Shown: positions 1 to 64,000 of the stretch, piece after piece
Numbering within the stretch: position 1 is the first letter of the stretch
How the letters are laid out: every line of letters begins with the position of its first letter
Assembly: GCA_001792895.1 (NCBI GenBank)
Contig: MARA01000006.1
Coordinates: 434,001 to 498,000 of the forward strand
Source: Lentinus brumalis
Taxonomy: Eukaryota > Basidiomycota > Agaricomycetes > Polyporales > Polyporaceae
Length of the DNA: 64,000 nucleotides
Reading direction: 5' to 3'
Translations under genes and position numbers: made by a program
Notes under the pieces: generated by a model
Databases searched by the model: none
Told to the model about the DNA's origin: nothing
What the model saw: only the letters and a program-made list of their open reading frames with translations

Positions 1-228
1 TATGCGCCGCTTGTGCAGCTTCCTCAGCTTCCTGCGGTCGCGCACGATGCACCAGGATACGGCGATGATGAGGTTAAAGGCCACGACCACGACGACGATC
101 CCGGCAATGAGCGACGGATCGAGCGACACGCTCCGCTTTGCAAACGTCTGTACACACGGAATCAGTCTAGACACCGACCAAGCACCACGAGGCATGCTAC
201 TGACATGTGTGCTGCTCGAGGATTGCAT
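1..228 (-). CDS. N-terminal part of a single-pass membrane protein (cut by window edge)
   Basis: Reading the minus strand from an ATG at 228, the frame stays open through base 1 (76 codons). A serine-rich N-terminus of about 35 residues leads to a strongly hydrophobic stretch at about residues 42-63, rich in Val, Ile, Ala and Leu. A very basic juxtamembrane segment (RDRRKLRKLHKRR) follows at once. That is the charge pattern of a type-III or signal-anchor membrane segment with the basic side in the cytosol. The gene is transcribed divergently from eEF3. Function cannot be given because the rest lies to the left of the window. The start could be a few codons downstream (Met12). Confidence 0.55.
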   Translation of the reverse strand, partial: MQSSSSTHVSSMPRGAWSVSRLIPCVQTFAKRSVSLDPSLIAGIVVVVVAFNLIIAVSWCIVRDRRKLRKLHKRRI

Positions 229-1120
229 GGCGACTGGCGAGAGGGAGACAGCGCGGGGCAAGCGTGGGGCAAGCGTGGCGTGTCCGTTACGGGGAGCCCG
301 CTCGGGGAATGAAGGGACGACGCGAGGAAGAGCGTCCGCACTCAGCTCGCGAGGTCCTCATATACCTGGAGACTATCAGCAAAGTGCCACTTGCTATGCT
401 CTGTTAGGAGCCCTGGCAGCAGATGATTCCTATTGCTTACCCACATGGTTGCGTAGGAGGTGACAGTGCGGATAGAGCGATGATTCTCGCAGTTGACGGA
501 TGCTGGGTCGCACCGAGTGAGGCGATGTGCGCGGCTACGATGTGGTACCATGCGACACGGAACCCGGACTGGTCGAGTAGTGCAGTCCCCATGTGTACTT
601 TTGCAGATAACGAGGAGTTGTCGCAAATCGGCTGTTCCAAAGATACTGCGTAGATGTTGTCACTGTGCTCGTTATAAATACCGGCGAGCAGATGGTCGAG
701 GTTGCGCGCGGTCAATGTCGTACACTGCCTACTGCTCGTCTCTTACGTAATGTTTACTGCTGTTTAATCCTCCTGGCTTGGCTTCATTACAACTTCTTAC
801 GGCCGTAAGTAGCGAGTTTTGATAGGCAGGCGAAAGTTCTCACACCTGCCTAATCGGGACTCTGCACAGGCCGATCTCATTTTTCTTCAAACGAGCTTGT
901 CTTCGTCCTTCATCCTCCCGCCTGCGCCCTGCAGCGAGCAAGGCATTCCCCCACGACTGCACTCTTGTATCTAGATCTTGAACGCTCTTAGACTCCCGCG
1001 GCAACATACCACGACCGACCACTGTCTGCACTCTATCGAACCACACAGTAATCGAACGCCTCGCATTCGCATAGATCTTCGCTCTCGGGTTCTACATCTG
1101 TATCACTTGTATCTGCAACT
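229..1120. promoter_or_regulatory. Shared intergenic region between divergent genes
   Basis: Non-coding interval between the minus-strand membrane protein and eEF3. A TATAAATA box sits at 673-680. The last 60 bases before the eEF3 ATG are pyrimidine-rich, as is common for highly expressed fungal genes. No other gene is supported here. Confidence 0.4.
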
Positions 1121-4100
1121 ATGTCTCCTGTCGCCATGTCTGTAGCTTCGGATTCCCACTTCGCACCACTTCTAGATGCGCTTCGCACCGCCCCCACCGG
1201 CCCAGGTGAGTAATATTCGCCGTCTGTCCATGGAGGTACTGGAGCTTTGGTCGATTAGATGCGAAGGCCGCTGCCGACCGTCTCGCTCGGGAGATTCAAA
1301 AGACTGGTCTCGAGTCGCTGAGGTGAGTAATCTACATGGGCCGTGACAAGAACTATGTGGAATGGATGTTGCCCGGACGGCCGGACTTTTCACTGCATTG
1401 CCCTTCGGCCTGTCTCACATTCAGTCCCTACTCAAGGAAGACCGCTGCCAACGGGGACAGGTCCAGAGTGATGCGTGGCGGCACGACGAGCGTTCCCCAA
1501 CAGCTTGTCGTGTCGGGCGTTCGGGTGCTCGTCGGGCAAACAGTGGAAGTCCGGTCGGCGGGCGCGCTTGCACTTCCACTGTGCTCCACTGTTCTCGTAC
1601 ATGGCCGTTATCGTGGGGAGGAGACGATGGAGAGGATTTACGCTGATTGTACGTCCATATAGCGACGCCAACATCATCACAGCACTTCACGGCTATGCCA
1701 CCAACAAAAAGTCCGGGTACGAGCGTGAATCCGCCGCCATCGCCTTCCTGTCCCTGGCCCACACCCTGGGGAGACCGGCGGCGCCGGTCCTACTCCAATC
1801 CTTACCGGTTCTCTTCGATCTCTACATGGACAAGGGAGACGTTGTCCGCAGCGCCGCAACCTCAGCCGTCAAAGGCATCCTCAAACTCTTCCCTCCGGAG
1901 GCAACCGGTACCGTTTTCCGGACGCTGGAGGACATCTTGGACCAGGGCAAATGGCGCACCAAGGTTGGAGTACTCGACGCGATGAGGAGCTTCGTCAGCA
2001 CTGCGAAGGACGCTGTCGCCAACGAGCTCGGTACGACGATCCCTAAGGTGGAGCGCGCCATGCACGATACTAAGGCCGAGGTGCGTCTGAACTGTGAGTT
2101 AGATTGGCAGACCAGAGCTTGACCGTGCACCAGGTGTCTTCGGCTGCTATCAAATGTGCTACCGCATTGTGCACTACACTCGCGAACCCTGATTTGAGCC
2201 CCCACATCCCTACACTCGTCAAGTGCATGTCCAATCCCGATACTGTGCCTCAATGTATCAAGTCGCTGTCTAACACTACTTTCGTCGCCGAAGTTACGGC
2301 ACCCGCTCTCGCCGTTCTCGTGCCCCTTTTGATCCGTGCCCTGAACGATCGTTCGATGGAAGTCCAGCGTCGCACTGTGGTCGTCATCGATAACTTGGTC
2401 AAGCTCGTCCGCGATCAAAATGTAGCAGCGACTTACCTGAGCCCCCTGGTCGACGGCGTGGAAAAGATCGCCAAAGGTGCCGCGTTCCCAGAGGTCCGTC
2501 CCATGCTTCTAGTTTTCTCACTACACGCACTCATCGCTACTTCTTAGGTCCGTGCCTTCGCCGAGACCGCATTGACGACGCTCCAGAAGTCTGGCGCATC
2601 CAAGGATGGTCCTCCTCCTGCCCATCGCGACATTGAAGCCGAAAGGTCCGAAGTCATGTCCACATTGCTCACCTTGCTTCCCGAGGAGCTCGCTATCATC
2701 TCCGCGGGTGCTCCTAATGGTCCGCACGAGCCTCGGCACCCGCTGCTGAAGCAGATTCTCGAGTTCTCCGCCGGCCTCGTCGCGGACCTGGTCCACGCCC
2801 GCAAGTTTGAGGATTCTCAGGCCTGGCAGCGGTGTCTCGGTGGCTTCCTTGACCCCTGGTTCCCCGCAGGCACGACCGACGCCGCAAAGTTTACTGAACG
2901 TGTCCGTGCGCATTTCCTCGCGGTCGACGAAGCGAAGCATGGACTCGTTTCGAACGGTTCCTCGGAGGAAGGAGAGCTTCTCTGTGACACCCTCTTCTCC
3001 CTTGCGTACGGAGCCTTGTTACTGCTTTCCCACACACGCTTGCGCCTCTTCCGCGGGCGCAGGTACGGTATCCTGGGTACCAACGGCTCCGGCAAGTCCA
3101 CGCTCATGCGGCAGCTGCGTGACGGGAAGGTCGAGAATTTCCCACCACAAGACCAACTCCGCTGTGTGATGGTGGAGCACTCACTCCAGGGCGAGGACAC
3201 GTCCGTTTCGGTTCTGGACTTCGTTGCTTCGGACAAGGCCCTCGCGCACGTGCCGCGGTCCAAGATCAGGGAGCAGCTCCTTGAAGTCGGCTTCGATGAT
3301 GCCCGACAGGCGGATGTCGTCGGCGGCTTGTCCGGAGGCTGGAAGATGAAGCTCGAACTTGCTAGGGCGATGCTCTACAACGCGGACCTTTTGCTGTTGG
3401 ATGAGGTATGCAGCCGTCGTTCTTTCAGGGACTTCTATGCTGATAACATCACTTTGCACAGCCTACTAACCACGTATGTCGCGTGTCGTCAGACTAATTG
3501 TGATGGTCGACTAACATCCCGGTGTAGTTGGACCGTGCATCCGTGAAGTGGCTGGAGGAGTACCTCATCTCGCAGAAGAACATCACCTGCCTAATCATCA
3601 GTCACGACTCCGGGTACGTTCAGTGCGATACGTCTGTACTAACGACGGAAGCTGATGGTCGTCTGTTATAGATTCCTAGACAACGTGACGACAGATATAA
3701 TTCACTATGAGAGCAAGAAGGTTTGTGTCGACCGCATGACAAGAGAATGTAGGCACTGATCTTCAATGTTCATAGCTCGTGTACTATCCCGGCAACTTGT
3801 CGACATTCGTGGCAAAGCATCCGGAAGCGAAGTCATACTATACCCTCGCAGCGACATCAGTCAAGTTTTCGTTCCCGCCACCGGGTTCCTTGATGGGCGT
3901 TCGCAGCAACACCCGTGCGATCCTGAAGATGACAAACTGTACCTTCACGTATCCCGGTCGACCGAAGCCCAGTCTCTTCAACGTCAGCTGCGCGCTGTCC
4001 TTGTCAAGGTGCGTCCCTCCACGTTATCCCTCCCGCCGGCGGCGGTGATATTAACCTGGGAACCTCCGGTGTAGTCGGGTCGGTATCATAGGCCCTAACG

Positions 4101-5742
4101 GTGCTGGGAAGTCCACACTTATCAAGATTTTGACTGTGCGTAACATCGGTCACTATGTCGTACACAGCATTGAAGGTTATGTCCATGTTACAGGGAGAGA
4201 CGGAGCCTCAGGAGGGCACAGTCTACAAGCACCCCGCGCTGCGTATTGGATACGTCTCACAGCATGCTACTCATCATATCGGTAAATACTTGCCCCCGCC
4301 GGAAGTAGTTATCACGACTGAAGATCATGATCTCTCATAGAACGCCACCTCGAGAAGACGCCGATCCAGTACATCCAATGGCGCTTCCAGGATGGACACG
4401 ACCGTGCGTATAACCCGTCCGCAAATATGTGCACTCTGTGCTGATCGCCCTCACCATCAGGTGAAATCCTGGAGAAGGCTACCCGTGTTCTCACGGATGA
4501 GGACAAGGCGCTCCTTGAGACAGACTTCGTCGGGAAGAATGGACAGCGGCGCAAGCTCGAGGTTGGTTTCATGTCGATCAAATCCCGATATCCCTGCATG
4601 TACTGACCGCTGCCTGCCCTTCATTCCTTCTCATAGTTGATCATGGGTCGCCAAAAGTTGAAGAAGTCGTTCCAGTACGAGATCAAATGGAGAGGTGAGC
4701 GGGGAATGATTATGCGCGTTCGCAGCGACTCACGCGATCCTGACTCTCATCACCGACAGGCTATGATCACAAGTTCAATACTTGGATTCCCCGTGAAGAG
4801 CTCCTTTCCAAGGGGTTCGGGAAGCTTGTCCAGCAATTCGACGATCTCGAGTCTTCACGAGAAGGTGCCGGTCAGCGTGACACGTCAGCACATATTGTTC
4901 GCAAGCATCTGGAAGATATCGGATTGGATGGTGACATTGCGCAGTACAACGAGATCGCGGGCTTGTCCGGAGGTTCGTTCTTTATTAGCTTTGTCTTCCA
5001 CGTTAAACTTACATCCGCCATGCATCACAGGCCAGAAGATCAAGCTTGTAATTGCAGCCTGTCTCTGGAACAACCCTCAGGTACGTCACCGTAGTACCAA
5101 GAGTGTAGCTACAGCATATGCTAACTTCGCCTTTTGCATCCTTCGTGCTACAGATCTGCGTGCTTGATGAGCCCAGCAACTTCTTGGATCGCGAAGCGCT
5201 TGGTGGCTTGGCCGTTGCCATCCAAAACTGGGCCGGCGCAGTCGTACGTGATATCTTCCACGACTTATCTAGAGGCCAATCGTTGCTCACGCATCCCTTC
5301 ACTCGCAGGTGATCATTTCCCACAACGAAGAGTTCGTAACGGCACTCTGTAAGTACCCTGCTTCTGTACACGGGGGCATTCGTCTCACTCTGGCGGTGCT
5401 CGCACAGGTCCCGAGATTTGGCACATCGACCAGGGCCGTTTGACCCACAAGGGGAAGATCGCAGTCGTTGAGGACGCCCTTGCAGTCAAGTCGCCGAAGG
5501 GCAGCGGCAGCAACACGCCTGCGCTCTCGCGCACGCAGACCCCCGCAGCGTCGACCAATGCCACGCCTGCGGGCAGTGGTACGGAAGGCAAGGCGAACGG
5601 CACCGCCACGCCGCCCGTCAAGAAGAAGAAGAAGATGACCCGCAACCAGCAGAAGGCTCAGGAGGAGCGGCGGCGCGTCCGCAAGCTCAACTGGCTGGCG
5701 TTCGGCGGTCCTAGGCCCGAGGACACGGACAGCGATGCATGA
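1121..5742 (+). CDS. TEF3: Translation elongation factor 3 (eEF3), ABC-F type ATPase, 19 exons
   Basis: Fungal eEF3 is a ribosome-bound ATPase that helps release deacylated tRNA from the E site during elongation. A consistent model has exons 1121-1205, 1259-1322, 1663-2080, 2134-2493, 2548-3405, 3462-3473, 3528-3613, 3672-3720, 3776-4008, 4075-4135, 4194-4281, 4341-4403, 4461-4561, 4637-4694, 4760-4972, 5031-5080, 5154-5243, 5309-5348 and 5408-5742. It gives 1087 residues, close to the family length. The N-terminal third is HEAT-repeat-like. ABC1 has Walker A GTNGSGKST, signature LSGGW and Walker B LLLDEPTNHLD. ABC2 has Walker A GPNGAGKST, a chromodomain-like insert (YEIKWRGYDHKFNTW), signature LSGGQK and LDEPSNFLD. 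The C-terminus is Lys/Arg-rich (KKKKK at about 5621-5635), matching the ribosome-binding tail. All phases agree. Intron 2 is unusually long (340 nt) and exon 6 is only 12 nt. Confidence 0.96.
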
Positions 5743-6870
5743 GCGCGAGCACGGTTCGGCGGCTCTTAGCTACTCTCTCGAGTCTCTCCTCTCCTATTTG
5801 TGTTGTCAGCTGCCTCGCGCCAGGGTACCTTAGAGTCTTAGACTGCGGTGGGCGCACTAGTAGATCGTTTTGTTCGCATGTTCCTTACAGCGGTTAATGC
5901 ACGTATCCTTATGTTCGGGTACTTCGAGCGGGCGACACGACGTACTTGACATGCCTCCAGGGTGCAAGCTTGGACGATTGGGAGGTTCGACTGTGAACAC
6001 GAGCGCGGCTTCGGGACGATATGCACAGGAAGGGATGTTCATTGCCAGAATGAAGATTGTGTTGTAGTTAGCTGCGCAGCCAGTGCGGGGATGTACGTAT
6101 GCGGGAGTATTGTTCTACTAACGACAGTGCTGGGTAGGGTTCCTACTACGGTGTAGTGAGTGAGGTAAGGTGAGAGTATCGGGGGAGATTTAAGGTGAGA
6201 TGCTAGGATGCGAATGCAAGATGGAGGATGGGGATGCAGAGATGGTACAGTGGTGTGAGGTCCAGAGTAGTCCGCAGGATGGTGTTCTAGTACAGTGCAG
6301 TGCTTTCTAAGGAGTGTGATGTGTATGCAAGGATAGTACAGGTTGGGAGGAGGCCGCGAGCGTGCGATGATGACCGGAGCGTCACGGTCGGAGACGGTAG
6401 ATATATGATACAAAGCCCAGAGGCTGGAGGACTTGGAACCCGGATGTGTGGATAAATAGGAGTGAGTGAATGCAGGCGATGCCGTGTGAGAGAGCGTGAG
6501 GATGCGAATGACGGTGCTGTGCGATGCGTAATGAGGGGACTGGAGAGTGCGTGCGGTGATAAATAGTGCTAATGTCACAGTGAGCGAATACGGTGGCCAA
6601 GGATGCAGTGGAGTGGTCAGATAAATAAGAAAGCAACAGGGCCAGTTGAGTATCCAATGAAACAAACATCCAGGCCAAAAGGGGAGGATGAAGAACACAA
6701 TGGATGAACAATGCGTAGTGTACAGTGCAGTGCGAGGATAGCGAATAAATAACAAATATCAATAGCGTGCGGCGAGTGAGATAGTGAGGAAATAGGATAG
6801 CTTGTATCGTCATACTTATGAGGGTGGCCCTGGTCGCGACGCGTCGAATAGCGTGTAGGGCGCGTTTCGC
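5743..6870. other. 3' regions of eEF3 and of the zinc-finger gene; no gene seen
   Basis: Convergent 3' ends of eEF3 (plus) and the zinc-finger gene (minus). From about 6150 to 6815 the plus strand is strongly purine-rich (many GAG, GTG and GGATG words), so a minus-strand transcript tail would be C/T-rich. A 238-codon open frame on the minus strand (6039-6755) follows from this skew and shows no protein-like features. Confidence 0.5.
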
Positions 6871-7671
6871 TTAGGACCGACGGGAGTTGGGTGACGACTC
6901 GGAGGAAGGGTACTCCTCTTCTGCGCTCTCGCCTTCCTCTTCGAGATCGCCGCCCTGGGCTTCCGATCCACGCGTGTGCACCCGCGCATGCCGGCGCATG
7001 TTGCTCTGGACACTGAAGCTACGGCCACAGCCTTCGTACGGACATGTGAATGCTGTCGCGCCCGTCAAATCATCACCGTTAGCGCGCCGCGCAGTGTGAA
7101 ATCAGTGCACAATACTCACGTTTTTCCCCCGTGTGAGTATTCAAGTGAATCTGCAATGCAAACTGTCGCGTTAGATGAAACACGCCCACCGCGACTTGCA
7201 GAGCGGAAGAAACCGTGAGCGCACCTTCAAGCTACTGGGCCGAGTAAACCCTTTGCCGCAGTAGTTACACTCGTAACGTGAGGAAGAACTCCGATCAGCG
7301 CCTGCCCCCTCCATGCCGGGGTACGGCTGCTGCTGCATCGACGGCCCGACATGCGACATGACCTGGGAGCCAGCATACGGATAACTCCCAGTCGGGATGG
7401 GATTGCGTGGGTGATGGGCATACTGAGGAGGAGGATATCCGCGGGGATAGCTTTGCACGGAGGCATGCGGCGGCACGTTTTGCGCGTACGCAGGATAGGC
7501 AGAAGGGTCGGACGCGCCCCGAGGGTGCTGGGAAGGAGCAGGCTGCCCCGTCATGTCGGGATAACCGGGATAAGAGCGTGGAGTTCCCTGGGCATGGGGA
7601 TACGGGACGGGAGACGATGCGCCGCGCGACATGTAACGAGGATCCTCTTCGGCCAATGTCCGACGACCCAT
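6871..7671 (-). CDS. C2H2 zinc-finger protein (two fingers), putative transcription factor
   Basis: Three exons on the minus strand: 7671-7225, 7150-7120 and 7052-6871, giving 219 residues with matching phases. About 120 residues of Pro/Tyr/Ser/Gln-rich low-complexity sequence precede a first finger (CNYCGKGFTRPSSLKIHLNTH), a classical linker HTGEKPF and a second finger (CPYEGCGRSFSVQSNMRRHARVH). A short acidic Glu/Ser tail ends the protein. Tandem C2H2 fingers with a TGEKP linker indicate sequence-specific DNA binding in the nucleus. Splice junctions fall inside finger 1 and in the linker. The start Met was chosen because the Pro/Tyr-rich frame opens there. An upstream non-coding exon is possible. 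It resembles the second zinc-finger gene at 57876-58711 in architecture. Confidence 0.85.
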
Positions 7672-9415
7672 ATGAGGGGACGACGACTGCCGGGTCTGGT
7701 GTGGCGGGACAGACCGGGCTAGTTCAGCTGTAATGGTATATATCGTCAGAACAGGCTTCGGAGAGGGCAGAGCTGCGGACAGGACTCACATCCAAAAATC
7801 TGTCGAATGGGGGGTAGCGTCGGCCGCTGCTCGCCTCGTCCGGCGGGGTCACTTGAAGAGGAAGAGGAAGAGAACGGACGAGGAGGCATGGCACGAACGC
7901 TACAAGGGAGAGGAGGGAAATGGAGCAGACGGGCGAGGATCTGAGGGGTGAAGTATCCGGAACCATCGAGACCAGCATTGTGCTATATACTCCTCGGACG
8001 ACGAACAGTTACGCAAAGGCAGCCACACCCAAGCGAACGGATCCTGTTGCGCACCGCGGGTCTCGATCGGGGATTGAATCTGGGAACCTGGATGGATGCT
8101 GTAGTGATTCCCTGTAGACCCATTGCAACTGCGCGGAGGCGGTCTCCATGTATCCGTGAGGGCGTCGACAACGGTCGTGATGACAGTCGTGAACGTACAG
8201 ACGTCCGGAGCAGGATGCCGAGCAGGTTGAGAGAACAGCACTGTCCCCGCTGGCGAGGCCGAGGCTAGACGAGCGGAGGGTCGTTTGAGCTTTGAGCGCA
8301 GACCGGCTAATTGACCGCGAGTTGTTTCCTCGAGGCAGACCTGGGGAATGATCTAGGGATGTCAATGGGCGGCGGACTCGGATTGACGCGTCTGTGCGCC
8401 TAATTCATTGCGAGCGATCTGAGATCGAGGACTGAGAGCCTTCACTGGCGGAATCAGGGATCAGAGCAAGCAGTACGATGGTCACCGTGCACGTACATCG
8501 GTCCTGATGGCGAAATGGTGGGTTTGTCGCGTCGTCACCCACGCCGCGGGCATGCGCAGTTGCTGCTCGTCGACAGTCAGTGTCACCGTGCACGTGGAAC
8601 TAGTACTGATCGCCCAACCACGTCGCGAAGCTTAACCTTGCAAGTCGACCTTCTTGCGATCCACTCAATCTGTTCACACTCGCATGCACGACGACAGGCC
8701 GCAAACCGCACCAGGTAGCAGGTAAGGCGCTCATCATCCCCATCCGTTTCACGTTCAGAAACGCCTGTAGGGAGCACTGAGGAAACACGACCCAGTCCCA
8801 GTGTTGGTGACGACGAAGGCAGCATAGAATTCGGTGCGGTACAACCTTTCAGCATCGGGTGGGCACAGTAATGACGCACACGATGCGGAAAAGCGTGTGC
8901 TGCGGCCTTAGGATCCGAAGAGTCGAGTGACCCCAGACTATCGTGAGGATCTATTCGGTCCTCTGACGTTTGCCGGTTGCTGCTATGACAATGGTGTCCG
9001 TCTGAGCCCGTGTTGCGTTTGCATCATGTAGAGCTCTTGAATATATTGATCATCAGCATGTGAGGGACAACTTGGTGTACGCCGTTGACCTCCCGTTATG
9101 CAGATCGGCAGTGACTACACAGATACGCACCTTAAAACATTGCGACACACACGGTCTCTTCGAAGTACTTGCATCACGGCAGAACATGGCGAGGAGGAGC
9201 AAAGGAAGACGATGGTGAGCGTCGAGGCACAAGGTTAGACGCTTGAACCCGGACCGAGGTGGCGGCCCGAGCCTGGGCGACGCGAACTTGCTCTTGACTC
9301 GCTACCACCAGCAGCTTCGTCTCCTCCGTCTGCGCTGCTTGTCCTGGTCCGTGCTCGCTGCAGAACTTGGCAAAGAAGAGCAGAACATTTGCGTCAGATC
9401 TTGGCACCGCCTTCA
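7672..9415. other. Intergenic; no gene recognised
   Basis: Open frames here are short, overlap on both strands and show no motif. The first few hundred bases are probably the 5' flank and leader of the minus-strand zinc-finger gene. The last part is the promoter of the BolA gene. I see no tRNA, repeat or mobile element. Confidence 0.4.
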
Positions 9416-10098
9416 ATGCTTGCCACGCGACGACTGGCCATCGCTGTCGTTCGAAACCGTCCATCCAGATTCAATATCATGGCGACCATGTCCACCGCTG
9501 CCAAAGATCCCAGGGAATCGTCTCCGGTAGGGCCCATCGAGCAGTCAATCAGGGCAAAGGTACGCAGCCGTCAGCCAATCGTGACCCGAGCTTGGGCATG
9601 CACGCCCGATGCTTGTTGGCGTTACCGCATCCATTTCTACCCACTCTCCCGCTGATCCTGTCACTCGTGCAGCTTACCGAGCTCCTGCGACCCTCGCAGC
9701 TGGAAATTACCAATGACTCGTGGCAACACAGACATCATGCTCCCATGCGAGCTGCTGGCGGCGGTAACGGCGAGACTCGTGCGTACTTCCCTCGCTACCT
9801 CCCCAAAATTCCGTGCCGCATCCGCGTCCTCAAACTTGCTGCGCTCGCAGACTTTTCGGTACATGTGGTATCAGAGCAGTTTCAAGGCAAGGTAATATGG
9901 TCGTACGGGGGATTATTGCACGCAGGACAACTGACGACTTGTTATTGTTGGGTTCTGACACACTCAACAATTTAGAATACCATGCAGCGGCATCGCATGA
10001 TCTACGCCGCTCTCTCCGACGAGTTCGCAGCAGGACTCCACGCTCTCTCCTTGAAGACGAAGGCGCCGACCGAGGTGCAGCCCGCAGCACAGACATAG
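9416..10098 (+). CDS. BolA-like protein with mitochondrial presequence
   Basis: Four exons (9416-9559, 9673-9778, 9851-9891, 9976-10098) give 137 residues with all phases consistent. BolA-family proteins partner with monothiol glutaredoxins in iron-sulfur cluster trafficking or iron sensing. The conserved core is present: P-I-E-Q-S-I-R-A-K-L helix, S-W-Q-H-R-H-H-A motif, GNGETHFSVHVVSEQFQGK, then RHRMIYAAL and the terminal G-L-H-A-L-S-L-K-T. The first 24 residues (MLATRRLAIAVVRNRPSRFN) are basic, hydroxylated and free of acidic residues, which suggests import into mitochondria (Bol1/Bol3-like). Two in-frame ATGs at residues 25 and 28 could start a cytosolic form. An upstream in-frame ATG at 9389 exists but looks less like a presequence. 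Confidence 0.9.
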
Positions 10099-12010
10099 CT
10101 TGTAACAGCACAGTGCGACTATACATCATCTTGCACAGTCCTCTATGTGCTGTGCGATCCATGCTTTTAGGACAACGATGAACTGTTGTTAATCCCGCTT
10201 GACATGTTTCAACACTGCACGGCCAACCGATACGATACTGCACCCGACCGAACCTCTCGCAATGCTTGGACGTGGCCGCAAATTCCCACAGCTCTCACCT
10301 GTGCCCGTGCGTTCTTTGCTAACGTCGGGTGCTCTTTGGAGGCAATCTCCTCGGATGCGGTTCCATGAAGGCGATTGGAGGACAGAACGGTGCGGCAGTC
10401 GTCAACTCCCATTTGTACCTTATGCAGCAAAAGTGCTCTTATTGCAGACACTACTGTTGTACCATCGTCTTCAAGACAAAGAATTGGGACCTTCCAGCCA
10501 GGTATGTCTCGGCGTCCACCCACAATCTTCTATGCAAACTTTGCAAAGGGCACTGAGCTCGCTTATCACTACTTTCAGGATCGTATGGCTCCCAACGTCA
10601 CCATTGCTAATTGTCGATCAGCTCGGGGGTGTGACCCAGACGCATTCTTCGGAGGGCGCATCAAGTGTGGCAAAACGTCCACCCTATGCCCAACCTCTAC
10701 AACCCACGAACACCTCGGACGTTAGTTGCGTTCAAGCCTCGTATCATTGCAAAGCCCTTGAGTGTGTCCAAGGGTGCCCTCAGCGGCCTGGTCGCATCCG
10801 CGGGTGAGCTACCATCATTCCATACCATTCTGCAATCACCGTCTGTACAGTATCGCGTGGGTCTTGCCTCCACGACGGTGTGTTCAGGATGTGCGCCCAT
10901 GCCGCGCTCACCACATCTGGTCGTCTATCATCGGTGTTGGACGACTGCTTCTCCGGCTACGCCCTCCTCCGTCCTCGACCCTGTCTATCCCTATGCGTAA
11001 CTCCTACTCACCCCTATTAGACCATCATTCCCCGAGGCCGCCTGGCCCAGCAGTACTGCTCTCCAATTCCGCAACCCGCAACTGGGGGCTTTGCGCGCTG
11101 GCGGTGCGCTGAAACGACCGCTCTCACACAGGGTCCCTGCGGCGAAGCCGTTCGGTGCGTCTTGGCGATTGTTAAGAGCGGACAGGCTGGAATATGATGC
11201 TTTGAAATTCCAAGTTGTCAACGTGGTTCATTGTTCAGTTTGAATGCTGCTGTGCGCACACCGCGCACTTCGGTGTACAAACTTCTACCGATTGGGCGGA
11301 GCGTCTGAACCGTGCATTGTAAGTTGCGGCGAGCCGCGACACAGCGAATCGAAGGATCATCGAGTGCGGTGGCGGAGCGAGTTGCCTTGCCATACCGCCG
11401 GCTGGATCGGACAGAAGGTTGGGTTAACCACCATCAGTTCGCATAAGTGCTCCGTCACAGATAGCATCGGGGAATTCCTGGGAACTTCCGCCGCGACGCT
11501 TCCTCCTGCTTAGACGTTTATAAAGTAATACTGCGCTAACTGGATCTTTCTGTACAGCCACGATAACTGCGCTCCTTGCACCAGGTGGTGCAAATAGCTT
11601 TGCGCTCTCCCCACTTGGGCGGATACTATTACTCACGAACAAAATGAGAACGTAGCGACACGACTGAACTGTAACAGTGGCATCTAGCCATAGCATGCCC
11701 TTCTCCGTGCGTCTACTGATCGATGGTGCCGGTAACCATCAAGAATCGCTATCGATGGCGACGCAACAGCCCGCACGCTCGAGGTTTTGCTTCCCGTCCA
11801 TCACCGACCAAGTACTTAGGTACAGCTTTTCGACGCTGCATTGGAGCAGCGAGGGCGGTAAAGTGTAGTCCCACTGCTCTTCATTTAGTTTGGCCTAATG
11901 AAAGACTCTCGCCAGCATTATTGAACCCATCAACTTGAAGATTGTCAAGCCAGAGCGTCGATTGCATCCTGATTTCGTTGCATACAGTATTCACTGAGCA
12001 AACACCTATC
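10099..12010. other. Intergenic; no supported gene
   Basis: A 202-codon frame (10199-10807) and several shorter ones are present on both strands, but none shows a domain, consistent splice structure or protein-like composition. The final part before 12011 should contain the promoter of the first glycosyltransferase. Confidence 0.4.
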
Positions 12011-14078
12011 ATGATGAGCACCCCTACCAAACACCTCGTCGTATTTCCCATGCAGATGTGGGGTGGGTGATGATGATCTTTTGCGGAGTCGCTGTTGACG
12101 GAGCTCATTCCAACCACAGGACATACCCGCTCTGTTTGCACCCTCGCCGCGCGTATCGTGAAGTTACGGCCGGTTACCATCACATTCTTCACCGCGGCGA
12201 GTGTCTACGAGCGCGTTAAGGCTGAGATAGCGCGAGACTTCGAACCCGGAGAGGAGGACAGCGCTTCACATATCAGGTAAGGGGTCATTGTCCTCGTCAG
12301 AAGTCGTGCGCTCACCATCCAGGATCGTAGGCTTGTCGCTCTGGAATCGGGGACCGACCCACATGACATGTATACTATCCAAGTGGCTTTCGGCGCAGCC
12401 CTGGAGAAGCTCCTCGCTGGCCAGGCCGTAGTCTGCGTGAAGACTGGCACCAGCTACGAACCGCCTGCCGCACGCCCCTCGGCTGTTCTAGTTGACGTGG
12501 GTCTCGTTGTCATGGCATGTGCGTTCGGGGACCTGATGAACATGACAGAGCTTCCTTTACTTTGCATTCCAAGCCGCTCGCAAGCACAGAGACGCCCTCA
12601 AGGTCTATGCTTGGTTCGCGTCCTCGACTCTTGTATTCTTTGGAATTTTCGCACAGGACTTAGAAACCCTGGCAGAGCAAGAGGCTGCTCGACGAGGTGT
12701 ATCGTTTGAGACTGCCGCCTGCGATGTACGTGTCTTCGCGCGAGCATACCGGGTGCTGCTGACGGTTGTGGCAGCTCGTGACGTCGACGGAGGGCAAAGT
12801 GATCCGCACGCCATGCATGCCTCCAATGTACGACTATGAATTTCACCCGCAGGACGTAAGGCATACCCTACACGGCCCGGGTGTCATGGAGGTATCTGAC
12901 ATGGATGCGCACACAGTTTCCGTTTGTGCCCGCCTTCGTTGCTAACGTCCTCACCAAGGCTACTCGGTGCGCATAGCCGACCAAGTAACTTGCGTCATCA
13001 TGCGTATCCTGACACTTCGCTTCTAGGGTGGTGCGGGAAGTCGATGGGATGGTTACCTTTGATGCTGCCGACTACTCCCCGAAGCTGCGAAGGCGGTACG
13101 AGCTTGGTTCGCGGAGAGAAAGCGCAGGATCTACTACGCCGGTCCTCTAATCCCACACGGGAGGGATGCCGAGGCAAACGAGCTGAAACAGTCCCAGCAG
13201 TCAAAGAAGATCGTGAGATTCCTCGAGGAGAAGCTCGCATCGCATGGAGAGAGATCCGTGATTTATGTTAGTCGTCCTGTCATCCATTCGCTACGCGATT
13301 TTGACAGCGGCGACTCATACAGATCTCCTTCGGATCGCTGTTCTGGCCTACGGACAACGCAAAACTCTGGGCAGTATTGGAAACGATCATGGAGAAGAAC
13401 ATACCCTTCGTACGTCTTCACAGTGAAACGCAAGTCCTCGTGAAACGCTCACGATTTCTCAGGTCATGAGCTGCGCTGCAGAGTTCTTCCGGCCTCCGGA
13501 GGGCATGGATGATAAGCTCTCCGCTTACGGAAACGCCATCGTGGCCAAGTGGGTCCCTCAGCAAGCGCTGCTGGAACACCCCGTGCGTGGTTCTGTTCTG
13601 ACCACAATGATCATCGAAAACTCGAAGCTGACGATTCAATTCTCAGGCCACGGGATGGTTTCTCTCCCACGGAGGTCTGAACGGCACGATAGAGACGATC
13701 ATGGCCGGCATCCCCTTGTGCGTACCTGCACATCTTTGCTCGCAGTTATGCTCACACTGGCACAGGATTGTCTACCCAATAGACGCGGACCAACCTGTCA
13801 ATGCCATCCACCTATCCGAGAACCTGAATATCGCGTACGAGCTCATCGAAGTACGCAACGGGAAGGGCGCAGGGCCCATCTATCGCAACGGCAGGGTGCC
13901 AATTGGCACCATTGAGGCGGTGAAGAGCGAGATGCGCGAAGTGCTCGAGCGCGCGTTCGGGGAGGACGGGGCACAGAAGAGAGCCAGGCTCGAAGCATTG
14001 CGACAAACCTTGCAATCTGCGTGGTCCGACGCAGGAGTTGCCAAGCGCGATGTGGAGACATTCTTGGACGAGATCTAG
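12011..14078 (+). pseudogene. UDP-glycosyltransferase copy 1 (GT1 family) with a one-base frameshift
   Basis: Family-1 glycosyltransferases move a sugar from a UDP-sugar to small acceptors. The exon plan matches intact copy 3 almost base for base: 12011-12062, 12120-12276, 12331-12496, 12549-12725, 12775-12855, 12917-12966, 13027-13266, 13323-13409, 13463-13582, 13647-13717 and 13766-14078. The N-terminus (HLVVFPMQMWGHTR) and the UDP-binding signature (WVPQQALLEHP...GWFLSHGG...DADQP) are present. The seventh exon is 240 nt where phase requires 241: after TAC TCC CC at 13073-13080 one base is missing. Upstream reading then leaves the conserved GPLIP segment out of frame. This may be a real inactivating deletion or an assembly error in a C-run. 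Every other junction is intact, so decay is recent if real. Confidence 0.75.
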
Positions 14079-15092
14079 TCGTGCTGGCGGCGTAGCAGTT
14101 GTTCAGCCGGGTGGGCGCCGCCAGTGCCGCAACGGGCTATTAAGGGGGCCTTGTAGTTCCTTCCAAGTGACTGATCTCTATCAGGACTATTGCGTCAACG
14201 ACCTTCGACCATATGGAGGTCACATCTTTGTCTCGTGCGCTCAACAACATCCCCTTCGTTCTCAATCATTTCTCAACGACCGGTGGCGAAGATACTCTGA
14301 CTTGCGGCCACTTGGCGGGACACATATTCACAAGCTGCGCACCAGGCCTCGCAAATCCATGCGCTGCGGACGGCAGGCTGAATGATATATCGGCACCGGC
14401 CTCAATTGAGGGACAGCAGAGGATCTTCACGCTAATCGGCTGAATCTTCGGTTGGCGTTGGCGCATGATGCAGTGTTCAAGGCGCATCGATGACACCTCT
14501 TCATTTCCGACCTTGTTGAGTGGCCGCTGTGTTACCCACGCATCACCATGAAGATGTAATTATTTGCGATCCAATCTCTATGTGGAGTTTCGCTGACCTT
14601 GTTATCCGGTACAGTCTCACTTCCGGCGGTGATCCCTGGGGCACTTAGTTGATGCTCGCAGTCCTCAGTACTGCTGTGAGTAGGCAGAGGTTGGCAGAGC
14701 CCTGGCGGACACCCTCGGCTAGTCCTTGATATCGTCCTGTTATGGGAGAAGATCGGCCAGTCTATATGCAAAACCATTGGAGCGCCAGATTGACATATCC
14801 GTTCTCTTCCAGTTGTCTTCCGTGTAGAGCGGGCTATGCAGTGCAGGCCGCTCGACTGGTGCGTGCGCGGAGAACGTGGCCATCGACTGATGGTACGCGA
14901 CAAAGTTCTCGTTACCTGGCATCGCACAAACCCGTCGTACCCGCCTCTTACCGGATAGAAGCCGGTCTACATGCCATCAGATATTCAAGCAGGCTTTTGA
15001 GTACGTGCTATATATACAGTATAGGTTCTGACCCAGGTGAAGGATTACAACAACCTTCAGCCTCCGAGCCTCCCAGATCCTGTCCCCGCATG
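14079..15092. other. Intergenic between glycosyltransferase copies 1 and 2
   Basis: No coding potential stands out. The interval holds the 3' end of copy 1 and the promoter of copy 2. I see no repeat or RNA gene. Confidence 0.4.
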
Positions 15093-17047
15093 ATGACCGC
15101 CAACAAAGGAAAACATGTGGTACTATTCCCGGTACACCTATGGGGTGAGACGAACAGATTGCTGTTGTGGACATTTTTACCGAGGACGTCGTGGTGATAG
15201 GGCATACACGCACGATGTGCACGCTGGCCGCGCGTCTTGTCAAGCTGCGAGAGGCTACTGTGACGTTCTTCACGGTCCCGTCGTTCTATGATAACGTCCA
15301 AGCAGAAATCGCCCGAGAGTTCTTACCTGGAGAGGAGCTTCTCGCATCGCGCTTACGGTGAGTCGCGGGTACTTATATTGCGCCGCAGATCGTGCTCATG
15401 GCATGCGTACCGCTGGCACCTAGGCTGATTGCTGTCGAGCAAAGTCATGATCTCCACGATACTAGCGGATCTGAGGCTGCGTTTAAGATTGCTTGGGGCA
15501 AGATGCTGGACCGTCAGCCTCTGGTGTGCGCCAAGACCGGGGCAGAGTTCGAACCTCATTCCGTCCTCCCAAGTGCAGCCATCTTGGATGTGAGTAACAG
15601 CAATGATAGTAGCAGCCGGCAGTGGTCGGGGTCGGCCGCTTCTTCATGGGCCTGAACACCACCAGCGGAGGGAACGACGGCCCAGTCGAGACGATAGAGG
15701 AGGTAGATGCACCCGTACCTCCTTCTCAAGCTTTCTGTGAGTTGACTTCGAGCCGGCTTAGATATTGACCTCCATGAAGGGCAAGCTCGTCAGAGACCCC
15801 TTCAACCCACACATGTACGACTACGAGTATAATCCTCAAGAGGTAAGTTACCTCTACAATGACGATACATCCCCTCGCTGACAAGAATGCTTCAGTTCCC
15901 ATATCCGCCAGGCTTCATTGACAACGTGATGGCGAGAATCCCTGAGTCAGTCACACAGCAAACTCCGAGATGTTCATGGCTGAGTTCCCCTTCGATCCCA
16001 GGATTCTGGAAGAGACGGAGGGTATTGTGACTTTCGATGCCGCCGACTACGCGCCGCACGCGGCAAAGCAACTTCGGGCATACTATGCAAAGACAGGCCG
16101 CAAGGTCTATTACACCGGTCCACTGATTCCCCAACGCCAAGAAGACACATCCAAGGACCAGCGTTCCGAGGAGGTGACCAAGTTCCTCGACGAAAAGCTG
16201 ACCTCTCATGGCGAGGGCTCTCTCATCTATGTGGGTCGGGACCCGAGCAAGACAAGTCTCGTTAATTCTGACGTGCACATCTGGCTAGATCTCCTTCGGA
16301 TCCCTCTTCTGGCCAGTCGACAATGCGAAGCTTTGGGCTGTCCTTGATGTAATCATGGAGCGCAACATTCCCTTCGTACGTCTACGTGGCACAGCCCGGG
16401 TTTTCACGATAAACTCATCCATGTCCTAGGTCATGAGCTGCGTAGCTGCGTGGTTCTCAAAGCCGCCGATAGAGATGCAAGAGAAGATCACGCGTTACAG
16501 TCACGGCATCATGGCGGACTGGGTGCCGCAGCAAACGCTGCTTGCCCACCCGGTGAGTAATCGCACAATTGATGCGCATGTTATGGACATCTCAGATGAG
16601 CTCTCAGGCGACGGGGTGGTACATCTCTCATGGTGGTCACAATAGCACACTCGAGACTATCTTGGCTGGAATCCCCACGTCAGTCACCTTCACTTCGTCG
16701 GCTACGGAACATCAGACTCACGCTATACTCCTAGAATATTGTGGCCTATCTCAGGGGATCAGCCTGCAAACGCCGTTCATCTTTCCGAGACCCTTGATGT
16801 CTCCTTCGAGCTCATTGAGGTCCGGCATGGAGCGGGTGCCGGACAGATCTACCGCAACGGTCGAGTGCCCGTCGGCACTGTAGACGCTGTCAAGGCGGAG
16901 ATGCGGGATATACTGGAGCGCGCATATGGCGAAGAAGGAGCGAGGAAACGCGCGAACATTTTGAGCCTTGGGAAGACACTGCAGACTGCGTGGTCGGAGA
17001 ATGGTATCGCCAGAGGGGAGGTCGAGGCGTTGCTGGACGCAATCTGA
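15093..17047 (+). pseudogene. UDP-glycosyltransferase copy 2 with a shortened, unspliceable central region
   Basis: The first exons (15093-15144, 15201-15357, 15424-15589) have exactly the lengths of the intact copy (52, 157, 166 nt), and the second half is complete. It includes FDAADYAPHAAKQ, the GPLIP segment, ISFGSLFWPVDNAK and the UDP-binding signature WVPQQTLLAHP...GWYISHGGHNSTLE...ISGDQP, ending LLDAI at 17047. Between 15590 and about 15785 the stretch matching two exons of copy 3 is reduced to about 195 nt. No acceptor of normal spacing restores the frame: direct reading meets TGA, and the only in-frame acceptor leaves a 26-nt intron. About 40-70 residues of the acceptor-binding N-domain are therefore missing or replaced. 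An alternative ATG lies at 15090. A functional short isoform cannot be excluded. Confidence 0.65.
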
Positions 17048-18135
17048 GTTTGGTTCTAAGTATGCGTAGAATGTGCGACTGCATAGAAGACTGTCAGATG
17101 CCCAGCGGGATTTTTCTAGGTATCAGTACATCAAGTTGTACAACTTGTACTGTACAAGCAAACAGACAAGGCGTCCGAGGGTGCCCCGTTACTCGGAATC
17201 AAAAAAGGATCTCCTTGCTCCCTGCCTAGTATCTCATATACATATCTTTGTTGACATTGGACGCAATTCTGCTCACGCATAAAGGCACAATGCGTTGATC
17301 CACACATCAGAAATAGCACTTGCAGACCAGAAGCTTCGCTCATCGTATGCGCGCACAGCGGGGAGGGGGAGGTCAAGGGCCAGGTTGAACGTTGATCAGC
17401 GAACATCATAGCTAGTGGCACTCAGACTGGCAGGTCAAAGCAGCAGTGGCGCTGTAGCGCCTAATCCAGGCTCGTGTTCGAACCACCACCACGCCACGTT
17501 GACACAGACTCTCGAGCACGATAAGATACTCGGTATTGCATACAAGCTTTGTCTGCTGGTGTATTGCCAGCGGTGGGCTCAGCCGTAGATCACCGTGGTG
17601 GGCGGCGTGAAACATACATTGATACTGACCACACTCGAGCGCGAAACAGTCTCGTCCTTGACGTTATCTCATACTTCAGGTATCAGGACCAACGCAACGC
17701 GCCCTGGGATATCTGCTGGGCGTATCGTTCTGTTTCCTTGATGACATGCAGCGGCTTTGCGACAAGGTGCGTCCGCCACGGTTCGCTAAATGCCATGGCC
17801 CACGGCTAAGCACGATGTGTAGCCCGCCCTGCGTGGAGATCAATGACCCACAGGTATCCCTGACGCGTTACTCAGTAGTCGGGCAGAAGTGCACGCCAGG
17901 CGCTGCCTGACTACAGAGCTTTTGTCTGTCGGCCTCGCCGCCGAACGCGTTGTCTCCGAACGGCAAACCGGAAATATTGCACTGCTGGGCCAATGAAACA
18001 CGGAGCGGCTGTGTAAAATGCAAATGGCGGCAGCGCTCCCGCTATGCACGCATATAAGACATCCCTGTCCGCTGTGTCATCACAGGCCGTTCATCTCCCT
18101 CACTGTCCATTTCTCCCGCTATACAGACTAAAAAA
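17048..18135. promoter_or_regulatory. Intergenic; promoter of glycosyltransferase copy 3
   Basis: A CCAAT box (17990-17994) and a TATAA box (18053-18057, about 80 bases before the ATG) are followed by a pyrimidine-rich leader. No gene is recognised in the rest. Confidence 0.5.
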
Positions 18136-20268
18136 ATGACCGTTGGTACCAAGAAGCACGTCGTGGTATTCCCGATGCAGATGTGGGGTAAGTAAGCTCG
18201 TATTGAGTACGACAACGCATAGACTCACTCGCGATACTTGCCAGGTCATACCCGCACGATGTGCACCCTGGTCGCGCGGATGGTGAAGCTGCGGAACGTC
18301 GCCGTCACCTTCTTCACCACCTGCGGCTTCTATGACCGCGTCTCAGCCGAGATTGGACGCGACTTCCACCCGCATGAACAGCACCTTCAAGCTCGTATCA
18401 GGTGAGTTCGTCAGCATCGTTATCTGCGTGCAGTTACTGGTCGCTGATGTTACATGAGCGCCATAGGCTTATTGCTCTTCAAGAAGGGGCAGAGGTGCAT
18501 GACTCCAGGGGCGTTGAGGCCGCATTTGAAGACGCCTGGCTCAAAATCGTCAACGATGAGCCTCTAGTGTGCACGAAGACCGGTACGACGTTCGCAACAC
18601 ATCCCGGTCGTCCGGCCGCTGCTATCCTCGACGTGAGTGCCTCGAACGTCTTTCTTGTGCTCTCAGCTCTCAGCTAAAATGATGCATGATAGATGTTCGT
18701 CCCGAATGCATTCGAGGTCGTTCGGAAACGCAGCGCCGGCGCTGTGAAAGTGTACATATGGGTGCCGGTCGCGACCCTCAGCATTCCTATGTCCTTCGGC
18801 AGAGACTTCGAGCCGCAAGCTCGAGCCGAGGCCGCACGCAGGGGCGTCTCCTTCGACTCTGTTTGTCTCGAGGTCAGTCCGGTTGCACGTCTTCCATGCT
18901 TGGATCTTGAGGCTGACTACTGAGCTGTGCGAACTCATCAGATGTACCTGTCGAAGTCGAGCGACTCGGACGGTATTGTACGCTCGCTGTGTACGCCTCC
19001 AATGTATGCCTACGAAGCCCATCCTCAGTCCGTATGTCACTATTTTGCGCAGTCCCACGTATGTGCGAGCACTAATCATGAACTGCTTAGTTCCCGTTCC
19101 CTCCTGAGATGGCTGGGAACATTCTGGTCAAAGTCGGAGGGTGAGTGCCGTGATACTTGTCTCTATGTAGTATGTCGCTGGTTGAGCCGATTATCATGAT
19201 AGAAACATCCTGAAGTGCGATGGATTGCTGACCTTTGACGCGGCGGACTACTGCCCGAAAGCAACGGAGGCTATGCGTACATGGTTGGCTGAGACCGGTC
19301 GCAAGGTGTACTATGCTGGGCCGCTCATTCCGACAAACCCCGAGGACACCTCGAGCGACCCGCGTTCTGCCAGCATCCTCAAGTTCCTCGACGAGAAGCT
19401 GGCCACGAATGGTCCCAAGTCTGTGATCTACGTGAGTTTCGTGAATCTTCCCATCCTGAAGACGTTTCGATTGACTCGGGGGCTGCTTGCAATACAGATC
19501 TCCTTCGGGTCGATGTTCTGGCCAATGGATGATGCGAAGCTCCTGGCTGTTCTCGAAGTCCTCATGGAGAAGAAGATCCCATTTGTGAGTGCGCCTGCCC
19601 CTACTCATCAGAACCATAATGTAGACTCGCTCTGCTGAACAGGTTATGAGCGGTGCCGCCACGCTCTCGAGGAAGCCCCCACCCGAGATGCAGGAAAAAC
19701 TAGCCCGCTATGGCGACGCCATCATGGCGGACTGGGTGCCCCAGCAGGCGCTTCTAGACCATCCGGTATGCATTCCCCCTCCTCTTCCATCTTCGTGGCT
19801 GACGTGACCCGACAGGCTACAGGCTGGTACATCTCACACGGCGGGCATAACAGCACCCTCGAGACCATCATGACGTCTATCCCAACGTCGGTCCATCCGC
19901 ACGCCTTCTTCCGCGAGCACGATCGCTGACATGGTTCTTGTGTATGTCATTGCAGGATCCTTTGGCCCATCGACGCCGACCAGCCCATGAACGCCATCCA
20001 CCTGGCGGAGAACCTCGATATCGCATACGAGCTCATCGAGGTCCGGAACGGTGCCGGGGCAGGCAAGATCTACCGCACCGGGCGGACGCCTGTCGGCACC
20101 GTGGACGCGGTCAAGGCGGAGTTCCGGGACGTGCTCGAGCGTGCGTTTGGCGAGGACGGGGCGCGGAAGCGCGAGAAGCTGGCGGAGGTGCGGCGGACGC
20201 TGGAGGGCGCGTGGGCGGAGGATGGGCCGGCGCGGAAGGAGGTGGAGGAGTTCTTGGATGCTGTCTGA
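18136..20268 (+). CDS. UDP-glycosyltransferase copy 3 (GT1 family), intact
   Basis: Eleven exons (18136-18187, 18245-18401, 18467-18632, 18693-18872, 18942-19031, 19091-19140, 19203-19431, 19498-19584, 19643-19765, 19816-19886, 19956-20268) give 505 residues with every phase correct. The N-terminal acceptor domain begins HVVVFPMQMWGHTRTMCTL, with a conserved early His (HTR) in the position of the catalytic base of GT-B glycosyltransferases. The C-terminal donor domain contains ISFGSMFWP and the UDP-sugar-binding signature WVPQQALLDHP, GWYISHGGHNSTLE and PIDADQP. There is no signal peptide or clear membrane anchor, so a cytosolic enzyme is likely. Sugar and acceptor are unknown. It is the last of three tandem copies and the only one with no lesion. 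Confidence 0.92.
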
Positions 20269-20951
20269 AGGTATGCGGGCGCGCTTGAGGATGTAGATTT
20301 TGAAGAGTCTGATTGACATTCTTCTTCGAATACTTGCTGAGCGGAGTCGCTCAGAGAAGAGGTTTGAGGTAACATGTATAGACGTCCTTATTTGTGGTAC
20401 ATACACACGTACAGAAGCCCGTACCAGCGCGAGTGGACAGTCGTACCCTTGTTTGTCCGGCTTCAGAAGATCGACAACTCACGACCTGCAGCACCTGCTA
20501 CATAGCAGACACTGGAGCAGAATATGTGCAGGCGTGTCCTCGTTAGTATGGCTCGCACAAGGCCGAAGGTAGAAGCGTTGATGCTGCTGGGTATTGAAAT
20601 GTTCCATGCGGACGCGAATCTGTAGCGGATCGGTGGCACAAACTGGGATCTCGGAAAATTAGGCTTTGGATCGCTCGCTTGGATACCAGATCTGCGAGCA
20701 CTTCCTAACCATGCCGGTACGAACCGGAATGCACTTTCGCTGCGCAAGCTGCGCTGGCAGTTTGCTGGCAGTCGCTGTGCAAATCGACGCGTCCTGAACG
20801 AAGGATATGCACTAGACACTGCACGTGAGCGTGTTTCCCATCCCGTGATGCGGACGCGTTTTGTTGTCCCGAACGCGTTATGACCCCTATTTCTCTCCGT
20901 TTCTCTCCCTCCGCCGTCACAGCTGTACGGCCGATGGTGCACGATGGGTGA
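20269..20951. other. Intergenic; nothing recognised
   Basis: Short overlapping frames on both strands without motifs. The right end is pyrimidine-rich and probably the leader of the following gene. Confidence 0.4.
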
Positions 20952-22214
20952 GTGTTCTGCGTGCTATTGTGCTCAACGGGGCGGACAGGGGACAGCGGAG
21001 GACAATGGAGACTCGGAAGGGTCCTTAGCCGAGGTGTTTGGCGCAGTTTGTGGGCGGCAGCGGTGGTGATTTCGATATCGGGGCTTCTCTGCGCTCGAGC
21101 GTACTCTCTGCACTCATCTCTGCGCTACCCGTCTTCCTCCTCCCGACCTCTCTCGCAGCTGTCGCCATACGCATGCGCTGCCTGCCATGTCGTCCTACAG
21201 CAGCGCCAGTCTGAGCAGCAACGAACCCGCCAGCTCATCCCACTCCGACCTGCCCTCCAGCCCCTCCACCTCCCCGGACACCTCTGCGCCCTCCCCCTCA
21301 AACACTTCCCCTCCTCGGCCTCAGGGCACAGACATCAGACATCCCACCAGCGCACGCGCACCCAGACATACCCGCTGTCTCCCCCGCCGCCATTACTCGT
21401 CCCGCCTGCGCCGCGCAACCGCACCCTCACGCTCGATGCCCGTCCACACGGTATCGGCGTTGAACCCTCCACGCTCGTTGGCAAGAAGCTCTCGCGCGTG
21501 CACCGATCGCGCACGCACCCCTGCATCACCCTCCACTGCGCGGACGGGAGCGCGTTCCAGCTGCTCGTCGTCGGCTATGACCCGCACCATCGCGGCGTGC
21601 CCAAGGTCCTCGAGAGCGACTCGCCCGTCCTCAACCCCCGCGGCGCCGCCCAGTCTGCGCACGCCGACCTCGGGCTCACCATCACTCACGCCGCGTCCAT
21701 CACGCTGTCCGACAAGGCGTTCCAGGCGCTCCCCGGGCCATCTTCCGGTGCTAAGGCGGGTGGCCTGGAAGGGCTCGCGAAGGTAGGGAAGCAGCGGGAG
21801 GACAGATGGACGCAGCGCCATGCTGCATTCGCACTCAAGTTCGAGCAGGAGCAGGGCTGGCATTGCGTGTGGGCGACGATGGCCGAGTACGACGAGGGGG
21901 GGCCTGAGCGGTGCGTCTTCCGCAACTATGCCGACGTCTACCTCGACAGCCTCCATCCCCCCACCCCTACCCCAACTTCCGCCCCTGCCGACCGCACTTC
22001 TCATGGCTCAATGCATGCCCAAGCTGCTACTCATCACCCCGACTCCGCTGCGAATTCCAAACCCCAAGGTCGCGGTGGCCCCGGGCACGGCGGGAAAGGA
22101 CGGCGACGGAACCACAAAAAGAAAAACAGTCCAGGCCAGGGACAAGGTCCTGCCAACGGTCCTCAGCCTGCCAGCTCGTCACCTCCCTCGCGCAGCACGC
22201 CGAGGGGACGGTGA
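20952..22214 (+). CDS. Uncharacterised protein with basic Gly/Pro-rich tail; 5' end uncertain
   Basis: From about 21390 to 22214 the frame reads like a real protein. A folded-looking core runs from RNRTLTLDARPHGIGV through HPCITLHCADGSAFQLLVVGYDP to FEQEQGWHCVWATMAEYDEGGPERCVFRNYADVYL. A disordered tail with GRGGPGHGGKGRRRNHKKK suggests nucleic-acid binding. The 5' part of the same frame, back to an ATG at 20952, looks like non-coding sequence. A better-looking Ser/Pro-rich N-terminus starts at an ATG at 21187 in a different frame. No good splice pair joins the two. A tiny first exon at 20944-20947 (ATGG, followed by GTGAGT) spliced to 21325 would restore the core frame. I do not recognise the family. 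Confidence 0.5.
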   Translation: MFCVLLCSTGRTGDSGGQWRLGRVLSRGVWRSLWAAAVVISISGLLCARAYSLHSSLRYPSSSSRPLSQLSPYACAACHVVLQQRQSEQQRTRQLIPLRPALQPLHLPGHLCALPLKHFPSSASGHRHQTSHQRTRTQTYPLSPPPPLLVPPAPRNRTLTLDARPHGIGVEPSTLVGKKLSRVHRSRTHPCITLHCADGSAFQLLVVGYDPHHRGVPKVLESDSPVLNPRGAAQSAHADLGLTITHAASITLSDKAFQALPGPSSGAKAGGLEGLAKVGKQREDRWTQRHAAFALKFEQEQGWHCVWATMAEYDEGGPERCVFRNYADVYLDSLHPPTPTPTSAPADRTSHGSMHAQAATHHPDSAANSKPQGRGGPGHGGKGRRRNHKKKNSPGQGQGPANGPQPASSSPPSRSTPRGR

Positions 22215-22614
22215 ACGGTTTTCACCGTCTCGTGGCAACGGGGGGCGCAACGGCGCTTATACGACTGGGCCAATAAGGTCGTGACAAACGTCCCCGTCAT
22301 GCTTTCCTCGGGATCAGACCTCGACGTCTCCAGGGCCTTGGCTTGGAAGATGTGTTGTCCCGAAGGCTTGACAAGCCCCACCGACTCGGAATCGAAGCTG
22401 TCGCGCAAATCCGACCATCCTTTGTCCCGACACCCTCATAGCCCTCATCACCTGCATGTATATCTACATAAGCGACACCTCCCAACGTATAAGTACAGCC
22501 ATCCCCTCATCAAACTAGTCCTGTACTACATCTTGTATACCGCACTCGTCACACTCACACGCACCTCGACTACTTACCCCCACCAACTCACAACTCATCA
22601 CGCCGCATCGCATG
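22215..22614. other. Left flank of retrotransposon insertion
   Basis: 3' flank of the preceding gene and pre-insertion DNA. The last five bases (GCATG, 22610-22614) are the left copy of the target-site duplication. No gene is seen. Confidence 0.6.
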
Positions 22615-22867
22615 TGTTACGGATGTGACATCGCGTGGCAGCGCGCACGGACCACTCGAGCGCCGCTATATATATCCCTACGCTCCCTTATTACGCGTTC
22701 CTCAGTTGGTCTTCCACCTACTGAGGTACGCGTCCCTTCCCGCCGTCGTCGTGTAGCGTAGCTTACTCACGCCATGTACCGTAGCTCGGTCTAACGGCTA
22801 CTAGGTACTTATTATACAGTTGGTCTTCCACCTACTGAGCTCGGTCTAACGGCTACTAGCATTAACA
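22615..22867 (+). repeat. 5' LTR of the copia element
   Basis: Begins TGTTACGG and ends ATTAACA. It contains a TATATATAT promoter box at 22667-22675. Two short internal repeats each occur twice: TTGGTCTTCCACCTACTGAG and CTCGGTCTAACGGCTACTAG. A hairpin with arms CCTCAGT/ACTGAGG surrounds the first copy of the former. Confidence 0.96.
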
Positions 22868-22883
22868 GGTTATGAGCCCTGCG
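22868..22883 (+). promoter_or_regulatory. Primer-binding site for a half tRNA-iMet
   Basis: The 16 bases GGTTATGAGCCCTGCG start immediately after the LTR. Their complement, CGCAGGGCTCATAACC, is the 5' side of the anticodon stem-loop of fungal initiator tRNA-Met. Copia and Ty5 are known to prime from such a cleaved half-tRNA instead of the CCA end. Confidence 0.75.
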
Positions 22884-23050
22884 TCGGCTTGATCCCCGTA
22901 GATCAGCCCGCAGTAGCCGTTCCCTGGAGTGTGACCACAGCACCCATTCTAAGTGTGCATTCCATTCTTCTACCATACGCTTCCCTCCCTATCGCCCTCG
23001 GTCCATAGTCGCGCATCTAGTCGTCTCCTATACGCATACAGTCGCCCGAC

Positions 23051-26000
23051 ATGCCACCGAAGGAAACACGCGCCTCTAGTAGTGCTGCCGCTGACCCGGA
23101 CGACCCGAGCATCACCCGCCTTCAGATCATGAACAGCCTCGTCAACAAGTTCGATGAAGCTGACCTCCTCGACCATGGTCTAGGCAATCACTCGGCCTGG
23201 CACGACAAGATCATCGAGATTCTGGCACTATCTGGAGGCCTCGAGGAGTACCTCGACCCGGAGTTCAAGCAACCGGATGCTGAGAAGTTCCCTGCGAGTT
23301 CGCGGTTCTGGAAGTTGAACGACCGCCACGTGAGTGCCTTCTTGCGCTACCAGTGCTCTGTCTCCGAAGCGTCGCACCTCCCCGCACCTCCCACTTCTGC
23401 CGCCTCTATCTGGACCGCTATCGAAAAACGTCACGCTCGCGCGGGCAGCCACGCTCAAGTGTTGCTGTTGCGCGATCTCCTCGATATGCGTTTCGATCTA
23501 GGCAAGTCACTCTCTACCCAGGCAAGCGCGGCAATCAAACTATGCAAGCGCATCATCGACATGGGCGAACTCAACGCCGACTCACTCGCGACCGTCGCCC
23601 TCCTTCACATGATGACGGACTCGCTCAAGCACCTTCAGGCCAACGTCGCGGACAACCTCAACCGCGCTACGGTCGACCACCCATACGGCGCTCAGGACAT
23701 CGTCAAACGCCTTGAAACGGAGCAGCGCATCATGACTGGGAGTAGCGCTCCCGACCTCGCGCTCGCTGCCAAGCTGAACGCGCACAAGGGCAAGTCTTTC
23801 AAGACTGACAACCGCTGCACGAACTGCAAGCAAGGCAAGCACACTTACGACGATTGCTGGCAGCCCGGGGGTGCTATGGAGGGGCGCAAGGAGGAGGTCA
23901 TGGCTCGGATCGCCGCACGTCGCGGCAAGTACGGTTCTTCTGGCGGTGCTCGTGGTGGTGCGTCTTCTTCCAAAGTCGTCTACGACACATCTGGGAAGGC
24001 ATACTTCGTCGACGCCGGACACAACCTTCAACCCCTCTCCGATACACCTCCCGCTGGATCCGCCAACGTCGCCGTTGAATCCGCCAACGTCGCCGTTGAT
24101 GCCAAACTCTTCACGGACCCCGTCGATGCCCTCGTCGCTTCTGCTTCTACAGACGACACTCCGGCCTGGCTAGCCTCTCTCGATTCTCACGGCGACACTG
24201 GCTACGAGGGGTTCCTTGCTGTCTCCGGCGACCTTCGCTCTTCTGTCGACTGGAAGACCCACTCCGCCTTCGTTGCTAGTTCCAACTTCACTGAGCCGTG
24301 GCTCTTCGACTCTGGCGCTTCGACGCACTTGTCGCCCGTCCGCGGTGATTTCTTCGACCTCCAGCCAATCGCCCCGAAGCCAATCCAAGGCGTCAGTGGA
24401 AGTGTAATCCAAGCCCTCGCCATCGGTAAGATCCGCCTCACCGTCGGTCGCGGCAAGCATCTCATCCTCGAGAATGCACTCTACGTCCCTGCCGCCACCG
24501 TGCGACTAATCTCCGTCCGCGCGTTATGCGATGGCGCTCATGGCTACCGCGTCGACTTCGACTCCGAGAATGTCACCGTGCGCCACCGCAGCGGAGCAGT
24601 CTTCTTCACTGGAAACCGATTTGGTCGCGGACTCTACGCACTGGCTGGAGCCGCCCCGGTCGTCGACCAAGCTCACCTTGCCAAGCGCGCTCCCACCCTG
24701 GAGACTTGGCACCGTCGTCTCGGACATGCCAACTACCGCGTCACGTATGAAGTTGCCCGCCAGGCTCGCACCGCCGGTACGCCTATCGATCTCTCCTCAC
24801 CCCCTCCGAAGTGTGACTCTTGTCTCCTCGGCAAACAGTGTCGCTCCGCCGTACCTAAGACGCGCGAGGGAGAGAGGAGTAAGGAGAGAGGGGCGGTGTT
24901 CTACGTCGACCCAGCTGGCTCGCAATGTACTCGTTCTGCGTCTGGGAATGTATGTCCTCTCGATATTGTCGATGACTGCACTTCCTATGGCTGGACATTC
25001 CCGTTGCCTTCCAAGGCTGCCTGCGCACCTCAACTCCGTGCGTTCATCGTCGCTCGCCGCGCGGAGGGATGCCCCATTCGCAAGATCGTCATGGACAACG
25101 GCGAATGCTTGACCAATGACATCAAGAGCGTGTGCGCGGACCTCGGAGTCGCGCTCGAGCTTACTGCTCCCTACACTTCAGCTCACAACGGCAAGGTTGA
25201 ACGCATTCATCGGACGTACATGGGCAAGTCGCGCGCCATGCGTCTTGCGGCCAATGTCCCCGAGAACCGCTGGGACGAGTTCTACCAGACCGCTTGCTAC
25301 CTTACCAACCGCACGCCTTCGTCTTCCCTCCCACGCGGCACGACCCCTTACGAAGCTTGGTTTGGTAAAGCCCCATCTCTCTCTCATCTTCGCGAAATCG
25401 GATGCCGCGCATTCGTCCTTGTCAACACGCACAACCCTAAACTGAAGGCCCGCTCCGTCGAATGCGTTCTAATTGGATACGGGTCCAATTCGAAGACATA
25501 TCGCTGCTACCACCGCCAAACTGGGCGTGTGGTCGCTTCTTATCACGTCGCCTTCATCGAGTCGCACGAGGCATCTTCAGCCACTACAACCACGCCTACT
25601 TCATCTGCCCCTTCCGCGTCACCTTCGGGCTCTTCGCCTACCGACCCTCCGGTTTCTCCTGTGTCTTGGGCTGACGACCCCGCCTTCTCGCCATCTGTTC
25701 CGCACTCTGCGCCTGCTGTCCCTGGTCATTCAGCTCCCGCTGCAGACCCTGCGTCCATCCCCCTTCCAGATGACCTCCCAGATGAACCTCCAGCAGAAGA
25801 CACCTCCGGCCCTCGACGCTCAAGCCGTCTCGCGAATCCCTCGCATGCCGATGCCTCGGCCTCTGCCCTGGATCGCGCGGTTGCAGAAGTACGCGAAAGT
25901 GCTACCCGTGTTCGAGAGGCGCGTGCTGAGCGCACCCGTGCTCGTCTTGACGCGGACGTCGCGCAGTACTATGACCTCGGGCTTGCTCTTGAAGCAACTG

Positions 26001-27694
26001 AACGTGCCCGCGAGGCTCGTGCTGAACGCCACCAGGCTCGGCTCGAGGCCGAATTTGCCCAATACACTGCTCTGGACCACGCCCTGGCGGCTTCTCTGAA
26101 GCTAGACAGTGAGTACGCGGGCGATCCGACAACCATGCGCGAGGCCATGGAGAGCAATTTCGCGCCCCAATGGCGCGTTGCTCTTCAGGAGGAGTTTGAC
26201 TCCATTCGTGACCTTGGGGTCTACGAACTTGTGCCTCGAGATTCAGTCCCCTCCGGTCGCAAGATCATGACGGGCAAGCCTGTGTTTCGTCTCAAGCGCG
26301 ACGAGCACGGTGACCCCACGCGATTCAAGGCGCGCTGGGTCTGCAGAGGATATCAGGCCGTCTGGGGGAAGGATTATTTCCATACCACCTCGCCTACCAT
26401 GCGCATGGAATCAATGCGTGTTCTCTTGCACGTCGGCGCGTCCCTTGGCTGGAACATTTTTCAGGTCGATGTCAAGACCGCCTTTCTGCACGGTCTCCTC
26501 CCCGATAACGAGGTCTGCTACATGGAACAGCCTCAAGGGTTTGAGGAGGTCGGTAAGGAGGACTGGGTGTGGAAGCTTAAGAAGGGTCTGTACGGCATGC
26601 CTCAGGGCGGACGGACCTGGAACAAGACGATGAACGACCATCTCGTCGCCATCGGCTTCACCCGCCTCCCTGGAGACTATTGCCTATACCGCCGTGTCCG
26701 CCCCGAGGGTACGGTGCTCACTGGTGTCCATGTCGACGATTTTCTAGGCACCGCGAGCTGCGACGCTGCTTACGATCAGTTCATCGAAGATCTCGAACAG
26801 CGCTGGACCGTCTCCGCCACTCGCCGCGCCCACTTCTGTGTCGGCATTGCCATCGAGCGCGACGAGAAGGCTCGAACAGTTGCATTGTCCCAGGTCGCCC
26901 TCATCGACAAGGTCATCTCCCAGTTTGGCATGTCAGAGGCGCACCCAGTCTCTACTCCCATGGACGCCGGGTGCCACCTTTCTCGCGCGGACTCTCCTTC
27001 CACCGAGGAGGAGCGTCAAGCCGCCGCCTCCTGGCCTTATCGCGCGCTCGTTGGCACTCTCAACTACATCGCCGTTGGCACGCGCCCTGACATCGCCTTC
27101 GCTGTGCAACAGCTCTCCCAATTCCTCGACTGTTATAGTCGCGCTCATTGGGAGGCTGCAAAACGCGTCGTTCGTTACCTCAAGGGCACTCGGGACCTGC
27201 GTCTTCATCTTGGCGGCCCTCGCGTCGCGACTCTTCTGGGCTACACCGACTCCGACTGGGCGCGGTGCCCCGACACTCGTCGCTCCGTCGGCGGTTATTG
27301 CTTCTCGCTCGGCACTGGCGTCGTGTCTTGGTCCGCTCGCAAGCAGGCGACGGTCTCGGATTCCTCTACGGAAGCTGAGTACATCGCTGCTGCTACCGCA
27401 TCCAAGGAGTGCGTCTGGCTGCGCGGCATCTTGGACTCCCTTGGCTACCCTCAATCACGAGCGTCCCCCATCTCTGCGGACAACACCGGCGCGATCGTGC
27501 TCTCTGGCGACCCATCCTTCCATGCTCGCACTAAACACATCGAAGTGAAGCATCACATCCTTCGCGAATACGCCAATTCCAATCAGGTCCAGCTGCATTG
27601 GATCCCTACAACGCGCAACACCGCCGACATCTTCACCAAACCGCTCCCCAAACCACAGTTCCTCAACCTCCGTGGTGCCCTCGGTCTCCGTTGA
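23051..27694 (+). CDS. Gag-pol polyprotein of the Ty1/copia element
   Basis: One frame of 1547 residues, apparently intact. In order: a gag domain (about 1-250); a CCHC zinc knuckle (CTNCKQGKHTYDDC, about 257-270) for RNA binding; an aspartic protease site (LFDSGASTHL, about 420); a GAG-pre-integrase segment with H-H-C-C spacing (WHRRLGHA...CDSCLLGKQC). Then comes integrase with its acidic triad (VDPAG, VMDNGE and KVERIHR). Reverse transcriptase follows, with VHVDDF (about 1228) as the catalytic motif. Last is RNase H with YTDSDWA, SSTEAEY and the terminal ADIFTKPLP. A 21-bp direct duplication (about 24058-24099) repeats SANVAVE/D in the linker before protease. Gag and pol share one frame, so there is no frameshift signal. 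The protein would form virus-like particles and insert the cDNA copy. Confidence 0.97.
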   Translation: MPPKETRASSSAAADPDDPSITRLQIMNSLVNKFDEADLLDHGLGNHSAWHDKIIEILALSGGLEEYLDPEFKQPDAEKFPASSRFWKLNDRHVSAFLRYQCSVSEASHLPAPPTSAASIWTAIEKRHARAGSHAQVLLLRDLLDMRFDLGKSLSTQASAAIKLCKRIIDMGELNADSLATVALLHMMTDSLKHLQANVADNLNRATVDHPYGAQDIVKRLETEQRIMTGSSAPDLALAAKLNAHKGKSFKTDNRCTNCKQGKHTYDDCWQPGGAMEGRKEEVMARIAARRGKYGSSGGARGGASSSKVVYDTSGKAYFVDAGHNLQPLSDTPPAGSANVAVESANVAVDAKLFTDPVDALVASASTDDTPAWLASLDSHGDTGYEGFLAVSGDLRSSVDWKTHSAFVASSNFTEPWLFDSGASTHLSPVRGDFFDLQPIAPKPIQGVSGSVIQALAIGKIRLTVGRGKHLILENALYVPAATVRLISVRALCDGAHGYRVDFDSENVTVRHRSGAVFFTGNRFGRGLYALAGAAPVVDQAHLAKRAPTLETWHRRLGHANYRVTYEVARQARTAGTPIDLSSPPPKCDSCLLGKQCRSAVPKTREGERSKERGAVFYVDPAGSQCTRSASGNVCPLDIVDDCTSYGWTFPLPSKAACAPQLRAFIVARRAEGCPIRKIVMDNGECLTNDIKSVCADLGVALELTAPYTSAHNGKVERIHRTYMGKSRAMRLAANVPENRWDEFYQTACYLTNRTPSSSLPRGTTPYEAWFGKAPSLSHLREIGCRAFVLVNTHNPKLKARSVECVLIGYGSNSKTYRCYHRQTGRVVASYHVAFIESHEASSATTTTPTSSAPSASPSGSSPTDPPVSPVSWADDPAFSPSVPHSAPAVPGHSAPAADPASIPLPDDLPDEPPAEDTSGPRRSSRLANPSHADASASALDRAVAEVRESATRVREARAERTRARLDADVAQYYDLGLALEATERAREARAERHQARLEAEFAQYTALDHALAASLKLDSEYAGDPTTMREAMESNFAPQWRVALQEEFDSIRDLGVYELVPRDSVPSGRKIMTGKPVFRLKRDEHGDPTRFKARWVCRGYQAVWGKDYFHTTSPTMRMESMRVLLHVGASLGWNIFQVDVKTAFLHGLLPDNEVCYMEQPQGFEEVGKEDWVWKLKKGLYGMPQGGRTWNKTMNDHLVAIGFTRLPGDYCLYRRVRPEGTVLTGVHVDDFLGTASCDAAYDQFIEDLEQRWTVSATRRAHFCVGIAIERDEKARTVALSQVALIDKVISQFGMSEAHPVSTPMDAGCHLSRADSPSTEEERQAAASWPYRALVGTLNYIAVGTRPDIAFAVQQLSQFLDCYSRAHWEAAKRVVRYLKGTRDLRLHLGGPRVATLLGYTDSDWARCPDTRRSVGGYCFSLGTGVVSWSARKQATVSDSSTEAEYIAAATASKECVWLRGILDSLGYPQSRASPISADNTGAIVLSGDPSFHARTKHIEVKHHILREYANSNQVQLHWIPTTRNTADIFTKPLPKPQFLNLRGALGLR

Positions 27695-27980
27695 TTCCAT
27701 GCGAGGAGGAGTTGTTCTATGGCGAGGAGGAGCTGCGACACATCTCCTTTACCTCTCTCTTGTGTTACCCTCTCTCATCCCTCCGTCGTTCTTGTTCGTT
27801 CCCATGACAGTCTACAACTACTATACGCTCATCCCCTTATACGCTCATTTCCTCTCCATACTATGCCACCCGCTTGATACGCATGATCTACCCTACGATT
27901 AGTCTCTACTTATTATCCATTCGTCTCGCCCACACTATAGCTTACGTTCTCCCTTCTTCCTTCCCCGCTGCCTTCACGCT
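27695..27980. other. 3' non-coding part of the copia element
   Basis: Pyrimidine-rich and non-coding, between the pol stop and the polypurine tract. Confidence 0.6.
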
Positions 27981-27989
27981 GAGGAGGAG
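27981..27989 (+). promoter_or_regulatory. Polypurine tract
   Basis: GAGGAGGAG ends exactly at the first base before the 3' LTR. This is the expected place for plus-strand cDNA priming. Confidence 0.8.
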
Positions 27990-28242
27990 TGTTACGGATG
28001 TGACATCGCGTGGCAGCGCGCACGGACCACTCGAGCGCCGCTATATATATCCCTACGCTCCCTTATTACGCGTTCCTCAGTTGGTCTTCCACCTACTGAG
28101 GTACGCGTCCCTTCCCGCCGTCGTCGTGTAGCGTAGCTTACTCACGCCATGTACCGTAGCTCGGTCTAACGGCTACTAGGTACTTATTATACAGTTGGTC
28201 TTCCACCTACTGAGCTCGGTCTAACGGCTACTAGCATTAACA
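27990..28242 (+). repeat. 3' LTR of the copia element
   Basis: 253 bp. I found no difference from the 5' LTR when comparing line by line. It is followed by the right GCATG target duplication (28243-28247). Confidence 0.96.
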
Positions 28243-29165
28243 GCATGGACATCCAGACGATTACTTATCGATGTTATTCGTTCATGTACATACTTACCAC
28301 TGGCCTGCTCTTGCTGTATCTCCTGTATCATATTCGCGTAAGGTTTCTGCCGTGCTGCCATCTGGCATCGCTGCTGTCGCCAATCACCGCTTCATCTCCT
28401 GGCCCCTCCACACAAGAACTTGTACATACATGTGTGCGTATGTTGTACTCAGTCCTTGCTGAAGTCGCACTGTTACTGTACGCTGTACGCTGTACGCTCT
28501 CTGTCGTCGTCGCGACGCTCTGTTATTGATACTCATTTACTCCGTTCCCGCACTTCAGTGACTCTTTGCTCGTTCAAGAGCGCGCCGTTCGTCAGCAACC
28601 GCACTCGCCCTCGGATTTCCGCCGGGCCCTACTTACCCTCAAGCAGGTGAGAAGCTTCTGCCGCGGTTCGCTCCGCCCGCGAAGGCTACGTTCGGCGACT
28701 GTACAAGGCAAAGGAAGTGCGAGAACACGATGTAAGTCTGGGCAAAGGTGCACGCGGACGTTCTGGCTGGTGGTAGACCAGAACTCCCAGTGATCTTACT
28801 TCAGAGCGATCTTGCTAGTAGATTCGATTGACGCTGAAGACGCCATAGGATGAGTGGTCGGAAAAGGAAGGGCACGAAGCTCCGGCACCGGAGGCCCGAG
28901 CCCCGGGAAGCATGATGAGTGGACGGAAGAGGCAAGGAAGAGGTTCCCACAAACTACGGCTTGCATCGAACACGGTCCTCCCCCCTCCTCCTCCTCCACT
29001 AAATACCCTAGCGTCTGCTGAATTACACCCTCTCCCCGCTAACTGCGCACAGCATGCTTTGATTCGGATCACCAACTGACCACGCCTCTGCTGCAGTGCT
29101 GGTACGTCTGCTATATCTCCAGGCTTGATCTCCAAGTCCTCCAGACAACCTAATGATCCTTCTAG
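28243..29165. other. Right flank of retrotransposon; possible small genes, none firm
   Basis: The target duplication contains an ATG (28245) opening a frame with one hydrophobic stretch (about residues 13-30). A typical donor, GTAAGG, follows it at about 28337. A triple TGTACGC microsatellite lies near 28480. Around 28680-28830 a frame reading GYVRRLYKAKEVREHD ends at a plausible intron and a short SDLASRFD exon. I could not build a complete gene from these pieces. Confidence 0.3.
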
Positions 29166-30711
29166 ATGGACGTCGCGCGGGAGCTCAACTATGACATCCT
29201 GCACCTTGTCATGACATTCTGCCAAAGACAAGGTCTCAATGATGATGAAGACGTCCAAGCTCCTCTATCTTGAAGGGGCAAAGCTTCTCTTGTCAGAAAT
29301 GGTTATTCTCCGTTCTGAAGACGACATCGTTTCCTTCACCGCTTTCATGCTCGGTGGCCCGGAGAACCTGGACTGATTCCGTCATCCTCTCAAAGTCCAC
29401 ATCACCGCCGAATTTCTATCCCCGCAAGGCGCCGCGCACTTGCGGGACTTCCTCTTCGACTACGGGCATATGCTCTTGTTCCGTGTCTTGGCCATCGCCC
29501 ATGCTGAACAAATATTGGCCACCGGCCCTTACCTCCCCGAGGCGTTTGCCGAGATCGACTTTATCGGTCGCCTCAGCCTTCGAGAGGCGGGCTTGCTGGT
29601 GCGCGCGATGTTCCAGGAGATGCGCAACGAGGTTCTCAATGTCACGGTAGCCTTCGAGCTCCCGACTTCGAAATGGAGGGGTCGGTATCTGGACAGTTAC
29701 CAGAACAATCCTATCGTCGTCCTTGCGCCGCTGTGCAACACCCTCTATAGTGTCTCGGGGACATGGGGTGCCACGGATCCCACGAAGGACGTCTATGAGG
29801 GTATCGCCTTCCACGGTGTTGTTTCGCTCCAGCTGCGTACAAAGGTTCCCATACACGTCCATCACTACGCTCACGCTTTCCCGAACGTCGTCGATCTCGA
29901 TGTCAGTACGTCTATGGACAAGGAGGAGGAGGACCTCCCTGACTACCAAGACTGGCACGCCGACAACTGCGCAGCCCAACGATTCCATGGGAGCTGGCCC
30001 CGCCTGGATTACTTCTGCGGGGCGGTACCCGACTGGTGGGCACTCGCGCTCGAATGCGAGGTGGAGAGGATGGAAATACCAGATTTGCTTGGTTGGCAGT
30101 TCGCTTTATTCGCAGAGCAGCTGCGGACGGCGCGTCCGAAGTACCTAGCAATCGATGTGGGCGCATACACGGTGGTACTGGAAGACTTCGGGACGTTGTT
30201 CCGCCAGCCTGAGGAGGCTAGTACCCAGTCCCGGCTCGCGGCACTCAGGCTGGACATCAGATTCGACCCCTTTGACCGTCACAGGCTCGAACCCAGTAGC
30301 ATGTTGGTGAGTTGGCCTTGCTGCCTCCAGTGCGCTTCGCGAACGCTGACTCGACCACCTTGTGAGGACATGCTGGCCGTTGCCTGTGTGGGCGCGGCGC
30401 AGTTGCAGTGGCTCCAAGTAAGCCTGGACTGTGGGCGCCTTCGTTTTGACTACCACGGGCTAAGCCGCGACACCCCAACGGAGGACGCACCTATATCCCC
30501 AGCGGAGGTGTTTTTCCAGAAGCTGGATCTGCACGCGCTCGTGCGACAGTTGAGGAGAGAGATCCCCACGTTGCGGGCTGTGTCCGTCAGAATGCAGTCT
30601 CTGCGGGGCCGTGAGCCTGACACGACCCACTTGGGTGAACCGTTCCCTGCTGATGCGGAATGGGACAGATTATACCAGCATCGTGAGTGCTTTGCCTCGC
30701 ATCTAGAATGA
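29166..30711 (+). pseudogene. F-box-like protein pseudogene
   Basis: Starts as MDVARELNYDILHLVMTF, an F-box-like helix typical of the expanded basidiomycete F-box families. It continues MMKTSKLLYLEGAKLLL and then about 420 residues without recognisable repeats. Two lesions break it. Between about 29215 and 29240 the reading frame must shift by one base to join the F-box start to the MMKTSK segment. At about 29371-29373 an in-frame TGA stands in NLD*FRHP, where CGA (Arg) would fit, a single C-to-T change. From 29374 to 30711 the frame is open. Such proteins usually act as substrate adaptors of SCF ubiquitin ligases. The last 423 codons could still be translated from a later ATG. Confidence 0.65.
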
Positions 30712-31170
30712 CGCATGCGTGAATGTAACTCACCGACCTGACTCAGTGGCAGAGATACCTGACTAGAGCTGCATGCATGTATGTATTGCCTGAACCACAA
30801 TACATGCACCACAACAGCAATATTATTAGATTGAGCCGAGCTGCACGAGTAGCAAATGTAGAACACAGCTCACGATGGCCGTACCTCTCTCTTCTCCTCA
30901 TCCTACCCACGGACGACGGCTCTTCTTCGCGTCCTCACAATTTCTGGGACTCATTGAGGTATCCTGAAGAGGTACATGACTTCCAGGTACCAACTCCAAG
31001 CACGCTCGGCCAAGCATTTCAATTCGCACGACGACGATACTTATCCGGCAGCTTCAGATTGGAATCGCCTGGAGAATGAGGAATTCATAGCGCAAGCTCA
31101 CATGCTCTGTGAATGTGGACGAACACCGAGGCCTGCAGCAAGGTACGTACTATGATAGATGCATGCATCA
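30712..31170. other. Intergenic left of the direct repeat
   Basis: No supported gene. A short frame opening at ATGGCCGTACC (about 30873) lacks continuation. Confidence 0.35.
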
Positions 31171-31336
31171 CTATCATCACTGCGTCCAGACTGACTTTCA
31201 GTATCGTGACCGCGGTCCCATACTTGTCGAGAGTACTTTACTTACCATCCAATGGGCCTGTACTCATACGTAGTGCGTGCGGTCCGGTAATGCGTAAACT
31301 CGCTTATCACGCAGCCTGCTCAGTTCAAAACGAGGT
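31171..31336 (+). repeat. Left copy of a 166-bp identical direct repeat
   Basis: Starts CTATCATCACTGCG and ends TTCAAAACGAGGT. A second copy in the same orientation, identical base for base in my comparison, lies at 50683-50848. Sequence outside both copies differs. The two copies bracket the Rep/helicase-containing block. Confidence 0.93.
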
Positions 31337-31337
31337 T

Positions 31338-31356
31338 CCGATTCCACTGGAATCGG
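31338..31356. repeat. Terminal hairpin / left terminal inverted repeat
   Basis: CCGATTCC-ACT-GGAATCGG, a perfect 8-bp hairpin. Its first 12 bases are repeated inverted at 50661-50672. Confidence 0.7.
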
Positions 31357-32543
31357 CTTATCATCTCTTTGAATCCTGCGCAGTCACGTGCCCCTGAATC
31401 ATGTACCCGGCGCGCTCCGTGTTCTCTTTCCGGTTTTATCCGAGTCTCGGCGACACATCAACCGACGACGCGTCGGTCATGTGACTTTGTTTATCGACTG
31501 GTAGACGCGCGCAACGCCACAACCGCGTATGTACAAATACTCACCTCGTACTGTCGCTTCCACCCAGTGGCCAGGCTGCGCTGAGTACCCTTGACGGACG
31601 CCTGTGTCGATGCCTCGTATAGAAGGTGGGTGTGTAATGGTAAGGAGTTTATATCAATCCCCTGGACGTTGTCTTCCTTGCTGCTTGTCGTGTACATGGT
31701 GGCAGACCTACGCGGAGATGCTGCGTATTGTGTTTCCTGCGGTGTCGAGAGGCGTAATGCTTACCTTAGTAAAGACGGCGTTCTCTCCTCGCCCGACACG
31801 TCCGCTGCTCTCCTCTTTCTTAGCCTCTCCGCCGCGTCCTGCTTGTCGGCGTGTCCTCGCCCGACACGTCCGCTGCTCTCCTCTTTCTTAGCCTCTCCGC
31901 CGCGTCCTGCTTGTTGGCGGAGGGTTTCCTGTTGTTGCGGCGGAGATCCTTCGACATCTCAAGCTTGACGCGGCATGGTGTGTCGAGGGCAAGAGCCAGC
32001 GCAAGTAAGATGCGTGCGTGAAACCGGTTTCCATGTTTAGAGAACCGGAATATCATTGTCACATGATCCCCTGGGTACCCGGTCTCTTCCGGGGTTCCGT
32101 TTTGTCCCGTCACGGCGTCTTGGGCGTCCTGTCCTGCAAACTTCCTTCGCCAGCTTCGCACTCATAAGTACTCTCTATTCTGCTATCATCTACCTCCGTT
32201 GCTCGCCATTTCGCTCGTCCCTCTCTCGCCCTCCAGCTGCCCTCCTTCATCCCAACTACGACGACGCCTTGCCAGGTACATGTTACTATCTTTCCGGCGC
32301 TGTCCATGCTCTGCTGACCTCCCGTGACCCGTCCTCTCCCTGAAGGTCGCACCTCGTCTCTGTGCAGTGCCGATTGCACTCGCATTCATCGCGTGGCCGC
32401 CTTCATCACTACTCCCGTCGTCCTCTGCCGTATTGGTGCAGCCCGCGTTGTGCTTCAGGTATGTTACTCCTCGTTACTCCCTCGCCGCCCTTCTTACCTG
32501 CTCAGAAGATCACTTCATATCCTGCACGCCCCCTGTGACCTTA
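31357..32543. other. Non-coding 5' region of the element with a 68-bp tandem duplication
   Basis: The sequence from TCCTCGCCCGACACG at 31786 is repeated at 31854 (period 68 bp, second copy to about 31918, one C/T difference). The remainder has no supported gene and presumably carries the promoter of the Rep/helicase gene. Confidence 0.6.
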
Positions 32544-35500
32544 ATGGCTCGTGAAAGGGCCCAAGCGTTACGTGAGTGACCTCTGCATTCTCCTATCTCC
32601 CTTTGCTCACTATGCTTCACAGCATGGGCCACGGAGGCTGACCTCCTCCAGTGGTCCGCCCTTTGCGGCACCAAGCCAGTCGATCGGCCCTTTCGTGCCC
32701 GTCTCGTTCGTTGTTGCTTGCAGGGGGATGCCGAGGAAGCGTGTGCGTGTGACTTATCGTTATTCGCGATTCGTCCACCGCTTGTGTTCGCTGCCCGTTA
32801 TGCTACTGTGGACATTCTATCCACTATCCTTCGCATGCATGGCATCCCCCTCAGCCGTTCTTGTCGTACCCGCCCGCAAATGCTGGCGGCGGTCGTTGCC
32901 CATACGTGCATTGCGTCGTGTTCGTCGATCTCGTACCTGTTTTCCGTCCTGCCCGTACCTGCTCCTTTGCACAGTCCTGTTGAACTCAGCACGTCCGAGA
33001 ACTCCGCGTCTGCGGCAACCCCTACCCCGGTACAGTTCCCGCCTGTTCCTCTCAGCGACAGACAGCAGTCTTCCATTGTGAAGGAATGGTGTGACGGTAT
33101 CAGTGCTATGTCGCTTTCCGAAGCACCATGTGCTATTTGCGCCCGTTTGACACTCACCAAGGACCTCGAGGCAGTCTCTGATGCCGACCTCGATCTTTCC
33201 TCTCTAGAGCGGCCCGGCGAGGGCGTTACTCGAAAAGAACGTCTGTCTCCCTCCGATCCCGTCTCCGAATTAACAGGTCCGATCCTTTATGACCCTGCCG
33301 TTCGTATCATTGACGGTCACCGCCATTTCTCCGCTTGCGCACCGTGTCTTAATGTCGTGCGCAGACACAAGCTTCCGAAGTATGCACTGGCTAATGGCAG
33401 ATGGATTGGAGAATGCCCCCCTCAGCTTCAAGGGCTCACCTATGTCGAGCAGCTTTTAATCGCTCGTCAGCGTCACAGTTTCTGTGTCGCCCAGGTCTCT
33501 TCTGGCCAGCGCTTTCTGGCAGCAAACGTGATAGTATTTGGCCAACCCGTGCCTCGATTGCTCGACGCCCTACCTCCGCCAAAGAAAGAAATAGAGGAGT
33601 GTTTGGCGATCCTTTTCGTGGGATCTGCGAAACCTACTGATGAGGATATTCGCCGGACTCCTTTCCTTGTCCGCCCTCCTATTGTACTCGGTGCGCTGGA
33701 ATGGTTGCAGCTCAACTCCATCGAATATGACGGCGTTCGGATTTCTCACGAGAACCTCGCCACATATACGGATGGTGAGCCTCCTGTCGGGATCATCTAT
33801 CGTCGCACCTCCACATCCGCTCCTGACGAATCCCTGGCCGTGTATGAGTCTATCAACGAGCGTACTACAGATGAAGGCGAGTGTCTCTTCACCGTGCATG
33901 GTTTGAGTAGCGCGGAGTTCGTGAATATGACATATGAGGCAAAGCTGACTGCTGCCATCCGGCATTTCGACAGCGGCGGTCACGTTCTCGCTTACGGACA
34001 TGAACACACTCCTCAGAGCATCTATCACAACCCTGCCCTTTTCCCCGCGATGTTCCCTTGGCTATACCCATACGGGCTGGGCGGTTTTGGGAATCAACGA
34101 ATGTCCGTTTGCCTGCGCAAAACTCCTCAGGTCCGTGCTAAGCTTTTGTATGCAGACCGCCGCTTCCAAACGGACCGCTGCTTTCCCTTCATCGTCTTCA
34201 ATCACGATCAAATCCGTTCTAGTGCACAAGGCGGCTATCTACTCACTGCGCGGAAGAATTTCGAGCACGTCGCTGACAAGATTCTTGCGCTTGACCGCAA
34301 CGCTCTCGATTCCCTCATTGAGCGCAGCAGACTCAGTACATACGTCACACCAGAGACAGATGCAGAGCGGGCGTGCTTTGAACTCATGACCTTTGTAGAT
34401 CATGTTGCAGGTCACGTACAAGGCTCGCATACAGCGCGCAAGTATCAGCGGAACGAAATCAAGAGTCTCATATATGCCATTGGCGTGCCCGTGTTTTTCA
34501 TCACGTTCGCGCCTGCCGACTTCAAGAACCCTCTCTGTCTCCATTACTGCGGCGAAGACATCGACTTGCTACGGCCCGCACCGCCTCTTCCGGGTAGCAA
34601 TGACCGCCTCCGCGCCATCGCAAGAAACCCCATAGGGGCCGCTCGTTTCTTTCACAAGGTGGTCAGTTTGTTCACTTGCACCATCCTGAAGGCGGACACT
34701 GACGAGCCTGGGCTTTTTGGCCCTACAGAGGCGTACTACGGCACTGTCGAAGAGCAGGGCCGTAAGACTCTCCACCTCCATACCTTACTCTGGATCAAAC
34801 AGTCGCTGTCCCCACAACAGATCAGGGATCGTATACTCGCCGATTCGTGCTTCGAAGAAGCTCTGCTTACTTGGCTAGAACAGTGTCACACCGGAGATTA
34901 CCTACAGGAGACTGGCGAGCAGCTCTCCGACAGGTTGGAGGAACGTTACGTCAAACAGAACGAAGACGGAGACATGGTCCCCAGTGTCCGTATTCGACCA
35001 GGTCTGCGAGACCCCGTAGTCGAGCTACCAGTGCCCCCCCTGAGGATCCAGATCAGTACGCCTCTTGGGATTCTCATTTTCGTGTAGATGTTGATGAAAT
35101 TTTGTTCCGTTCGAATAGACACGACCCATACCACGGTAAAGGTTGTTGGAAAGGAGACAATACCAAGGGATACTGCAAAGCCCGCTTTCCCCGCGACGCG
35201 ATGCCATGTACCGAAGTAGACAGGTCTACTGGCGCGATCCGCTTCGCCAAGTCAGACCAGTGGATCAACACCTTCAACCCGTACTTATCCTACGTTCTGC
35301 GGTGTAATTCAGACGTTACTTGCTTGTTGTCCGGCACGCAGGTCAAAGCAGTAGTTGCTTATGTCACAGACTACGTCACGAAATCCACTTTGAACACCAA
35401 CACGTTCTTCCAAACCGTTCGCGCGGTCCTTGATAAGAACACAGAAATCCTTGTTCCCGGAGAACGCGACAAAGAGTACGCGGCCCGGTCCCTGATTGTC

Positions 35501-38500
35501 AAGATCGTCAACGCTCTTACTTCTGGTTCTGAGATCGGAGGGCCGTCTGTTTGCAGTCATCTGCTGGGCTTCTCTGACCACTACACTAATCGTACGTTCA
35601 AAGTCTTCTACTGGTACTCATACATCCAAACTGTGATGCGCACAGACTTCGAGGACGTCAACAACGCGCCACCAGAACCCGAAGGCGAAGAGCGCGTGGT
35701 GCTTGGATATACTTCGCGCGGAGTTGTGCAGCTCAACCGGGTCAATGACTACATCTACCGGCCGACCTATTTCGCACGCTGGTCATTGTATGACTTCCTG
35801 CGTCGCACCGATGTACGAAAGCTCCGCAAGAAAGATGCCGAAAATGCCAGTACACCGGCTGAAGTCTGCCTCGATGAGGTAGAGGTTGCAGATGGGGATG
35901 ACCTTGTCAATGATGATGATATTGATGACCTGCATGATCTCGACAGTGCAGCCGGTTCCGATAATGACGACGACGACGATGACGCTCCTCCTCCACCGTC
36001 CGGCCAAGCCTATCGGTTCACGTCAGGTCATCCCTTGCGTGGAACTCACGGCGTTTATCTCCGGCCACAGTCGAAATCGTACGTCCTAAACTTCGTCGGA
36101 AAGTCGTTGCCCCGCCCAGACAGGGGAGACCGCGAGGAGTATTGTAGAGTCATGATGACACTTTTCTGTCCCACTGGTTGGCGAGCGGGCACAGATCTGC
36201 ATCGTCAAGGCGAAGCATGGAGTGCAGCATTCGAGCGCACTTCCTTCCACTCTGAACATGAGACCGTCATGCGCAACATGAACCTCTTGTATGAGTGCCT
36301 AGACGCGAGAGACGATTTCTCCGCTCAGCGGCGTGCTGCAGGTTATTCATCTGCTTACGGTGATCAGAGATTTGGTGCAGGCTCTCACACTGGGTCCTCA
36401 GATCAACTACCCTTCATGCCAGACGAGGATGAATACGAACATACCGAGACCTCCCTCGTCGACTTGCTCGTCGAGGGCGCAATAGGAAAGCGATCCGCGA
36501 AAATCAACTTCCAGATGGACGCCATGCGTTCGCTATTGCACTGTGGCGAGCCCCAAGCCTCTTCACCGTCTCGCCCTGTAGTACCATGTCCTGCCGTCAA
36601 TGTCTCAAAATCTCCAATGGAATGGAAAGCGCTGCTTGCAGCTGCTCGTCAAGCCATCATGAAAGAAAGGCAAGGTATATTACCAACCACAGCCACTCCT
36701 TCGCCCTATCCTACTGACTCAGTGCGCGTACCTCCGTGGGCGAGCGTCGTACAGGTGATCAGCGCAGAAGCCCTCGCGTCTCTACGGGCTCAACATGTCG
36801 ACATCAGTCGCGGGCCACAAGACCCTCATCTGCTCCTGTTGCACAACGTGATAGAGCGCTATACTCTGAACACCGAACAATGTCGGGCTTTTCAACTCAT
36901 TGCGAGGCATCTTCACCACCACGAGGCACAGCCGTTGCGCATGTATCTTGGGGGCATGGGCGGTACGGGCAAGTCTCGAGTACTTCTCGCGGTTATGGAC
37001 TTCTTGAAGGCGCGTAATGAAGCGCACCGCTTTATAGTTCTTGGTCCCACCGGAAGCAGCGCATCCCTTATTGGCGGTTCTACTTATCATTCAATCCTCG
37101 GTCTCTCGCTCCCATCGGACAAGAAAGTTTCCGGTCTCACCTCGCTCGAGAAACTGCGTAGCCGACTGCTCCGTGTCGACCTGATCTTCATAGACGAAGT
37201 GTCTATGATATCTTGTCTGGATGTGTTCCATATCAATTCGCGTCTGTCTAAAGCATTTCCCGACACTGGCCACACCTTCGGAGGCAAGAGCGTCATTCTA
37301 GCCGGTGATTTCGCGCAGCTTCCTCCTCCAGGTCCCCGTTCGCCTGCGCTGTACAGCCACACAGTCGGAGAATGGTCAAGGGCATCGTCTCAATTCGCTC
37401 AGCGTTGCGCGATGGGTAAGGCTCTCTGGCACCAATTCACAGTCGTTGTTATCCTCAGACAGAACATGCGCCAGAACGGGCTCTCAGAAGAAGACGTTAA
37501 ATTCCGTCGCGCCCTAGAGAATATGCGCTTCGGGCGTTGCACTAAGGACGACGTAGCGCTTCTCCTCACCAGAGTCCATGATCCTTTGAAGGGAGGCAAC
37601 GAGCTGTACACGGATCGTTTCCGAGAAGTGCCCATCATTACCGCTTTCAACGCGTATCGAGACGCCATCAACGCTGATCGTGTCCGCGAGTACGCCCGTG
37701 CACGGAACCTGCCACTCGTCAGCTTCTACTCTCACGATCTCTGGGGCAAGAACAAAGACGGGTCTTCCATCCGGCAGGCACAGAAGGCCTACAATGCCGT
37801 CGTAGACCCTGTTCGACAAAGTAACATCATCGCTCCTCGCATACAAGAGGCTCTGTGGGGAATACCTGCCACTCTTACCGAGCATCATGCAGGTATACTG
37901 CAGCTATGCGTTGGCATGCCTGTTATCCTCAAGTACAACGAAGCTACGGAACTGTGCGCGACCAATGGTGCGCAGGCGCGTGTAGTCAAATGGGAGGCTC
38001 ATCGTATGCCCTGTGGTAAGTTAACTTTGGATACTCTGTTTGTTGAGTTGACAAACCCCCCTCGACCTGTACAACTGCCTGGCTTACCTCCGAATGTGAT
38101 ACCTCTTACGAAGACCAAGAAGACGGTACGCTGCATTTTACCTGCTGACGACATCGCCGTTCAAGTGCAGCGTGAGCAGGTCATGGTGTTGCCGAACTTT
38201 GCGGTGACAGATTTCGCATGCCAAGGACAGACTCGCGACAACAATGTCTGCCATTTGAAGTACTGTAAGAACCACCAATCAATCTATACATGTCTCTCAC
38301 GGAGCTCCTCCCTCGCAGGCACTCTGATTCTCGACACATTTGACACGGCCAAGATTACCAGTGGCACTTCAAGCTCTCTCCGGCGGGAATACCGAGAACT
38401 GGAGGTATTGGACTACATCACTACGGCCTCGCTCTCGGGCACTCTCCCATCCCATGTTCACGGGAACTCTCGTGCCGCGCTCCTGACGTCCTTCCGTGCA

Positions 38501-39664
38501 TGGAAGGGTGCTCGGTTTGTGCCTCCCCTGGTCCATCCTGCCCTGGACTGGTCCGAGGCGCCTGAACAAGAGCTGACGCTCTCTGTAGACTTGACTGCAG
38601 CGCTGCCTAAAGACGGAAAACAGCAGGACGCCGCCCCGGCCCGCGGTATCAAACGTCCCGGAGAGAATTGGGCCCCGTCAAGAGCACCGAAAAGGAAGAA
38701 CCCGCAGGCGGTGCGCGATAGAGCCCCCTATGAGGTACAAGAGACAGCCCCGGCTAGTGCTTGCGGCGTATCGCACCTCGATGGAACTAACACCGAGCTT
38801 TCCCATGACTCGCATGCTGTCTCACCGCGCATAGGCCTTATCTGGGACCGCTCGAACTGGAGCTGCGGATATGACGCGGTCTTGACCATCCTATGGAATC
38901 TCTATGAAGATCTAGGCGATTCCTGGCTCGCTGGCGTCGCTCCTGGAAATGCCTTACTATCTCTCATGCGCCTACATTTCCCCACCGCACGCGGTAATCC
39001 CGCCGCCCTGGACCTTTGCCGAGATCTCATTCGGGATATCCTGTACGCAACTTCCCCACAGACCTATCCACGGCATGGACAGCGCAAAGTCTCCGCTGCT
39101 GAGATCTTCTATCTACTGCTCACGTGTCCGACTCCCTACTCCCATGCTACTTCAACATGCTTGTCGTGCGCACTAGTGAACAGTGATCCACCTCGCATGT
39201 CAGACTCGTACGTGTGGATCCTCGGTGATGTCTTGTACCGGGAACACTTCCCCGACCGCTCAACTATTTCCACTCAAGAGTACGTCGATGCCTTACTCAA
39301 CTACGGCTATTCCTGTCTCTGTCCAAATTGTGGCGCAAGGTCCTCGACCGTCACGACCTTACATACCCCACCGCCGCTCCTTGTCCTGGAGTCCCTAGCT
39401 TCTGCGACCCTCTTACCAGATGATGAGATTCGCATACTCATTGCTGACCGTGTCTTCACCTGGCGTTTGACAGGCGCAGTCTACTTTGGTTGGGCGCATT
39501 TCACTTCACGCTACATCGATCCTGCTGGCTCTTGCTGGTTCCACGACGGTGCGGTGACCGGACGTCACTGCATCCCGGATTCCGCATCCATCCATCAGCC
39601 TTCGTCGATCGTCTCCTCACGATCCTCCCTTGCCTCGCACTACGTTTACGTGCTAGTCCAGTAA
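32544..39664 (+). CDS. Helitron-type Rep/helicase fused to a USP-like cysteine protease domain; one frameshift
   Basis: Exon 1 is 32544-32571 (MARERAQAL) and exon 2 starts at 32623 in matching phase. The Rep part has the two-His motif of HUH nucleases (LHLHTLLW, about 34768-34785) and a two-Tyr motif (YVTDYVTK, about 35355-35378), for rolling-circle cutting and joining. The Pif1/RecD-type helicase has Walker A GMGGTGKS (36953-36976), IDEVSMIS, AGDFAQLPP and a late QGQTRDN motif. After a basic linker, the last 280 residues contain NWSCGYDAVLTIL (Cys codon 38864-38866) and YFGWAHFTSRY...WFHDG (His codon 39497-39499), resembling the Cys and His boxes of ubiquitin-specific proteases. In the C7 run at 35034-35040 the frame shifts by -1; eight Cs would give one continuous protein of about 2350 residues. 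An Asp-rich stretch lies near 35960. Confidence 0.9.
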
Positions 39665-39853
39665 GGAGAAGCGCACGATCGACGGACTACTCCACTCTTC
39701 CCACTCTAACCTTCCAGAAGCCCGGGCCGCTAGCAACTTGTATACCTACGTCTTGAGCTGGGCCACCAAGCTCAGCCCATCGTACGTACCTTTCTCTCTT
39801 CTCACTATCCAACCACAACTAACATAGCTCTCATCCTCCCAAAGACTATCACG

Positions 39854-40312
39854 ATGGACAACATCGCTGCCAATAACGACATCGGTCCTATCGCTGAATT
39901 CCAGTACGAGTCCATCACTGTGGACGCTCTCGACGGTCCCTTGCTTCCTACTGCAAGAATCTATATCAGCGACCCGCAGATGCAGCGCGAACTTGCTGAG
40001 ATATTATGGATGTCTGCCGGTCGCGAGCCCGTACGCCATCCCCATTCATGTATCGCTATCTACCTCGCTGACTCTGTCTTTCCGTTCCAGTTCAACATGC
40101 TCCTTACTTTCTCTACCCGCGAAATCCCTCGCAGGAACGACAACCAGCGTCCACCCTCCATCACCATACGAGTTCGCACCATGCCTAACTTCCGTCCGGG
40201 TCACCCGTACACCGCCTTTTGGGAGGTTGTCCGTCGATCAGTATCACGCCTCGTTGCGAACAACCTTGCTTCTATCATACAGTACGCGTTCCGAGAGACC
40301 CGCAACACCTAG
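39854..40312 (+). CDS. Small protein of unknown function downstream of the Rep/helicase
   Basis: A single exon of 152 residues begins 190 bp after the helicase stop on the same strand. Composition is protein-like, with an acidic N-terminus and a central segment FNMLLTFSTREIPRRNDNQRPPSITIRVR that alternates hydrophobic and polar residues like beta-strands. A C-terminal helix follows (VVRRSVSRLVANNLASIIQYAF). There is no signal peptide or membrane span. I do not recognise a family. Position and strand suggest it belongs with the mobile element. It converges with the minus-strand gene that ends at 40554. Confidence 0.65.
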   Translation: MDNIAANNDIGPIAEFQYESITVDALDGPLLPTARIYISDPQMQRELAEILWMSAGREPVRHPHSCIAIYLADSVFPFQFNMLLTFSTREIPRRNDNQRPPSITIRVRTMPNFRPGHPYTAFWEVVRRSVSRLVANNLASIIQYAFRETRNT

Positions 40313-40553
40313 CTCTACAGTATTCATTATGCCATAATATACGTTGTTCATTATCCTATGCTGTTCAAGAGTGCACCCTCACTTTGTCCGCCGAAGTGCA
40401 GAGACGCCGCCAAGATCTCACGACTCCCACGCGCTCTCTGCGACGTCGCGGTCATCATAGCGCGCGCTTGCTCCTTCGATCCACCATCACACTCGGTTGA
40501 CAATGACAAGATAATAGTCAACGTCGTCGCTGTTTTACAGCACTATTACATCT

Positions 40554-41780
40554 CTAGTGACATGCGCACCAGGCGACATGAACCTCCGCGTCCACTCTCT
40601 CCCCCTCCGGCCGCTTGCAAACGGACGAGCACGCTGTTCCCCCGAAAGTCCACTGCACGGAGGCAACAGTGTCGCCACCACGCCCGACGCATACACGCAG
40701 ACAACCTCCATCATTGAAGCTCCTTCCCATAATCGGGCAAACCCAGCTGAGTTTGCACGGCTTGGGCACACCGTGTGAGTCCACATCCCACTCGTCTGCA
40801 TGAGTCTGGAATACGAACCCCCTCCGCTGGTACTTCTCCAGCTCCGGAAGTTGCGTTCCTCTCGCCGGAAAGCTAGGATCCAACACGCGCTCCCACTGGA
40901 TCAGACCTCGCCCGTGCATAGTGAGTGACGGATACCCGACCACGATCCAGTCCGCAGTCGCGTAGTTGAACAAGAGTGTCGTCCAGCACGACGCAATGGG
41001 CCTCAGCACCGTGACGGCGTCCCAATCATCACCGATGCCGACGCCAATGACGTCCACTCGACGACGACCCAGCTCCAACTTAACGCGCTTCCCAATGCCA
41101 CTCAGGTAGTTCAAGTTGCCCTGCACGCACCCATTTGACGATGGGTACGTGTCCTCGTCACGGCGTACATACCCCTCCGCCGTCACGAAGTGTTGCACAA
41201 GGTCCTCGACCTTCGAGAGTGGCACGTAGAAGTCGTAATCTCCAACATCGTCGAAGATTGGGCACACCATCTGGAGTACCGCAGAACCCCCGAGCACCGC
41301 GTCGCACTGCCGCATGACATGGCGCAACGCGTCCACGTCAGAGACGACTCTACTTTTCGTAAGTATCATATACTTCGAGTGAACGCATATTCACTCACCT
41401 TCCGAACAGCGCACGATGACGGCGAGTCAAATCCGCGGTCGCAATCTTCCTCATCTCACGCGAGAGCTTCGACAAAGCCGTGATCGTAGTCGAAGGGCTC
41501 GCCTCCTTCACGACGCCCTGTAACACGCTGAGAGGGAGCACCGCTGCACATTGTCGTAAGCAAATATCATCGAAAGACAATCAATCACAACTCACGCTTG
41601 ATTTGCGACAGCTGGGAACGCGCAGATATCGCAGTGGACTGTTCCGGTTCCTGGACCACGTCGCGTACGACACTCAGTGGCTGCACGCCTGCACTTTCCC
41701 GTAAGCAAATCCCATCATATGACACTGAACATGAACTCACTCTTCATCGGGGACAACCAGGTCGTGCTCTGCCCCTTCAT
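40554..41780 (-). CDS. F-box-like / nucleotidyltransferase-fold protein, catalytic motifs retained
   Basis: Four exons on the minus strand (41780-41741, 41688-41596, 41543-41399, 41349-40554) give 357 residues with correct phases. Exons 2 and 3 encode related segments (VQPLSVVRDVVQE and PVLPLSVLQGVVKE) and end in an F-box-like helix pair (ITALSKLSREMRKIATADL). The core has the nucleotidyltransferase pattern: hydrophobic-GGS (AVLGGSA), then the carboxylate pair in DYDFYVP, and a third acidic strand RRVDVIGV. A conserved C-terminal block, CKLSWVCPIMGRSFNDGG, is followed by V-x-W and paired Cys. It is the first of three paralogues in the element and the only one keeping the DxD acids. Substrate is unknown. 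An SCF link through the F-box is inference. Confidence 0.75.
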
Positions 41781-42314
41781 TGAACGTCCCTTCCCATATC
41801 TCACCGACGCTGCTTCAATTTGCGCGAAAAATTATGCGGCCGTACCTGCGTCATCCAATAGACACCTCCGCTCAATTTGCATTCACTTGCATTCACTCAA
41901 ATTGTTCGCAAATCCACCGGGAGTATTCGCACATCGCCGGAGGTCCCCCTCCCCGACACTCCCGCCGTGTTCCGCCAGCGTCCACAGAGCCTCTCCAGAG
42001 ATCCGCGCCGCCGCAGGATCGACGGGAGCGGCTACACTTGAGAATGCCAGAAATTGAGCCCAGAGGCACCTCGGACTGCGGTCGGAGACGCACGTCCCCG
42101 AGTTGTAGTTGCTTATCAGTTGTACGGGAAATCTCTACCCCGATGGAAGCCCGTGTCCCTCCCTGCGCAAATTATAGCGATTGAGCTCCACACGGCGCCA
42201 TGCTAAGCACCTGCAACTTCCCGTGCAAATCGCACAACACCGAAAAAAAACCGCACATGACCTCCCCTCGCACGCTTAAGTCTAAGGTCGATCGTTTGGG
42301 CTAGCGTTAGCACC
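41781..42314. promoter_or_regulatory. Divergent intergenic region
   Basis: Lies between the divergently transcribed F-box/nucleotidyltransferase-like gene (minus) and the small-family gene starting at 42315 (plus). No further gene is supported. Confidence 0.45.
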
Positions 42315-43271
42315 ATGCCTCCGACCAGGACTACTCGGGCCAGGTATGCAACTCTGTTTGAGTTCCCGAACATCGCTGAGACCCCACATGTCATTCGAAG
42401 TTCTGAGCCTGCCGCCACGGACGGCTCATGCTCGCGCGTCCGCCACGCCAACCTGGAGATACGCACCACCTATCGCAAGGACTTACTCGTGCTACCTCGT
42501 AGCATTGCAAGCACAACCACCATGCGAGATGTGTTGTAAGTCGGTCATCTCCATTTGACCCCTCGTACGCTGACCATATCACTGCAGCAAGTTAGATGCT
42601 ATGGCACGGTTTATCGACCCGGTGGTAGGGATTTACTCCCTCGGTGCACTGCCCCCAAACGCCACTTGGGGGACAAGGCAGCGCGAACACCTCTTGTGCG
42701 TCGAGAACACCGAAGCCTCCATCTGGGTCATTGGCTGTCTCGCGGATGTTTCATACAGTATTAGTACGCGGCAAAAGCCATCGTTCTCGGTCAAGATTGA
42801 GCTGCTTCGCGAATGTGATCGCCTTCGGCTTGCGAGCCTCAATCGCCGGACGTCTCCCAAGTCGAGTGCGTACACTCTCAGTCTCTAAGTCTATGCCCAC
42901 AGCGACTCATCGCCTCTTAGAGGACCATCCACTTACTGAAGACATCCTAGTTGCCGAAGCTCACATTCCCGATACTCAATCTGTACGTATAGCACGCTCT
43001 AAACACTATGTTACTCATACGGAGCGGACAGGTCTTCCGCCACCTCTACGACGGTAGCGCAGGTTTCGACTTCCAACCAAACATGGGGCAACTCGGAGTC
43101 AACGAGTTTGTCCAGGGAGACATCGTCTTGGCAGAATGCAGCTTCGTCCGCAGCTCGCTCGATCGTTGGGCCACATGGTCCGTGAATTTCGAGCTCGCCG
43201 CGCTTACCCTGCTTCATCGTACGGCCCGGACCACTTGCGGCAGGAACAGCCGGTACCGCGGCGGCCTTTAG
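42315..43271 (+). CDS. Element-family protein 1 (unknown function)
   Basis: Four exons (42315-42535, 42588-42865, 42903-42982, 43032-43271) give 272 residues with consistent phases. The start is MPPTRTTRARYATLFEF. A middle block (SIWVIGCLADVSYSI...PSFSVKIELLRECDRLRLASL) looks like an alternating strand pattern followed by a charged helix. The C-terminal block is FVQGDIVLAECSFVRSS...WATWSVNFELAALTLL. The latter two blocks recur at equivalent places in the genes at 47295 and 49441, and the last one more weakly at 46822. No database family is known to me. All four copies sit within the direct-repeat-bracketed block, so a role in the element's replication or regulation is possible. Confidence 0.75.
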
Positions 43272-43377
43272 ATGACGACTCGCGCCTGCCTTGTCCATTA
43301 CAAGACCACTGTGTCGACGCCTTAATAGATTTGGTCTTCTTCACTGTCGACACACATTCAGAATTGTTCCTACAACC

Positions 43378-44370
43378 ATGTACCCGCCTCCGAACCACGC
43401 CAATACGTCTTTCATCCACGGCCTCCTCCCCGAGCTCACACGATCTGTCATGGAACTCCTCGACGGCGATGATATGGTCCGCCTCCGTCAGGTCAGCCGC
43501 ACAGCGGAGACGTACGTCGTGTCCACAATCCACATCCGTTCGCGTGCTATTTTCGCGAACGTCGTGCATGACTACGACCGCCTCGTTGACACCCTCGACT
43601 CCAACTACGCAGTCGTTGGCGGCGCCGGAGCTACATACATTCTGTTCCCCACCACAGCCCTCCCACATCACATCCACATTTACGTCGCCCATGACCAATA
43701 CCTCGATGTCGTCTGCTACCTCGAACGTACAGAAGGATTCAGAGCCAGACAGCTCGTCGCGAGTCTCCGCCCAGGAGAGACCTTCCCAGAAGCCGTCGCT
43801 AACATCATCCGTCTCACCAAGGGGCGTCTCACTATCGATGCAACTCAGAGCACCAATCGTTCGCCGCTGTACCCGATAACGTCCGCGTTGCACAGCGGGT
43901 ACTTCAACTACGTCTCTACGCGATCATACGGCTCGAGCTACCCATCTCTGACGCGCCAGAATCGCGCGCTTCTGAACCCATCCCGACTCGATAAATTCCT
44001 CGACATACCGGAAGAACACCGCGAAGAGTGCGAACGCTGGACCAAGCACGGCTGGACACTGCAGGTCGAATGGGAGAGTTGGGAGGAAGACGGTGTCTGC
44101 GCAGGAGTTGATTCGCTGGGGTGCCCGAGTGCGGTACGTGCCTTTGGTGACAGGTTCTCTTTCAGAGGTTCCTCCGCCCCTATCGCAGGCACAAACACAC
44201 GCAGCCTGGGGCCTATCGAGTCCGTCACCGCCGTCTGGTGGCGAGGAGGACATGTCTGCTCACCCGCCTGCCACAGCGGCCAGCCGCTCATCACCCTGGT
44301 GCCCGAATTTGCTTACGTCAGATTGTCCGCTAGTTCTTACTCAGTTTGTCCCTGTACTGTACCATATTGA
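43378..44370 (+). CDS. F-box-like / degenerate nucleotidyltransferase-fold protein, paralogue 2
   Basis: A single exon of 330 residues begins 106 bp after the preceding gene on the same strand. The N-terminus LLPELTRSVMELLDGDDMVRLRQVSR is F-box-like. The core keeps the fold motif (YAVVGGAGATYIL), but the expected acidic pair is replaced by His (HHIHIYVA). The third strand reads RLTIDATQ. A C-terminal segment with V-x-W and spaced Cys (AVWWRGGHVCSPAC) matches the other two paralogues. Loss of the acids predicts no catalysis, so it may act only in binding. I chose the ATG at 43378 because the F-box begins soon after it. Confidence 0.7.
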   Translation: MYPPPNHANTSFIHGLLPELTRSVMELLDGDDMVRLRQVSRTAETYVVSTIHIRSRAIFANVVHDYDRLVDTLDSNYAVVGGAGATYILFPTTALPHHIHIYVAHDQYLDVVCYLERTEGFRARQLVASLRPGETFPEAVANIIRLTKGRLTIDATQSTNRSPLYPITSALHSGYFNYVSTRSYGSSYPSLTRQNRALLNPSRLDKFLDIPEEHREECERWTKHGWTLQVEWESWEEDGVCAGVDSLGCPSAVRAFGDRFSFRGSSAPIAGTNTRSLGPIESVTAVWWRGGHVCSPACHSGQPLITLVPEFAYVRLSASSYSVCPCTVPY

Positions 44371-44613
44371 CGATAAGCACACTCTGCATCGCATCCATCG
44401 CCAAGGTGCTCTCTTCCCTTTCGTGGACTGGTTCGCATCAGTGGTTAAGCTCGACACTTACGCCGATCTGTAGTAGCCCTCCGCGCCGTTCCTGTGACTC
44501 CGTAGCACCGACACGGCATGGACACTTCATTCTGGGGGTTCTCCCCGTGTACGATGTACATACAGTACATTCGCAATCCGTCCTGGTCCTCAACACTCCC
44601 CTGCTCGCCCATC

Positions 44614-45510
44614 ATGCACAAACACCTTCCACTCCGACTACAACTCCGTATCTGCCGACTCTTACCCCTCCGCACCATCCTCACCCTGCGCTTGTGCTCA
44701 CACGAGTATCTCGACCTAGTCGTGAAGTCACTGCACGACACCTTGTTCGACATCGTCCAACCCTTCCTCCCACATGCCGAGCTCTTCATCGACAACTTGA
44801 ATGCCGTGCACGCGTTTCTGGGTGGCGATGGGGCTCTCGGATTCCTCCTTCGAGAGGAACACATCGTAGTGAACGCGCTCGAGGTATACGTCCGTTACCA
44901 CGACTGGAAGAGGCTCCTCCATCACCTTACATTCGCGCAAGGAGCGTACATCGTACCCTGTCCCATTCCAAGCCCCCGCGCGTCGACGTCATGGCTGCCC
45001 TTGCACGGCACGTCGAGCGTCATCACCATGCGCACGACCAAAGGCGACCTCCACATCTACCGTACGCTATCCTACCAGGACGATCCACTCACTCCGATCG
45101 CGCGCTCTCCCTCCACCATTCACACCTCCTACGTCAACGGCCTCTACTTCGGCACAGGGTATCCTGCGCTCTTGTTCCAACATAAGGCACTTCTCAGCGA
45201 CGGGGATCCCGACGACATCGACTACACGCAACTCTACATCAGCCGTGGCTTCGACATCCGACTCAGCGCCCGAGCCTGGCCTGAGTTCCGTCACATCAAT
45301 CATCCCTGCCCCGCACATAAGTGGGCGTGCACAGCGCAAGCGCGAAGCTTCAGCGATGGTGGCTCGCTCGCTTGCCGGCATGACCCCCTTGCGCACCCAC
45401 AACTACGCACCACCGTCGTATGGAGATTGGACTATCGCCCGTGTGGAGGTCAGTGCCTCATGGATGGACTCGGAGTGCTTCAGGACTGGCAGTTATACGA
45501 CTCGTTGTGA
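44614..45510 (+). CDS. F-box-like / degenerate nucleotidyltransferase-fold protein, paralogue 3
   Basis: A single exon of 298 residues. An in-frame ATG at 44518 would add 32 residues that look less conserved. The start MHKHLPLRLQLRICRLLPLR is F-box-like. The core reads VHAFLGGDGALGFLL, followed by NALEVYVRYHDW, where only one acid of the usual pair remains. The C-terminus has the shared block CPAHKWACTAQARSFSDGG and VVWRLDYRPCGGQC. It is tandem to paralogue 2 (gap 243 bp), so the pair probably arose by duplication. Function is unknown and catalysis is unlikely. Confidence 0.7.
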   Translation: MHKHLPLRLQLRICRLLPLRTILTLRLCSHEYLDLVVKSLHDTLFDIVQPFLPHAELFIDNLNAVHAFLGGDGALGFLLREEHIVVNALEVYVRYHDWKRLLHHLTFAQGAYIVPCPIPSPRASTSWLPLHGTSSVITMRTTKGDLHIYRTLSYQDDPLTPIARSPSTIHTSYVNGLYFGTGYPALLFQHKALLSDGDPDDIDYTQLYISRGFDIRLSARAWPEFRHINHPCPAHKWACTAQARSFSDGGSLACRHDPLAHPQLRTTVVWRLDYRPCGGQCLMDGLGVLQDWQLYDSL

Positions 45511-45671
45511 TGTACCGCTCGGTAATAAATGACTCTCCCTTCAACTCATCCCTTCGGCTCATCGTAACAATCAATCTCCGTACAATCTACACATACACTC
45601 ATATGAGAAGCTATAACACCATGACAGTCGATTCGGTGATCGGACACATCTCTACATACTACACCAATACA

Positions 45672-46822
45672 TCACGTCTCCATAGCGTCCCCCTCAGCAA
45701 CTGGCGTCCCCGCCACCTCGAAGCCAGTCTCATACTCGACTGTAGACTCCGTAACGTCATCGCTATTGCCGACAGGGCCATACAGCTGAGCGGCGAGTGT
45801 CTGTGAAAAACTGTCAGCATCGACATCGTACAAGGAACGCATGTGGCTGCATACCTTCATACGCGCAGCCGGCTGAAGTCGCACGACATGCAAAGGGGCG
45901 AAGATCACCTCAGTGCGTCTACCTGCGCGAGTACGCATCGTCACTGCCTCCACAGAGACAGCAACGTCGACAAGATCGCCCGTCTTGATCTTCAACGGGG
46001 TCATGCGGGTCAACACGCCCAGCTCGTCTGCCTCGCTTGCCGCAACTCTCCGGTCAACCCTCCACATGTGCTTCATCCGGGCCACTCGCTGGGCAGGATC
46101 CTCCGCGCGCGTCAGAACCACACCACCCTCAGAGTCTCCGGTCGAGTGCGTCACCTAGCAGCAAAAGTGCAAAGTCAACAACCTCGCTTGGCGCGCTCAC
46201 ACTGACCGAGACACCACTCACCTTGGAGAAAACACGGCGCTTGAGAACAAGACAACCTTTGCCGTCCACCTTTTCCAGACCAGGACGGCCCAGAAGACGG
46301 AGTACGGTCTCCCTAATATTCTCTACAGCACGAAGCTGTGGCCCGAAGGCATCCGAGAAGTGCGTACCGACCAGCGTCAACAGCTGCATCGCTTTAGGCG
46401 CTCCTTCCACCTGTCTGCATACCGCGCTTCAGCACTTGCTCTGGACGACTTCACGACTGAAACAAACGTGTAACTCACCCGTTCCAATCACCCAGCGGTC
46501 CCAAGCTCACAGATTCCACAATCCCTTGGAGACGTACAACCAGTGGCAAGCGCCTCCCCTCTGAGATATCAGGATGCACCCACACAGTCGTACTGTTTCC
46601 CGAACCTGCGTCAACGCATAGCCAGCCGAACATCTCGTCCGCTGTCACAGGGACCACACGACGAACGGGCAGCGTAGTTGCGTCGTCAACATCGGACGCG
46701 ATGCGACCAGTCCCTTCCGGCCAAAGGTCGCGAGCAAGAACGGTGGAGGTAGCTGACCCGATACTAAGTAAGCAATAGCCAGCAGCGAGGAGCCTCAGCC
46801 ACGTACCGGATACGAAGGCCAT
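45672..46822 (-). CDS. Element-family protein 2 (unknown function, divergent member)
   Basis: Five exons on the minus strand (46822-46807, 46752-46479, 46414-46222, 46154-45855, 45800-45672) give 303 residues with consistent phases. Recognisable segments are LPVRRVVPVTADEMFGWL, QLLTLVGTHFSDAFGPQLRAVENIRETVLRL and a C-terminal block FKT-like LKIKTGDLVDVAVSVEAVTM...EVIFAPLHVVRL, which aligns with the GD-hydrophobic-V and F-x-L block of family members 1, 3 and 4. The middle part differs, so membership is tentative. A TATA-like TTATAAGG lies about 50 bp upstream. It is divergent from member 3. Confidence 0.65.
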
Positions 46823-47294
46823 ATGAGCACAAGAGTCCAAACAGCGCACTTGCACCAGCCCGAACGCAGCTCCTTATAAGGAGCGCGCCTCCTTCCACCT
46901 CGGGGAGCGGTAGCCAGTATCCGACCGCAAATCAACACCGCAGACGGCGCACGGACCTCCTGCCGAAGCAAGATTTTTCCAGCAATTCTACTGCAATGAC
47001 TCGAGACGCTCCACGACGAGATTGTCCCGGAAGTACGAACACCGCACGTTCCCGACCTCCGACAGCTGAAGACCTCTTTTTGGCTTGTTCCAGACCCGCA
47101 GACCGATTCCGACGCCGGACACAAGCCTCTCCCGCAGTTTTGCAGCAAAAAAAAATTGGACGGGTGCCCGCAAATCCTCAGTGCTCCGCCCTATAAATGC
47201 AAGATCTCCAGCGACGTCTTCGCCCACCTCGTCGCACACGCACAAACCCGCTCCTCTCCTCAACACCGTCCTTCGCCAACACTTCCTGCACTCA
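46823..47294. promoter_or_regulatory. Divergent promoter between element-family genes 2 and 3
   Basis: TTATAAGG at about 46873-46880 points to the minus-strand gene. TATAAAT at 47192-47198 lies about 100 bp before the plus-strand ATG. The layout suggests a compact bidirectional promoter. Confidence 0.5.
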
Positions 47295-49190
47295 ATGCCG
47301 CCGCGACCCGGCTCACCGATCAGCGAACGTGTTCGTAAACGCCGCCGGTACGTCACCGATCGCCAGACTCTCCGTGCTTACTGACTTTCGGCCTCCACAG
47401 CAATGCGACAGCCGATGACGAAGGAGAAAACCCCGCCACGGACAAAGCCGCAGCCGCCGAACTGTAAGCCCCCGGCTCTCGTCCCTCTTCCACGCTAAAG
47501 TATACTTCCAGGGCAGGAGACGTCCACAGCGCGACACCGCCTTCCACTCCTCCTCCCTTCGACGGTGACCTATCCCCGGCCCCTTCGACGCCCTCGACCG
47601 TGACCGATGGCAGCACTGTGTCGACGCCGCAGGAGAGCCCTGCAGAAGCTCCTGTGATCGTCGACAACGACCGGGAACACCGCAACATCTTAACCGCTCC
47701 AAACATGTTGAAGCTCGTCGTCGGCACGTCGAAGAACACGACAGTGCTGAAGGAGGCGCCAGGTGAGTTCACCAACTCACCCTCCCTATTCGCTTGTCTG
47801 ACTAACAAACACTACTTGGTGTCGCAGCTACTTCACCCACCGCGTCTGCTATTGAAGTGCCCGCAGCCCTCAGCCCCTCCCCCATCATCGTAGCCGCGTC
47901 CGCCGCAAATGCAGCGGTCGCGAACGGAGGTACGCCTGCGATATCTTCCGCCACGACTGCCTCCACTGTCGAGACCGTCGGGCCGGTTGTGTCAGCCCAC
48001 GGCGCGACCTTCGTCGCTCCAGCCACTGAAGTTCGCGACGCCACGGTGACAGCGGCCGCGACCAGTGCATCGCCGCCCGACCCCATCCCGACACCGCAGC
48101 AGCAACTCGCGGCTCTCGCGACGGCACAGCAACCTCAAGCGTTCGCGGTGCCTCCTCCGCCGCAGCAACCTTTGGTTCCCAATGGAGCGCCCCTCGTACA
48201 GCCCCAGCCCCAGCAGCTTGCGCCGCAGCCTCAAGTATTCGCGATGCCTGCTCCTCCTCCACAGCAAGCTTTGGTTCCTATCGGTGCACCACCGACTGGT
48301 CCCGCAGCAACGGCGCAGACGCAGGCCCTTCCGCTTGCACAACCCCAGCCCCAGCTGCCGGCGCCTGTACCACCGCTGCATGTGCCTATCACCGCGCCCG
48401 TGCCACAAATCCTGCCCGGATTTCAAGACGTACCCGCACCTATTCAAGCGTAAGTCATCACCGTAAACGAGCGCCGCTTCGCTGTCTCATAACATCCGCT
48501 GACTGAACACATCCCTCAGACTCGCCATGCAGATAACCACGACGTCGATTCCGGCTGAACACACGTACAGTGTTACAAGGCTTCCCGCACGTCTCGACTG
48601 GGGACGAGGCCGTATGGAAAGACGCCTATGCGAGACACCGAGCACGAGCACCTACATGCGCTTCACGGGACGCGTCCGAACTAGTTGGTTCTTCGATCGC
48701 TCCGGCACGCCTCAGAGCCGCGTCAATGTGGGTGTCCACGCGCTCGTCGACGCAGATGAAGCAGCTATCGAGAAACTGTACCAAATGGCGAAGCCTCCCA
48801 CCAGTAAGTCGCGATTGCCATACCGTATTGATCTTTACTGACAAAGTGCCTAGGCATACCGGAGCTGATATTTGCCAGTCGTCTCCAAGGACAGCGCCAG
48901 CGCGGCAGCTTCGCTGAGACGGTACGTTCGAGCGTCGTTGAACTCATCACCGGCCGAACTGACTCTCGATCACGTAGGTTGTGCCCTTCAAAAATGTCTT
49001 CGACGCTCGCGACGGAGTGCTCGCGAAGACCGAGGACCGCCGTATAAACGCGGTGGACTTCACAGACAACGACATCATTGCGATCGACGCAGAGTTCACG
49101 CGCTGGAGGAAAGCGCGTGCAAACAACTGGTCCACGTTCGATGTCGGCTTCGAACTGACCGCCATCTATCTCCTTTGGGTCTCGAACTAA
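47295..49190 (+). CDS. Element-family protein 3 with long Pro/Gln-rich region
   Basis: Seven exons (47295-47347, 47401-47463, 47512-47762, 47828-48449, 48520-48803, 48854-48921, 48978-49190) give 517 residues with every phase correct. A basic start (MPPRPGSPISERVRKRRR) may be a nuclear localisation signal. A 300-residue disordered region rich in Ala, Thr, Pro and Gln follows, with an imperfect repeat of about 33 residues (QPQAFAVPPPPQQPLVPNGAP and QPQVFAMPAPPPQQALVPIGAP). The conserved part begins near STYMRFTGRVRTSWFF and includes SRVNVGVHALVDADEAAIEKLYQ. It ends FTDNDIIAIDAEFTRW...STFDVGFELTAIYLL. The conserved blocks align with members 1 and 4. Function is unknown. Confidence 0.8.
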
Positions 49191-49440
49191 CCAAAAAGGC
49201 GTAGATTCACGCCCCTCGAGCTTAGAGTTCTATTAGACATCGCTCTTCATTTCAGTGCCTGCGTCTGTACTTAGACTCCATTCCATGATTACCTTAGATA
49301 TTCAATAAAAGCCATAAGCGTCTTAGCAGCACACACCAAACACACTGCGTCATCCACTCCGATCACACAAGGTTGCGCTATGTTAGCTATGTACAGCAAC
49401 CCACGTCTCTATTGCAATCCTCTGTCATCGTTCCCACCGC

Positions 49441-50603
49441 ATGGCAGACGTCGAACACACTCCGCCCTCACGCGTCTCACGAGAGGTACAAACGATGAGC
49501 AGCACCACGGCATCGAAGTCCAGGTGCGTAAGCGTAGCAGAGGTTGTCACACATCGCTACTGACCATTCTCCCAGCAGCCAAACGTGCAATAACGACAGC
49601 GTCGGGGGTCGGGAAGAGGACGACACAACGTCCTTGCCTGAAACACCTCGGAAACGCCCTCGGTAAGTGACATCGCTAGCACCGACAGAACGCGTAAACG
49701 AGCCCATTGTCAGTTCTGAGCGAGATGTGCCCAAAACTCCCCGAACGCCCCGTACAGCGGATAATTCACCCGTCTCACTGCACTGGCAATCGCCGACGGG
49801 GCCCAAGGTCATCCACATAAATACCAACGACTACCAAGCTCGCTCAACCGACATTGTCATAGAACCATGGGTCTCGCCCCGAACCACAGCGTACGTAGGA
49901 TGACGAGCTGCGAAGTGCTTACTAACTCACATGTTCCGGTTCAGGTACCTATACAAGTTCATCAACTACTACAACGAGGAAGACACCCGGTTTCCTATCC
50001 ATCGCGTGCCCCCCATCCTCCGCTGGGCAGTCGTCGACGAGAATCCGCGCTACATGCATCTCACTCACATCAACCGACCCCTCTTGATCTGGGTAGTCGC
50101 AAGCCTCGTCGATGCATCATTGGTCGTGACTCGAAACTTCCCAGCTCCTCGCCTGCGTGTTGTTGTTGACTTCGTACGGGAAACAGACCGCGAGGCAGCG
50201 ATAGCGCTGTACAACAAGGCAGCGTCGACGCCTATCTCGCGCATGGAAACCTTCATCGCCCTCGCACCAACGTGCGACAACGAAGGCGCACAGGTACCGT
50301 GACATCCCTGATTCACCATATACACACTCTCATCTGCGACCACAGGCTCACGAGGAGATATACGACGCGAAGGAGAAGTTCGAAGACAAAGCGAAGATGA
50401 ACAGAGTATCCCAAGCTAAGTTATACTCAGGAGACCTTGTCCTTGTCGAGTGCACGCTGCTCGTAGTCGAGGGAGAGAGAGCGGGTACGAAGTCAGTCTC
50501 ATGGATGCTAAACGCTCTGTACTGGCTCGCAGAAAAGCCGAAAGCTACGAAGTCGCTCGCACTATACAAAGAGCCCACCTTCCCCCATGTATTTACTTTA
50601 TAA
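49441..50603 (+). CDS. Element-family protein 4 (unknown function)
   Basis: Five exons (49441-49523, 49579-49662, 49714-49890, 49945-50293, 50346-50603) give 316 residues with consistent phases. After a polar, Ser/Thr-rich N-terminus comes VPPILRWAVVDENPRYMHLTHINRPLLIW and RLRVVVDFVRETDREAAIALYN. The C-terminal block is YSGDLVLVECTLLVVEG...KSVSWMLNALYWL. These align with family members 1 and 3. It is the last gene before the right terminal inverted repeat (50661) and the right direct repeat (50683), which supports its being part of the element. I do not recognise a fold; a small beta-barrel is conceivable but unproven. Confidence 0.78.
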
Positions 50604-50660
50604 ACATCGCTGCATCTCGAATGCAACCGCCGGCCAAACGAGGCCGACACCATGAGTCAT

Positions 50661-50672
50661 CAGTGGAATCGG
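50661..50672. repeat. Right terminal inverted repeat (12 bp)
   Basis: CAGTGGAATCGG is the exact reverse complement of CCGATTCCACTG at 31338-31349. Confidence 0.65.
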
Positions 50673-50682
50673 GCCGGGCGCG

Positions 50683-50848
50683 CTATCATCACTGCGTCCA
50701 GACTGACTTTCAGTATCGTGACCGCGGTCCCATACTTGTCGAGAGTACTTTACTTACCATCCAATGGGCCTGTACTCATACGTAGTGCGTGCGGTCCGGT
50801 AATGCGTAAACTCGCTTATCACGCAGCCTGCTCAGTTCAAAACGAGGT
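50683..50848 (+). repeat. Right copy of the 166-bp identical direct repeat
   Basis: Same orientation as, and identical to, 31171-31336. The shared sequence stops abruptly on both sides. Confidence 0.93.
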
Positions 50849-53800
50849 AGATGATGCGTCACGAGGGAGGTTCTGCAAGCCCTTGAATCAGTAGGGATCA
50901 TGAACGAGGATACACCAACGAGACGTGACTCGCCTATCCGGTGTGGCTTGGTGAGTCCGGCGGGGTCGACACGGAGCTGGTCGTAGAAAGTTGGCGCGAT
51001 TCTGAATCTGATGCACGGACAACATTGCATTTAATCACGAGGGGTGCAAGGACCGGACCTCCGAGGGGCAAGGACGATGACGCTAGGCCGCGGCGCACCA
51101 GAACTTGGTGCCCTCCATCGGCACCTCGTTGTGATTCCCGAGCGTCCCGCGAGGCTCATAGGGCATTAGAACTGCCAAACGGCGAACGAACGCCCCGAGT
51201 GCGCAATTCCACTGTTCCAGTACAGTTCCGCCTCGCTTGTCTCTGATGGAGATTACATCTCGCGCATCGGCCCCGGGTGTGCGCTATCGCCACATATCGC
51301 GGCTAACGTGTCAGTTCCTCCAATGCTTGTGATGAATGCTTAGTGCATTACTGAGGGGTGGCACGAGGCACGACATCTATCACCGCATCGGCACTAGGAG
51401 AGCAGCCGTCAAATCTCATACCGTATATGTGAACAAGGACGGGATGGAGACACACGGAGTCCTGAAGCCCGCATGCGCAAGACGTAAAGTGAGCGATCAT
51501 AATGTTCCTGTATGAATTGTAGTAGCGCACCTGTCGGTGGTGCTCACGTAGTTGTGAGGCGGTGCGAGCACTGGTGAAGAACCGGAACACACCTTGTAAA
51601 TGGTACAGTACCAGGGGCTCTCGCCCGTAGCCATGCTGTCGGATGCCCCGGGTTGGCGATGACATATATGAAGATGCATTGCAATGAGCAGAGAAGGCCT
51701 ACGCACGCCGAAGCTAAGCGGCCTCCCCGAGATTTTTGCTGCGCTCGATCCGAAGCAGGATGAGACTTGCGGGGATGAGGTGCGCCTGTCGAATGGCAGG
51801 AGACCCGACCACCCCTTATGCATGCAGGGGAAGCCGTTACTGGCTGCGGACGCGCACTGTAGAGCTACACGAGTGAGTTAGCGTGGGTAGTAAGGTACGG
51901 AATTGATGCATACAGCCAAAACCAGAGTAACCATGCTGACATTCACAGGAGCCTGTCAGTTCTGCTGCTGAAAGACGCAGTGGTAGATGTTGCGGTAGGC
52001 AGGCAGTGACCAACCGAAACGACCCGCCAGGTCTTTCAGAATGCAGAGGGCTATGCGACCACCCGCACTAGGGGAGGTGACACATTGTTCCCATGTTGGG
52101 CCTTCCCCTAGGGCCTGTAGGAGTATCGGCTTGCGCTCCAAGCAGACACCCGGGGACGAACAACGAGACCACGAAGCACGAAGCCCACCACGGCAACCGG
52201 CAACTGTTCAAAGGCCGATCAGCGACGGTCAAGAATAGATACACGCGAGACCAGCAGACGCACCGGTTGAACAATGGTCGTCGGAACACCCGACCCCCGG
52301 ACTGGCGGAGCATGAGCCTGAACTGCGCACCCCTTTGCTTCGCATGTCCGGAAGGTGTAAGCACATAGTCCCAGCTGTCAGCAACACTGCGCTAAAGAGA
52401 ACAGCGCATCATGATGAGCTTTTACAAAACCCCGACGAGCGGCCAGCAATTCAACGTAATACTACTGAGTGTGTGGGTTTCAGTGGGAACGGCCGCCACA
52501 AAGATAGCTGTCTGAAGCAATGAATCAGTAAGTCGCGGTTACCGGACGGGCACGGGCGGAACAACCTGAGCAGCACACTCATGTCATACCTCTATGTTGC
52601 AGACTTCGAAAGCCTCCGTGCGGGCGAGGATCCGAGGTATAGTCGACTGACTTGTGTCTTGCGAACGGAACGGTGTGTTGCCAGAGGCACGCGCTCCGAG
52701 CCGTCTTAGGGATTTGTCAAGTCCCGCTAGACGCCGCCGACATGTCAAGACGCATATGTTCGCGATGTTATGGTATAAGCATCGCCCCTCCGGGCACACC
52801 TGGCCACTGGGTTTGTCCGGTCTATCCAGAAGAAATGAGGGCACCCCTGCAGTGAAAGTTCTGTGCCCACTGCCAACTATGAAACAGCTAAGGATGCTAC
52901 TACACAGACCAGCAAATTCGACTACGTACACGGTTCGGACGGCCGGCTTCGCCCGCCCTCGTCCACCACTTGAGATAGACTCAGAGCTCGCAGTTCCAAT
53001 CTTATTGTCACGCGGCGCACGAGAGCGGGCCTGCGTCCCGCCCTCGTCCGCCGCCATACCGACTTGCGATGTGTTGCAAGCCAGTTGATTTGGTGGAATC
53101 ATGCTGAAGATCATTGCTCCCCTCTACACACCATTGGCAAGAAGGAAGCAACATTTTCTAGTGTTCCCGGTCTCTTGCTTGCGGCCTCGTCCCATTGTGT
53201 GTTTGCGCTCTGTGCGGTTGGGTTGCAAGACTTGCTGACCCCGAGAAACAATCGTCTATTCGAGCGACCTGAAACACAGAAGCTACTGCCACGTGGGATT
53301 TCCCACCCCAAACTGATGGGGATTTTGTCCGATGCAAACCTGGTCCACTTTAGTGGCCAGGAACATTGCAGGAACAAGCTAAGTGCCGTGCCAGACCGTG
53401 CCCCGGGGGCACTTGCGACCTGCTTCGTCTAGGCCCTCCTGTACGGGCATGTCCCATGTACCGCAGCGCTATGAGGGCTCGCATCGATCGCTCCCGGAGA
53501 ACCGAGCAGCAAGGAACCGGTTGAAATTGAACGGAAGTCGGGAACGTCGCAACGCGACGCGTTTGAAGAGTCGACGGGGATGGGGAGATCATCGGCCCTG
53601 TGCTTTCAATCAGTGTTACGAACCTAGCGGGGCAGGAATACAAAAAAGTGTGAACACGGCGTCCACGGGGAGGCTGGCACTTAAGATACCGACGGCCATG
53701 CGTATGGTTTAAGAAAGCGCTCATCCGGCGCAAGTTGTTCCGTCACCCCGGCCTCATTCGGCCTGCGCACATTCCAACGCAGGACCATGGCGCAGCCTGA

Positions 53801-56800
53801 GTTCGACACACCGGGGCGCTCGGCTAGACAAATCCAGGGGCGGCTGCCAGTGCCCAACGAGCGTCCATGTCCACGCGTGAAAAACGTGCGACGGCGGTGG
53901 AAGTGCGGCGTTGATGAGCCCGGAGGTCCCACAATTGGCGTGACATTGATTGCGGATGCTGTGTGCCCGAGGATGGGCGCGACCCCATTGCCGACGTCGG
54001 GACAGACAATCAGTCCGGAAAACACGGGGTGTGGGCGCATGGACGAGAGGGAGTGGAGCGTGTCGTCAGATTCGGGTCCGGAGAGGTATCCAAGACCAGG
54101 GCTATGTTCGGCGGGGCAACAATCCGAGTCTAGAGGATACTGTCCAGACCGCCGTTCACTGCAGTGGCAGCTATGGAGAGCTGTCGCCTGTAAAGGAAAT
54201 GGGAAGATCAGGGTCCGTTTCTAACCGATGAAAGAGGTTCATTGCCTCACAGTACTGCTCGGGCTTGCAGGGCTGGATCGGACAGAACGGCAGCGGAAGG
54301 ACGAAATGCCCCGATACAGTGTGTGGACTGTTCAGTCGCCCAGGCCCTGAGCGAGACGGGCGCAGGACGGTCGCGAGATGTCACTGGACGCAGTACGTTC
54401 CTGACTAACGTACGTCGCGCGCAAATGCAATTGTCATGCCAATGTCGCATTACAGAAATGAAGATCCGTACTTCAAAGCGAATTACGGCGACGCATTGCA
54501 CAGAGAGGGTGAACGCTCGGGGCGTGTGCACACCCTGACAAAATAGGGTCATTTGAGATGACAGCCGTTAGACGATGTGCTTGGCACGTTATACAAGGGA
54601 TCCGTACCTCCTGCGCCGAGTAGCGTCCAGCTCGCGATGTCGTCTCTGCACGGCTGCCGTACGACGCGCAGGAGTAGGATATCCAGGTTCCTACACATTA
54701 GCCGCCTATTGGAGATGTCAGTTAGCCCGCGCGGGTATCCACGGGGGTCGCTCTACGCCGTCGCAAGCTTCCGTAGCCAATGACAGTGGAGTTTCATGCT
54801 CGATGTCAGGAACGGCGCCAGTGCTGAGATGGTTGCGCTATGACAGATTCGAAGAGATAGACTTTCAGGGAGAGGATGCCGTAGGGAAGTGTCTCCAACA
54901 CTGAATTCCGAACACGGATCCGACGATCCCTGTCGAGGGGCCGTTCCGTGAAGCCAGGAGAAATGGGCTCACAAGTCCAGGACGTAATCCCTGCACGTTG
55001 GGACGCCAAAAGACCGCCAACATCTTCTCCGCTGTAAAGATGATTGGAAATTGGGGTCTGCGGACTGTAGGTGTGAGCGGCCAGCGCGAGGCTGAGAAAA
55101 TGACCACCCACAGCATAACACATGATTCACAGCGCCGACGACCAACATAGAACCAACGGTGCATTCCGGGGACACCGTGGTGGAACGTGAACCTTACGCC
55201 ACCCTGGATGGATGTTGCTTGCATACAACGTGAGAGCATCGCTCAATGGACCCTAGTTCACGGTCAAAACGGGCAAAGGCAAGACGCTAGAAGCCGAAGA
55301 AAACTGCACGAATCCATGATCGATCTTGCGGACGAATCAGCGATTCTAGGCTGGCTGATTGGACATGCTCCGAGTCTCAATGACAGGAGCGACCCCAATG
55401 GGATTCACTGCGGCCCTGCGAGGGCGGTGGAGGTTTGGGGGCTACCTCAGAGAGTTCCGAACAAAAACGCCATTCACTTGACGACTTCGCGCAACGTCGA
55501 TGATCAAGCATTTCACCTACTGAAACCACAGCAGGGAGGATGCAAAAACATCGCAGGGACCGCGGCAGGACTTGTGACCAATCACCCATGTCCCGTGAGA
55601 CGGTGGAGAGACGTACCATGAAAATTGATCATGTCTGTACATTCCTGCACACGTACACAGATGGGCAATGTTGACCATTGAGGCGGCCGATTGCGATCTC
55701 GCTTGCCGCAGGATCTAGACACGCAGTCGATGGTACGGTCCCGGGGGATTGCGGTGGGATAGTTTGGTCAAGAGATGGCTGCTGGATACGAAAACAGGTT
55801 AGTGCGAGAGCTACTCGCGCACAGCCTACGGAGAAGATATCAAAAGGGTCTTACGATGGCGCCCTGAGGTTGCAATAGACAAGGACTGAGTTCGTGATGA
55901 AGCGAGAAGCCCTGCCGCCGAGGCGTCTCGGAAGAACGGATAGAGAGTGAAACGAGATACCGTGCACGAGTGGCAGGTAGTAACGGCATGAGTATCGCCC
56001 GCGCAGCGCACTAGAATGCAGAACCTGCATACATGATCAGTTGGTGACAAGACAGACAGGGACTTGAGCGATACCTGCAAGGCGTCTTCTCTAAGCCATA
56101 CAGGGATAGTTGCATCCCAGTGCTCGAAAAGCACTGTCGTAGACGGTACTCTCTACTCCGGATGCAGATGCCCGGCCAACCTTGGCCAATGCTCAACGTA
56201 AAGAGCAGGAGGGTGACGAGATCACAGCGTCCGCAGCGGCCAGCTCGGGTGCATGCATCATCTCGTGCTGATCTCCTGAAGCCTGTATGAAGCTTGCTAC
56301 GTCGGCAGATTGACTGAGTTTTGAGTTGGCGGTTGCATTGCAGCTTGCAGCTTGTTCGGGTGGAAAAATACAGAGAAGCGGTGAAGGAAAAATTGACCGT
56401 GCCGGCGCGCAGCCTGGCGACTTGCAAACACGGTTTAGACGCAATTGGCGCATGCATGTGAGACCGACCGATGTGACTGCATCAATGCATCGAACATCCC
56501 TCCGACAACGTCGGGAAGAGGAACAAGCCCGGCTGTTTCTTCTGAGACACACCCGTGCAGTACGATTGACCACAGCAGGGAGGTTCGCGGAGATCGCGAT
56601 AGCGATTGTAGCAAGTACTGGAAGCGAGGGTTCGTGGAACTTGGTTAAACTGTTGGTTCCCGCAATCGGGGTGCTTCGGAGGTTCTGAGGTGCCTCGTGA
56701 CCTTGTATTGCTTCCAGAGCAGAAGAGAGAAGGACAAGGGAGCCCGGGGAAGGAGATGGTGATGGACCAAGCCCAGACAAGCCCGCTTCTAGATGCCTAC

Positions 56801-56878
56801 GCCGTCGTGGCACACCGACACGCGACTCTTGACGCCGGCCCGCAACGCGTCCGGCGCCTGTTTCTCTCGCTGCCTCCC
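50849..56878. other. Six-kilobase interval with no recognisable gene
   Basis: Frames on both strands are short (up to about 256 codons), overlap each other and lack domains, splice patterns or biased composition. I find no LTR, tandem array or helicase/transposase motif. It may be old degraded DNA. The right end (about 56690 on) includes the promoter of the acetyltransferase gene. Confidence 0.45.
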
Positions 56879-57565
56879 ATGTCCTCCCGTCCGTCCCCGT
56901 CCCGGGTCTCCTTCTCCGCGGTGACCCCCAACAATCTCGGTGTGTCCCTGCGAGCACCTGCACTACACTGCGACGCTAATGCGTCTCCAGGCACCGTCCG
57001 GAAGCTTAACTCGGTCCTCTTTCCCATAAAATACAGCGAGAAGTTCTACAATGACATAGTCCAGCCGCAGACCGAGGACTTCTGTCAGCTGAGTACGTGT
57101 CTATACTGTCCTAGCCACCAGAGTATACTCACCGATGCTCACAGTCTACTACAATGACATACCCATTGGTACCATGTGCTGCAGGATAGAGACGAAGGAC
57201 GGGGAGGCGAAGCTCTACCTCATGACACTGGCAGTGCTCGCAGTGAGTTTAACACATCGTTGTATTGCCCACGCCAATACCCATCTCGTGTCCCTCGCCC
57301 CCTTCCGCAGCCGTACCGTTCCAGAGGTATCGGGTCTCAGAGCCTCCAGCACCTCATTGATGCGGCAGCTGCGCACGCGAAGCCCAAAATCACCGCCATC
57401 TACCTCCACGTTCAGGTCTCGAATGGTGATGCAAAAAGGTTCTACGAGCGTCACGGCTTCAAGGAGGTCGGACTCTTCGAGAATTACTACAAGAAGATTA
57501 CCCCACACGATGCATGGATACTGCAGCGAGACATTGAGCCATCCAAGGGTGCCGAGGGCAAATGA
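56879..57565 (+). CDS. N-alpha-acetyltransferase 50 (Naa50/NatE-type GNAT)
   Basis: Four exons (56879-56939, 56991-57092, 57145-57242, 57311-57565) give 171 residues with consistent phases. The GNAT fold is clear: an N-terminal LNSVLFPIKYSEKFYNDIV as in Naa50, then IPIGTMCCRIE and LYLMTLAVLAPYRSRGIGSQSL. The last contains the acetyl-CoA pyrophosphate loop R-x-x-G-I-G. IYLHVQVSNGDAKRFYERHGF and ENYYKKI follow. Naa50 acetylates protein N-termini starting with Met and associates with the NatA complex at ribosomes. A FPIKY substrate-binding motif identifies this subfamily. It converges with the minus-strand zinc-finger gene, 310 bp apart. Confidence 0.92.
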
Positions 57566-57875
57566 TGCTGATAGATATGATTGCACGATACTGGTAGTAA
57601 GATACATTTACTGCGAATCTACGCAAACTACAGAGCAGGCTAACATCTACCTGACCTCGCAGTAGTGTCCATGTCACGATACGTTTACAATGCGTGTGTA
57701 CCAATACACCTAAGACACAAGTGGCGCATAACATAAGTCAAGACGAGGGAATGTAGGCTACGTCTCGTGCCGTAAATTAGTGAGTGTATGTTCTGCATTT
57801 TAGCGGTCAGCTATCGACGCCACCGTCTGCACCGGAAGACGGAAGACGTACAGAGAGAAGATCCAGTGAGAAAGC

Positions 57876-58711
57876 TCATGAGCTGCTCTCGTCGATGCCA
57901 CACCGCTTGACGAGCTGGAGGCACAGGTCAGTGTGGGGGCGACGAAGACAGAGACATTTCTTCGTACCTGATGCCTCTTCAGAGCGTCCTTCCTCGTGAA
58001 CGTCTTCCCGCACCCGCCGTTGCAGAAGAATGGCTTCTCACCCGTGTGCGTGTCGCGGTGCCTCTTGAGGTCGTGCTGTCGGTTGAACGACAGCGCGCAC
58101 AAGTCGCACGCGAACGGGCGCGGGGGAGAAGCGGGATATTGGGACGGGCTGACCGGGCCTTGGCTGTACGCAGCCTGCGAACCGTACTGTGCGGTTGCCA
58201 TGTTGGACATTGCCGAGGGGGACTGCGGAGATGACGACAGTGGCGCTCCGTATGAGTGGGGGGTCATGGCTTGTTGCGCGTATGCTTGCGAGTGAGTCGG
58301 GGAGTGCGGGAGTGCGTGCGAGGACGGGTGCGAGTAGGAGTGCGAGTGCGAGTGCGAGCGGGGCGCCGCCGCGCTGTGGCTGCCATGATGGCTGTCCACG
58401 CTGTACGCGCCGTACTGTGCCATGGAAGATATGGACGAACGCCGGTCCGACGTCGGCAGATGGGAGTAGTGTATCTGACTGTCGGCGATGTGATACTGCG
58501 CTGCGATCGCTTGGGCCTGTGCGGACATGGCGTCGTACGGGGCCACGGACTGGCCGGAGTGGGATGTGGCGCGAAGGGAAGGGTGGCCCTGGTATGAGGC
58601 GTAGTGGTCTTGCGACGCGTAGCTGGTGGGGTATTGACCGGTTCCCGACCACTGGGAGGCGAGCGCGACGTTTGCACTTGGAGGGTACGGCTGGGCGCGT
58701 CTGTCCGACAT
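57876..58711 (-). CDS. C2H2 zinc-finger protein (two fingers), putative transcription factor
   Basis: Two exons on the minus strand: 58711-57968 and 57914-57876, giving 260 residues. A 190-residue disordered region is rich in Ser, Gln, Ala, Tyr and His, with an SHSHSHSYSHPSSH run. The first finger (CDLCALSFNRQHDLKRHRDTH), the linker TGEKPFF and the second finger (CNGGCGKTFTRKDALKRHQLVKRC) follow. In the second finger the last ligand is Cys or a distant residue rather than a standard His-x3-His. The intron lies right after KRHQ, and exon 2 encodes only LVKRCGIDESSS. Probably a nuclear DNA-binding regulator with Gln/Ser-rich activation segments; target genes are unknown. Confidence 0.88.
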
Positions 58712-60676
58712 TGGAGGGACCAGAGCAGCGAGGCTAATGTGAGGATAGGAGAATGATCGCCATTCATATGTAGTCTCTGAAGGCGCTCACCCCGCGACGG
58801 CGGGAGACATACCCAGGCACAATCTCACTGCCACAAAGACGATGGCTCGGAGCTGGCAAACTGAAGCGCGAACGCTATGACAAGAAACTTACAAAAATAT
58901 TGTGCGAGGCAAAAAGAGTAAAGTACAGCAACGATGATCTGTCATTCGGTGAATGATGCCGTACCAACGGGACCACCATAAAGAGTTAGGCCATAGACCC
59001 GGCATCTGGGATATTGCACAGAGTCTTATGCTTGAGCGAGACGCAGAAAATACCGTAGCTCGCCGCGCAAATATCCTTGCAATCTAGCCTTAAACCGGTG
59101 TTCGACGCGCGCCCGATCACCCACTATGCCAGGAACGCGCGATGACTATGACCCGGAAGTCCGAAACAGTCCCTGCTCCCGCTCTTCCGAGGGGGGCGGT
59201 CCGACATCGTCAATATCAGTCGTGTGTACTCTGAAGGCCACAACATCGTGTCTACTCAACTCCAGACTCTCAATATGATAATGAGTTATCAAACCGGCTT
59301 CTCGATGCGTTCGTTCTTGAACGCATCCGGTCCGCAGCCCTCTTCGTGGCATCTCCGGCCCCCTTTCATACTCATAAACTCGCGCCGCCAGGGCAGATGC
59401 CTGCACACCACTGCGAGGTCACCGCAGATGGCGTCAGATTGGCGCGTCTGCTATGCAGCAAGGTTATGTGTATCCGGGCATTAGGACGGAAGGCTGGCTG
59501 AATCGAGCGACGAGAACCCCATATCATGATGTGATGCACCGGAGGAGGGCGCGCACGATAATTTCGTCAGATCTCTTTTGCGCTGCAGGCTCGCAGCCTG
59601 ACATCAATATATCGCAGCGCGTCCTGGCACCGGTTTCGCCAATGCGAGGATTGTGCGTTTAAGTTACGGCACAAGGATCCTTGTGTCGCTGCCGCCACCA
59701 AGCTCGCCGTGGCGTCGGGATACTTGGCGTCTATCGGTGTGGACAGTGCGTACACACCGAGTGCGGTCGGAAGAAAGGACGTTGTCAAAAAGAACTCACC
59801 ATCTTGCGCAAGTGTCAACGCTGTTGACCTTGCAGAGCTGACAGTGATCTCACATCTCTGGCATCTCGAAGACCGCGCAGACTGTGGGCCAGAGTGTCTG
59901 TACCTCTTGTCAGATCACGCAAGGGGTATTGGAGTCATCAACACACCTCGGACCGCTTGAACTATGGAATGACAATCCGCCGTTCGGCAGCTGCAAAGCA
60001 GTGGGTCACCGGTCATCCCGGATGTCGTGATGCTGCTCATCATAGGAGACGTGGGTTATTGCAGTCAAGAAATGTTCCTAGCTGAAAGGGGGATGGCGGG
60101 ACCGAGCTCGGCGGGTAGGAAGCGGCGGACGACATGTCGAATTCATGATCGCGGGGAAAAACAATAATATTCCTGTTTCGAGGTTCAAATCGCTCAGGTA
60201 CTCATATTTCGCTCGATCATTCTGCTCAGGCCCCCTACCTGGTCATCGTATCCCCGATTCCACTATGCCCGATGACGGGTGTCCTGTGATTTAATTTAGG
60301 GGATTATATAGTACCACGAGAGCGGAGACTCCTACAGATAGGCGAATGTCCTTCCAATAGACGTGCAAACAGTCTTACGACCCTGCGAGGATGGTGTTAT
60401 GTGTCCGCGGATTGTGTTGTCGACGTGCAGCGTAGCAAGGGCAGCGGCGGGAGCTGCGAACATGCATGTGTGAACGCTGGCTGCCACATGCGGCAGGAGC
60501 GCCGGCAAAAGAAGCGCCGCCCGGTTGGTTTGAACCGCACGGCCATCTCCCCCTTGACCTCATCCGCCCTCTTTCTCTCAAGCCCCGCTCGCAACAGCGC
60601 GGCTGGTAATCCCCTAACCGGCATAGACTGACGTATATGTCAGGATTCTGTCTCTCCGGCCGCTGCGCAGAGATAC
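58712..60676. other. Intergenic; no gene recognised
   Basis: Several short frames (for example 59127-59279 and 59709-59960) have no motif or splice partner. The right end is the upstream region of DNA ligase I. Confidence 0.4.
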
Positions 60677-60718
60677 ATGTTATTGCGGTTTCCAAACCTA
60701 CTCCGACGTTATACCAAG

Positions 60719-63700
60719 ATGTCCAAGCGTTCTCTAGCCTCCCCGTCGGGTTCTCCCAAGAAGAAAGCTAAAGTCTCAGCTGCAGCCGGCCAGTCCAGGC
60801 TTGACTCCTTCTTTGGCGCTTCGACCAACCTGCCGCCAAATTCGGCGGGTCCTTCCCAACCTTCCGGGTTCAAGTCAAGTGCCTCGACGTCCGCCCCCGC
60901 AACAGCTCTCCAGAAAGATGAAGAGGCGTTGACCGACGAGCAGGTGGCATGGGCTCTTGCAGCGGCTGACGGACTTGACTTGGAGGCGCTCCGACATCTG
61001 GAGTCTCGCGGAAGCAATGCACATCTGTCCGGAGCGCCTCCCCGCCATGAGAGTGCACATTCTGAGGTGATAGACGTCGACGCCTTCGGCGACGAGGACT
61101 CGCCTGGAAAATCTCCCCCTTCCCGACTGGCGACACCCGCGTCGACAGCACTACCGACCGTCGGCCGATCGCCCAGTGCACCTCGCTCGCCGGCCCCCGC
61201 CCGCATGCAGCATACTACAATCGGCAACGCCCATCCGTTAGAGACTCCGACGTATGAACCCCTTAACGTCGATCCCCCGACATATGATCTCGACTGCGTT
61301 CCATGGCCTCACAACGCACCCGTCCCGTACTCGTTCCTGGCCCACACGCTCGCGACGCTGTCTGGGACGCGCTCCCGTATTGCCAAGTTAGACACTCTGA
61401 CAAATGCGTTACGCACTATTTGCCGACAGCATCCTCCGTCCCTGCTCCCGGCACTGTATCTGTTATCCAATTCACTTTCGCCGCCGTATTCTCCAATAGA
61501 GTTGGGCCTGGGGCCGTCTATCATCTCCAAGGCTATTCAGCATGTCTCCGGACTCAGCCCAGCCGCCCTGAAACGCCTGTATAACCAGACCGGCGATCCA
61601 GGTAAGCTCCAGGCAATCCCCGGTGGTTGAGCGCTGAGTTGGTGTCTCTGATGCAGGTGATGTCGCGTTCGAAGCCAAATCGAATATTCGGACCCTCATC
61701 CCACATCCACCTCTTCTCATCACCGGAGTGTATGATTCCTTGCTGAAGATAGCTCATGCTAAAGGGTCTGGCGCCGCTAAGACGAAACAGGCTATCGTTG
61801 AGAAGCTGCTCGTCGCTGCGCGGGGAGAGGAGACGCGCTTTCTCGTTCGCACCCTTGGACAGAACCTCCGTGTGGGTGCTGTCAGGACTGTCCTTGCAGC
61901 GCTGGCGAGGGCGATGGTTCTCACTCCTCCGCCGATGGTCGCCGCACCAATCGCAGATGATTCTCCCTTCCGCGTTAGGGCGGAGACTCTCGCTGGAGTC
62001 AAACCTCTCAACGCGAAGAAGAAAGTTGCCGACGAAGCCCGTGATGCACTGAACGAAGTGTACCTTGTCGCGGAAAGTCTGTTAAAGCGGGTATATGTCC
62101 AGCATCCTAACTACGATCACATCGTGAAGGCGCTCTTAGAGGTCGGCCTTGACGGGCTGTCCGAACAGCTCCCGTTGACGATCGGTGAGTCCTGCCCTCT
62201 CGGTGTGTGCTTCGCGTTTCATGTCGAGAACGTCCATGCAGGTGTACCCTTGCTTCCTACGCTAGGATCTCCTACCCGCTCCCTTGATGAAATTTACGAT
62301 CGTCTTGGCTTCTTGCCCTTCACCGCCGAGTTCAAGTACGACGGTCAGCGCGCGCAAATACACGCATCACGGGGCAAAAATCACCAGCCGTTTGTCAGGA
62401 TCTTTTCCCGTCACCTAGAAGACATGACTGACAAGGCATGCGCGACAATCTTTCAGCTTCGCTCTGCCGTATTGCTTCGCTGACCCTGTCTTGCCCTTAT
62501 ACAGTATCCCGACGTCGTCTCATTAGTGCAAGAAATATTCAATACTTCGCCGCAGACCGAATCGTTCATCATCGACGCAGAGGTTGTGGCAGTAGACCCT
62601 GCAACCGGGGCGCTGAAGACGTTCCAAGAATTATCGAACCGCGCCCGCAAAGATGTCAAGCTCGATGAAGTTAAGGTCTCTGTCTGCGTATTTGCCTTCG
62701 ACATCATGTTTCTTGACGGTCAGGTGAGCCTCGGCGTCTTCCATCATACGTTATCCTGTTCCTCACAAGGCTGCCGCCTGCGGGCGACAATAGATTTTGC
62801 TCGAAAGACCCTTTCGTGAGCGCCGTAATTTGCTCCGGACGCGCTTTCCTCCCTACACGCCAGCTCAGCACGGAGCGGCGCGATTTGATCATGTCAAGAG
62901 CGTGGAGAGCGAGGAGGGGCGTGAGGCTGTGGAGGAGTTCTGGCAGACCGCTGTGAACAGCTCCAGCGAGGGGCTCATGGTAAAGGTTCGTGGAAAGTTT
63001 CCTGCCACACTCGACCTTGGCCGCTGATGGCCGCACGAACGCACGCAGCTTCTCGATAGCGGTGAGATTTTGGAAGAACCTAACCAGAGGAAAGACAAGC
63101 CACGTCGCAAGCCCCTACCTGCCACATATGAGCCAGGTCGGTCTCCTTAGTTGCCTAGCTGCGGTGTGATCGTGGACATCGTTTTATCCGCGGTGCAGCG
63201 AAGGACCGACCGGAGCTGACGAATTGACGCGTTATTCAGATAAACGGACGTCCGCATGGCTAAAGCTCAAAAAGGACTATGTTGTCGGGCTCGGGGATAG
63301 TCTGGACCTTGTGCCCATCGGTGCGTGGCATGGCAACGGCAGGAAGGCTCAGTGGTGGAGTCCGATCCTGCTCGCGGTATGGGATGCCGAAACGCAGAAG
63401 CTCGTGGCAGTGTGCAAGTGCATGTCAGGTATGTCGGCGCATCCCGTATGGACTAGCATCGGTGCGTGGGTATTGAGAGGTTTTAATAGGTTTCTCCGAT
63501 GCGTTCTATAAGGTAAGAAGACCGCCTTGAGCGGTACATCATTCGTCTGGTTGTCAGCGCTGACCGCAGAGCGTCCTTTGCAGAGTCTGCGAGAACGTTA
63601 CCCCGAAGGTTCAGACACTTGTTCTTCACAGCCCATGTGGCAGCCCGAATGCGATACTGGAGGTATGTTCGGGTCCACCCTGCCGCCGGGAAGCCCAGAC

Positions 63701-64000
63701 TCAAAGGCTGTCTGGATTACGATAGGACTTAGGCCGGAAGTGTATTTTAAACCGCAGGAGGTGTGGGAGATACGGGGTGCTGAGTACGTGAATTGTGTGT
63801 ACGCCGTGCCTTCCACTGATCAGGCCACAGCATCACTATCAGTCCCGTGTCGGTCGCCGCCCTAGGGTTGATCTCGCAGACGAGGGGGCTGAGTCTCCGC
63901 TTCCCTCGTTTTATGTCAGTCCGCGAAGACAAGGGCATCGAGGACGCCAGCACGCCCGATTTCCTCGCGAACATGTACCGCACCCAGCAAGCGGCCGGGA
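60719..64000 (+). CDS. DNA ligase I (ATP-dependent), C-terminus outside window
   Basis: Seals nicks in nuclear DNA, mainly between Okazaki fragments. Exons: 60719-61601, 61657-62184, 62242-62435, 62505-62723, 62794-62985, 63049-63136, 63240-63428, 63490-63512, 63584-63662, 63726-63783 and 63831 to the edge, giving 874 codons so far with consistent phases. The N-terminus has a basic patch (PKKKAKV) and a PCNA-binding PIP box (QSRLDSFF). The DNA-binding domain follows. Motif I in the adenylation domain is EFKYDGQR, whose Lys forms the AMP adduct. FSRHLEDMTDKYPD, SEGLMVK (motif IV) and SAWLKLKKDY (motif V) come next. The OB-fold region ends in the truncated C-terminus. The intron after 62435 appears to be GC-AG, and exon 8 is only 23 nt. 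An ATG at 60677, 14 codons upstream and in frame, could start a mitochondrial form. Confidence 0.95.

Follow-up and report, generated by a model that had tools for sequence, protein, structure and literature searches.

A giant Helitron2-type element of Lentinus brumalis with a 166-bp flanking duplication that probably stems from an aberrant insertion

Helitrons are described as lacking target duplications, consistent with insertion in single-stranded form (PMC5148889). Which process could place such an element between two identical direct repeats of 166 bp? The question is raised by a locus in a stretch of 64,000 nucleotides from Lentinus brumalis (assembly GCA_001792895.1, contig MARA01000006.1, positions 434,001 to 498,000; hereafter the window, to which all positions refer). 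A preliminary description had seen the block 31171-50848 as a Helitron-type mobile unit with inverted ends and accessory genes of its own. For the repeats it had proposed a new terminal organisation, such as a class with long terminal direct repeats, or the integration of a circle.

Extent, ends and class of the element

The locus holds a Helitron2-type rolling-circle transposon of 19,347 bp (31337-50683). The block is indeed a Helitron-type mobile one that inserted as a unit, with its inverted ends and accessory genes. As limits of the element, 31337-50683 fits better than 31171-50848. The features of the borders are as follows.

31171..31336, + strand: left copy of the 166-bp target segment, ending ...GAGGT at the 5' joint of the element; two genome matches, both here
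31337..50683, + strand: Helitron2-type element as delimited by the family ends; its last base, C at 50683, is common to element and target repeat
31338..31356, + strand: 5' palindromic end CCGATTCCACTGGAATCGG, including the 12-bp inverted repeat (31338-31349); hairpin z -5.8
31358..31367, + strand: 5' subterminal box TTATCATCTC, kept in 9 of 10 aligned five-prime ends
50661..50672, + strand: 3' copy of the 12-bp inverted repeat, an exact match to the 5' copy
50673..50683, + strand: 3' tip stump, halting after GGGCGCGC; other paired copies extend about 23 nt further
50683..50848, + strand: right copy of the 166-bp target segment, followed by the remaining target AGATGATG...

Family copies were collected by searching the genome with both ends of the block and with end patterns, a search suggested in the preliminary description. 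Nine elements could be paired end to end, namely the window copy and eight relatives, of which five are shorter than 500 bp (C56, C47, C82, C60, C1), one measures about 2.7 kb (C63) and two about 18 kb (C24, C51); all statements on family regularity refer to these nine elements of one genome. In all nine the 5' end is palindromic, TCCGAT(T/A)CCACTGGAATCGG, and preceded by T. The joint T|TCCGAT is found in 8 of 8 relatives; the search pattern itself included the preceding T but tolerated mismatches. At the 3' side the eight relatives read GTGGAATCGG(G/A)CCGGGCG(C/T)GCG(A/T)AGC(G/A)GCGC...CCCCAAG, followed by T. Twelve 3' ends other than that of the window (the eight paired copies and four without a paired 5' end, among them C100) comprise ten of the form CCCCAAG|T, one of the form CCCTCAAG|T and a divergent one (C100). 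The relatives keep the 12-bp inverted repeat, although C1, C60 and C63 have just 10 bp of it.

In the window copy this inverted repeat is perfect, as first described (CCGATTCCACTG at 31338-31349, CAGTGGAATCGG at 50661-50672), and is placed asymmetrically, 1 nt inside the 5' end and 10 nt ahead of the right 166-bp copy. The 5' joint, GAGGT|TCCGATT, is normal for the family. The 3' end is cut after the first arm of the terminal palindrome, so that the second arm is missing and about 23 nt of the tip are lost; the sequence reads CAGTGGAATCGGGCCGGGCGCGC and then enters the 166-bp copy, with a single base, C, common to element and target at the joint (1 bp). Folding against shuffled sequence gave z -5.8 for the 5' end of the window copy, and z 0.05 and 1.01 for the 3' tips of two relatives. 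Since these two tips fold no better than shuffled sequence, the 3' hairpin of the family rests on its visible palindrome.

Two further repeats were observed. Between the 5' end and the Rep gene lies a 66-bp tandem duplication (31786-31919, 98% identical), part of which resembles C50:323923-323982 at 89%. The sequence CCGCC(A/G)GTTCCGATTCCA recurs at eight places (C35, C44, C49, C60, C69, C75, C82) and may mark where a different Helitron family, related in its 5' end, terminates.

The asymmetric inverted repeat, the 5' palindrome, the palindrome near the 3' end and insertion beside T match the published description of Helitron2 (PMC5148889; PMC4067079). The inverted repeat is terminal at the 5' side and subterminal at the 3' side, and insertion beside T, with T on the 3' side, characterises all eight paired relatives; in the window copy a T precedes the 5' end, and the duplication takes the place of the T on the 3' side. 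Rep and PIF1-type helicase domains, the mark of the Helitron superfamily, lie above cut-off in two ORFs (PF14214, 2e-27; PF05970, 9e-21), in agreement with the Rep/helicase noted earlier. The superfamily also lacks target duplications; here the window copy departs with its 166 bp, and 8 of 8 other paired copies show none. Helitron1 features (3' CTRR, insertion between A and T) are absent, the paired copies ending CAAG|T and lying behind T. The AP-type endonuclease of Helentron RepHel proteins gave no Pfam match at E <= 0.1 in the 1487-aa ORF. Named protein relatives come from Lentinus, Cerioporus, Polyporus, Trametes, Grifola and other Agaricomycetes.

Origin of the 166-bp repeat

Both 166-bp copies are indeed identical and stop abruptly (31171-31336 and 50683-50848), and the bases beyond them differ on both sides. 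In the 53.4-Mb assembly the sequence has 2 matches, both at this locus, and the 1 kb to its left matches itself and only one other stretch, at 69%; hence a dispersed repeat is ruled out. Long terminal repeats borne by the element are likewise ruled out, the similarity among family copies stopping at the element border. When 1.5 kb from each side of every paired element were compared, the window gave 165 bp at 100% and the eight others gave nothing at E 0.01, in a comparison that is blind to repeats shorter than about a dozen bases. Among the nine paired elements, loss of the 3' tip and a flanking duplication are both confined to the window copy. Neither the suggested new terminal organisation nor a class with long terminal direct repeats thus finds support: the 166 bp are unique chromosomal DNA, 0 of 8 other end-to-end copies carry a flanking duplication of detectable length (about a dozen bases or more), and the 3' tip of the window copy is lost. 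As this copy also lacks the last 23 nt or so of the family 3' end, the duplication goes with the abnormal joint.

The target reads ...C-TATCATCAC...GAGGT^AGATGATG..., with the insertion point at GAGGT^AGATG, and 165-166 bp of the target upstream of the 5' joint recur at the 3' side of the element. The repeat is most simply read as a one-off target duplication tied to the aberrant 3' end and produced by a staggered break, fill-in and joining through 1 bp of homology. We consider it probable that a giant Helitron2-type element underwent a single aberrant insertion at GAGGT^AGATG, accompanied by such a break, end-joining and fill-in. Rep would have joined the 5' end of the element to the nicked target strand in the usual way, and would have neither cut nor joined the 3' end. 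The opposite target strand would have broken about 166 bp upstream, and host end-joining would have linked the broken 3' tip of the element to this upstream break through 1 bp (C) of homology. Fill-in of both sides would then duplicate the 166 bp, the whole product arising in one event. The staggered break and fill-in are inferred from one single event, and the break of the second strand must be assumed, because insertion without target duplication is the single-stranded mode described for Helitrons (PMC5148889). Helraiser, a Helitron of bats, needs its left end but can do without its right one, and insertions of it that are truncated at the 3' side do arise (PMC4778049). A good 5' joint next to a failed 3' joint is therefore what may be expected when insertion goes wrong.

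Two observations count against the aberrant insertion. The 3' tips of the two folded relatives, as noted above, show no excess stability over shuffled sequence. The 166-bp segment opens with TATCATC and is directly followed by AGATGAT; both are 7-mers of the box TTATCATCTC, in direct orientation at one border and inverted at the other, which would not be predicted from plain end-joining. A strict match of both borders occurs at 2 of 23,867 positions of flanking DNA outside the site (two offsets of one place) and a looser one at 29, in a test chosen post hoc, after the pattern had been noticed, and on ATC-rich sequence. Neither ATCATC nor GATGAT occurs at the joints of the other eight paired insertion sites. 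These 7-mers could represent microhomology, a pseudo-site for Rep, or chance.

A template switch after insertion we regard as unlikely. Here the element would have inserted normally, and a replication or repair fork passing through it later would have stalled at the 3' palindrome and switched to the homologous chromosome that lacks the element; resuming 166 bp upstream of the site, it would have copied the 166 bp and the right flank. The product would be exactly equal to that observed, the stop does fall within the GC-rich 3' palindrome, and TATCATC at the jump site resembles the 5' subterminal box of the element. However, two events are required instead of one, the joint itself has just 1 bp in common, and the identical repeats show no sign of two ages.

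Assemblies of dikaryotic fungi are often built from two haplotypes. A misjoining of haplotypes or repeats at 50683 was therefore weighed as well, and we judge it improbable. The reading frame of Rep is broken within a C7 run, which leaves room for local sequence errors, but there is no third copy of the 166-bp sequence, and both joints are precise to the base and interpretable (T|TCCG; a stop within the 3' palindrome).

Least probable of all, and very doubtful, is the circle of the preliminary description, composed of the element and a 166-bp flank and integrated by homologous recombination with a single chromosomal copy: two identical direct repeats would result, and joined-end amplicons are reported for FoHeli1 of Fusarium (PMC5148889), but the circle would already have to bear the 166 bp, obtainable from this very site alone as the sequence is found nowhere else in the assembly, the integration itself leaves the missing 3' tip unexplained, and the genome holds no head-to-tail end junction at 0 or 1 mismatch. 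Tandem head-to-tail Helitrons were rejected as a source (no hits at 0-1 mismatch, three at 2), the junction pattern with up to 3 mismatches giving 25 hits versus 13 for a reversed control.

Rep/helicase and accessory genes

The coding units of the element are listed below.

32835..35087, + strand: N-terminal part of Rep/helicase, with DUF6570 and Helitron_like_N (Rep) domains
35201..39664, + strand: remainder of Rep/helicase, with PIF1 helicase and a C-terminal region bearing a WSCGYDAVLT motif
39854..40312, + strand: accessory gene A (152 aa); pN/pS 0.23 over 75 codons
40554..41369, - strand: accessory gene B, paralogue of C and D; GGS...DYDFYV motif kept
42586..43280, + strand: accessory gene E, in blocks 42586-42879, 42923-42988 and 43032-43280
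43378..44370, + strand: accessory gene C (330 aa), in which the DYD motif of B is lost; nucleotidyltransferase-like fold, and at the N-terminus a weak F-box match below threshold
44518..45510, + strand: accessory gene D (330 aa), paralogue of B and C
45852..46756, - strand: accessory gene F, in blocks 46756-46469 and 46127-45852
48518..49247, + strand: accessory gene G, in conserved blocks
49787..50603, + strand: accessory gene H, in blocks 49787-49897, 49940-50296 and 50343-50603

The frame of Rep in the window changes in the C7 run at 35034-35040; either a genuine lesion or a mistake in sequencing could account for this. A relative protein of 2326 aa unites the DUF6570, Rep and helicase domains and also matches the C-terminal region, and the open frames around the Rep match reach 2128 aa in C49 and 1978 aa in C24; judged by these sequences, the two window ORFs appear to correspond to one gene in the relatives. 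In C51 the helicase part has at least two frame changes. For the C-terminal region of the helicase ORF (38651-39661) the protein search gave one relative. This region might be a cysteine protease, or a deubiquitinase of the herpes-tegument type such as is reported in animal Helitrons (PMC9741609). The idea remains a lead, since the structure model of this region (pLDDT 38) is unusable.

The copy in C49 has Rep and accessory matches, and its two ends were left unpaired. Its stretch C49:2142381-2142543 equals window 32050-32210 over 163 bp at 94%, amid nearby Rep DNA at just 74%, which suggests a recent exchange between the two copies. A second Rep lineage, 43-44% identical, gives near-equal scores at about a dozen places; four of its loci (C1:9460, C47:10009, C49:18092, C127:5013) lie less than 20 kb from a contig start, and the lineage may favour chromosome ends.

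Beyond Rep/helicase there are eight conserved coding units, 6 of 8 falling into two sets of three, much as the preliminary description had it with eight more genes, several of them paralogous. The triplet B, C and D has a nucleotidyltransferase-like fold, and a low-complexity stretch upstream of gene G (47857-48456) is weakly conserved. All eight units are collinear between the window and the C51 copy. In 15 of 15 tested blocks pN/pS lies between 0.12 and 0.30, the values for the accessory genes being 0.17-0.30, with synonymous sites near saturation and genes partly covered (75 codons of A, 112 of B). Block B of C51 has one stop, and the stops in E, F and H lie at or near block ends. On the strength of this collinearity and the low pN/pS, captured host genes were rejected. 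To judge from these comparisons, the eight genes are regular members of the element lineage under selection, not fresh captures.

Relatives of gene C were found within 30 kb of a Rep match at 25 of 39 kept loci, and at 21 of 35 without the four loci of the window element's own family. For these counts 39 of 78 gene-C matches and 69 of 84 Rep matches were kept, second pieces and nearby paralogues having been dropped by hand, and a few kept loci lie together with another in the same element. A sequence search of the PDB with gene C gave no match up to E 1. As a guess, the accessory genes help Rep or counter the host, and the nucleotidyltransferase-fold triplet may perhaps act as nucleic-acid-binding or ubiquitin-ligase-linked adaptors.

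More tentatively, we hypothesize a lineage of giant (18-19 kb) Helitron2 elements in Polyporales, possible rather than probable, that combines a fixed, co-inherited and self-contained module of eight genes with occasional breakage of both target strands through Rep. If this were true, the module would serve transposition or control of the host and would not be captured cargo, and the nucleotidyltransferase-fold triplet would be common to several diverged Rep lineages. Rep, directed by the box TTATCATCTC, would sometimes cut both strands of the target or cause them to break, with long duplications as a result. That diverged giant Helitrons within one genome keep an accessory set under selection speaks against chance capture as the source of extra Helitron genes and points to functions worth assaying. 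How a Helitron completes insertion at its 3' end is little understood, as the second joint of a normal insertion cannot be traced. The present locus, in which the 5' joint is normal, the 3' joint has failed and 166 bp are duplicated, offers a natural and testable footprint that separates the two steps of insertion.

Comparison with known systems

Among the listed matches to open-licence titles and abstract openings, none described a Helitron with a long target duplication or with this accessory set. Size alone is not new, since Helitrons up to about 14 kb in fungi and 39 kb in maize are on record (PMC6431247).

The FoHeli elements of Fusarium oxysporum, which belong to Helitron2, resemble the present family in their asymmetric inverted repeat (12 bp in FoHeli1 and 2), 5' hairpin, 3' repeat some tens of bases inside the end, insertion beside T (FoHeli1 and 2), Rep and helicase, and short non-autonomous copies (PMC5148889). 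They differ in end sequences and in size, about 5-11 kb as compared to 18-19 kb with eight conserved accessory genes; relative to the FoHeli elements as described there, the 166-bp target duplication and the lost 3' tip are features of the window copy. Helentrons and their relatives HINE and DINE-1 share palindromic subterminal inverted repeats, a 3' palindrome, T-rich insertion and short non-autonomous relatives, and a proto-Helentron of Phytophthora infestans, about 14 kb long, likewise has several extra proteins (PMC4067079); unlike Helentrons, the long ORF of the window has no AP-type endonuclease among its Pfam matches.

HELPO1 and HELPO2 of Pleurotus ostreatus are also basidiomycete elements with RepHel, of up to 13.7 kb, and HELPO1 has one to four extra genes (PMC4289320). 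They run from T[C/G] to CTRR (for HELPO2, CTTG) and insert at AT, and their genes are described as captured (PMC4289320), whereas the eight units of the window keep their order across diverged copies and evolve under purifying selection. Helraiser and Helibat share the need for a 5' end, the dispensable 3' end and the occurrence of truncated or new 3' ends, but have ends of the Helitron1 type, and their new 3' ends are described as joining the target directly, with no long duplication mentioned in that account (PMC4778049). Truncated 3' ends being already known from Helraiser (PMC4778049), the new part at the present locus, set against that account, is the 166-bp duplication.
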